Of a stretch of DNA of 29,113 bases, positions 1-29,113 are shown one piece after another (within the stretch, counting starts at the first letter, position 1; every line of letters begins with the position of its first letter). Where the stretch lies: positions 1 through 29,113 of the IMG/VR virus record IMGVR_UViG_3300031758_000420; one strand, written 5' to 3'. Under the pieces are notes generated by a model. The model saw nothing but the letters and a program-made list of their open reading frames with translations, did not search any database and was not told the DNA's origin. A program made the translations under genes and the position numbers. The DNA comes from a virus.

Positions 1-483
1 TCGAAATCCATTTGCCATGCGCTCGTCGCGCGTAAAGCAGTCGTGATTCAATTTTGCATCAAAAGCATAAATCATCTCCCCCATGATCCAATCCCAACGA
101 TCAAAGAAAAACTCATCCGTATCCCAAGAGTTTTTGAGCGGAGGAGCATTGGACGCTCTTAGTTGCTCTGGCACATCTTCATCGTCTGTAAACGGAGCGC
201 CCTGCTTATCTTCACGAAGTTTAATCAACATCGGAAGGACAACATTAGCAAGAGTACTATCCATACCCCAAGTATCCCACGGATCAATATGTACTTTGAT
301 TCGACGCTTAGCCGCCCAGTCCAGATACTTTTCCGCAAGATCCGTATGCCACATACCAATACGACTGTTGGCATAACGCTCTGCAAGATCACCTCGCTTA
401 TCTTCGTTCATAAACGGAAGAACAGCATCAATTAGTTGATACGGGCCGAACCACGTTGGATACTTTTTTATTACGACTTTCAT
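1..483 (-). CDS. conserved phage protein, partial (C-terminus off the left edge)
   Basis: This minus-strand reading frame stays open for 161 codons from an ATG at 483 to the window edge, so the C-terminus is missing. An AGAGG ribosome-binding site lies 7 nt before the ATG. The protein begins MKVVIKKYPTWFGPYQ and contains the block HIDPWDTWGMDSTLA followed by DDEDVPEQLR. Blocks like these, an aromatic-rich start and a D-x-W-x-T-W core, recur in a conserved phage protein of unknown function that I recall from many marine and enteric phages. No catalytic motif is visible. Its 5' end overlaps the preceding small gene by 56 nt, and it is the last gene seen in the leftward operon started near 873. 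Confidence 0.85.
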   Translation of the reverse strand, partial: MKVVIKKYPTWFGPYQLIDAVLPFMNEDKRGDLAERYANSRIGMWHTDLAEKYLDWAAKRRIKVHIDPWDTWGMDSTLANVVLPMLIKLREDKQGAPFTDDEDVPEQLRASNAPPLKNSWDTDEFFFDRWDWIMGEMIYAFDAKLNHDCFTRDERMANGFR

Positions 484-601
484 TTAGTTGCCTCTTTAGA
501 TCCCGAATTTCATCGGCTGCGAGAAACATTACTCCTGCATATACAGACATATTTGCTATGCGAAGCAGTTTCTCTCCATATTCTTCTAGCTTCTTTTCCA
601 T
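428..601 (-). CDS. small hypothetical protein, 57 aa
   Basis: A short minus-strand gene that starts inside the stop of its upstream neighbour (TAATG) behind a GAGGTGG ribosome-binding site. The protein is helical and charged, starting MEKKLEEYGEKLLR with a short hydrophobic stretch around residues 21-29 and a basic tail, so a small coiled-coil or peripheral protein is possible. Its last 56 nt overlap the next gene, which is long for this operon and makes the exact 3' part less certain. No family is recognised. Confidence 0.55.
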   Translation of the reverse strand: MEKKLEEYGEKLLRIANMSVYAGVMFLAADEIRDLKRQLNESRNKKVSNVVRPVSTN

Positions 602-849
602 TATTCCACCTCAAAGCAAATCTGATTCTTTACAAAGATTCGAGTAATCTTTCGATTCGTGCCAGGAAGCATTTGGCCTACTTCGAGAAACGGGCCACCT
701 GAAGGATCTACAAAACCAAGATTATTCTCATTGATCTCATCTTCGTCCGGAAGCCCGCCGTAACGCCAGTAGCTCAGATTACCTACAATTGCATAAACAT
801 CCGGCTCCAAGGACACAAACGAGTATTCATCACCATATCTATTTCGCAT
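601..849 (-). CDS. conserved phage hypothetical protein, 82 aa
   Basis: First gene behind the promoter at 873-902, with ATG at 849 preceded by GGGAGAG. The protein has an aromatic N-terminal half and a segment GFVDPSGGPFLEVGQ around residues 45-59, a motif I recall from small phage proteins of unknown function, then a beta-rich C-terminus. It is probably a small all-beta fold. It ends with a one-base-shifted stop/start overlap with the next gene, which suggests coupled translation. Confidence 0.75.
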   Translation of the reverse strand: MRNRYGDEYSFVSLEPDVYAIVGNLSYWRYGGLPDEDEINENNLGFVDPSGGPFLEVGQMLPGTNRKITRIFVKNQICFEVE

Positions 850-872
850 ACAATCTCTCCCGTAAAGAAGAT

Positions 873-902
873 ATTATAAACCTTTTTCGGCTGAAAAGTC
901 AA
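873..902 (-). promoter_or_regulatory. sigma70-type promoter
   Basis: Read on the minus strand: TTGACT (-35, 902-897), an 18-nt spacer, TATAAT (-10, 878-873). The expected start of transcription is about 865, just upstream of the ribosome-binding site for the gene starting at 849. It shares the AGTTCTTGACTTTT context with several other promoters in this window. Confidence 0.85.
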
Positions 903-905
903 GAA

Positions 906-1157
906 CTATTTTTCCCACCACTCATACGTTGAAGTTGCTGTAGAAAATCGAACATAATTGCGAACTCTCAGTAATATATCTACTACTTCATCGGTTTCAT
1001 ACGCTTCGACTCGTCCACCAATTGAGAGAGGCCCAACCCGTAAACAGTACCCAATTGTAGGCCCATAATGGTATTCAATATATTTGCCTTTTACAATTGC
1101 AGAAAGCGGGCCACTAGAGCCCGCCCCATCACTTTCCCGCCTTAGAAAGTAAGCCAT
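906..1157 (-). CDS. RRESDG-type small phage protein, 83 aa
   Basis: I chose ATG 1157 (MAYFLRRESDG) rather than the in-frame ATG at 1199 because an AAGGCGTGG ribosome-binding site lies just upstream and because the paralogue at 2132-2401 starts at the equivalent place. Both proteins share LRRESDG near the start, followed by a glycine/serine turn, a beta-rich middle, and an ending with NYV-F and YEWW. The function is unknown. The composition suggests a small beta-barrel. It overlaps the upstream gene by 29 nt. Confidence 0.75.
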   Translation of the reverse strand: MAYFLRRESDGAGSSGPLSAIVKGKYIEYHYGPTIGYCLRVGPLSIGGRVEAYETDEVVDILLRVRNYVRFSTATSTYEWWEK

Positions 1158-1332
1158 GTTTCCACGCCTTAAATTGTTTTTCAGTGGTGTAATACTCAAT
1201 CACAACTTCTAGTGCATCAAGAAGTTTCTTCTCGCCTTCGTAGTCAGGAAGAACCCACTTGTATGACTCCATCAGTGATTGTGCTACAACCTCCGACTCA
1301 CTCTCTTCACTAATCTCTACTCGAATTCCCAT
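1129..1332 (-). CDS. small acidic conserved phage protein, 67 aa
   Basis: ATG at 1332; the gene overlaps the upstream one by 16 nt. The protein is acidic and helical. It carries a segment of the type SLMESYKWVL then LLDALEVVIEYY, typical of a widespread family of roughly 60-75 aa phage proteins of unknown function found in early regions of many siphoviruses. There are no catalytic residues or membrane segments. Confidence 0.75.
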   Translation of the reverse strand: MGIRVEISEESESEVVAQSLMESYKWVLPDYEGEKKLLDALEVVIEYYTTEKQFKAWKHGLLSKAGK

Positions 1333-1523
1333 GGATAGCCCTCTGTGATTGTGTGTAGTTCAGTATCAAATGCTTCATCAGCCAATTCAGCGATCTCAGT
1401 GGCGTCTGCTAGTTCGTCCCACTCTTCGCCGTTCAGAATATACCATTTATCAGTTTTTTGATAAACCGCATCTTCTGTTTCTATTATATATGCTCGGAAC
1501 TCGTGAAGTCCAGTTATTTTCAT
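1317..1523 (-). CDS. hypothetical acidic protein, 68 aa
   Basis: ATG 1523 overlaps the upstream stop by 4 nt (ATGA). The protein is very acidic, with a run of Asp/Glu residues across 31-55 and several aromatic residues (Y12, Y21, W27, Y28). No motif is recognised. Small acidic phage early proteins often act by binding host factors, but nothing here shows a partner. Confidence 0.65.
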   Translation of the reverse strand: MKITGLHEFRAYIIETEDAVYQKTDKWYILNGEEWDELADATEIAELADEAFDTELHTITEGYPWEFE

Positions 1524-1759
1524 TCTCTTACCCAGGGTCTCGGCGCATAAGACGCCATTAGTATTTCCTTCATACGAAAGTTTTCCTTACGAAGGTGTTC
1601 CACTTCTTTTTGAAGTGCTGCAAACTCACAGTTTTCGTGATGAGTTTTTGTATCTACATGAAAGTTACAATGATTACACCATCTAGCATGAGTGTATATG
1701 TTAAAGCAGGTACACAAGTCTACTGGAGCATCACACTGTCCACAAACTTCACGATTCAT
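1520..1759 (-). CDS. zinc-ribbon plus coiled-coil small protein, 79 aa
   Basis: The N-terminal half carries two likely zinc-binding groups: CGQCDAPVDLCTC (residues 6-18) and CNHCNFHVDTKTHHENC (28-44). The C-terminal part, about residues 46-68, is a heptad-like helix (LQKEVEHLRKENFRMKEIL) that could dimerise. This suggests a small structural or nucleic-acid-binding protein. The ATG at 1759 overlaps the upstream TGA by 4 nt. Confidence 0.7.
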   Translation of the reverse strand: MNREVCGQCDAPVDLCTCFNIYTHARWCNHCNFHVDTKTHHENCEFAALQKEVEHLRKENFRMKEILMASYAPRPWVRE

Positions 1760-1929
1760 GGTTGTACCTTATAGACAAAATAATTACCAGTACCAAAGCA
1801 AAGATAGCAAGTATAAAAACAACCCGTATCTTCCTCTACTCCATGATTGCCCGAACCGCCACAGCTCGAGCAAAGATTGAGAGCACGACACTGCTCGTCA
1901 TCGGCATACTCTTCCCAAAGATCATTCAT
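1756..1929 (-). CDS. DnaJ-type zinc-finger-like small protein, 57 aa
   Basis: Two CxxCxGxG-like units are visible, CSSCGGSG and CYLCFGTG, matching the repeat that binds zinc in the DnaJ central domain. Phages often encode such short proteins without the J domain. I chose ATG 1929 over a GTG at 1938 because it gives the ATGA overlap with the upstream stop that is standard in this operon. The function is unknown. A zinc-dependent chaperone-like or binding role is inference from the motif only. Confidence 0.7.
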   Translation of the reverse strand: MNDLWEEYADDEQCRALNLCSSCGGSGNHGVEEDTGCFYTCYLCFGTGNYFVYKVQP

Positions 1930-2135
1930 CGCCACCACCTTGCTCGAATAAGGTCACCGTCAAAAGAGGAACCTTCATCGCAAATTTTTGCACACTCTTC
2001 TCGTACATCTGCAGCAATCAACTCCGCAAATCTGCTCAATACGACTTCCGGCAATTCATCATCAAGTATAGTAATACTCTCACCATGAAATCCCAGACCC
2101 GCAGCCTGCGCTAGTTTACGAATTTGTTCGTTCAT
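1926..2135 (-). CDS. conserved small phage protein, 69 aa
   Basis: Starts MNEQIRKLAQAAG at ATG 2135 with a GGTGG site 8 nt upstream and an ATGA overlap with the preceding stop. The in-frame ATG at 2150 lies inside the upstream gene. The pattern, a short helix, a variable linker, then a helix ending in RFAELIAADVREECAKIC, is common to many short phage proteins of unknown role. The tail is basic and tryptophan-containing. Confidence 0.75.
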   Translation of the reverse strand: MNEQIRKLAQAAGLGFHGESITILDDELPEVVLSRFAELIAADVREECAKICDEGSSFDGDLIRARWWR

Positions 2136-2401
2136 TCTGGCGTCCACCATTCATATACTGAATTCCCTGTACGAAACTTTACATAGTTTTCAGACTCTTC
2201 GAGAATTTCTGTAATCATGGTAGTCTGCCACCAGTCTTGCTCTTGGTAGGTGCGCGCATATACTACTCCAACGCGCATTGCAACTCCAACGCGAGGTCGA
2301 GCATTATGTTCGTGCTTTACATCATCACCTTCCAACCAGAGGGCCATACTCATGCCACCAGAGTCTCCCCTACCATCACTCTCACGCCTTAGCGAGTACA
2401 T
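2132..2401 (-). CDS. RRESDG-type small phage protein, paralogue of 906-1157, 89 aa
   Basis: Begins MYSLRRESDGRGDSGG and ends in NYVKFRTGNSVYEWW, closely matching the protein at 906-1157 at both ends with a more divergent centre. A ribosome-binding site AAGGA lies 8 nt before ATG 2401. The gene overlaps its upstream neighbour by 20 nt. The two copies are separated by six unrelated genes, so this is duplication within the array rather than a tandem repeat. Function unknown. Confidence 0.75.
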   Translation of the reverse strand: MYSLRRESDGRGDSGGMSMALWLEGDDVKHEHNARPRVGVAMRVGVVYARTYQEQDWWQTTMITEILEESENYVKFRTGNSVYEWWTPE

Positions 2402-2702
2402 CGTTAATATCCTTACAGGTATTGCAAATTGATTTCAGCCAACCGCCACGACTTTGCAGTGTAGAAGGTTGACCACAGCACTCACAAACTGACATCGACC
2501 TTTTTTCAATTTCCCAAATCTTGGGATCAAGTACATCTGCAACCTCTGCTGTCATGATGCCAGTATAAATGCGAAGTTGCCCAAACTTTTCTTTGACTTG
2601 CATAACTTCAATTTCGTATGGCTCAAGAAGATCATAGGCTTCGTCAATAAGCCCGTACCAACCATGACCCACACATTGCTTTGCATATTCTCTAGTGTAC
2701 AT
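2382..2702 (-). CDS. conserved phage protein with C-terminal zinc-binding motif, 106 aa
   Basis: The N-terminal part (GHGWYGLIDEAYDLLEP) and the central VKEKFGQLRIYTG are typical of a conserved phage/prophage family of unknown function. The C-terminal third carries CECCGQPS and a later CNTC, which could form a four-cysteine zinc site (residues about 73-96). ATG at 2702, overlapping the upstream stop by 11 nt. Confidence 0.8.
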   Translation of the reverse strand: MYTREYAKQCVGHGWYGLIDEAYDLLEPYEIEVMQVKEKFGQLRIYTGIMTAEVADVLDPKIWEIEKRSMSVCECCGQPSTLQSRGGWLKSICNTCKDINDVLAKA

Positions 2703-2961
2703 TGTTGCTTATCCTTTTTACCGTATTAACAAAATCTTCTTCGCTAGTTGGAAGAATCATTCTTTGTTCTAGTGAGTTTGCCCAGCGATCAAACTCTGCA
2801 ATCGGGCAACTCATATCTAGATAGCCATTCACAATACGCCAAACTCGACCGCGACCTTTATAGGCAGCATATCCATCTCGTGCTGCACGAACGGCACCCC
2901 AGCCGCAAGGACGTAGCCGTGCTTTGTATAGCCAACGCTTGAGTTGCTTAGGTGTTTTCAT
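2692..2961 (-). CDS. basic hypothetical protein, 89 aa
   Basis: I chose ATG 2961 (MKTPKQLKRWL) over an in-frame TTG at 2967 because it produces the ATGA overlap with the gene upstream. The N-terminal 45 residues are strongly basic with many Arg/Lys and several Gly, suggesting nucleic-acid contact. The C-terminal half is neutral to acidic. No family is recognised. Confidence 0.65.
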   Translation of the reverse strand: MKTPKQLKRWLYKARLRPCGWGAVRAARDGYAAYKGRGRVWRIVNGYLDMSCPIAEFDRWANSLEQRMILPTSEEDFVNTVKRISNNVH

Positions 2962-3131
2962 TTCCAACTTCTCTCTGGCATCTTTTCTCCGTTATACACA
3001 CCTTTGGGCAGATCAGGTCGATAATGCCAAGACCAGAAATCCCAAAGAGATACACCATGATCTAAGTGATGATACCAGACTTTGCGATAGCCCAAACGCT
3101 GCATCACAGAATCCCAGTACCAGCGAATCAT
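2958..3131 (-). CDS. small tryptophan-rich hypothetical protein, 57 aa
   Basis: This short gene fills the gap between its neighbours with 4-nt overlaps (ATGA) on both sides, which supports it. The protein is unusually aromatic, with seven Trp among 57 residues, and includes HHLDHGVSLWDFWSWH. No motif is recognised. A compact fold or membrane-surface peptide is possible. Confidence 0.6.
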   Translation of the reverse strand: MIRWYWDSVMQRLGYRKVWYHHLDHGVSLWDFWSWHYRPDLPKGVYNGEKMPERSWK

Positions 3132-3328
3132 TCTTCATACTTCCTCGGAAGGCTCGCACCACTCAAACTTCTCATTCGTTCTAGCAAATCAGCCAGAGCA
3201 ACGCAGTGCATTGCTCGACAGCAAGAAACATGAATCGGAGCAAACATTCGCCCAGAGTCCGACTCTTCACGAAGGTTCAGATAATCTTCAAAAAAAGACT
3301 TCACGCATTCTTTTAGTTCATCGTTCAT
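3128..3328 (-). CDS. conserved phage protein, 66 aa
   Basis: First gene behind the promoter at 3354-3383. ATG 3328 has GGAG 7 nt upstream; the longer TTG start at 3340 would include that ribosome-binding site. The core EESDSGRMFAPIHVSCCRA followed by LLERMRSLSGA matches a conserved phage family I recall without a known function. The two adjacent cysteines (SCC) are part of that core. Confidence 0.75.
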   Translation of the reverse strand: MNDELKECVKSFFEDYLNLREESDSGRMFAPIHVSCCRAMHCVALADLLERMRSLSGASLPRKYEE

Positions 3329-3353
3329 TGCTTTCTCCAACTTTTGAGAATAT

Positions 3354-3383
3354 ATTATACAAGATCAAGCAAGCAAAAGTCAA
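3354..3383 (-). promoter_or_regulatory. sigma70-type promoter
   Basis: Minus strand: TTGACT at 3383-3378, 18-nt spacer, TATAAT at 3359-3354. Transcription would begin about 3347, 20 nt before the gene starting at 3328. The -35 box overlaps the last codons of the upstream gene (stop at 3380). Confidence 0.85.
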
Positions 3384-3574
3384 GATTTAATGCTAGTAAG
3401 AATAGTAAGAAGTTGCATTTCGCCATGAGTAAGGCTAAAATGTTTTTCGTTAATACTAACGTCCCAACCTTCGCCATTCTTCCACTCTGTAACTTCCATA
3501 AAGGAATCTTTTTTCGCAAGATGACAGTAGTCTCGCAGCTCTGAAAATACACTATTACGGGTATAAAAGTCCAC
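3380..3574 (-). CDS. conserved small phage protein, 64 aa
   Basis: Uses a GTG start at 3574 that shares one base with the upstream TAG stop. The sequence DSFMEVTEWKNGEGWDV with a following FSLTHGEMQLL is a pattern I recall in a frequent small phage protein family of unknown function. It is likely a small alpha/beta fold. A different frame over the same bases (3355-3552) is leucine-rich and lacks this conservation. Confidence 0.75.
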   Translation of the reverse strand: MDFYTRNSVFSELRDYCHLAKKDSFMEVTEWKNGEGWDVSINEKHFSLTHGEMQLLTILTSIKS

Positions 3575-3765
3575 TATTCACTATCCTCTTCTAGACATCC
3601 ACCAATACCAATATCTGCATACACCTGATTTTCGGTATCAAAGCGAACTATTCTATAGTTTCCTGAGTAAAAATAGCCTCTAAAACCGTCTGAAATGAGA
3701 ACTTCTACATCCCCAAGCTCTGCTTTCATTTGAGTAAGCTCACTAATCATGCTACTTAGTTTCAT
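3574..3765 (-). CDS. conserved small phage protein, 63 aa
   Basis: Begins MKLSSMISELTQMKAELGD then VEVLISDG, the typical start of a family of 60-75 aa phage and bacterial proteins in which a helix is followed by a beta-rich part. No function is known. The ATG at 3765 overlaps the upstream stop as ATGA. Confidence 0.75.
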   Translation of the reverse strand: MKLSSMISELTQMKAELGDVEVLISDGFRGYFYSGNYRIVRFDTENQVYADIGIGGCLEEDSE

Positions 3766-4025
3766 GTATCTTTACCTATAGAGTTATGCAGTTCCATGTA
3801 ACCTGCATCCATTGCACGACCATACGCATCCATATCAAATTTAAAAACTGTATATAGCGCATGACGGTAGCTACCATCATCAATAAGTTCTGCCAACACA
3901 ATCCGGCGCACTACGGCGCAAAATACGTCAAGTTGTTGATCGTAAGAAAGAGAGTTCCAGGTTTCTTCTTCCTGTGCTCGATATATCTTACGAGCTTGTT
4001 CGTACATTCCGCGAACTTCTTTCAT
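3762..4025 (-). CDS. conserved phage protein, 87 aa
   Basis: I place the start at ATG 4025 (MKEVRGMYEQARK), not at 4082. A promoter sits at 4044-4072, inside the longer reading, and a GAGG site lies 5 nt before 4025. The core WNSLSYDQQLDVFCAVVRRI and the downstream DGSYRHALYTVF with DAGYMELHN match a conserved phage family of unknown function. It is helical throughout with no catalytic motif. Confidence 0.8.
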   Translation of the reverse strand: MKEVRGMYEQARKIYRAQEEETWNSLSYDQQLDVFCAVVRRIVLAELIDDGSYRHALYTVFKFDMDAYGRAMDAGYMELHNSIGKDT

Positions 4026-4043
4026 TACATCCTCGAAAGATAT

Positions 4044-4072
4044 ATTATCAGGGCTTTTACTTTCTATGTCAA
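4044..4072 (-). promoter_or_regulatory. sigma70-type promoter
   Basis: Minus strand: TTGACA at 4072-4067, 17-nt spacer, GATAAT at 4049-4044. It closely resembles the promoter of the tRNA operon at 5434-5462 in both boxes and spacer length. It fixes the start of the next gene at 4025. Confidence 0.75.
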
Positions 4073-4347
4073 GTTCTTTCACTCAGTCTAGCCTCTGCAT
4101 AAAGTGCTGAGTAAGCAATTAAATCCTCACAGCTATCTTGGTGAGGAACTTTTCTCTGCCTGTCGCGTACCATCTTGAGAATAGCGAGAAGAAGCATACC
4201 TTCGGCCTCCGTCAATTCTCGCCCCGTAATTGCGTTAAAGGCCGCAATAGTGCGGCCCATGCTACGCTCTCCAGTAGGAGAGTCATACTGTTGCCCTCGC
4301 TCACAGAGAAGGGCAGTCGTATTTGCTAGTAATGTTTCAACATTCAT
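4069..4347 (-). CDS. conserved phage protein (DUF6378-like), 92 aa
   Basis: ATG 4347 (MNVETLLANTTALLCERG) is the likely start; the upstream extension to 4446 only shadows the neighbour. The pattern ERGQQYDSPTGERSMGRT, then a LTEAEG.LLLAILKMVRDR segment and HQDSCEDLIAYSALYAE, is typical of a phage family I would place near DUF6378: helical, with conserved RG-YG and D residues, and unknown in function. Overlaps the upstream gene by 11 nt. Confidence 0.8.
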   Translation of the reverse strand: MNVETLLANTTALLCERGQQYDSPTGERSMGRTIAAFNAITGRELTEAEGMLLLAILKMVRDRQRKVPHQDSCEDLIAYSALYAEARLSERT

Positions 4348-4525
4348 GGCCGATCTCAAAACTTTCATCAAGATTGAGCAGCACAGAAGCAATGATTGCG
4401 TCTGTGATTGCTTCAATACTTGGATGGTCATTATGCTTGTATGCACGACGATAGCCGGATGTTACACCACCAGCAACACACTCTTCTAGAATTTCACGCA
4501 CAGTGTTGGGCCTTACTCGGAGCAT
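4337..4525 (-). CDS. conserved small phage protein, 62 aa
   Basis: ATG at 4525. The sequence EILEECVAGGVTSGYRRAYKH followed by HPSIEAITDAI is the pattern of a widespread short phage protein with two helices joined by a histidine-containing linker. Function unknown. It sits between two other conserved small genes with overlaps of 11 and 13 nt. Confidence 0.75.
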   Translation of the reverse strand: MLRVRPNTVREILEECVAGGVTSGYRRAYKHNDHPSIEAITDAIIASVLLNLDESFEIGHEC

Positions 4526-4770
4526 TTGATAAACCTCATTTTTTGTTCGGGTGACCAGGATTTCAGATAATCGGTAATTTTGTCAAACTCTAGCAGATAT
4601 TCTGCCATTGTAACTTCTCGAGTCGAAGTAATCGTTTCGCCAAGATCGGTCTGACCAAACTCTTCTACTTCTTCGCAGGTTACATAGTCCATCGCATATT
4701 CGCTTTTTTCGCACTCAACCGCATAAGTGTGACGAAAAAGGCGTACAGTTTCAACAATAAAAAGTGGCAT
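4513..4770 (-). CDS. conserved phage protein, 85 aa
   Basis: ATG at 4770. The protein begins with a beta-strand pair (FIVETVRLFRHTYAVECE) and contains YAMDYVTCEEVEEFGQ, ITSTREVTMAEYL and YLKSW. I recall this order of motifs in a conserved family present in many T4-like and siphophage genomes, without an assigned role. Confidence 0.75.
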   Translation of the reverse strand: MPLFIVETVRLFRHTYAVECEKSEYAMDYVTCEEVEEFGQTDLGETITSTREVTMAEYLLEFDKITDYLKSWSPEQKMRFIKCSE

Positions 4771-4775
4771 ATAAG

Positions 4776-4931
4776 TTACCTAATGTGTGTGAAAAAGAAA
4801 TTTGCAATAATGAAACAGTTTGTAATTACAGCTTGAACAATTAAAAAAGTACGAATCCAAGCAACTTTATCGGCTTCGTTATTCGACGAAGTTGCTTTTT
4901 CCCCAAGAGCTTTACACCACAAACGCCACAT
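4776..4931 (-). CDS. small single-pass membrane protein, 51 aa
   Basis: ATG 4931 has a strong GGAGG site 4 nt upstream; the TTG start at 4958 would include it. The N-terminal half is charged (MWRLWCKALGEKATSS). The C-terminal part, residues about 29-49, is a continuous hydrophobic segment ending in a short basic tail, consistent with one membrane helix. The gene lies just downstream of the tRNA array and is probably read from the same transcript. Confidence 0.7.
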   Translation of the reverse strand: MWRLWCKALGEKATSSNNEADKVAWIRTFLIVQAVITNCFIIANFFFTHIR

Positions 4932-4986
4932 AAATCCTCCAAAATATTTGCTACTCAATTTACCCTCGGAGTAGCTTACGAGAATA

Positions 4987-5062
4987 TGGTACTCTCAACG
5001 AGACTCGAACTCGTATTGTCGCCGTGAAAGGGCGGTGTCCTAACCAGTTAGACGATGAGAGC
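4987..5062 (-). tRNA. tRNA-Glu(TTC)
   Basis: A cloverleaf can be folded on the minus strand. The 7-bp acceptor stem has a G-T first pair, the anticodon loop is CTTTCAC with anticodon TTC, and there is a GTTCGAGTC T-loop region and an encoded CCA. It is the most downstream tRNA of the leftward array. Confidence 0.92.
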
Positions 5063-5066
5063 ATAT

Positions 5067-5150
5067 TGGTACCGATGAGAAGACTCGAACTTCCACAACT
5101 TACGTTACGAGTACCTAAAACTCGCGGGTCTACCATTCCCCCACATCGGC
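5067..5150 (-). tRNA. tRNA-Leu(TAG)
   Basis: Minus-strand cloverleaf with a long variable arm, expected for leucine tRNA. The anticodon stem CGAGT/ACTCG encloses TTTAGGT, giving anticodon TAG (reads CUA), and CCA is encoded. Only 4 nt separate it from tRNA-Glu. Confidence 0.9.
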
Positions 5151-5156
5151 AATATT

Positions 5157-5231
5157 TGGTAGGACTGGTGGGACTTGAACCCACGGCCAACAGGTTAAAA
5201 GCCCGTTGCTCTACCACTGAGCTACAGTCCT
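5157..5231 (-). tRNA. tRNA-Lys(TTT)
   Basis: Minus-strand cloverleaf with anticodon loop CTTTTAA (anticodon TTT), a TAGCTCAGTGGTAGAGC D-arm, a GGTTCAAGTCC T-arm and encoded CCA. Confidence 0.93.
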
Positions 5232-5344
5232 ATAATTAGGACGGTTTTTATCTGTATCACACTCTAGGGCTTGCTGTACCGCAACTCAATCGGCCTGGGC
5301 TTGCTTGCTTCATGACAGACCGGACGTAACCGAAAACCGGTAAC
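5232..5344 (-). other. unassigned 113-nt spacer inside the tRNA array
   Basis: The other spacers in this array are 4-6 nt, but here 113 nt separate tRNA-Thr from tRNA-Lys. The stretch is richer in G+C than its surroundings. On the minus strand it contains a CCG-GTTTT-CGG mini-hairpin and the 9-mer AGCAAGCCC twice. I find no tRNA T-arm and no credible reading frame. It could be a processing leader, a decayed tRNA or a small RNA. Nothing here decides between these. Confidence 0.4.
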
Positions 5345-5419
5345 TGGTGCCCCCACTCGGATTCGAACCAAGTTCTGCGGATTACAAATCCGCTGCATCG
5401 CCATTTATGCTTTAAGGGC
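5345..5419 (-). tRNA. tRNA-Thr(TGT)
   Basis: Minus-strand cloverleaf. Acceptor GCCCTTA pairs with TGGGGGC, the D-stem is GCAT/ATGC, the anticodon stem GCGGA/TCCGC encloses TTTGTAA (anticodon TGT), and CCA is encoded. It is first in the array after the promoter at 5434-5462. Confidence 0.92.
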
Positions 5420-5433
5420 CGCTCAGAAAGTAT

Positions 5434-5462
5434 ATTATCAAGGCTAGAACATCATATGTCAA
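5434..5462 (-). promoter_or_regulatory. sigma70-type promoter of the leftward tRNA array
   Basis: Minus strand: TTGACA at 5462-5457, 17-nt spacer, GATAAT at 5439-5434. The expected start, about 5427, lies 8 nt before tRNA-Thr. The -35 box overlaps the stop codon of the gene at 5459-5599. Confidence 0.8.
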
Positions 5463-5599
5463 GAATTATGTGGGCCAGTAGCGATAAAGTTTCTTCCATT
5501 TCGATTGCGAAGAATAGATGCCTGATTCTTTTCAATTCTTTCTAGTCGAGCGTTAATCTCTTTTAATAAAGTAATAACTTCTCTAGCCCACTGAATCAT
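5459..5599 (-). CDS. small hypothetical protein, 46 aa
   Basis: ATG 5599 overlaps the stop of the MazG-like gene as ATGA, with GGTG just upstream. The first 30 residues form an amphipathic helix (MIQWAREVITLLKEINARLE) that could be a coiled coil. The rest is basic and glycine-containing. No family is recognised. Coupling to the nucleotide-metabolism genes supports it being real. Confidence 0.55.
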   Translation of the reverse strand: MIQWAREVITLLKEINARLERIEKNQASILRNRNGRNFIATGPHNS

Positions 5600-5985
5600 A
5601 TATCACCTTTTGCTCGGTTCTCACTGCGGGAAACTTCAAAACCGTTTGGATAGCGGCTTTCTAGTTTTGCCACATTCATTTTTACGATTTCCTCCAGATC
5701 TGCTCCCAGAGCATTGGCAGCATTGGCGAGATACCAACATATATCTCCCAACTCACGTAGCATATGATAACGAACGTCAACATTGAGTTCTTTTCCTTGA
5801 AAAATTACTTTTTTAACAATCTCTGAAAATTCACCACTCTCGCTAGCCAGTCCAACACTTGCCGTCAGCAAGAGCGGGACATTCGCGTCAATCGTTACAA
5901 TTCGATCAATAAATTCGCTAATACCTTTTGATTCGCGGCTAGTAGTATACTCTACAAATCTCTGATACTCAATCAATTCTACCAC
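5596..5985 (-). CDS. MazG-like nucleotide pyrophosphohydrolase, 129 aa
   Basis: Predicted to hydrolyse nucleoside triphosphates to monophosphates plus pyrophosphate. The all-alpha NTP-PPase signature is present: E49-x-x-E52 in SESGEFSEIVKK and E78-x-x-D81 in RELGDICWYLA, the acidic residues that bind magnesium in MazG/dUTPase-like enzymes. Its length fits a single-domain MazG. It overlaps thyX by 7 nt. Together they suggest control of the dNTP pool, for example removing non-canonical or host nucleotides and making dTMP. The substrate cannot be told from the sequence. Confidence 0.88.
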   Translation of the reverse strand: MVELIEYQRFVEYTTSRESKGISEFIDRIVTIDANVPLLLTASVGLASESGEFSEIVKKVIFQGKELNVDVRYHMLRELGDICWYLANAANALGADLEEIVKMNVAKLESRYPNGFEVSRSENRAKGDI

Positions 5986-6593
5986 AGTTCGATTCCTTTT
6001 TCTTCAAGTGCACGGCGACATTCTTGTGCGATTTGCATATGCTCTCGTTGCGTGCCGTTACCACAACGAGTATCAATATAGTGCATCCAGCTGCGAAGAG
6101 TTCCATTCATATAAATGCGCGATTGCGTCATTCCTTCTGGAAGAACAGCACGAGCCTGTTCCTTTGCAATTCCATTATTAATAGCCCACTCATAAACTTC
6201 CTGAGCAACATCGCTTAGCTCTCGTTGGCACTCCTGCCACTTGTACTGAAGCACTTCGTCATTTGCATCAATGCTGTTCTGACGGTTCTTTGTATCTTGC
6301 AGACGCGCGTCACGAAAGATAAAGTCGCTCGTAACCTCTGCGTATCGCTGGCTAAACTCCTGAAAAGTAAAAGAGCGATGACGAAGAATTTGACGAGCAA
6401 TATCTCGCGTAGTTGTGATTTCGAGACAAGCGTTTGCCATCTCAAAAGGAGAGAAGTGTTTGTTTTTTAGCAAATATTTAATCAGCTGTGGAGCAGTAGT
6501 CATATTGTGCTGATTTGCAGGGTTTGATACCCGCGCACAGTATGCTACAGTCTCCATGGCGGAAGGCGTAATCCATACAACTTTTACAGACAT
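5979..6593 (-). CDS. thyX: flavin-dependent thymidylate synthase ThyX, 204 aa
   Basis: Converts dUMP to dTMP using methylene-tetrahydrofolate, FAD and NADPH. The diagnostic ThyX motif RHR-x3-Q-x2-SQR is seen as RHRSFTFQEFSQR (residues 71-83). The segment MTQSRIYMNGTLRSWMHYIDTR near the C-terminus forms the remainder of the dUMP/FAD site. I use ATG 6593, which has GAGGAG 7 nt upstream, because the longer start at 6635 lies upstream of the promoter -10 box. First gene of the leftward operon from the promoter at 6622-6651, followed by the MazG-like gene. Confidence 0.95.
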   Translation of the reverse strand: MSVKVVWITPSAMETVAYCARVSNPANQHNMTTAPQLIKYLLKNKHFSPFEMANACLEITTTRDIARQILRHRSFTFQEFSQRYAEVTSDFIFRDARLQDTKNRQNSIDANDEVLQYKWQECQRELSDVAQEVYEWAINNGIAKEQARAVLPEGMTQSRIYMNGTLRSWMHYIDTRCGNGTQREHMQIAQECRRALEEKGIELW

Positions 6594-6621
6594 TTCAAAC
6601 TCCTCTCTATCAATTTCAAGT

Positions 6622-6651
6622 ATTATACCACTCATTCACTTGAAAAGTCAA
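6622..6651 (-). promoter_or_regulatory. sigma70-type promoter of thyX operon
   Basis: Minus strand: TTGACT at 6651-6646, 18-nt spacer, TATAAT at 6627-6622, giving a short leader before thyX at 6593. The -35 hexamer lies inside the left arm of the inverted repeat at 6644-6694. Confidence 0.85.
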
Positions 6652-6694
6652 GTAACATTTTTCCAAACCCTTCGAAAAAATGTTACTTGACTTT
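6644..6694. repeat. perfect 19-bp inverted repeat between divergent promoters
   Basis: Arms 6644-6662 and 6676-6694 are exact reverse complements separated by 13 nt. Each arm contains a TTGACT -35 box (one per direction) extended by GTTAC and a T/A run. Two promoters facing away from each other would naturally share six bases, but identity over 19 is far more. It could be an operator bound by a dimeric regulator that controls both thyX and phoH operons. Confidence 0.9.
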
Positions 6695-6715
6695 CTATTT
6701 AATTATTGATAAAAT
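6687..6715 (+). promoter_or_regulatory. sigma70-type promoter of phoH
   Basis: TTGACT (6687-6692), 17-nt spacer, TAAAAT (6710-6715). The expected start is about 6722, immediately before the AAGGAGGT ribosome-binding site of the gene at 6738. Confidence 0.85.
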
Positions 6716-6737
6716 GTACTTTACCTAAGGAGGTACA

Positions 6738-7430
6738 ATGGCAAAACACTATCAACCGCAACATTTTCAACCGAAGTCTTTCTCGCCAATAACTCGAAAC
6801 CAAAAGAAGGTTTTTGACTACTTTCCGAACAATCATCTTGTATTGCATGGAATGGCCGGAACAGGAAAATCCTTTCTATCTCTATATCTATCCCTTCAAG
6901 CAATTCTAGCTAAAAAATCCCCCTACTATAAAGTCATTATTATACGCAGTGCAGTACCAACTCGAGATGTTGGATTTCTTCCAGGATCACTGAAAGAAAA
7001 AATTGAAGCGTATGAAGAACCTTATAAAATAATTGTAAGTGAAATCTTTGGCCGTGGCGATGCTTACGGCATTCTCAAAAATAAAGGGCAAATAGAATTT
7101 GTCACAACTTCCTATCTTCGGGGAGTTACGCTTGATGATTGCATCGTTATAGTTGATGAATTTCAAAACTGTACCTTTCAAGAACTAGATACTATTATAA
7201 CGCGAATAGGCGAAAAAGGAAAGATAATTTTTTCTGGCGACTATCGACAAAGTGATCTTGAAAAAGCTCGTGAGAAGAAAGGAATGTCGCATTTTCTAGA
7301 CATTCTTGAAAAAATGTATGAATTTGAATTTGTGGAGTTCGAAGTAGAAGATATAGTACGAAGCGGGCTGGTAAAGTCTTACATTATTGCTAAGTCGGAA
7401 CTTGAAGACCACATAAAAAATAGTGCTTGA
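6738..7430 (+). CDS. phoH: PhoH-like ATPase, 230 aa
   Basis: A P-loop protein of the PhoH family. Walker A is GMAGTGKS (residues 38-45), Walker B is IVIVDE (135-140), and the family motif GDYRQSD follows at 166-172, as in helicase-like superfamily members. The length is that of a stand-alone PhoH domain. PhoH is very common in phages and widely used as a phage marker; its role remains unclear, with RNA or phosphate-related functions proposed. It has a near-perfect AAGGAGGT ribosome-binding site 7 nt before ATG 6738. Its stop codon overlaps the next promoter. Confidence 0.95.
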   Translation: MAKHYQPQHFQPKSFSPITRNQKKVFDYFPNNHLVLHGMAGTGKSFLSLYLSLQAILAKKSPYYKVIIIRSAVPTRDVGFLPGSLKEKIEAYEEPYKIIVSEIFGRGDAYGILKNKGQIEFVTTSYLRGVTLDDCIVIVDEFQNCTFQELDTIITRIGEKGKIIFSGDYRQSDLEKAREKKGMSHFLDILEKMYEFEFVEFEVEDIVRSGLVKSYIIAKSELEDHIKNSA

Positions 7431-7455
7431 CTATCGTGTTATTCCCTGTTATAAT
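7427..7455 (+). promoter_or_regulatory. sigma70-type promoter of hsp20
   Basis: TTGACT (7427-7432), 17-nt spacer, TATAAT (7450-7455). The -35 box contains the PhoH stop codon. The leader before the next gene (ATG 7521) is about 60 nt and contains the short near-palindrome AGTGTGCGGAATCTTCCCACACT, shown here only to give its limits at 7463-7485. Confidence 0.85.
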
Positions 7456-7520
7456 ATATGACAGTGTGCGGAATCTTCCCACACTGTTATAGACTAACCG
7501 CTACCGAAAGGGGCAATACC

Positions 7521-7910
7521 ATGGAGAATAAAATGAAACTTGATACTTTTTTTGTCGGCTTCGACACTTTTGCACGGAATATTCCTGTCACTGGCACTGA
7601 CTATCCACGATATAACACTCTAAAAACAGATGATGGTGGATACTTGCTTCAAGTAGCACTTCCTGGTTGGGAACCTTCCAACGTTGAGGTCTGCCTACAT
7701 AAAGGCGTACTTACAATTAAGGGAGAAAAGCAAGAACAGGACGAGAATCTTCAGTGGATTCATAAAGGAATCTCTTCGAAGAGCTTTGAGCGCAATTTTA
7801 AATTAGACACTGACCTTGAAGTGAAGACCGCAAAGTTTCACAATGGAATGCTATCTATAAGTCTTCAGTATTCTTATAATAGTAAACCAATCAAGATCGA
7901 GGTACAATAA
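7521..7910 (+). CDS. Hsp20/alpha-crystallin small heat-shock protein, 129 aa
   Basis: An ATP-independent holdase. The alpha-crystallin domain spans about residues 28-129, with the conserved ALPGW turn (46-50), a GVLTIKGEK strand, and the GML motif in FHNGMLSISL near the end. The N-terminal arm is short. I chose ATG 7521 with AAAGGGG 8 nt upstream; the reading frame extends back to 7458, but that part lies in the leader. It probably protects phage or host proteins during late infection. It has its own promoter and is closed by the terminator at 7916. Confidence 0.9.
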   Translation: MENKMKLDTFFVGFDTFARNIPVTGTDYPRYNTLKTDDGGYLLQVALPGWEPSNVEVCLHKGVLTIKGEKQEQDENLQWIHKGISSKSFERNFKLDTDLEVKTAKFHNGMLSISLQYSYNSKPIKIEVQ

Positions 7911-7915
7911 TAGTT

Positions 7916-7945
7916 GAGGCCGCTCTTCGGGGCGGCCTCTTCTTT
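7916..7945 (+). terminator. intrinsic terminator after hsp20
   Basis: The 8-bp G+C-rich stem GAGGCCGC/GCGGCCTC (7916-7923 and 7932-7939) has an 8-nt loop and is followed by TTCTTT. It should end the hsp20 transcript only 20 nt before the holin gene. Confidence 0.85.
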
Positions 7946-7964
7946 AAGTACATTGGATCAATCC

Positions 7965-8327
7965 ATGTTACTACCAATTTTAGGCGGAGTTGTAGAATTA
8001 GGAAAAACTTGGTTAGAAGGTAAAAATACCAAGATAAAAGCAAAAGCAGAAGCCGAAGCTACGGTGCTTGTAAAATCTGCTGAAAGCGAAGCAAACTGGG
8101 AAAATATAATGGCCCAGAATAGTGCTTCTTCTTGGAAAGATGAATGGCTGACTATTCTTTTTAGTTTACCTATGATACTGTGTTTTTTCCCAGATACGGT
8201 TCAATATGTAAGAGATGGATTTACCGCTCTTGATAGTATGCCAGACTGGTATCAGTATACCTTGTCCGTTATTGTAGCAGCATCATTTGGAGTTCGCTCC
8301 GCTATTGGATTTATGAGGAAAAAATGA
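7965..8327 (+). CDS. putative holin (GTA_holin_3TM-like), 120 aa
   Basis: Likely forms membrane lesions that release the endolysin. The protein has an N-terminal helix (MLLPILGGVVELG), an Ala/Lys/Glu-rich amphipathic helix (residues 22-50), then two hydrophobic segments at about 61-77 and 98-115, and a charged tail FMRKK. This arrangement matches the three-helix holins first described in gene transfer agents and common in phages. Immediate overlap (4 nt) with the endolysin gene supports the call. The start ATG 7965 has only a weak ribosome-binding site. Confidence 0.8.
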   Translation: MLLPILGGVVELGKTWLEGKNTKIKAKAEAEATVLVKSAESEANWENIMAQNSASSWKDEWLTILFSLPMILCFFPDTVQYVRDGFTALDSMPDWYQYTLSVIVAASFGVRSAIGFMRKK

Positions 8328-8767
8328 ATTACGAAATACTTAAAAAAGAAATCATGGATGATGAAGGCGTCAAGTACGAAATATACCTAGACCATCTTGG
8401 TTATCCAACTGTCGGTATTGGTCACTTAATTAAACCAGATGACCCTGAATATGGAAAACCTATTGGTACAAAAGTAACCGATAAAAGAGTTACTGAATTA
8501 TTTATCTCCGACGCAGAATGTGCGGTGAAAGACTGTAAAAAGTTATTTGTAAATTTTGATACGATTCCAGAGGATATTCAGCACGTACTAGTAAATATGA
8601 TGTTCAATCTTGGGTACACGCGCTTTTCAAAGTTTAAAAACTTTAAAGCTGCTATTGATGTAAGAAACTGGAAAAAAGCTTCAATAGAAGGAAGAGACTC
8701 GCTCTGGTATAGGCAAGTTCCAAACAGAGCTAAAAGATTAATGGATAGACTACAGAATGAACACTGA
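8324..8767 (+). CDS. endolysin, T4-lysozyme-like glycoside hydrolase family 24, 147 aa
   Basis: Cleaves the N-acetylmuramic acid to N-acetylglucosamine bond of peptidoglycan. The catalytic triad spacing of T4 lysozyme (E11-D20-T26) is reproduced as E14-D23-T29 within DDEGVKYEIYLDHLGYPTVG, followed by GIGHLI. The downstream NMMFNLGYTRFSKFKNF and SLWYRQVPNRAKRL segments are also typical. There is no signal peptide, so export through the holin lesion is expected. Confidence 0.95.
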   Translation: MNYEILKKEIMDDEGVKYEIYLDHLGYPTVGIGHLIKPDDPEYGKPIGTKVTDKRVTELFISDAECAVKDCKKLFVNFDTIPEDIQHVLVNMMFNLGYTRFSKFKNFKAAIDVRNWKKASIEGRDSLWYRQVPNRAKRLMDRLQNEH

Positions 8768-9374
8768 AAGTAAAGTTTACCACAAATACAGAAATAGAAA
8801 ATTTATTATGTGTGCTACTGGGCCTTCGCTAACACCGGAGGTAGTAGAGACTATTCGTAAATATAAAGGAGACCACGTAGTTTTTGGTATAAATGACGCA
8901 TATAGAACTATAGATTTTTTGGACGAGCATTATGCTTGTGACGAAAAATGGTGGGAGTGCTGGGGCGCAGACTTTCGTGAGAAATACCCACATCTATCCT
9001 CTTGGGCTTACGGCAGTAACGCGGCTAAATGGGGTGTGAAAGTTATAAAAGGATTCCACAATACTGGATTCAGTCTTAGACAAGACAAAGTTCATTATGG
9101 GTCAAATTCCGGATATCAAGCTCTAAATATTGCATTTTTAATGGGCGGACGAAAGTTTATTTTAGTTGGCTATAATATGCAAAAAATTAAAGGTAAGAGT
9201 CATTTTTTTGGCGACCATATGCAAATGAGCAATAATAGCCCCTATAATATTTTTGTTCAAAATTATAATAGCATACAAGGCCCTATTAGAGATCTTGTAG
9301 TTAATTGTACAGAAAATTCTGCTTTGAACTGTTTTCGAAAAAGTAATTTAGAAGAGGAATTACAAAGTGATTAA
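8757..9374 (+). CDS. DUF115/sialyltransferase-fold-like protein, 205 aa
   Basis: The N-terminal CATGPSLTPEVV (residues 19-30), followed by VVFGINDAYR (41-50) and an ACD/WW segment, and later GSNSGYQALNIAFLMGG with a FILVGYNM strand, matches phage proteins related to the DUF115 and GT42-type fold, where the G-x-S-L loop binds a nucleotide. A glycosyltransferase or nucleotide-sugar-binding role is inferred. Its 5' end overlaps the endolysin gene by 11 nt, and it opens the AT-rich modification island. Confidence 0.7.
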   Translation: MNTESKVYHKYRNRKFIMCATGPSLTPEVVETIRKYKGDHVVFGINDAYRTIDFLDEHYACDEKWWECWGADFREKYPHLSSWAYGSNAAKWGVKVIKGFHNTGFSLRQDKVHYGSNSGYQALNIAFLMGGRKFILVGYNMQKIKGKSHFFGDHMQMSNNSPYNIFVQNYNSIQGPIRDLVVNCTENSALNCFRKSNLEEELQSD

Positions 9375-9999
9375 AATATTTGTCGGTACTTCCCAAAACG
9401 GGGAAGATGCTGTTGCAGAAAAAACTTTAGAGTATTCTTTAAGAAAACACTCAAGCGAACCACTTGAGGTTATTTTTATGAGAAATAATGATTCTTATAT
9501 GGGGTATTTTAATAACTCTACATGGGCTACACCATTCACCAATCTTCGGTGGACTATACCAGAATATTGTGGATTTACTGGAAGAGCTATCTATATGGAT
9601 GTAGACCAGCTAAATTTAAAAGATATTTCTGAGCTATATAATATTGATTTAAATGGCAAGCCTTTCGCCTCACGCGAAGATCGCCTTTGTGTTATGGTTA
9701 TTGATTGTGCGGCTATGCAATCTCTAGTGCAGCCAGTATCCGTAATTAAAAATACTCCAAACTATGGTACGAGCATTTATTGGGATATTGTTAAGAAAAG
9801 CCATCACTTTGACCCAAGATGGAATTGTCTAGATGGGGAAGATCGACCTATATCAGATATATGGCATCTTCATTTTACTTCCATGCCAACGCAACCCTGG
9901 AAACCGGCATGGTTTCGTGGAATACCAAAACCACATTGGAGAAAAGATTTAGTAGACTTATGGGATATGTATAGAATTGAGGCGTATGCGAATGCTTGA
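9367..9999 (+). CDS. glycosyltransferase-like protein (GT-A, DxD), 210 aa
   Basis: A GTG start at 9367 preceded by GAGG. The protein opens with a KIFVGTSQNGEDAVAEKTL strand-helix typical of GT8-like proteins and carries the metal/nucleotide motif YMDVDQ (D78-x-D80) after FTGRAIYMDVD. The C-terminal region has an H-x-H-F and conserved aromatic residues. Donor and acceptor are unknown. It probably transfers a sugar from a nucleotide donor. It overlaps its neighbours by 8 nt on both sides. Confidence 0.75.
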   Translation: MIKIFVGTSQNGEDAVAEKTLEYSLRKHSSEPLEVIFMRNNDSYMGYFNNSTWATPFTNLRWTIPEYCGFTGRAIYMDVDQLNLKDISELYNIDLNGKPFASREDRLCVMVIDCAAMQSLVQPVSVIKNTPNYGTSIYWDIVKKSHHFDPRWNCLDGEDRPISDIWHLHFTSMPTQPWKPAWFRGIPKPHWRKDLVDLWDMYRIEAYANA

Positions 10000-10699
10000 T
10001 ATCATAACGCCTAGTGGCGATAGGCCACTTCAGTTTTCTTTGTGTGTAGAGTGGATGAAAAAACAAACTTTTACTGGCAAAGTGAACTGGATTATAGCAG
10101 ATGACAGTATAGCTTCTCATTATGAAACTCCAAAAATGCCAGATAATTGGAGCGTAACGCATTTAAAAATTAATAGACTAACTTTACCAACTTTTAGTAC
10201 TCAATCAGATAATATATTGAAAGCATTGGAAAATGTGAAGAATGATAAAATCGTTATGGTAGAAGACGATGATTATTATCATCCAAGTTGGCTAGAAACT
10301 TGTGATAAAAATTTAAACAATTGTGATATTTTTGGCAGGACAAGAGTTATTTTTTATAACATTTCAAATAAAACTTTTTGGGATAAACAGTATAATAATG
10401 GTTTAAACCCAATGTGCCAAACTTCGTTTAAAAGTACGTTAATACCTAAATTTAAAGATATCTGTAGTAAAAATACAGAATTATTAGACCATTTACTTTG
10501 GGGATTAGTAGAAGATAGCAAAAAAATATTTTTAAGTAATAATAAAATAGAGTACGTTATTGGAATAAAAGGATTATCGGGTCGTGGTGGAATGAGTAGA
10601 AAACATACAATGATATTCAATAATCCAGACCCAGACTACTATTATTTAAAAAAATTTATTGGCGAAAATGCTTTAACTAGGTATAAACAATATGCTTAA
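9992..10699 (+). CDS. glycosyltransferase family 2-like protein, 235 aa
   Basis: A GT-A type transferase. The N-terminus MLDIITPSGDRPLQFSLCV matches the start of GT2-like domains, followed by WIIADDS and MVEDDDYYHPSW, where the acidic triplet (residues 92-94) serves as the DxD motif. I chose ATG 9992, 9 nt after a GAGG site, over upstream starts at 9977 and 9986. The substrate is unknown. Part of the overlapping series 8757-17445. Confidence 0.8.
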   Translation: MLDIITPSGDRPLQFSLCVEWMKKQTFTGKVNWIIADDSIASHYETPKMPDNWSVTHLKINRLTLPTFSTQSDNILKALENVKNDKIVMVEDDDYYHPSWLETCDKNLNNCDIFGRTRVIFYNISNKTFWDKQYNNGLNPMCQTSFKSTLIPKFKDICSKNTELLDHLLWGLVEDSKKIFLSNNKIEYVIGIKGLSGRGGMSRKHTMIFNNPDPDYYYLKKFIGENALTRYKQYA

Positions 10700-11303
10700 C
10701 ATAGCTATAATTGGTCACGGCCCTAGCTTATTAAATTCAAATTTAGGTAATAATATAGACTCTTTCGATATAGTTATACGTCAAAAAGCAGTGTCACACT
10801 CTTTGATGACTACTTACCCTGAAGATTTTGGTAAAAAAACTTCTATAATTTGTGGCTCCTACACAATAAAAGAAGCTTTATTTTGGGATTCTAAGGCAGA
10901 TATATGGGTTTTCGCCGATTCTAGGCACGAAAAAATAAATATAAAACCAGACCTAAGATTTACATTATTAAAAGATAAATGTGATTATTGGAATGATTTC
11001 TATAGGTCTTTAAGAACTGAAAACTTTACTAGACATGAAAAAATGACAATTCATCCAACATCTAGTGATGTTGGGCACAACCACATGAGTTGTGGATTGC
11101 ATACCATTATGTACGCTTGCGAAATTCTAAAACCAAAAAAATTAACTTTATTTGGTTTTGATAATGTAAGTTCTGGTACATTTAATTGGTCTTTAACTAG
11201 AGGCCCTACTTGGGGTCAGTATCCTGACCATAGATGGGATATTGAAAAAGAAATGCTGTTGATATTAGTTGATAGATACTCTATAGAATTAGAATTTATA
11301 TAG
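10692..11303 (+). CDS. sialyltransferase-like glycosyltransferase (GT29/GT42-like), 203 aa
   Basis: The N-terminal IIGHGPSLLNSNLG (residues 6-19) followed by DSFDIVIRQKA resembles the large sialyl motif, and MSCGLHTIMYACEILKPKK with LTLFGFDN (132-158) resembles the small sialyl motif region of GT29-type enzymes. If correct, it uses a CMP-activated sugar acid or a related donor. No CMP-sialate pathway gene is visible nearby, so the donor may come from the host or be different. It overlaps the previous gene by 8 nt. Confidence 0.65.
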   Translation: MLNIAIIGHGPSLLNSNLGNNIDSFDIVIRQKAVSHSLMTTYPEDFGKKTSIICGSYTIKEALFWDSKADIWVFADSRHEKINIKPDLRFTLLKDKCDYWNDFYRSLRTENFTRHEKMTIHPTSSDVGHNHMSCGLHTIMYACEILKPKKLTLFGFDNVSSGTFNWSLTRGPTWGQYPDHRWDIEKEMLLILVDRYSIELEFI

Positions 11304-11312
11304 GATTAAATA

Positions 11313-11876
11313 ATGAAACTTGTAGAATTTATAGAATCAGTTGAATATGAAAAAACTGATAAGTATTATTTAGGACTTATACATGAAGTTTATGAAATTA
11401 TTTTTACTGAAAGTTTGAGGGATAGTACTTTAAATTTACTAGAAATAGGTATAAAAGATGGTTTATCGCTTTTATTGTGGAAAGATTATTTTTTAAATGC
11501 AACAATAACTGGGATTGATATAAAAGAATGTTTATCTTTAAATAAAGAAGAAAGAATTATACAATTAATAGAAGATGCATATACTATAAATACAGTTAAA
11601 ACTTTACCAAGTAACTTTGATATTATAATTGATGATGGGCCACATACCCTGGAGTCAATGATATTTTTTTTAACACATTACCCAAATTTATGCCGCAAGG
11701 GTGGATTAGTTATATTAGAAGATATATTATATGCTGATTGGATGCCGACTTTATTAAGTATAGCAAAAACCCACGGAACAGTTAAGCATAAAAATATCAA
11801 AAATTTAATGAGATCTGATAGGCTACAGAGAAAGTGGAAGGACAGGGATTACTTTACTATTGTACTAGAGGTTTAA
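11313..11876 (+). CDS. SAM-dependent methyltransferase (class I), 187 aa
   Basis: The glycine-rich SAM loop LLEIGIKDGLSLLLW (residues 42-56) and the acidic strand TGIDI (66-70) are followed by FDIIIDDGPHTLESM (102-116) and GGLVILEDI. This layout is shared with sugar and macrolide O-methyltransferases such as the MycE/TylF-type group. It probably methylates a sugar or cyclitol hydroxyl made or transferred by the surrounding enzymes. A short 9-nt gap precedes it and its stop is adjacent to the next start. Confidence 0.8.
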   Translation: MKLVEFIESVEYEKTDKYYLGLIHEVYEIIFTESLRDSTLNLLEIGIKDGLSLLLWKDYFLNATITGIDIKECLSLNKEERIIQLIEDAYTINTVKTLPSNFDIIIDDGPHTLESMIFFLTHYPNLCRKGGLVILEDILYADWMPTLLSIAKTHGTVKHKNIKNLMRSDRLQRKWKDRDYFTIVLEV

Positions 11877-12539
11877 ATGAAAGTTTTTATTGGGTGGGAT
11901 TCTCGAGAAGAGATAGCGTATGAGGTTTGTAAAAAATCTATTAAGCTGCATAATGATTTTATAGAAGTGTACCCGATTAAACAACAATACCTACGGGAGC
12001 TAGGAATATATAGAAGAGAAGAAGACCCGCTAGCTTCAACAGAATTTACACTAACTAGATTTTTAGTTCCATATTTAAGCGACTACTCTGGAATATCAGT
12101 ATTTATGGACTGCGACATGTTAGTACAAACAAATATTATGGGCGTTTTACAAGAAATTATATACAAGGGGGACCCTGTAAGTTGTGTGCAGCATGAAAGT
12201 TATGTACCCAAATCCTCTATAAAGATGGACGGAAGAGTACAGCATACATATCCAAAAAAGAACTGGTCTTCTTTCATGGTTTTTGATTGTGGGCACCCTG
12301 AGGTAAAAAAGAATCTAACTTTGAGTAAAGTTAATTTATACTCCCCACAGTATCTTCATAGAATGGAGTGGGCTTCTTCTATAGGAAAACTACCCCACAC
12401 TTGGAATTATTTAGTTGGCTATTACAACGATATAAAGCATCCTAATGTTTTACATTATACAGATGGCGGCCCCTGGTTTGACGAATACTCAAATTGTGAA
12501 TTTTCAAATAACTGGTTAGAAGTAGCAAAGCATGTTTAA
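11877..12539 (+). CDS. GT8-like glycosyltransferase, 220 aa
   Basis: Begins MKVFIGWDSREEIAYEVCKKS, the characteristic opening of phage and bacterial GT8-like proteins, and carries the DxD motif as FMDCDM (D78-x-D80). A T-x-TRF segment precedes the motif, and a W-x-YLVGYYN with HYTDGGPW near the C-terminus completes the pattern. It likely transfers a hexose or related sugar from a nucleotide donor. The acceptor is unknown. Confidence 0.85.
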   Translation: MKVFIGWDSREEIAYEVCKKSIKLHNDFIEVYPIKQQYLRELGIYRREEDPLASTEFTLTRFLVPYLSDYSGISVFMDCDMLVQTNIMGVLQEIIYKGDPVSCVQHESYVPKSSIKMDGRVQHTYPKKNWSSFMVFDCGHPEVKKNLTLSKVNLYSPQYLHRMEWASSIGKLPHTWNYLVGYYNDIKHPNVLHYTDGGPWFDEYSNCEFSNNWLEVAKHV

Positions 12540-13251
12540 TATATATACAACATTCTCACCCGCTGACTATAGATTATACGGCAGTAGGTTTATAGATACT
12601 TTTTTACAGTATTGGCCAGAAGATATAAAATTGTACATATACTATGAGGGAACTCCAGAGATATTAAATGACAGAATAGTATGGGTGGATTTTAACAGAG
12701 AATGTCAAGAGCAAATTGAGTTTGTAAGAAGAGGTCTGTCAATTAAGCAAGACTCTTTTTATAGAGGGGCTGCAAGATTTTCATATAAAGCGTTCACTAT
12801 AATAAACCACTTAGAGAAAAATATAGATAGATACAATATATGGTTGGATGCTGATTGTATAACTGTTAAACCAATAAATTTAGAATGGTTAAATACTTTA
12901 AAATCTGGGGCTTCTTGTGTATCTGTACTAATGAGAAATACTCGTGCTATTGAGTCAGGATTTATATTGACAGACAATAATCACCTAGAGTATAATACGC
13001 TTTTGCATAATTATGCTAATATTTATAGAAGCGACGAAATTTATAAATTACCAGAGTGGCATGATGGCTACATATTAACTTATGTAATAAAAAGATTTAA
13101 AATACCTTATTTCGATTTATCCCCAAATAATGAGTATAGGGAAATCCACCCTTTTTCCGCTGGCGTTCTCGGTGAATATTTAGACCATTTAAAAGGCCCA
13201 AGAAAAGCAGACGCGGGCTCTAGAGAAAGAAACTATTTTTGGGGGAATTAA
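12532..13251 (+). CDS. glycosyltransferase-like protein (DxD), 239 aa
   Basis: Starts with a strand-helix MFNIYTTFSPADYRLYGSRF and a SYKAF helix before the DxD motif WLDADC (D106-x-D108). It then has a conserved ESGFILTDNNH and a long C-terminal part with EWHDGYIL and an HPFSAGVLGEYLDH. The last motifs, ending in GPRKADAGSRE, resemble a family seen in marine phages and Pelagibacter loci. Function as a GT is inferred from fold motifs. It overlaps the preceding gene by 8 nt. Confidence 0.75.
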   Translation: MFNIYTTFSPADYRLYGSRFIDTFLQYWPEDIKLYIYYEGTPEILNDRIVWVDFNRECQEQIEFVRRGLSIKQDSFYRGAARFSYKAFTIINHLEKNIDRYNIWLDADCITVKPINLEWLNTLKSGASCVSVLMRNTRAIESGFILTDNNHLEYNTLLHNYANIYRSDEIYKLPEWHDGYILTYVIKRFKIPYFDLSPNNEYREIHPFSAGVLGEYLDHLKGPRKADAGSRERNYFWGN

Positions 13252-13252
13252 A

Positions 13253-13942
13253 ATGTCAAGAAACGCAATAGTACAATTTCATATTAACCCAAGTTTATAT
13301 AAAAAAGGTAATAAAACTAGTGTACTAGATAAAACTAATGAAGTTATTTTTAATTATTCAAGTAAGTCTTTTCGAGATTACTGCATAAAATATGATTTAG
13401 ACTATATACTTATAACTGAGCCTAAAGTAAATTATATTCATCCTACTTGGGAAAGATTAGATTTATGGATAAATAAAGACCATTGGTTTGATAAGTATGA
13501 TAGTATATGCTATGTGGATACAGATGTATTTGCGCTGCCAAAAGCCGATAACATATTTTCTTTTAGTAAAGATAATAAATTTTGTAGAGTACCCTACTGG
13601 AAGGCAAACAAAGAGTTAGATCAAGATAGTATTTTTATAGGTACTAGAATAAAAGAATCCGGATTTCAGGCGGGGGTTATTTTATTAAATTCATACGTTA
13701 TAGAAAAAACTATAGATGACGTACTGGACTATAAAAATATAAAATTTACTGATGATTCTGTACTATTAAATTATGCCATAGCTAATAGTGATATTGATAT
13801 TTATAATATACCTGAAACATTCAATGTTAAATATACGCCCAACACTAATTTATCCGTAGTTAATTTTTTGCACGCTTTTGGAAAATTTAAAGTAAATCAC
13901 CCAGAAGCATTCTTATCAACTTTAAAAGGAATTTTTAATTAA
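13253..13942 (+). CDS. glycosyltransferase-like protein (DxD), 229 aa
   Basis: A GT-A type protein with the DxD motif CYVDTDVF (D89-x-D91) and a downstream SGFQAGVILLNS segment, the typical second half of GT8-like folds. The sequence is extremely rich in Asn, Ile and Lys, reflecting the AT-rich codon use of this island. It is the last transferase before the four-gene cyclase set, and only 2 nt separate it from the nucleotidyltransferase. Confidence 0.75.
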   Translation: MSRNAIVQFHINPSLYKKGNKTSVLDKTNEVIFNYSSKSFRDYCIKYDLDYILITEPKVNYIHPTWERLDLWINKDHWFDKYDSICYVDTDVFALPKADNIFSFSKDNKFCRVPYWKANKELDQDSIFIGTRIKESGFQAGVILLNSYVIEKTIDDVLDYKNIKFTDDSVLLNYAIANSDIDIYNIPETFNVKYTPNTNLSVVNFLHAFGKFKVNHPEAFLSTLKGIFN

Positions 13943-13944
13943 AT

Positions 13945-14676
13945 ATGAATTTGATACTTTGTATAGCTGGATTAAACACTAGATTTCACGATGTTGGATT
14001 TGATATACCAAAATATCTTTTACCCTGGAATAACACAACTATTATTTCAGAAATTATAACTCAACTCAGTTATGGGTATGATTTTGATGAAATTATAATC
14101 TTAGCAAATAGTAGAGATAAATATTTTAAAAACAATTTATATTCAACACTTGAAAATGTCCCAAATAAACATATTTACTATATTGCGGACACTCTTGGAC
14201 AAGCGCATACGGCAATGGTTGGTGCTAGTCTATTAAAATATAAAAATAAACCTATTGCTATTATGAATGGGGACACTATATTAAAAGGAAGAAATTTTTT
14301 TGATATAGAAAAATTTGCGATTAAAAACGATGCTTATGTTGATGTATTTATCTCAAATAACCAAAAGTATAGTTATGTAAAATCAGACTCTAATGGGTAT
14401 GTTCAACAAATTGTAGAAAAAATACCAATATCTCCTTTTGCTAGTTCTGGACTGTACTGTTTTAAAAGTTCTGAATTTTATATGGAACAGTTTAACGAAA
14501 CTGTAGAAATGTCACAAAACTCAGAGATATATGTGTCAAATATTTTAAGTAATATGATTAGCGCTAAAAAATTTGATATTTACTCTAACGGTTTAGATAA
14601 TAACCATAAAACTATTGTTTTGGGGTCTCCGTATGAATATGGTATAGAATTTGCTAAATTAATGGTTACTACATAA
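13945..14676 (+). CDS. sugar-phosphate nucleotidyltransferase-like protein, 243 aa
   Basis: Predicted to join a (pseudo)sugar phosphate to NTP, giving an NDP-sugar and pyrophosphate. The start reproduces the signature of this family: AGLNTRF (residues 8-14) as the nucleotide loop, PKYLLPW (22-28) with the conserved Lys, TLGQAHTA (83-90) for base recognition, and MNGD (107-110) for metal binding. The second canonical glycine is Asn. A kinase and a cyclase follow immediately, so the substrate is likely a phosphorylated cyclitol (inference). Confidence 0.85.
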   Translation: MNLILCIAGLNTRFHDVGFDIPKYLLPWNNTTIISEIITQLSYGYDFDEIIILANSRDKYFKNNLYSTLENVPNKHIYYIADTLGQAHTAMVGASLLKYKNKPIAIMNGDTILKGRNFFDIEKFAIKNDAYVDVFISNNQKYSYVKSDSNGYVQQIVEKIPISPFASSGLYCFKSSEFYMEQFNETVEMSQNSEIYVSNILSNMISAKKFDIYSNGLDNNHKTIVLGSPYEYGIEFAKLMVTT

Positions 14677-14677
14677 A

Positions 14678-15652
14678 ATGAAAGTAACTAAATTAAAAGG
14701 CGGTTCTTTAAGCTCAACTGTTCTTGTAGAAAGTGACAGCACTAAATTTGTTAGAAAATCTGTAAATACAACAAAAGATAGAGAGTACGGCTTTATACGC
14801 TGGTACTCTCAATTAAAAAAGATGCAAAGATTATCCGAACTGCATAATAGTCTTTTCCCAAAAATTTTAAATGTAGGCTATGAAAATGGCAACGCATTCT
14901 TTGATATGGAGTATCTTTCAGGGTTTACAGATATAAAAACTATTTTTACTGAAAGCAATGTTGAAGATACTCAAATAAAAAAGATTAATGATGCTTTGTG
15001 GAAAGCTTTTGATGCATTACATAGTTATACATATAAGTCTCTACCAAACATTTCTTTCTTGTATTTTATAGAAGAGATAGAGCAAAAAATTTTAGACGCT
15101 AAAAAAATGAGTTCAGATTTCTATAAATTTACTGAGCAAGATTACTACATATTCAACGGCAATAAAATATCTAATTTAGCTAAGTATAAAAGCTCTTTAG
15201 AAAAAATATTTAAAAACCTCAAAATAGACTTAGAAGGTAATATACATGGTAACCCTACATTAGAGAATATAATGTACTCTTTTGATGAAAATAGAGTTGT
15301 GTTTATTGACCCATATGAAGAAAGTGTTGTAGATACAAAATATTTAGATTATTCTATGGTATTGCAGTGTTCTAGAAGTTACTATGGATTTATAAATGAT
15401 AATTCCGTTAGTATAGACTTTCCACACATAAATAAAAACAATAAAAAAATACCTCACCCTTTCATTCATTTTAATACAAGTTTTGAAGAGGAGCTAACTA
15501 AGCGAGTTAAAAATTTAAATATTATTTATATTTTGGAGGCTTCTCAATTTATAAGGATGTTACCATTTAAATGTGCGGCTGGCGAAGTAGAAAAAGCAAA
15601 GTATTTTTATGCGCATGCCAGTAATTTAATAGAAAGGTGTATTAATGAATAA
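14678..15652 (+). CDS. aminoglycoside/choline kinase-like phosphotransferase, 324 aa
   Basis: An APH-fold small-molecule kinase. An N-terminal lobe has the ATP-binding Lys in FVRKSV (K27) and a DMEYLSG hinge (76-82). The catalytic loop is HGNPTLEN (190-197) and the metal-binding Asp is in FIDPYEE (D211). In active members the loop reads H-G-D-x4-N; here the catalytic Asp is replaced by Asn192, confirmed by codon AAC. Either this enzyme is inactive or altered, or another residue acts as base. It lies between the nucleotidyltransferase (1-nt gap) and the cyclase (8-nt overlap), the expected place for a cyclitol kinase. Confidence 0.8.
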   Translation: MKVTKLKGGSLSSTVLVESDSTKFVRKSVNTTKDREYGFIRWYSQLKKMQRLSELHNSLFPKILNVGYENGNAFFDMEYLSGFTDIKTIFTESNVEDTQIKKINDALWKAFDALHSYTYKSLPNISFLYFIEEIEQKILDAKKMSSDFYKFTEQDYYIFNGNKISNLAKYKSSLEKIFKNLKIDLEGNIHGNPTLENIMYSFDENRVVFIDPYEESVVDTKYLDYSMVLQCSRSYYGFINDNSVSIDFPHINKNNKKIPHPFIHFNTSFEEELTKRVKNLNIIYILEASQFIRMLPFKCAAGEVEKAKYFYAHASNLIERCINE

Positions 15653-16787
15653 TATCTTAAACAATTTTAATAACTACAAAAGATCTTGGAACGTAACATC
15701 AGAATTACCTATTAATTTTACAATAAAATATTCTAGCGATATATTTAACCCTATAAACCATGATATACTACAGTATAATGACTCTACTAGAAGAATAGTA
15801 ATTATAGATAAAATAATAAATGATTTGTACGGTGAAAATATATTATACTATTTTTCCTGTTTAAAGATAGATTTAAAATTATGTGTTATTGACTCAAAAG
15901 AAGAAAATAAAAATTGGGAGCACGTAAATAGTGTTTTAAAATTTTTTGAAGATCTATCTCTGTTAAGAAGAGAGCCCATAATAGCAATAGGTGGTGGCGT
16001 ACTATTAGATTTAGTTGGATTTTGTGCCTCAATATACAGAAGGGGCATTCCATATATAAAAGTACCAACTACTTTACTAGCAATCGTGGATGCTTCAGTT
16101 GGGGTTAAAGTTGGAGTTAATCATTTTAATAGAAGAAATAGAATAGGTTCTTATTACCCGCCAATCGCTACTTTTATAGATAAAAAATTTATAAACACCC
16201 AGGATGAGCGAAATATTGTAAATGGCATAGCAGAAATATACAAGTTAGCTTTAATAAAAGATGAGGAGCTATTTTTACTGTTAGAGGACAATTACGCACA
16301 ATTGATACTAGAAAAATTTCAGTATGGCGCAGTACCGGTTAGAGTAATTAATTTAGCGATAACTGGAATGATAAATGAGCTAGCCCCAAATCTTTGGGAG
16401 AAAAAATTAGACAGATGCGTAGATTTTGGGCATTCATTTAGCCCATTAATTGAAATGAAAAATATGATAAATTTATATCATGGCGAAGCTGTAATTTTAG
16501 ATTGCTTATTCAGTTCCTGTATATCTTATAACAGAGGATACATAGATAAAGAACAATTAAGTAGAATATTCATAACAGCTAAAAATTTAAAACTGCCAAC
16601 ATTCCATAAAGATTTTACTAATATTGAACTATTAAAAAATTCTTTAGAAGACACTATGAAACATAGAAATGGCAACCAGTATCTGCCTGTACCAGTAAAT
16701 ATAGGAAACTATACTATACTTAATGACCTTACTCAGCAAGAATTAAAAGAGGCTATAGACACATTTATAGTTTTAAATAATGATTAA
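15645..16787 (+). CDS. sugar-phosphate cyclase, 2-epi-5-epi-valiolone synthase-like, 380 aa
   Basis: A member of the 3-dehydroquinate synthase superfamily, which uses NAD and a divalent metal to cyclise a C7 sugar phosphate. Visible are the NAD loop GGGVLLDLVGF (116-126), RRGIPYIKVPTTLL (132-145), DASVGVKVGVNH (149-160), NRIGSYYPP (165-173), and the metal ligands E197 (NGIAEIYK), H263 (DFGHSF) and H279 (YHGEAV). Dehydroquinate synthases typically read VGGKxxxNH and IGAFxQP at these places. The forms here, GVKVGVNH, RIGSYYPP and DFGHSFSP, are those of sedoheptulose-7-phosphate cyclases such as ValA and AcbC. The predicted product is therefore 2-epi-5-epi-valiolone or a stereoisomer, from host pentose-phosphate sedoheptulose 7-phosphate. 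Overlaps both neighbours by 8 nt. Confidence 0.88.
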   Translation: MNNILNNFNNYKRSWNVTSELPINFTIKYSSDIFNPINHDILQYNDSTRRIVIIDKIINDLYGENILYYFSCLKIDLKLCVIDSKEENKNWEHVNSVLKFFEDLSLLRREPIIAIGGGVLLDLVGFCASIYRRGIPYIKVPTTLLAIVDASVGVKVGVNHFNRRNRIGSYYPPIATFIDKKFINTQDERNIVNGIAEIYKLALIKDEELFLLLEDNYAQLILEKFQYGAVPVRVINLAITGMINELAPNLWEKKLDRCVDFGHSFSPLIEMKNMINLYHGEAVILDCLFSSCISYNRGYIDKEQLSRIFITAKNLKLPTFHKDFTNIELLKNSLEDTMKHRNGNQYLPVPVNIGNYTILNDLTQQELKEAIDTFIVLNND

Positions 16788-17445
16788 AAATATTGTCATA
16801 ACCGGGACTTCAAAAGGTCTAGGAAATTCCTTAGCAAAATACCTTTTAAATAAAGGGCACAAAATATTTGGCATCAGTAAAACTTTGTGCCCAATTGAAC
16901 ACGAAAACTATAGGCATATACAACTAGATATAAGTTCTCCAGAAGTTGATATATTTAAAAATTTCAGCAAAGATTTTAAAATAGATATATTAATAAATAA
17001 TGCCGCTATTTTTTTAATGAAAAAATTCGAAGAGACAAGTTTTAGTGAAATAAATAATATAATAGGAACTAACCTATTAGGATCTATTTACATCACAAAA
17101 TCTTGTATTCCTCATATGAATAATGGAGCTAAGATAATATTTGTAAACTCTGTTGCGGGTTTACAGGAATTAGAAAATCAATCTATATATTGTGCGTCAA
17201 AAGCTGGTTTAACCTCTTTTGCCGGAGTTTTAGGATTGGAGTTAAGAAGTAAAAATATTTCTGTTACTAGTATACATCCAGGGGGTATAAATACTACATT
17301 GTGGTCTGATAAAAATCCTTATCCATGCGGAGATGTTTCGGAGGCACTATCAACAGATGACATTTGTAACTTAGTGGATCTTATACTATATTCAAAGGCA
17401 GTGTATAAAAATATAAAATTATTTCCATCAATTGAGTGGCATTAG
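16780..17445 (+). CDS. short-chain dehydrogenase/reductase, 221 aa
   Basis: A classical SDR. The NAD(P) loop is TGTSKGLG (8-15), followed by NNAA (73-76), the catalytic S124, and the Y137-x3-K141 pair in YCASK, then HPGGINT (166-172). The length is slightly short but complete. SDRs in cyclitol pathways reduce or oxidise ring carbonyls; valiolone-type compounds have a ketone, so reduction of the cyclase product is a reasonable guess. It ends the AT-rich operon and is followed directly by a new promoter. Confidence 0.9.
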   Translation: MIKNIVITGTSKGLGNSLAKYLLNKGHKIFGISKTLCPIEHENYRHIQLDISSPEVDIFKNFSKDFKIDILINNAAIFLMKKFEETSFSEINNIIGTNLLGSIYITKSCIPHMNNGAKIIFVNSVAGLQELENQSIYCASKAGLTSFAGVLGLELRSKNISVTSIHPGGINTTLWSDKNPYPCGDVSEALSTDDICNLVDLILYSKAVYKNIKLFPSIEWH

Positions 17446-17448
17446 TTC

Positions 17449-17477
17449 TTGACTTACTTTGCTTAAAGCTGTATAAT
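17449..17477 (+). promoter_or_regulatory. sigma70-type promoter
   Basis: TTGACT (17449-17454), 17-nt spacer, TATAAT (17472-17477), preceded by AGTTC as in several other promoters here. It starts a new transcript just after the modification island, where codon use returns to that of the rest of the window. Confidence 0.88.
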
Positions 17478-17502
17478 ATGTTTTTCGCAGAGTATACCTA
17501 CG

Positions 17503-18093
17503 ATGAATCTATTTTATCTTGATGACGATCTCGACAAGTGTGCCGAGTATCATGTTGATAAACACGTAACTAAAATGCAGCTCGAAGCCGCACAAATGAT
17601 TTGCACTAATCTTTGGATAGATATGCTACTCGGCTATGTGCCTCGCGCACTTAATAAAGAAGAAAATAAAGTTCTTTCCGTCAAGCGAATCGAACAGTCC
17701 GCTCTTCCGCTAGAGGAGCGGACTATTCCTTATTTGCCAACAATGCAAAACCATCCTTGCACAATTTGGATGCGCACATCTCTTGATAACTTTGAGTGGT
17801 CGCATTGCTATGCTAACGCGCTCAGTTCCGAGCAGCATTATCGCTATGGAACTACGCACAAATCAATCACAGTTATCAATAGTCTTCCCGATCCGAAAAA
17901 TATTCCTTCGATCGGGTTTACAAAGTTTGGTCTTGCAATGCCCGATCAACTTAAAAACTATGACGATCCAATCGGCTCTTATCGTATGTATTATATGCTA
18001 GATAAGGGTACATTTGCCTCTTGGAAGAGTCGTTCAAAGCCTTACTGGTGGGACGAGAGTATTGCAGACTATGAAAAAAGGATTACACGATGA
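17503..18093 (+). CDS. conserved phage protein of unknown function, 196 aa
   Basis: Begins MNLFYLDDDLDKCAEYHVDKHVTKM, with NHPCTIWMRTS in the middle and MPDQLK / SYRMYYM / WKSRSKPYWW in the C-terminal half. I recall this pattern in a conserved protein of many large phages. The several His, Asp and Cys residues in the first 60 positions (DKC-x-H-x3-KH) could form a metal or active site, but no enzyme activity is established to my knowledge. First gene behind the promoter at 17449. Confidence 0.8.
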   Translation: MNLFYLDDDLDKCAEYHVDKHVTKMQLEAAQMICTNLWIDMLLGYVPRALNKEENKVLSVKRIEQSALPLEERTIPYLPTMQNHPCTIWMRTSLDNFEWSHCYANALSSEQHYRYGTTHKSITVINSLPDPKNIPSIGFTKFGLAMPDQLKNYDDPIGSYRMYYMLDKGTFASWKSRSKPYWWDESIADYEKRITR

Positions 18094-18248
18094 TTTGTAA
18101 ATCTTGCGGTGACGATATGTCCGGTGATGGGTACACTATTCCCTATCACTGTATTCGAGTATCGGAGAAAGATTGGTGGTATACGCCGCCCGATTCTGGC
18201 CCCTATTTCTGTGATGAAGATCTCGGATTCTTCTATGAAGATGATTGA
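18090..18248 (+). CDS. small zinc-binding-like protein, 52 aa
   Basis: ATG 18090 overlaps the preceding TGA as ATGA. The N-terminal MICKSCGDDM carries a CxxC, and two further Cys (C21 and C41) could complete a zinc site. The C-terminal tail is acidic. No family is recognised. The ATGA coupling supports it as real. Confidence 0.6.
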   Translation: MICKSCGDDMSGDGYTIPYHCIRVSEKDWWYTPPDSGPYFCDEDLGFFYEDD

Positions 18249-18426
18249 AAAGGGGTCCTACAGTATCCATAGATTCTTTTATCCAGAGAGACACTTTATA
18301 ATATATAAAGGGGATACTGCTGTCGCAATGACGATGTACGAAAAAAACGCATTTAAAATTTTTAATGAACTTGTGGAGGAGCAGAGTGGCGCGAGTAAAA
18401 GCAAAGGATTACGAAGATCTGAGTGA
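18241..18426 (+). CDS. small hypothetical protein, 61 aa
   Basis: ATG 18241 lies within the last codons of the preceding gene (8-nt overlap). The same frame can be read from 18109, but that would cover the zinc-binding protein. A beta-rich part, IHRFFYPERHFIIYKG, is followed by a helix. The last 41 nt overlap the next gene. No family recognised. Confidence 0.5.
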   Translation: MIEKGSYSIHRFFYPERHFIIYKGDTAVAMTMYEKNAFKIFNELVEEQSGASKSKGLRRSE

Positions 18427-19012
18427 CACGAATATTCGAAAAGTCATTGCGGCATTGAACGCCTCTCCGGCCGCAACTAAAAAAGAAGCGTGTGAGATGC
18501 TGAAAATCTCGTACAATACTTCTCGACTGAATAATATTATTGAGGAGTTTGTAGCTCGTCAGGAAAACATTAAACGTCTGAAAGATAAGAAAAAAGGCCG
18601 CCCTGCAACTAACGATGAAATTTCATATATTATTACAGAGTATATGAATGGTACGCCTGTATACGCAATCTCAGATAAACTTTATAGGTCTACAAATTTT
18701 ATCAAAGCAATTGTAGACCAGGTTGGAATTCCACAACGAGAGCCAGGCTTTAGCCCTCTGAAGCCACAACTTCTTCCTGAAAGCTGTATTGCGGAAGATT
18801 TTGATAACGACGAAATTGCTTGGTGCGCCCAGCACAGGGCAAAATGCGTTATTAAAAAGCGGCTTGACGATAATTATTATGTACCCAAGTACGGCGTTCC
18901 ATGCTATAGTGTGTATATATTGGGCGATGGATTTTTCTCTTCAAGCCTAGCATATGATCTAGGCAAACTCAGCCATCTTGAAGGCTATGGAATTAATTTG
19001 AATGATCTTTGA
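18386..19012 (+). CDS. putative DNA-binding protein with two helix-turn-helix regions, 208 aa
   Basis: I use GTG 18386 with GGAGGAG just upstream; the ATG at 18365 would include that site. Two HTH-like segments are visible, ATKKEACEMLKISYNTSRLN (residues about 28-47) and a second in EYMNGTPVYAISDKLYRS (about 87-104), separated by a basic linker KRLKDKKKGRPAT. The C-terminal half carries EIAWCAQHRAKCVI and may bind a metal. This suggests a phage transcription regulator acting in the replication region; its target is unknown. Confidence 0.65.
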   Translation: MARVKAKDYEDLSDTNIRKVIAALNASPAATKKEACEMLKISYNTSRLNNIIEEFVARQENIKRLKDKKKGRPATNDEISYIITEYMNGTPVYAISDKLYRSTNFIKAIVDQVGIPQREPGFSPLKPQLLPESCIAEDFDNDEIAWCAQHRAKCVIKKRLDDNYYVPKYGVPCYSVYILGDGFFSSSLAYDLGKLSHLEGYGINLNDL

Positions 19013-19232
19013 ATACTATATAGTTTTTTGTATTACAACAGCTTTTTGTATGCTATGGCTAAATATGAGGGCCAAAGCAGAGAGCTTAGTAAAAGATTCC
19101 ACACTTATATTTTATGTAATGGCTTTTTTACTCGGGTTTATATTTGCCCCAGTATTCTTTTTCATATTTGTATTTCACTCAGAGAGCTATAAAGCTGGTA
19201 TTGTACAAGCAATTAAAGAGACATACCCATAA
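19002..19232 (+). CDS. small membrane protein with two predicted helices, 76 aa
   Basis: Two hydrophobic segments at about residues 5-20 and 37-58 flank a charged loop (RAKAESLVKD), predicting a hairpin in the inner membrane. The C-terminal tail is polar. It overlaps the previous gene by 11 nt. Function unknown. Confidence 0.65.
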   Translation: MIFEYYIVFCITTAFCMLWLNMRAKAESLVKDSTLIFYVMAFLLGFIFAPVFFFIFVFHSESYKAGIVQAIKETYP

Positions 19233-19239
19233 AAAGTTC

Positions 19240-19268
19240 TTGACTTTGAAACCCAAATATCTTATAAT
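19240..19268 (+). promoter_or_regulatory. strong sigma70-type promoter
   Basis: TTGACT (19240-19245), 17-nt spacer, TATAAT (19263-19268), again with AGTTC before the -35 box. It drives a single abundant-looking gene (19380-19742) through a leader of about 105 nt that ends in a strong terminator. Confidence 0.9.
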
Positions 19269-19332
19269 ACTCTTCATACGGTGAGGGAAAGATAGATGGG
19301 CGATAGATTTTACCGTCAGCAAATTAAAGCTA

Positions 19333-19348
19333 CCGGGAGCTGTCCCGG
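19333..19348 (+). promoter_or_regulatory. leader hairpin
   Basis: The 6-bp stem CCGGGA/TCCCGG has a GCTG tetraloop and lies in the untranslated leader about 32 nt before ATG 19380. It is followed by ATTTAAT rather than a clean T-run, so it is more likely an mRNA-stabilising or translation-control element than a terminator. Confidence 0.5.
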
Positions 19349-19379
19349 ATTTAATAAACCAACGAAAGGAAAACGCAAA

Positions 19380-19742
19380 ATGGCATGGGATGATGATAAG
19401 CGCGCAGCAGCAGTAGAAGCCTACGAGAAGGCCAACCCTACTTCTGAGAACTCGATGGAAATCGTTAAGCAAATTGCTGACGATATGGGCGAGTCTGCAA
19501 ATGGTGTTCGTATGGTACTTACGAAAGCTGGCGTCTATATTAAGAAAGAAGCTGCTTCAAAAGGTTCCACTAGCACTGCAAAAGCAGCTACAGGTACTCG
19601 TGTATCTAAGGCTGGCGCACAGGAGGCAATCACTGCTGCTCTTCGTGATGCAGGCCAAGAGATTGACGAAGATGTTGTTAGCAAACTTACTGGCAAGGCT
19701 GCCATGTACTTTGCAACTATCATCTCAAATCTGAATAAGTAA
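19380..19742 (+). CDS. HTH-type small basic/alanine-rich protein, 120 aa
   Basis: ATG 19380 has AAAGGA upstream. The N-terminal half (MAWDDDKRAAAVEAYEKANP then IVKQIADDMGESANGVRMVL, ending in TKAGVY) looks like a helix-turn-helix unit of a type shared with the fourth unit of the protein at 22916-23647. A linker rich in Lys, Ala, Ser and Thr (about residues 61-80) leads to a C-terminal helical domain. It likely binds DNA. Dedicated promoter, leader and terminator, and a bias for GCT/CGT/GGT codons, suggest high expression. Confidence 0.7.
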   Translation: MAWDDDKRAAAVEAYEKANPTSENSMEIVKQIADDMGESANGVRMVLTKAGVYIKKEAASKGSTSTAKAATGTRVSKAGAQEAITAALRDAGQEIDEDVVSKLTGKAAMYFATIISNLNK

Positions 19743-19758
19743 GTTGTAATTCTACTTA

Positions 19759-19788
19759 ACCCCGATAGTTTCGGCTATCGGGGTTTTT
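19759..19788 (+). terminator. strong intrinsic terminator
   Basis: The 10-bp stem ACCCCGATAG/CTATCGGGGT has a TTTCGG loop and is followed by TTTTT. It lies 17 nt after the stop at 19742 and isolates this gene as a single transcription unit. Confidence 0.95.
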
Positions 19789-19851
19789 CCACATCTCGAC
19801 ATATTAGCTTCGAAGAAAGAGGTTTCTTGCAACGCAATATGGAGTGTTTTT

Positions 19852-20115
19852 GTGGACAAAGAAGAGTTAAGAAAATTAGTAGAGGATGCGGGAGACGCAG
19901 TAATTACTTATAAGAGCCCAAACTCTAAAAAAGTAAAGTACAATGTCTGTACCGTAGATTTCTCTACGCCTTATATTAGGCAAAAAAGCAACAGGGCAAA
20001 AGAAGATGATGAGAGTCTTCTAATGTTTTGTTGGGACTGCGATGCATTCCGCCTAATGAAACCAGAAAACGTAAAGTCAGTTGTTCCTCTTGCCTCAATT
20101 TTAAGGAATGAGTGA
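19852..20115 (+). CDS. conserved phage protein, 87 aa
   Basis: A GTG start at 19852 with GGAG upstream. The pattern KLVEDAGDAVITYKSPNSKK, then YNVCTVDFSTPYI and LLMFCWDCDAFRL, is a conserved phage family whose function I do not know. It is probably beta-rich. No promoter is evident between the upstream terminator and this gene, so it may depend on read-through. Confidence 0.75.
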   Translation: MDKEELRKLVEDAGDAVITYKSPNSKKVKYNVCTVDFSTPYIRQKSNRAKEDDESLLMFCWDCDAFRLMKPENVKSVVPLASILRNE

Positions 20116-20394
20116 ATGGACGTTTACAGCAGAATAATAACAAATGATGGTCTAAAGCAAGTACGGCTATACATAAATGAATTTCGAGAACAAGAATACT
20201 TACATATTCGTGAGTTCTATCTTGATTTTGACGAAGAGTGGAAGCCAACTCCAAAAGGAATCTCTATTCCGCTTGAAATAGAAACATCAAAAGAATTATT
20301 TATTGCAATATCTGAGATTTTATCACTAGCAGAAAGCAAGAAAGTTGTCGAAGAAATCTTTGGCGACTTAATAAGAGGCATATATTCAGCATGA
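20116..20394 (+). CDS. PC4-like single-stranded DNA-binding protein candidate, 92 aa
   Basis: The central stretch EYLHIREFYLDFDEEWKPTP followed by KGISIPLE has the order of the PC4/Sub1 ssDNA-binding fold: two strands, an acidic turn, K-P-T-x-KG, then strand and helix. Related small proteins are frequent in phage replication regions. The C-terminal helix (LFIAISEILSLAESKKV) may dimerise, as in PC4. A role in replication or transcription is inferred. It follows its neighbour without a gap. Confidence 0.65.
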   Translation: MDVYSRIITNDGLKQVRLYINEFREQEYLHIREFYLDFDEEWKPTPKGISIPLEIETSKELFIAISEILSLAESKKVVEEIFGDLIRGIYSA

Positions 20395-20483
20395 TGTTAT
20401 TTATTGGGTTAGTATTGGGTGTTACTCTTTTCTATACGTTACTTGGTATCGTTAAGTATTACGTTGACGAACTAGGAAAATAA
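20391..20483 (+). CDS. tiny single-pass membrane peptide, 30 aa
   Basis: ATGATG at 20391 overlaps the previous stop by 4 nt. The peptide is hydrophobic over residues 3-21 (LFIGLVLGVTLFYTLLGIV) with a short charged tail, consistent with one membrane helix. Its stop lies just before the next promoter. Too short for family assignment. Confidence 0.5.
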   Translation: MMLFIGLVLGVTLFYTLLGIVKYYVDELGK

Positions 20484-20485
20484 GT

Positions 20486-20514
20486 TTGACAAATGTAACT
20501 CAATGCTTTAAAAT
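20486..20514 (+). promoter_or_regulatory. sigma70-type promoter of the ligase N-terminal gene
   Basis: TTGACA (20486-20491), 17-nt spacer, TAAAAT (20509-20514), 20 nt before ATG 20535, which has TGAGGA as its ribosome-binding site. Confidence 0.85.
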
Positions 20515-20534
20515 ACTTCTTTTGAGGAATTCAA

Positions 20535-21452
20535 ATGAAAGATTTTCTAGACCGTGCGGCGAAAGCCTATTACGACGGCAACCCAATTATTAGTGATGAA
20601 GAGTTTGATGCTCTTTCTTCTGCTTTTTCTTATGAAAGTGTGGGCGCAAGCGATGGCGAGTACCCACACCTTTTTCCAATGTATAGCCTTCAGAAAGTAT
20701 TTGAGGGTGAATCATCTCCGGACTATTTTTCCTTCCACGACTTTATTGTAACTCCAAAACTTGATGGAGCTGCTGTAGCACTTGTCTACGAGCAGGGCAT
20801 CTTCGTGCGCGGGCTTACACGAGGCAATGGAAAGAAGGGTAGAAATATTACTTATCTTCTTCGGCATCTTGTTCCGAATATAATCTATACACAGGAAACT
20901 ATTCAGATTACTGGAGAAGTAGTAGCCCCGAAAACTATTCCTAATGCACGAAACTATGCTTCTGGAGCACTCAATCTCAAGTCGATTGATGAGTTTCTCA
21001 CTCGTGATCTTACGTTTATTGCTTACGATGTTCAAAGCAAAGTTACAGATAGTTTTGTAGAGGATATGCGACTTCTTACAGAGTTTGATACTATTCTAGA
21101 TTCAGACTGGGATCTCTTTCCGCACGATGGAAAAGTATTTCGTATTGATAGTAATTCAGTTTTCGAAGAGCTAGGATATACCGCACATCATCCACGTGGT
21201 GCCTTTGCTCTCAAAAGAAAGGCAGAAGGGGTGGTTACAAAACTACTCGATGTAAAGTGGAATGTCGGAAAGTCTGGCGTAGTTGCTCCAGTAGCAATTC
21301 TAGAGCCAGTAGTGGTCGGAGAAGCAACAGTATCAAAAGCTACTCTTCACAATATTCGATTCATTGAAGAGATGGATCTTGAGATTGGGTGTCTAGTTGA
21401 AGTTATTCGATCTGGTGAAATTATTCCCAAGATTGTGAGGAAAGTAAAGTGA
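20535..21452 (+). CDS. ligA: NAD-dependent DNA ligase, N-terminal/catalytic subunit, 305 aa
   Basis: Seals DNA nicks using NAD. It contains the NMN-binding Ia region (AKAYYDGNPIISDEEFDAL, residues 9-27, with YY at 12-13), the adenylated Lys in KLDG (K75), TRGNGKKG (95-102), EGVVTK (231-236) and KWNVGKSG (241-248), then an OB-fold to residue 305. Whole bacterial LigA is about 670 aa. This protein stops after the OB domain; the zinc finger, HhH and BRCT domains are in a separate gene at 22172-22915. T5-like phages have a similar two-subunit ligase. The catalytic residues are intact. Confidence 0.93.
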   Translation: MKDFLDRAAKAYYDGNPIISDEEFDALSSAFSYESVGASDGEYPHLFPMYSLQKVFEGESSPDYFSFHDFIVTPKLDGAAVALVYEQGIFVRGLTRGNGKKGRNITYLLRHLVPNIIYTQETIQITGEVVAPKTIPNARNYASGALNLKSIDEFLTRDLTFIAYDVQSKVTDSFVEDMRLLTEFDTILDSDWDLFPHDGKVFRIDSNSVFEELGYTAHHPRGAFALKRKAEGVVTKLLDVKWNVGKSGVVAPVAILEPVVVGEATVSKATLHNIRFIEEMDLEIGCLVEVIRSGEIIPKIVRKVK

Positions 21453-21733
21453 TTGATGATAACAATATGTTTGGCTATCATGGTGTTCTTGATAAAAAGA
21501 CACACTATGTTCCAGCCATTGGTATGTTTGACCATTTCTGGCTTATTCGTCCAATGACGAGAAAAAAGCTACTAGAAGGTTGGATCTTTACGCTTCAAAC
21601 AATTCTGGATAACGAAGAGTTTGAGCCTGACGAAATTGTAGGAAATGTTCTGATGTTCTCAAACGAAAATGTAAAAGAAGAAAAAGAGAGCGATAACGTC
21701 GTACAATTTCCAAATATTCCACGTTCACTGTGA
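21449..21733 (+). CDS. hypothetical protein inserted between ligase genes, 94 aa
   Basis: A GTG start at 21449 with GAGG 8 nt upstream; it overlaps the ligase stop by 4 nt. The protein starts with hydrophobic and aromatic segments (FGYHGVLDKKTHYVPAIG, then MFDHFWLIRP) and ends in an acidic, low-complexity tail. No family is recognised. It is coupled to both neighbours, so the interval between the ligase halves is a translated operon and not an intron. Confidence 0.65.
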   Translation: MIDDNNMFGYHGVLDKKTHYVPAIGMFDHFWLIRPMTRKKLLEGWIFTLQTILDNEEFEPDEIVGNVLMFSNENVKEEKESDNVVQFPNIPRSL

Positions 21734-22092
21734 GCGGAATTTACAACGAAACATTCTTTAAAAATCATCCAGCAGAGGCCGAAGGCCCTGGGGTGTTGTA
21801 CTGCGTTATTCTTGTAAATAAGAAAACTCTAGAACGAGAATGTATTAAGATTGGTATCGCTTACGGAAAGAACTGGAAAGACGTTCTTCGCCGCAGTCGC
21901 GGCTTCACCGGGTATGAAGTACGAATACAAAAAGTAGTTCATAGCACGCTATACAAATGCTGGAAACTAGAACAGCAACTTCACGAACAGTTCAAACATC
22001 TTAAATTTAGTCCAACTTCGAAATTTGGTGGGTATACAGAGTGTTTTCAAATAGACAACGATATAATTCGGTCTGTACCAAAGAACATTTGA
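21730..22092 (+). CDS. GIY-YIG-like nuclease (T5orf172/MUG113 type), 120 aa
   Basis: The order of residues fits the compact GIY-YIG fold of the T5orf172 group: GVLYCVILV (21-29), KIGIAYG (40-46), an Arg-rich helix (R54, R55, R57), a strand with GYEVRI (61-66), then a helix with the catalytic Glu (KLEQQLHEQF, E81) and the ending GGYTECF (100-106). It may nick or cleave DNA, so it could be a homing-type mobile gene or part of repair. A GTG start at 21730 overlaps the previous stop. Confidence 0.7.
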   Translation: MSGIYNETFFKNHPAEAEGPGVLYCVILVNKKTLERECIKIGIAYGKNWKDVLRRSRGFTGYEVRIQKVVHSTLYKCWKLEQQLHEQFKHLKFSPTSKFGGYTECFQIDNDIIRSVPKNI

Positions 22093-22114
22093 CACACCTA
22101 CAAAAAAATAGTTC

Positions 22115-22143
22115 TTGACTTTTAAGGTGAAATCCTCTATAAT
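22115..22143 (+). promoter_or_regulatory. sigma70-type promoter of the ligase C-terminal gene
   Basis: TTGACT (22115-22120), 17-nt spacer, TATAAT (22138-22143), preceded by AGTTC. It lies in the 79-nt gap between the GIY-YIG-like gene and the second ligase gene, giving that gene its own start of transcription. Confidence 0.9.
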
Positions 22144-22171
22144 ACTTCTTCAATAGATTGAGAAAGCGGTT

Positions 22172-22915
22172 GTGAAAATAATTGTTCCGACTAATTGCCC
22201 AAGCTGCGAGTCCCCGCTCGTATGGAAAAATGACCAGCTCTTTTGCCTTAACGCAGATTGCAGCAGCAGGGCTTTTAAGCGAGTACAGCATTTTGCACAT
22301 ACTCTCAAGATTAAGGGTCTCGGCCCCGCCGCAATTCAAAAGCTCGACATTCAGGACATTTACGATATTTATCATATGTCTATTGAGCAAATTGCAGAAG
22401 GTCTACAATCCGAAAAGCTAGCAGCAAAACTTGTAGAAGAGATTGAAAAATCAAAGTCTGCTTCTCTTGACTTGCTTCTTCCCGCTTTTTCTATTCCTCT
22501 GATCGGTAAGACTGCCGCAGAAAAACTCTGCAAGGTTATTAACCACATTTCCGAGCTGACTTCAGAGGTCTGTGAAAAAGCAGGTATTGGCCCAAAAGCC
22601 ACAGAAAATCTATTGAATTGGTTTGAAGAAGAGTTTGTTGGTATCTCTTCTCTTCCATTCACTTTTAGTACCGCTGGCATTGAAAGTAAACCAACTAAAG
22701 GTATTGTTTGTATTACAGGTAAACTGAAATCGTTCAAAACCAAGGCAGAAGCCGAAAAGTTCCTACTAGATTTGGGATATATTGTAAAATCTTCTATAAC
22801 AAAAGAAGTCACAATTCTAGTGAACGAAAGCGGTGTTGAATCTGCTAAAACCCAAAAAGCTAGAGACAATGGTGTCTCTATTATTACTAACCTCTCTGAT
22901 CTTACAGGTGAATAA
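22172..22915 (+). CDS. ligB: NAD-dependent DNA ligase, C-terminal subunit (zinc finger, HhH, BRCT), 247 aa
   Basis: Completes the ligase by providing the DNA-binding domains. A four-cysteine zinc finger is visible (C9, C12, C25, C30) within CPSCESPLVWKN and FCLNADC. It is followed by LKIKGLGPAAIQKL and a set of helix-hairpin-helix units (about 45-165, including SIPLIGKTAAEKL and AGIGPKATENLL), and a BRCT domain from about 173 (GIVCITGKLKSFKTKAEAEK). There is no adenylation domain, so it must act with the product of 20535-21452. A GTG start at 22172 is used. The symbol follows the T5-style subunit naming. Confidence 0.9.
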   Translation: MKIIVPTNCPSCESPLVWKNDQLFCLNADCSSRAFKRVQHFAHTLKIKGLGPAAIQKLDIQDIYDIYHMSIEQIAEGLQSEKLAAKLVEEIEKSKSASLDLLLPAFSIPLIGKTAAEKLCKVINHISELTSEVCEKAGIGPKATENLLNWFEEEFVGISSLPFTFSTAGIESKPTKGIVCITGKLKSFKTKAEAEKFLLDLGYIVKSSITKEVTILVNESGVESAKTQKARDNGVSIITNLSDLTGE

Positions 22916-23647
22916 ATGACTAAGCAAAAATGGACTGATGAGCGCACGGACGCTCTTTCGAATTACGTTGGTGGCGAAGCTCCGGTTTCGCACGCCACTG
23001 TACTGGCTGCTGCAGAGGAGCTTGATGCTTCCCCCCGTTCTGTAGCTTCCAAGCTCCGCAAGATGGGCTACGAAGTTGAGTCGTCTGCGTCGGTAACGAC
23101 GAAGGCTTTCAGCGATGCTGAAGAGGCAACTCTTCGCACTTTCGTAGCGGATAATTCTGGCGAGTACACCTACGGCGAAATCGCAGCTGCGTTCGCTGGC
23201 GGCAAGTTCTCTGCCAAGCAAGTGCAGGGTAAACTCCTGTCGATGCAACTGACGGAGCACGTCAAGCCTACTCCGAAGGCTGAAGTAGCGCGTTCGTTCT
23301 CGGACGCTGAAGAGCAAAAGTTTATTGCTCTTGCTACCAAGGGCGCTTTCCTTGAGGATATCGCCTCCGCACTGGATCGCAATGTGAACCAGGTTCGCGG
23401 TAAGGCTCTCTCACTTCTTCGCTCGGGCGCTATCGACGCGATTCCGGCCCAGAAGGAAAGCCATGCTTCAACTAAGTCTGATCCCCTCGAAGGGATTGAC
23501 GTAGCTCGCATGACCGTTGAAGATATTGCCGAGGCTATCGGCAAGACGGCTCGTGGTGTTAAGACCATGCTGACCCGTCGCGGCCTTCAGGCTGCTAACT
23601 ATGACGGCGCTGCTAAGGCTGCAAAAGCTGCTGAAGCTAACGGCTAA
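22916..23647 (+). CDS. repeat protein with about four HTH/SANT-like units, 243 aa
   Basis: The ATG directly follows the ligase stop. Four related units can be seen: residues 5-55 (KWTDERTDALSNYV ending SVASKLRKMGY), 64-112 (AFSDAEEATLRTFV ending KQVQGKLLSMQL), 126-170 (SFSDAEEQKFIALA ending NQVRGKALSLL) and 195-232 (MTVEDIAEAIG ending GVKTMLTRRGL). Each has a [W/F]-[T/S]-D-x-[E/R] start and a V-x-x-K/ML-helix like a DNA-contacting recognition helix. It probably coats or scans phage DNA or regulates transcription. Base use is richer in G+C and favours GCT, CGC and CTG codons, unlike its neighbours, which suggests high expression. A terminator follows. Confidence 0.7.
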   Translation: MTKQKWTDERTDALSNYVGGEAPVSHATVLAAAEELDASPRSVASKLRKMGYEVESSASVTTKAFSDAEEATLRTFVADNSGEYTYGEIAAAFAGGKFSAKQVQGKLLSMQLTEHVKPTPKAEVARSFSDAEEQKFIALATKGAFLEDIASALDRNVNQVRGKALSLLRSGAIDAIPAQKESHASTKSDPLEGIDVARMTVEDIAEAIGKTARGVKTMLTRRGLQAANYDGAAKAAKAAEANG

Positions 23648-23672
23648 TTCTTAAAATTTAGGAATACGGCTT

Positions 23673-23706
23673 ACTGGGAAGGAATAAACCCCTTCCCAGT
23701 TTTTTC
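23673..23706 (+). terminator. intrinsic terminator
   Basis: The 10-bp stem ACTGGGAAGG/CCTTCCCAGT (23673-23682, 23691-23700) has an 8-nt loop and is followed by a run of six T. It lies between the repeat protein and the helicase gene, for which no promoter is evident, so partial read-through is likely. Confidence 0.93.
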
Positions 23707-23738
23707 TTTGCATATTTATTGTTACGGGGAATTGATAG

Positions 23739-25076
23739 GTGAATCTGGCTAGTATTCTTCTCAAGTCGATTATCGCTAACAGCGATATAGACACTTGGGC
23801 GGAATCTCAGTATCACTACTTCCCATCTGAGTATTCAGAACTCTGGAAAGTAATAGATAAATATGTGCAGAATCATGGTATTCTGCCAACTTTTGAGTCT
23901 ATAAATCTCTCACTTCGTGATGGAGTTCTTCGAGAGCGTTTTTCTTCGCTTGAAAAAGTTGAAGATGTTGAAGTTGATGGCAAGACTCTTCTAGAGTATC
24001 TCAAGAATGAATATACTCAAATTGAGATTATGTCTCAGCTTGAGAAGTACCTAGAAGATACTATTGCCATTGAATCTGCCGCTGAAAATATTGAAGCACT
24101 TCAGAATATTGTTCTGAGCGTAGAAGACAAGGTAGACCTTAAGGGTGCTGCTGAGAATATGCGTAAAATGGAACTCTTCTATACGGAAGAGGATCTTGCG
24201 CTACATGAACCGCTTGGGTTAAACGGTGACTACGATAGAATTAGACCCTTTGCCCCTTCTGAACTTATTTTGATTGGTGGCCGTCGGGGTGCAGGTAAAT
24301 CTACAGCTTGCTGTAACATTGCATCAAACGTTTTTGCTGGCGGCCATTCCGTCATGTACTTTACAATTGAAATGGATGCACGAAGCATTATGCAGCGCTG
24401 CTGCTCTATTGCTACTGGTGTTCCTGCCGGTGCAATTCGAAACCGAAATCTTTCTCTTGGAGAATGGCAGCTAGTGGCAGAGTGGTGGTCTACTCGATTT
24501 GAAGATGGCGAAAGAGTTTATAATAACTACTTGGGTCATCGCGATTTTACTAAGTTTCATAAAGAGCTGACTTTGAAGCCCCTTCGAGAAAGACAACTTG
24601 ATATTATTTATAACTCATCGCTAACTCTTGCAAATATTCGAACTGAGCTAGACAAGAAGATGAACAAGCTGGCTCCTCGAGTTGTGGTTGTAGATTATAT
24701 TAACCAGGTTAAGCGAGGAGTTATTACTCGTAATCGAATGGGACAATATGATTGGACTGAGCAGATTGAGATTAGTAAAGCACTCAAAAGCTATGCTCAG
24801 GACTATAACGTAATTATGGTTTCTCCTTATCAAATTGATGGCACTGGAGAAGCACGGTTTGCAAAGGGTATTCTTGACGCAGCAGATGCTGCATTTACTC
24901 TTGATGTACACGACAAAGCAGATAACATTATTACTTTCAACTGTGCTAAAATGCGAAATAGTGAAGAAATTTCCTTTACATCTACAATGGATTGGGTATC
25001 CTTGAAGATTGGCCCGTCTACTGGCGAGCTGCCAAAGAAAGATGAATCTACAGAAAGCGTTCATGAGGTTATATGA
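23739..25076 (+). CDS. DnaB-type replicative DNA helicase, 445 aa
   Basis: Unwinds DNA 5' to 3' at the fork as a hexamer. An N-terminal helical domain (about 1-140) precedes the RecA-like core, with Walker A GGRRGAGKST (180-189), the EMDA segment (211-214), Walker B VVVVDY (315-320) and a following INQVKRG. The late FNCAKMRNSE segment should supply the arginine-finger or DNA-binding region. A GTG start at 23739 is used. It overlaps the primase gene by 4 nt, typical of phages that encode a helicase/primase pair. I do not assign a symbol because phage naming varies. Confidence 0.93.
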   Translation: MNLASILLKSIIANSDIDTWAESQYHYFPSEYSELWKVIDKYVQNHGILPTFESINLSLRDGVLRERFSSLEKVEDVEVDGKTLLEYLKNEYTQIEIMSQLEKYLEDTIAIESAAENIEALQNIVLSVEDKVDLKGAAENMRKMELFYTEEDLALHEPLGLNGDYDRIRPFAPSELILIGGRRGAGKSTACCNIASNVFAGGHSVMYFTIEMDARSIMQRCCSIATGVPAGAIRNRNLSLGEWQLVAEWWSTRFEDGERVYNNYLGHRDFTKFHKELTLKPLRERQLDIIYNSSLTLANIRTELDKKMNKLAPRVVVVDYINQVKRGVITRNRMGQYDWTEQIEISKALKSYAQDYNVIMVSPYQIDGTGEARFAKGILDAADAAFTLDVHDKADNIITFNCAKMRNSEEISFTSTMDWVSLKIGPSTGELPKKDESTESVHEVI

Positions 25077-25900
25077 GTAGCGTAGAAGAAATACTTAACG
25101 AAAAGGGTGTTTTCTACAAGCAGTCTGGCAAAGACCTTCTCATACGTTGCCTCAACCCAGACCACGACGACAGTAATCCTTCGATGCGAATTGATCGCGT
25201 TCTTGGAGTTTTTCATTGTTTTGCTTGCGGATACAAAGGAAACGTATTTAAGCATTATAAAGTAGAAGTAAGTGAAGCTGGAATACGAAGAGAAAAACTC
25301 CGTAGAATTATGGATAATCTTCGTAGCTCTGGAGTAGGACTTTCAATGCCAGAAGGCTATCAACCCTTCGAGAGAGATTGGAGAGGTATCAGTGCAGACA
25401 CCTATAAGAAATTTAATGCTTTTTATCATATTGCTTCGAATTTTTCTGGGCGCGTTAATTTCCCTATTCGCAGCCCGAGTGGTAGAATAGTAGCTTTTCA
25501 AGGAAGGGATGAAAGTGGGACGCTAACAGCAAAGTATATGTTTACTCCGCATGGAGTTAAGCTGCCACTTTTTCCACTTGCAAAGCCAATTCAGGGAAGA
25601 GTTATTTTAGTCGAAGGAATCTTTGATATGCTAAATTTGCATGACAAAGGTCTTGATAATGCAGTTTGTTGCTTTGGAGTAAATAACTTCAATGAAGACA
25701 AACTAACTCTTCTTAAAATTTCTGGAGTATCTGGACTTGACATTGTTTTTGATGCTGATGAGGCTGGTAAAACTGGTGCAGAGAAAATTAAAAAGATTGC
25801 TGGGGATTTTCCAGTGCGAGTTATAAGTTTAAAATCTGGTGATCCTGGGTCGCTATCGTCTAAGCAAGTTTCTGGTCTTCGTAAAAGACTATACGGATAA
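25073..25900 (+). CDS. DnaG-like DNA primase, 275 aa
   Basis: Synthesises RNA primers. The N-terminal CHC2-type zinc finger is visible as C26-N-P-D-H31 and C49-x-x-C52 (CLNPDHDDSNPSMRI, then FHCFACGYKG). The TOPRIM core has VEGIFDML with the catalytic E181 and FDADEAG with D227-x-D229. It is much shorter than bacterial DnaG (about 580 aa), lacking the helicase-interaction domain, as in several phage primases. The ATG overlaps the helicase stop. Confidence 0.92.
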   Translation: MSSVEEILNEKGVFYKQSGKDLLIRCLNPDHDDSNPSMRIDRVLGVFHCFACGYKGNVFKHYKVEVSEAGIRREKLRRIMDNLRSSGVGLSMPEGYQPFERDWRGISADTYKKFNAFYHIASNFSGRVNFPIRSPSGRIVAFQGRDESGTLTAKYMFTPHGVKLPLFPLAKPIQGRVILVEGIFDMLNLHDKGLDNAVCCFGVNNFNEDKLTLLKISGVSGLDIVFDADEAGKTGAEKIKKIAGDFPVRVISLKSGDPGSLSSKQVSGLRKRLYG

Positions 25901-25907
25901 GAATATT

Positions 25908-25992
25908 GCCTCGATGGCGGAATAGGTAGACGCTACGGACTTAAAATCCGTTTCCTTCGGGAGTGCCAGTTCGATTCTGGTTCGAGGTACCA
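25908..25992 (+). tRNA. tRNA-Leu(TAA)
   Basis: A plus-strand cloverleaf. The anticodon stem ACGGA/TCCGT encloses CTTAAAA (anticodon TAA), with the long variable arm TTCCTTCGGGAG, a GTTCGATTC T-loop and encoded CCA. It reads TTA/TTG, the preferred leucine codons in the AT-rich genes of this window. It lies 7 nt after the primase. Confidence 0.94.
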
Positions 25993-25996
25993 AACT

Positions 25997-26164
25997 ATGA
26001 AAGAATGTGGAAGTCAAAAAGTTGAGCGAGTAGTACATAATGGAGTTAAAGCATATAGAGTTACTGAAGTTATAGGTTCTTATAACGGTCAAACTTTTAT
26101 GGCTACAACTTTTTATACTCGCAAAAACCCAACATTTGATTATATGGCTGAAGATGTGTTGTGA
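25997..26164 (+). CDS. small hypothetical protein, 55 aa
   Basis: Starts 5 nt after the tRNA. A beta-rich sequence with KVERVVHNGVKAYRVTEVIG and an ATTFYTRKNPTFDY end. The stop overlaps the next GTG start by 4 nt. No family is recognised, and a weak ribosome-binding site lowers confidence. Confidence 0.5.
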   Translation: MKECGSQKVERVVHNGVKAYRVTEVIGSYNGQTFMATTFYTRKNPTFDYMAEDVL

Positions 26165-26406
26165 AAACTCTGAGCGATCTTATACCAGACTCTGTTCTTC
26201 AGAGAGATTATCCTCATGTTGCACAAAATTTAGTAGATTTTTGGGGTACGTCATACTTTAATGACTATATAGACCAATTAGCTACTACGAAAAGAAATGA
26301 TAGGAGCGGGTTCTCCTTTGAGGCATTAATGGAAATACAAAAAGTGTTGGAAGCTCACATAGCTAGGTTTCCACACTACAAAAGAATATATACGGCTTGG
26401 TTATGA
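26161..26406 (+). CDS. conserved-looking hypothetical protein, 81 aa
   Basis: A GTG start at 26161. The protein is helical with several aromatic residues (LPD-V-QRDYPHVAQNLVDFWG-like start and HIARFPHYKRIYTAWL at the end). Similar short proteins occur in phages near replication genes, but I cannot name a family. Overlaps both neighbours by 4 nt. Confidence 0.6.
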   Translation: MKTLSDLIPDSVLQRDYPHVAQNLVDFWGTSYFNDYIDQLATTKRNDRSGFSFEALMEIQKVLEAHIARFPHYKRIYTAWL

Positions 26407-26570
26407 GAGAATCTACAATAGAGCAAAAAGAAGACATTTTTTTAGTACGTTTGTATGAGATAGTACTTATAAAGATAGTCACTGCCTCTAGTAAAAATGA
26501 GGCGGAATTTATCAGTAGATGCTGGGACTCAGGTATTTTTTCTAAAGATGAATTTGATTATGGAAATTAG
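26403..26570 (+). CDS. small hypothetical protein, 55 aa
   Basis: ATG 26403 overlaps the previous stop as ATGA. An acidic helix (STIEQKEDIFLV) is followed by a hydrophobic strand region and CWDSGIFSKDEFDYGN at the C-terminus. No family recognised. Its end overlaps the start of the next gene. Confidence 0.45.
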   Translation: MRESTIEQKEDIFLVRLYEIVLIKIVTASSKNEAEFISRCWDSGIFSKDEFDYGN

Positions 26571-27246
26571 TGAGCCAATTGGAATTATACAGATAGGTTT
26601 AGACCATAAATTTAAAATAGCAGAAGAGAACCATGCTATGCTATATAAATTTTTGTCTAATAAATACAATATAAATATATACAATTTTTATAGAGAAGAC
26701 CCTATACCAGGTTGCCCTTTCAATACTAGCGCTACTATACAGTTATATGATTTTTTTAGCTCTGCTGAGAAAACATCTGAAAAAATTATTTTGAAAATAA
26801 GATCGGACGTTTTTTTAACAAAAAGCTCTATTGATATTTTATGCCAAGAGATAGATGCAATAGTTAGTGGTGAAATAGATATTTCATATCTTGGTTTGTA
26901 TTTTTCTACCGAATACGATAAAATATGTGTTAGAAAAGATGTAAAGGAATGTTATAAAGTACCGGATAAAATAGTCATTGCTAGAAAAGATAAATTAATA
27001 GACAACTGGCTTAATACTATTCATAGTGTTGGCAGCAGCACTAGCGGAAATGTAGCCTATCTACAAATAAAAAATACAATTTCTGTAGCAAGAATGGTTA
27101 GTTGTCAAATGTATATAGTTCAAAATAATTTTGATGTAGTAGATAATTGGCAAATATACTATGATTGGTGCAAACGCTATAAAGAAAAGTCTCCAATAGC
27201 GGTTGATTGGGTACTAAATAATTTTGACTTAATAAGAACATTTTAA
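26548..27246 (+). CDS. putative glycosyltransferase-like/surface polysaccharide-type protein, about 232 aa
   Basis: The start is uncertain: ATG 26497, 26548 or 26560 are in frame, and I prefer 26548 because 26497 lies deep in the upstream gene. The first half reads GIIQIGLDHKF, INIYNFYRED and ILKIRSDVFLT, the last resembling the R-x-D segment of the protein at 28155. It has an AT-rich codon use like the 8757-17445 island. A transferase role is inferred by analogy and is weak. Confidence 0.6.
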   Translation: MNLIMEISEPIGIIQIGLDHKFKIAEENHAMLYKFLSNKYNINIYNFYREDPIPGCPFNTSATIQLYDFFSSAEKTSEKIILKIRSDVFLTKSSIDILCQEIDAIVSGEIDISYLGLYFSTEYDKICVRKDVKECYKVPDKIVIARKDKLIDNWLNTIHSVGSSTSGNVAYLQIKNTISVARMVSCQMYIVQNNFDVVDNWQIYYDWCKRYKEKSPIAVDWVLNNFDLIRTF

Positions 27247-27253
27247 TAATCAC

Positions 27254-27330
27254 GGGACTTTAGCTCAGTTGGTTAGAGCAGCCGACTCATAATCGGTAGG
27301 TCGTAGGTTCAAATCCTACAAGTCCCACCA
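27254..27330 (+). tRNA. tRNA-Ile2 or tRNA-Met (anticodon CAT)
   Basis: A plus-strand cloverleaf with anticodon loop CTCATAA and encoded CCA. The anticodon arm CCGACTCATAATCGG and following GGTCG/AGGTTCAAAT resemble the E. coli tRNA-Ile2 pattern more than elongator Met. If so, C34 would be changed to lysidine by host TilS and the tRNA would read AUA, a codon very frequent in the AT-rich genes here. Initiator Met is excluded by the acceptor end. Confidence 0.88.
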
Positions 27331-27344
27331 AATTGGAAATAATA

Positions 27345-28055
27345 ATGCAATTATCTTTAAAAGATTTAGAAGTTTCTGAGGTTACCCAAAATATTTTTGA
27401 CGGGTTTAACACTTTTATCTTAAGCGAGGATAGAAGAGTATTCAATAAACTAATCGCTAGATGTTTAATTTATAATAAAGTTAAAGATATACCCGGCGAC
27501 ATAGTAGAATGTGGTGTGTTTAAAGGAACCGGGTTATATACTTTTTTAAAATTAAAAAATATATTTAATCCTAACTCTTCTAAAAAAGTTATAGGATTTG
27601 ATTTTTTTGATACAGAAAACTTATTGAATTCTATAGTGGACAATAGAGATAAAGAAACTATGGAATTACTTTTTAAGGGAAGAGAATTTTCGCATAATAA
27701 ATCTTTTAAAGATACCATGCAAGATAAACTTTTATCAGATGGTTTCTTAAAATCAGAGTTTGACTTAATAGATGGGGATATATCTATAACTAGCAAAAAG
27801 TTTTCTCAGGATAACCCGGGGATGAAGATATCTTTGCTATATATAGATTTAGACTTGGAGGAACCTACTTATAATACTCTAAATAATTTATGGAATAATA
27901 TAACTAAGGGCGGGATAGTGGTATTTGATGAGTATGGTTTTCATAAATGGTCAGAGTCTAAAGGTGCGGATAGATTTATGAAAGAAAAAAATCTTAATAT
28001 TAAAAATTTAAATTTTGCTTGCCCAACAGCTTACATAGAAAAAATGGAAGTCTAA
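27345..28055 (+). CDS. TylF/macrocin-type O-methyltransferase, 236 aa
   Basis: Predicted SAM-dependent sugar O-methyltransferase. The signature GDIVECGVFKGTG (51-63) is followed by KVIGFDFFD and, later, LLYIDLDLEEPTYNTL and GGIVVFDEYG, the order seen in TylF/MycF enzymes. The paired Asp residues bind the metal that positions the sugar hydroxyls. ATG 27345 is preferred over the upstream TTG. It stands between two tRNA genes and uses AT-rich codons. Confidence 0.88.
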   Translation: MQLSLKDLEVSEVTQNIFDGFNTFILSEDRRVFNKLIARCLIYNKVKDIPGDIVECGVFKGTGLYTFLKLKNIFNPNSSKKVIGFDFFDTENLLNSIVDNRDKETMELLFKGREFSHNKSFKDTMQDKLLSDGFLKSEFDLIDGDISITSKKFSQDNPGMKISLLYIDLDLEEPTYNTLNNLWNNITKGGIVVFDEYGFHKWSESKGADRFMKEKNLNIKNLNFACPTAYIEKMEV

Positions 28056-28065
28056 ACTTTTATAA

Positions 28066-28141
28066 GTTCCGATAGCTCAGAGGATAGAGCAGTATCCTTC
28101 TAAGATACTGGTCGGGGGTTCGAATCCCTCTCGGAACGCCA
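28066..28141 (+). tRNA. tRNA-Arg(TCT)
   Basis: A plus-strand cloverleaf. The anticodon stem GTATC/GATAC encloses CTTCTAA (anticodon TCT, reads AGA), with GGTTCGAATCC in the T-arm and encoded CCA. AGA is the main arginine codon of the AT-rich modules. Confidence 0.94.
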
Positions 28142-28154
28142 GACAGGTGTAAAT

Positions 28155-28919
28155 ATGCTAAAAGAAAGTGAAATAGCTGTTTGTATAAGTGGTCTTGCAA
28201 GAGATGGCTATGAAACTGCACTTAAAAATGTATACAAAGTATTTCCCTACGATACGTTTTACCTGCACTGGGATGGTTATGGTAATTTAAATTTACCAAA
28301 TTGCCTATATGTAAAAGAACCCGAGTATGATTACCATAGTACTCTAGATACAAAAATCAAGCCAGATTGCAAAATATGGGAAGGCGTAAATAGAAAGCCT
28401 AATTTATTGAATAATGATCGTGGTGGAAAAATGTGGTGGAAGCCAAACTACTATAATCATACTAAAGGTGGTTCAAAACAACTATTGGGCCATTACTACT
28501 TAATTAATAGTTTGCCAGAAAAATATAAATTAATTATACGAATTCGTTACGATTTAATTGTATCAACAAAAGTTAATTTCACGCCCTATTTAGAAATGGC
28601 TCAAGACGGCACAACTGTAGGTTTCGCGGGCTCTAGACCTGGTATGTATGGCCCCGAACAAAAATTAACTCCCCATTTTAATTGTAATTGCAATATGTGT
28701 TCTGGTTGGTACTTATGGGATAATATGTATTTCCACCAAAGGGATAAGTTTAAAAACGTAGAAAGTCTACATAAAGAAAAAAATCTTCTTGGGGCTGAAT
28801 GGGGTTTGTACCAAATACTATGTCATCAATGGCAAAATAAAAATTTTTTAAATGTTTGGGGCGGTGCGGGCATTATAAGGTATTGTTCGGCTCCAAAAGA
28901 AGAATGGATAAACTTATAG
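28155..28919 (+). CDS. WavE/capsular polysaccharide-type transferase-like protein, 254 aa
   Basis: Begins SEIAVCISGLARDGYETALKN, the typical start of the WavE-like and related polysaccharide-synthesis proteins. It carries the middle motif LIIRIRYDLIVS (about residues 140-151), whose R-x-R-x-D is a hallmark of that group, and several Trp/Cys-rich segments (CNCNMCSGWYLWDN). It may add a sugar to a surface structure. The stop codon's last base is the first base of the next tRNA. Confidence 0.7.
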   Translation: MLKESEIAVCISGLARDGYETALKNVYKVFPYDTFYLHWDGYGNLNLPNCLYVKEPEYDYHSTLDTKIKPDCKIWEGVNRKPNLLNNDRGGKMWWKPNYYNHTKGGSKQLLGHYYLINSLPEKYKLIIRIRYDLIVSTKVNFTPYLEMAQDGTTVGFAGSRPGMYGPEQKLTPHFNCNCNMCSGWYLWDNMYFHQRDKFKNVESLHKEKNLLGAEWGLYQILCHQWQNKNFLNVWGGAGIIRYCSAPKEEWINL

Positions 28920-29006
28920 GAAAGATGGCAGAGCGGTTTAATGCAACAGTCTTGAAAACTGTCGAAGGGAGACCTTCCGTGAGTTCAAATCTCACTCTTT
29001 CCACCA
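28919..29006 (+). tRNA. tRNA-Ser(TGA)
   Basis: A plus-strand cloverleaf with a serine-type long variable arm (GAAGGGAGACCTTC). The anticodon stem ACAGT/ACTGT encloses CTTGAAA (anticodon TGA, reads TCA), and CCA is encoded. It overlaps the preceding stop by one base. Confidence 0.93.
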
Positions 29007-29016
29007 AAAATTTTAC

Positions 29017-29046
29017 TTGACAAATTTACCTCAGAGATGCTATAAT
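29017..29046 (+). promoter_or_regulatory. sigma70-type promoter
   Basis: TTGACA (29017-29022), 18-nt spacer, TATAAT (29041-29046). The expected start of transcription is about 29053, essentially at the next ATG, so the transcript would be leaderless or the real start codon lies at 29082. Confidence 0.85.
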
Positions 29047-29054
29047 ACACTCCT

Positions 29055-29113
29055 ATGAACACAACACTAGAAGTATTTGAAATGGACGGCGAACTCTACC
29101 TTGAACTTCCGAA
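29055..29113 (+). CDS. partial CDS, start of a new gene at the right edge
   Basis: An open frame from ATG 29055 (MNTTLEVFEMDGELYLELP) to the window end. An alternative start is ATG 29082 (MDGELYLELP). Only about 20 residues are visible, so no family can be given. Confidence 0.55.
   Translation, partial: MNTTLEVFEMDGELYLELP

Follow-up and report, generated by a model that had tools for sequence, protein, structure and literature searches.

A four-gene cassette of uncultured phages that may make a nucleotide-activated C7-cyclitol from host sedoheptulose 7-phosphate

Four adjacent phage genes, encoding a nucleotidyltransferase (NT), a kinase-fold protein (KIN), a sugar-phosphate cyclase (CYC) and a short-chain dehydrogenase/reductase (SDR), probably turn sedoheptulose 7-phosphate of the host into a nucleotide-activated C7-cyclitol, which would then be attached to a surface glycan or a virion protein, a reading to which we give a probability of about 0.6. 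C7-cyclitols are rare natural-product building blocks, found for example in acarbose, validamycin and gadusol. The cassette was analyzed within a stretch of 29,113 nucleotides (the window) from an IMG/VR virus record, and a second IMG/VR record has the region at 100% identity.

Examination of the ORFs confirmed the original prediction of four consecutive genes with these enzyme classes: NT at 13945-14676 (243 aa), KIN at 14678-15652 (324 aa), CYC at 15645-16787 (380 aa) and SDR at 16780-17445 (221 aa), all on the + strand and separated, in this order, by a gap of 1 nt, an overlap of 8 nt and a second overlap of 8 nt. The cassette closes a closely spaced same-strand run (8757-17445), the upstream part of which (8757-13942, + strand) contains, according to ORF spacings and Pfam, GT8, GT2 and GT29-like glycosyltransferase-like genes and a methyltransferase gene, and ends 2 nt before NT. 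A promoter-like site (11/12 match; 17449-17477, + strand) lies directly after SDR, so the cassette may be the end of a transcription unit, but this is a weak indication, since promoter-like sites are only as numerous as chance would give. Elsewhere in the window, an NAD-dependent DNA ligase gene (20535-22915) appears by eye to be split into two ORFs, 20535-21452 and 22172-22915, which a pair of small ORFs separates, and tRNA genes (Leu, Met, Arg, Ser) are interspersed with glycosyltransferase-like and TylF methyltransferase genes at 25908-29006.

The four-gene order recurs in viral contigs far beyond chance. A scan with CYC found 72 loci, 62 of which have NT-KIN-CYC-SDR in one order on one strand, while the other 10 end at a contig edge. 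In a scan with KIN, for which 80 of 114 loci were kept, KIN always adjoins CYC in the 70 newly fetched loci (62 full sets), and by our own count the two scans together cover 94 distinct IMG/VR contigs. Co-occurrence of the four genes in related phages, on which the original prediction depended, is therefore strict in both scans. For every cassette gene and pair with unsaturated dS, dN/dS was 0.04-0.38, indicating that the cassette genes are under purifying selection. The flanking genes vary among lineages: glycosyltransferase neighbours are not common to relatives, and the glycosyltransferase-like and methyltransferase genes upstream of the cassette in the window are not kept with it, except for a weak methyltransferase match. 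A T4-type gp23 capsid gene is present in 8 of 16 large cassette contigs, and the gp23 of the one cassette contig compared with isolates shares 65-67% identity with the capsids of cyanophages and Methylophilales phages. KIN had no match in 50,697 phage records, and CYC had no close homologue there, only AroB-like cyclases of 26-32% identity. The search of cellular sequences for the cassette covered Bacteroidota genomes, plasmids and, beyond these, two narrow peptide patterns; the closest cellular cyclase found in this narrow search, from Prevotella amnii (43% identity), occurs without the cassette, and KIN was found in 0 of 297 Bacteroidota genomes in a search run without a positive control. 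The P. amnii cyclase gene (locus L036, 8001-9131) adjoins a ketoacyl-synthase-like gene, a gene for a TIM-barrel protein and a RibB-like gene, possibly as part of an uncharacterised cyclitol cluster. Transaldolase, which would have touched the supply of sedoheptulose 7-phosphate, was found in 0 of 19 cassette contigs.

The activated cyclitol could alternatively hypermodify phage DNA, in the manner of the arabinosyl-hmC of RB69. DNA modification has to be weighed because RB69, whose hmC DNA carries arabinose, encodes the NT-KIN protein ORF53_52c next to an arabinose 5-phosphate isomerase (PMC6024577); in addition, members of the KIN and NT superfamilies adjoin a thymidylate synthase/pyrimidine hydroxymethylase gene in Tenacibaculum phage PTm1. 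However, a gene for a thymidylate-synthase-type base hydroxymethylase (PF00303) was found neither in the window nor in the 103-172 kb T4-like contigs G001 and G004-G008, the only PF00303 matches among the cassette contigs being those of G003 (weak), G011, G314 and G416, and the genes around the cassette resemble glycan genes, with neighbourhoods rich in glycosyltransferases. Since the large T4-like contigs are without such a hydroxymethylase-type gene and the gene surroundings are of the glycan type, a surface or virion glycan is favoured as the acceptor and DNA is unlikely.

A cyclitol, free or phosphorylated, might also be a small-molecule effector inside infected cells, inhibiting host sugar enzymes for instance, with NT serving another pathway. 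Two uncut loci of the KIN scan, L110 and L112, which represent one lineage, keep KIN-CYC-SDR without NT, to which the remainder of both contigs gave no match, and bioactivity is known for free C7-cyclitols of bacteria, streptol among them (PMC8599487). Nevertheless, NT adjoins the other genes in essentially every other uncut locus, which makes such a role quite improbable. Upstream of KIN-CYC-SDR, L110 (138 kb) and L112 (73 kb) carry a nucleotide-sugar epimerase/decarboxylase-like gene and an FAD oxidoreductase-like gene.

The reading as a route to an activated cyclitol depends on CYC, which structural and sequence matches, phylogeny and residues place, as originally predicted, in the sedoheptulose 7-phosphate cyclase branch and with the EEVS type. 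CYC matches the Pfam families DHQ_synthase (9e-37) and DHQS_C (3e-20); its best match by sequence to a solved structure is ValA (4p53, 1.7e-88), compared with 8.8e-61 for Anabaena DDGS and 1e-38 or weaker for DHQS, and ValA is also the best Foldseek match (E 4.2e-36, TM 0.89) of its AlphaFold model (pLDDT 90). In all CYC copies covering the sites, the Zn ligands E197, H263 and H279 are invariant and K155, K200, D122 and N165 are likewise present. The motifs GVKVGVNH, RIGSYYPP and DFGHSFSP, originally read as matching the sedoheptulose 7-phosphate cyclase branch of ValA and AcbC, are all found in CYC; GVKVGVNH does not by itself separate EEVS from DDGS, a separation provided by D260 and H340. 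At these two sites each of the 74 unique phage copies with coverage has D and H, as does ValA (where we take them to be D281 and H360 in native numbering), whereas DDGS has A/T and DHQS has N/S, and at a further fingerprint site all phage copies have F as in ValA where DDGS has W. Two such sites are referred to, but not named, in an eLife 2015 text.

In the tree, the phage copies form one clade (support 100/99) inside the sedoheptulose 7-phosphate cyclase part, with the P. amnii homologue as neighbour at moderate support, and the AU test did not reject a grouping of phage and EEVS reference sequences (p-AU 0.37). Because the phage clade stands alone on a long branch and an affinity with DDGS was not formally rejected (p-AU 0.135), CYC might yield another product from sedoheptulose 7-phosphate, such as 2-epi-valiolone or a desmethyl-4-deoxygadusol-like compound. 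The Ala/Thr and W of DDGS at sites where every phage copy agrees with ValA make this very unlikely; topology by itself is insufficient to exclude a DDGS identity, which only the fingerprint residues exclude. That CYC is a phage 3-dehydroquinate synthase feeding the shikimate pathway is hardly credible: annotation pipelines would label it aroB (NCBIfam equivalog TIGR01357, 5e-64, 216.6 bits), but this score is below the curated cut-off of 305, the constant partner genes are not of the shikimate pathway, and the tree, the AU test (phage and DHQS grouping rejected, p-AU 0.0013) and the substitution of DHQS-specific residues in every copy lead us to reject it, and the clustering with true 3-dehydroquinate synthases that would have overturned the original prediction was not observed. 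From these features we infer the substrate and product of CYC.

The partner proteins fit their presumed roles to different degrees. NT matches Pfam NTP_transferase (PF00483; 2e-14, 54.2 bits versus a cut-off of 21.2), its best solved relative is 4evw (1.6e-26), and G9, R13, P22-K23 and D110 are invariant in its relatives, pointing to a sugar/polyol-phosphate nucleotidyltransferase. SDR matches adh_short (PF00106, 1.7e-36) and has the features of a classical SDR, with the TGxxxGxG motif and the N98-S124-Y137-K141 tetrad conserved in relatives. KIN matches no Pfam family at 1e-3, scoring 16.3 bits against Pfam APH (curated cut-off 23.2). Its AF2 model (pLDDT 94) has a protein-kinase-like fold and matches 5-methylthioribose kinase, APHs and phage G gp311, with a TM of ~0.4 to solved kinases and 0.83 to the predicted structure of gp311, and K27 and E36 are invariant. 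The original description of KIN as small-molecule kinase-like thus agrees with the fold but not with the catalytic HGD, which is replaced in all copies: 71 of 72 unique copies have HGNPTLEN and one has LGN, departing from the Brenner motif HxDxxxxN. The KIN homologues of Legionella, S-SKS1, phage G and RB69 have HGD and IDPRG, whereas cassette copies have GN for GD throughout and D-x-Y for the D-P-R-G stretch. The absence of the Arg and of a HAD partner would fit an unphosphorylated KIN substrate, because the phosphate would already have been lost in the cyclase reaction.

The proposed order of action is CYC, SDR, KIN and NT. Judging by its family and fingerprint, CYC, with NAD+ and Zn2+, would eliminate phosphate and close the ring to form a 2-epi-5-epi-valiolone-type ketone, the C1 ketone of which SDR would reduce. 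KIN would phosphorylate the reduced cyclitol, as its fold and gene partnership suggest, and is the weakest step because of the unexplained Asp-to-Asn change; NT would then form an NDP-cyclitol. Separate transferases, perhaps the adjacent glycosyltransferases as first proposed, would pass the product to a virion protein or to a surface glycan of phage or host, as a pseudo-sugar or a cyclitol phosphate. To call the genes a complete set was too strong, since the cassette has no recognisable counterpart of the ROK 7-kinase, the 2-epimerase, the dehydratase and the phosphatase used by bacteria, and the product is therefore probably a simpler cyclitol than valienol. The absence of a phosphatase is expected if CYC already takes off the phosphate. 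Because no dehydratase was recognised, the NDP-cyclitol would be saturated and, on chemical grounds, would donate a glycosyl group poorly; phosphodiester-type transfer of a cyclitol phosphate, in the manner of CDP-ribitol, is at least as likely as glycosidic transfer. Overall, the cyclase type, the co-occurrence and the parallel in enzyme classes speak for the claim that the phage makes an activated C7-cyclitol for glycosyltransferases, while the Asn for catalytic Asp in KIN, the NT-less L110 and L112, the incomplete set (no dehydratase or epimerase recognised) and the variable glycosyltransferase neighbours speak against it.

Activation of C7-cyclitols is already known, and so is nucleotide-sugar synthesis by phage enzymes; what appears new is the union of the two, together with the obligate four-gene unit and the HGN kinase. 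A search of an open-access library found no paper that connects phages with valiolone, with valienol or with cyclases of sedoheptulose 7-phosphate. More tentatively, and at somewhat less than even odds, uncultured phages, many of them T4-like, make a dedicated NDP-C7-cyclitol with an HGN kinase and use it to decorate virions or host surface glycans, which would be the first C7-cyclitol pathway of viruses. If true, the pseudo-sugar or cyclitol phosphate, expected to withstand ordinary glycosidases, would represent a type of viral decoration not seen before. The strict four-gene conservation in many viruses suggests a pseudo-sugar role in phage biology, either as such a decoration or by serving as a signal in host competition. 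The cassette is also a very small candidate gene set for NDP-cyclitol production, and viral aroB annotations can conceal sedoheptulose 7-phosphate cyclases.

Several known systems share parts of the cassette. RB69 (ORF55c, ORF53_52c, ORF51c) has a phage NT and kinase-fold protein of the same superfamilies near a sugar-making enzyme, but there NT and KIN are one protein, the kinase has HGD, a HAD-like protein is encoded as well, and arabinose takes the place of the cyclitol, with hmC DNA as its acceptor. A Legionella sainthelensi plasmid (L176) carries a bacterial surface-glycan set in which homologues of KIN and NT share one run of genes (KIN-HAD-NT) with WavE LPS transferases; in contrast to the cassette, it has HGD and a HAD phosphatase, and cyclase and SDR are not alongside. 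Phage G has a gp311-HAD-NT set of the same KIN and NT superfamilies. A HAD-type protein thus accompanies an HGD...DPRG kinase in the Legionella, phage G, S-SKS1 and RB69 sets, whereas the cyclitol cassette is without a phosphatase. That related KIN/NT pairs lie next to genes for sugar synthesis and phosphatases in these sets counts in favour of the proposed route. In Synechococcus phage S-SKS1 (L178, 5001-8539), an NT-DHBP-synthase fusion adjoins the HGD kinase-fold protein, the HAD protein and a transaldolase-like gene. The DDGS/gadusol and EboD cyclases belong to the same superfamily as CYC but differ in partner genes and, for DDGS, in fingerprint residues. Finally, the predicted parallel with acarbose and validamycin biosynthesis (AcbC, AcbN, AcbU and AcbR; ValA) holds: both combine a cyclase of the EEVS type with an SDR, a nucleotidyltransferase and a kinase-class protein, in the phage presumably also to make an NDP-cyclitol, the likeness of KIN, NT and SDR being one of enzyme class. 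The phage cassette differs in being viral, in its HGN kinase and in lacking the four additional bacterial enzymes named above. In the acarbose pathway, AcbC, AcbN, AcbU and AcbR lead to GDP-valienol, with AcbU phosphorylating C1 and AcbR making GDP-valienol, such that the activated cyclitol is the allylic valienol (PMC9200736).

Follow-up and report, generated by a model that had tools for sequence, protein, structure and literature searches.

Why does a phage spread its NAD-dependent DNA ligase over two genes with other genes and a promoter between them, and did a mobile gene cause or exploit the split? The question is posed by the window analysed here, a stretch of 29,113 nucleotides that comes from a 29-kb IMG/VR fragment. 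The window is a fragment of a T5-like phage; its annotated gene order – PC4-like regulator, ligA, a slot, ligB, D5, DnaB-like helicase and primase – equals that in T5 and in every T5-like phage compared in a synteny check, with T5 sharing the order D3 region, ligA, promoter, ligB, D5, helicase and primase. At the DNA level the window shows little similarity to isolates (26 records matched, covering at most 7% of the query), and both ligase proteins, LigA and LigB, are less than 60% identical to any isolate protein. Among distinct relatives the closest is a 106-kb contig, at 78% (LigA) and 83% (LigB) identity.

The sequence-only reading had described a ligase encoded by two genes, with a promoter and two further genes, one of them GIY-YIG-like, in between, and every element is found where that reading had placed it. 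On the plus strand, a PC4-like transcriptional regulator (20116–20394), syntenic with other T5-like phages, is followed by a sigma-70-type promoter (20486–20514; T5 is also annotated with a promoter just 5′ of ligA) and by ligA itself (20535–21452, 305 aa, with a GAGGA ribosome-binding site upstream). Then come ORF2 (21449–21733), a 94 aa orphan, and ORF3 (21730–22092), a 120 aa stand-alone T5orf172/GIY-YIG nuclease domain. The ORF2 start overlaps the ligA stop by 4 nt (GTGA) and the ORF3 start overlaps the ORF2 stop likewise, and these head-to-tail overlaps suggest that ligA, ORF2 and ORF3 are coupled in translation as a single unit. The ligB promoter (TAGTTCTTGACT-N17-TATAAT, 22109–22143) separates this unit from ligB (22172–22915, 247 aa, GTG start). 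Directly 3′ of ligB lies a gene for a D5-like transcription/replication protein (22916–23647; PHROG 323, 5e-46), and beyond it that for the DnaB-like replicative helicase (23739–25076; identified by Pfam and PHROG), both syntenic markers of T5-like phages.

Each ligase gene does have its own start and its own promoter, as had been proposed from positions 20486 and 22115: TTGACA-17-TAAAAT and TTGACT-17-TATAAT each score 11/12. Among 104 distinct 100-bp regions 5′ of ligB, 95 score 11 or 12 of 12 as compared to none of 104 shuffled copies, and the ligB promoter is therefore real rather than a chance match. LigA, ORF2 and ORF3 would share one promoter, with LigB being expressed from its own near-consensus one. 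An extended motif, WAGTTCTTGAC, occurs exactly four times in the window, at 898 (−), 17443 (+), 19234 (+) and 22109 (+), and eight times with up to one mismatch as compared to 1.2 expected; it is probably a phage-wide promoter class.

The domain boundary between the two halves is where the sequence-only reading had it, with the first gene stopping after the OB domain and the second starting at the zinc finger. LigA matches Pfam DNA_ligase_aden (9e-27) and DNA_ligase_OB (7e-25, reaching residue 304) as well as PHROG 3359 over residues 1–304 (E 3e-105), and is composed of a short Ia segment, the nucleotidyltransferase domain and the OB fold, right after which it ends. Residues K75, D77 and G78 of its KLDG motif (KxDG type) are invariant in the alignment. 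LigB belongs to PHROG 3498 (E 7e-58) and carries a C4 zinc finger at residues 8–30, with C9, C12, C25 and C30 invariant in the alignment, followed by HhH and BRCT regions; the individual Pfam matches to zinc finger, HhH and BRCT are weak and lie under the cut-offs. LigA and LigB are 46% and 36% identical to their T5 counterparts. We also note that in LigA an arginine, R203, replaces the lysine of motif DGxxxK (DGVVVK in 1v9p); the six aligned T5-like LigA halves all share this arginine, as does chain A of PDB entry 9hu3.

The two genes that lie between the halves differ in how much can be said of them. For ORF2, no Pfam or PHROG family match and no isolate homologue was found, its model is of low confidence, and its homologues, 29–78% identical, were found in this slot of relatives and nowhere else. 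ORF3, judged by sequence and predicted structure, is a T5orf172-type GIY-YIG nuclease domain with presumptive nuclease activity, close to the Pfam cut-off by sequence: its T5orf172 match (E 0.0037) falls just under the cut-off, that of the nearest relative (L008, 0.00034) falls over it, and PHROG 681 ‘endonuclease’ is matched at 2.6e-14. The GIY-YIG residues Y24, K40-x-G42, R55, E81 and H85 are invariant in 67/67 sequences. The AlphaFold2 model (pLDDT 92.5) has 47 viral structure matches at 1e-3 or below, the named ones being mostly of the T5orf172/CapR type. Its similarity to solved structures is modest, with Slx1 on top (Z 5.3) and I-TevI and UvrC at Z 3.1; Foldseek of the model against the PDB gave no match under 0.001, and a profile sequence search of the PDB gave chance matches only. 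Searches of bacterial genomes recovered only three distant matches at 29–30% identity, and the best match in isolates is 36% identical, with none within a T5-like ligase locus.

T5orf172 genes are regarded as homing endonucleases, are common in T5-like phages, and in 87% of cases carry zinc-finger DNA-binding domains (PMC10448857); T5 carries such genes elsewhere in its genome. With these homing endonucleases, which include the ICP1 tcg genes (PMC10448857), ORF3 shares the GIY-YIG-type domain, the motif residues and the predicted fold, but it differs from them in being vertically inherited, in occupying one fixed locus and in having no zinc-finger DNA-binding domain: CapR, DUF4379 and DUF723 are all absent from the window’s ORF3, the 120 aa of which are the nuclease domain alone. 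A single ORF3 relative, L176, does have zinc fingers; its homologue (3399–4124), at the same locus, is fused to DUF4379 and CapR domains, and that of its sister L058 is the bare domain. As the relatives of L176 are without zinc fingers, parsimony makes them a gain.

To what extent ORF3 behaves as a mobile gene can be read from its distribution. A search with ORF3 alone recovered at least 580 relatives in viral contigs, and 72 further loci were kept from it; 60 of these 72 are flanked by both ligase halves, the other 12, which are contig fragments, by one half, and the distance from ORF3 to ligB is 65–78 nt in 69 of 71. On the ligase tree (68 taxa) the presence of ORF3 requires 3 changes as compared to 21.5 in shuffles, and its distances follow those of LigB (correlation 0.82 for ORF3–LigB, 0.83 for LigA–LigB and 0.65 for ORF3–LigA); patchy presence or horizontal spread of ORF3 among close relatives was accordingly not seen. 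A history in which a single branch separates all ORF3 carriers from the rest, without any loss, was rejected (p-AU 0.0003). ORF3 was lost in the clade of L025, L031 and L048, in which L025 keeps ORF2 and the other two keep the promoter only, and is therefore dispensable. Finally, over 281 pairs, which are not independent, the median omega is 0.060 for ORF3, 0.135 for LigA and 0.169 for LigB, the value for ORF3 lying below that for LigA in 274 pairs. ORF3 is thus fixed in the slot across a large uncultured clade, inherited together with the ligase and under stronger purifying selection than the ligase itself. The pattern looks like that of a long-settled gene kept by selection and not of a fresh invader.

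This pattern makes immobility of ORF3 likely but falls short of proof, because homing genes, too, may stay confined to a single site. ORF3 could be a still active selfish homing endonuclease that occupies the ligA–ligB intergenic region, as mobE does between nrdA and nrdB of T4. The layouts are alike: mobE overlaps the upstream stop, and a promoter lies between the endonuclease gene and the downstream gene (PMC2988022). The catalytic residues of ORF3 are intact, its locus is single and fixed, and its T5orf172 relatives count as homing endonucleases (PMC10448857). Against this, only one member has a DNA-binding domain, ORF3 tracks the ligase in both its distribution and its distances, and its omega is below that of the ligase; we consider an active homing endonuclease rather doubtful. 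The evidence instead suggests that in ORF3 a nuclease domain of the homing type has become a resident gene of the phage. As such, it would most likely serve phage DNA metabolism by nicking DNA or cutting branched structures. One may tentatively go a step further and propose that ORF3, co-inherited across the uncultured T5-like clade, is domesticated and works with the two-part ligase, for example by introducing nicks or cleaving branched DNA for the ligase to seal afterwards; we put this forward as a possibility.

The site that ORF3 occupies is variable in length. The ligA–ligB gap ranges from 56 to 3829 bp among 68 representatives and is 300 bp or longer in 52 of them, whereas neighbouring gaps in the same representatives vary little (ligB–D5, −14 to 32 bp; D5–helicase, 51–270 bp). 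Besides ORF2-like orphans, the contents include glutaredoxin/thioredoxin, carbamoyltransferase, peptide deformylase and 2OG-Fe(II) oxygenase genes. The stretch from the ligA stop to the ligB promoter is a variable cargo slot that tolerates insertions. In L061, L070, L071, L174 and L175, with a gap of approximately 3.8 kb, a nodulation-type carbamoyltransferase, a peptide deformylase and a DUF6071 protein are encoded between the halves.

Was the ligase then split by such an insertion? That T5-like phages encode their ligase as two subunits is borne out by T5 and by all the T5-like phages sampled. The T5 genes ligA and ligB (T5.116/T5.117, AY543070), like those of the other Demerecviridae sampled, have the same split point as the window and separate promoters; the T5 order is ligA, P-K28b, P-K28a, ligB, the gap of approximately 200 bp holding no intervening gene, in contrast to the window, where ORF2 and the GIY-YIG ORF precede the ligB promoter. 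In PR1, Sugarland, My1 and AhSzw-1, too, ligB follows ligA with no intervening gene. AAS21 and VCPH have one annotated ORF between the halves, 70E37-2 one or two, PG07 two, D254 two or three and Thalassa three, including a DprA-like gene. In compact environmental relatives the gap is 80–116 bp and contains the promoter and stop codons and nothing else. Read-through fusion in those compact relatives in which the gap is in frame (84–99 nt) was considered and rejected, as 2–5 stops and the promoter lie inside.

A survey of relatives for a fused form had been set beforehand as the check on the idea that the split was caused by an insertion. It found relatives with the same genes between the halves, and no fused T5-like ligase among 128 environmental and isolate loci with both halves, most of the surveyed loci being metagenomic fragments. 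This is the outcome that had been named in advance as refuting the idea. An inserted gene is expected to leave an unsplit gene in close relatives that lack the insert; here the insert-free relatives are split as well. As T5, the Providencia relative and the compact clade are split without it, the nuclease gene was not needed for the split. Fused NAD+ ligases of the phages PDCC-1, Psa21 and G (PHROG 3869) have the same domains in the same order as the window’s two halves, but are single polypeptides of approximately 650–685 aa from outside the T5-like clade. Used as the outgroup of the ligase tree, they fall outside the 68 split representatives, although the rooting is weak because this outgroup is distant.

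Taken on its merits, the alternative – that a homing endonuclease inserted into a continuous ligase gene, splitting it at the OB/zinc-finger boundary, and then shrank or was lost in most lineages while the split was retained, as with mobE in Aeh1 nrdA – has precedents in T4-like phages, where endonuclease-split genes give working pieces (PMC2988022). In T4 nrdA-mobE-nrdB and the split nrdA of Aeh1, as in the window, an endonuclease gene lies between two genes of one enzyme; there, however, related phages with an intact gene or an empty site reveal the insertion, whereas no unsplit T5-like relative of the window was found (PMC2988022). ORF3 is also of an endonuclease class frequent in T5-like phages (PMC10448857), is found attached to zinc fingers (DUF4379 and CapR) in L176 at the same locus, and occurs in two separated parts of the base of the ligase tree. 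The base being unresolved, an ancient root insertion of ORF3 with several later losses is still conceivable. Nevertheless, the ligase is split in cultured T5-like phages and in the compact clade even though they have no ORF3, the clade has no fused form, the L176 zinc fingers are a gain by parsimony, and ORF3 sits 5′ of an intact, conserved ligB promoter, all of which makes this scenario improbable. Of the earlier suggestion that a mobile gene caused or exploited the split, the first part is not supported, given that T5, Sugarland, My1, PR1, AhSzw-1 and the compact clade are split without the nuclease. The second part is plausible in a qualified form: ORF3 is the nuclease domain of a phage homing-endonuclease class, and L176 has the typical zinc fingers at this locus, yet its behaviour is that of a vertically inherited and strongly conserved gene rather than of a recent mobile insert. 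The joint explanation that we favour with considerable confidence is that the ligase was ancestrally two polypeptides in T5-like phages, and that the slot between their genes came, in the large uncultured clade to which this phage belongs, to hold a settled homing-type nuclease domain.

How the two polypeptides would work together can be proposed from a solved relative. PDB entry 9hu3 provides the best match of the window’s LigA (chain A, 4e-70) and of the LigB profile (chain B, 4e-79). Both 9hu3 and 9i5i hold LigA-type and LigB-type chains, and their LigB-type chain is identical to LigB of the T5-like Providencia phages vB_PreS_PR1 and PSTCR5, the ligase of which is a sequence relative of both window halves, albeit, in PR1, with no ORF between the ligase genes. 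The question whether the two halves form one complex is probably answered by these entries for the Providencia-phage relative. By analogy with this relative, and at moderate identity, LigA and LigB of the window most likely assemble into one nick-sealing heterodimer, in which LigA would take the adenylate from NAD+ on Lys75 and LigB would supply the HhH and zinc-finger part that clamps the nicked DNA. That LigA works by itself, with LigB as a DNA-binding accessory in its own right, making ‘split ligase’ a misnomer, is very improbable: while LigA does carry the nucleotidyltransferase motifs and each half has a separate promoter, both chain types are found in one solved entry of a relative (9hu3), LigB corresponds colinearly to the C-terminal region of bacterial LigA (2owo, residues 402–666), and both halves are retained in every complete T5-like locus examined.

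The split ligase core is already known for T5-like phages and is ordinary for the phage family. More useful than the split itself is what the survey brought out beside it, namely a variable insertion slot next to a strongly conserved promoter. The slot’s occupant is worth following, as a homing-type nuclease domain that has no DNA-binding part and has become fixed, under tight conservation, in a large uncultured clade. Should ORF3 serve the phage, it would be a clear-cut example of a selfish nuclease that has become a resident, beside the enzyme that would seal its cuts. T5 virion DNA carries programmed nicks, which is an old puzzle, and this puzzle makes the idea of a nuclease–ligase partnership testable; a literature search for the gene that makes the T5 nicks found only background on phage tf.

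Two other regions of the window drew our attention. Between 10000 and 17450 the GC content is 0.27–0.34 as compared to about 0.40, and the genes encode an NTP-transferase, a weakly APH-like protein, a dehydroquinate-synthase-like protein (15645–16787) and a short-chain dehydrogenase; the region resembles a cassette for sugar or cyclitol biosynthesis that a T5-like phage has acquired. The position immediately 3′ of the primase is occupied in T5 by the DNA polymerase; in the window it holds four tRNA genes (Leu, Met, Arg and Ser) in alternation with ORFs of 240–254 aa (25908–29006), and one of these ORFs (27333–28055) encodes a TylF-like methyltransferase.
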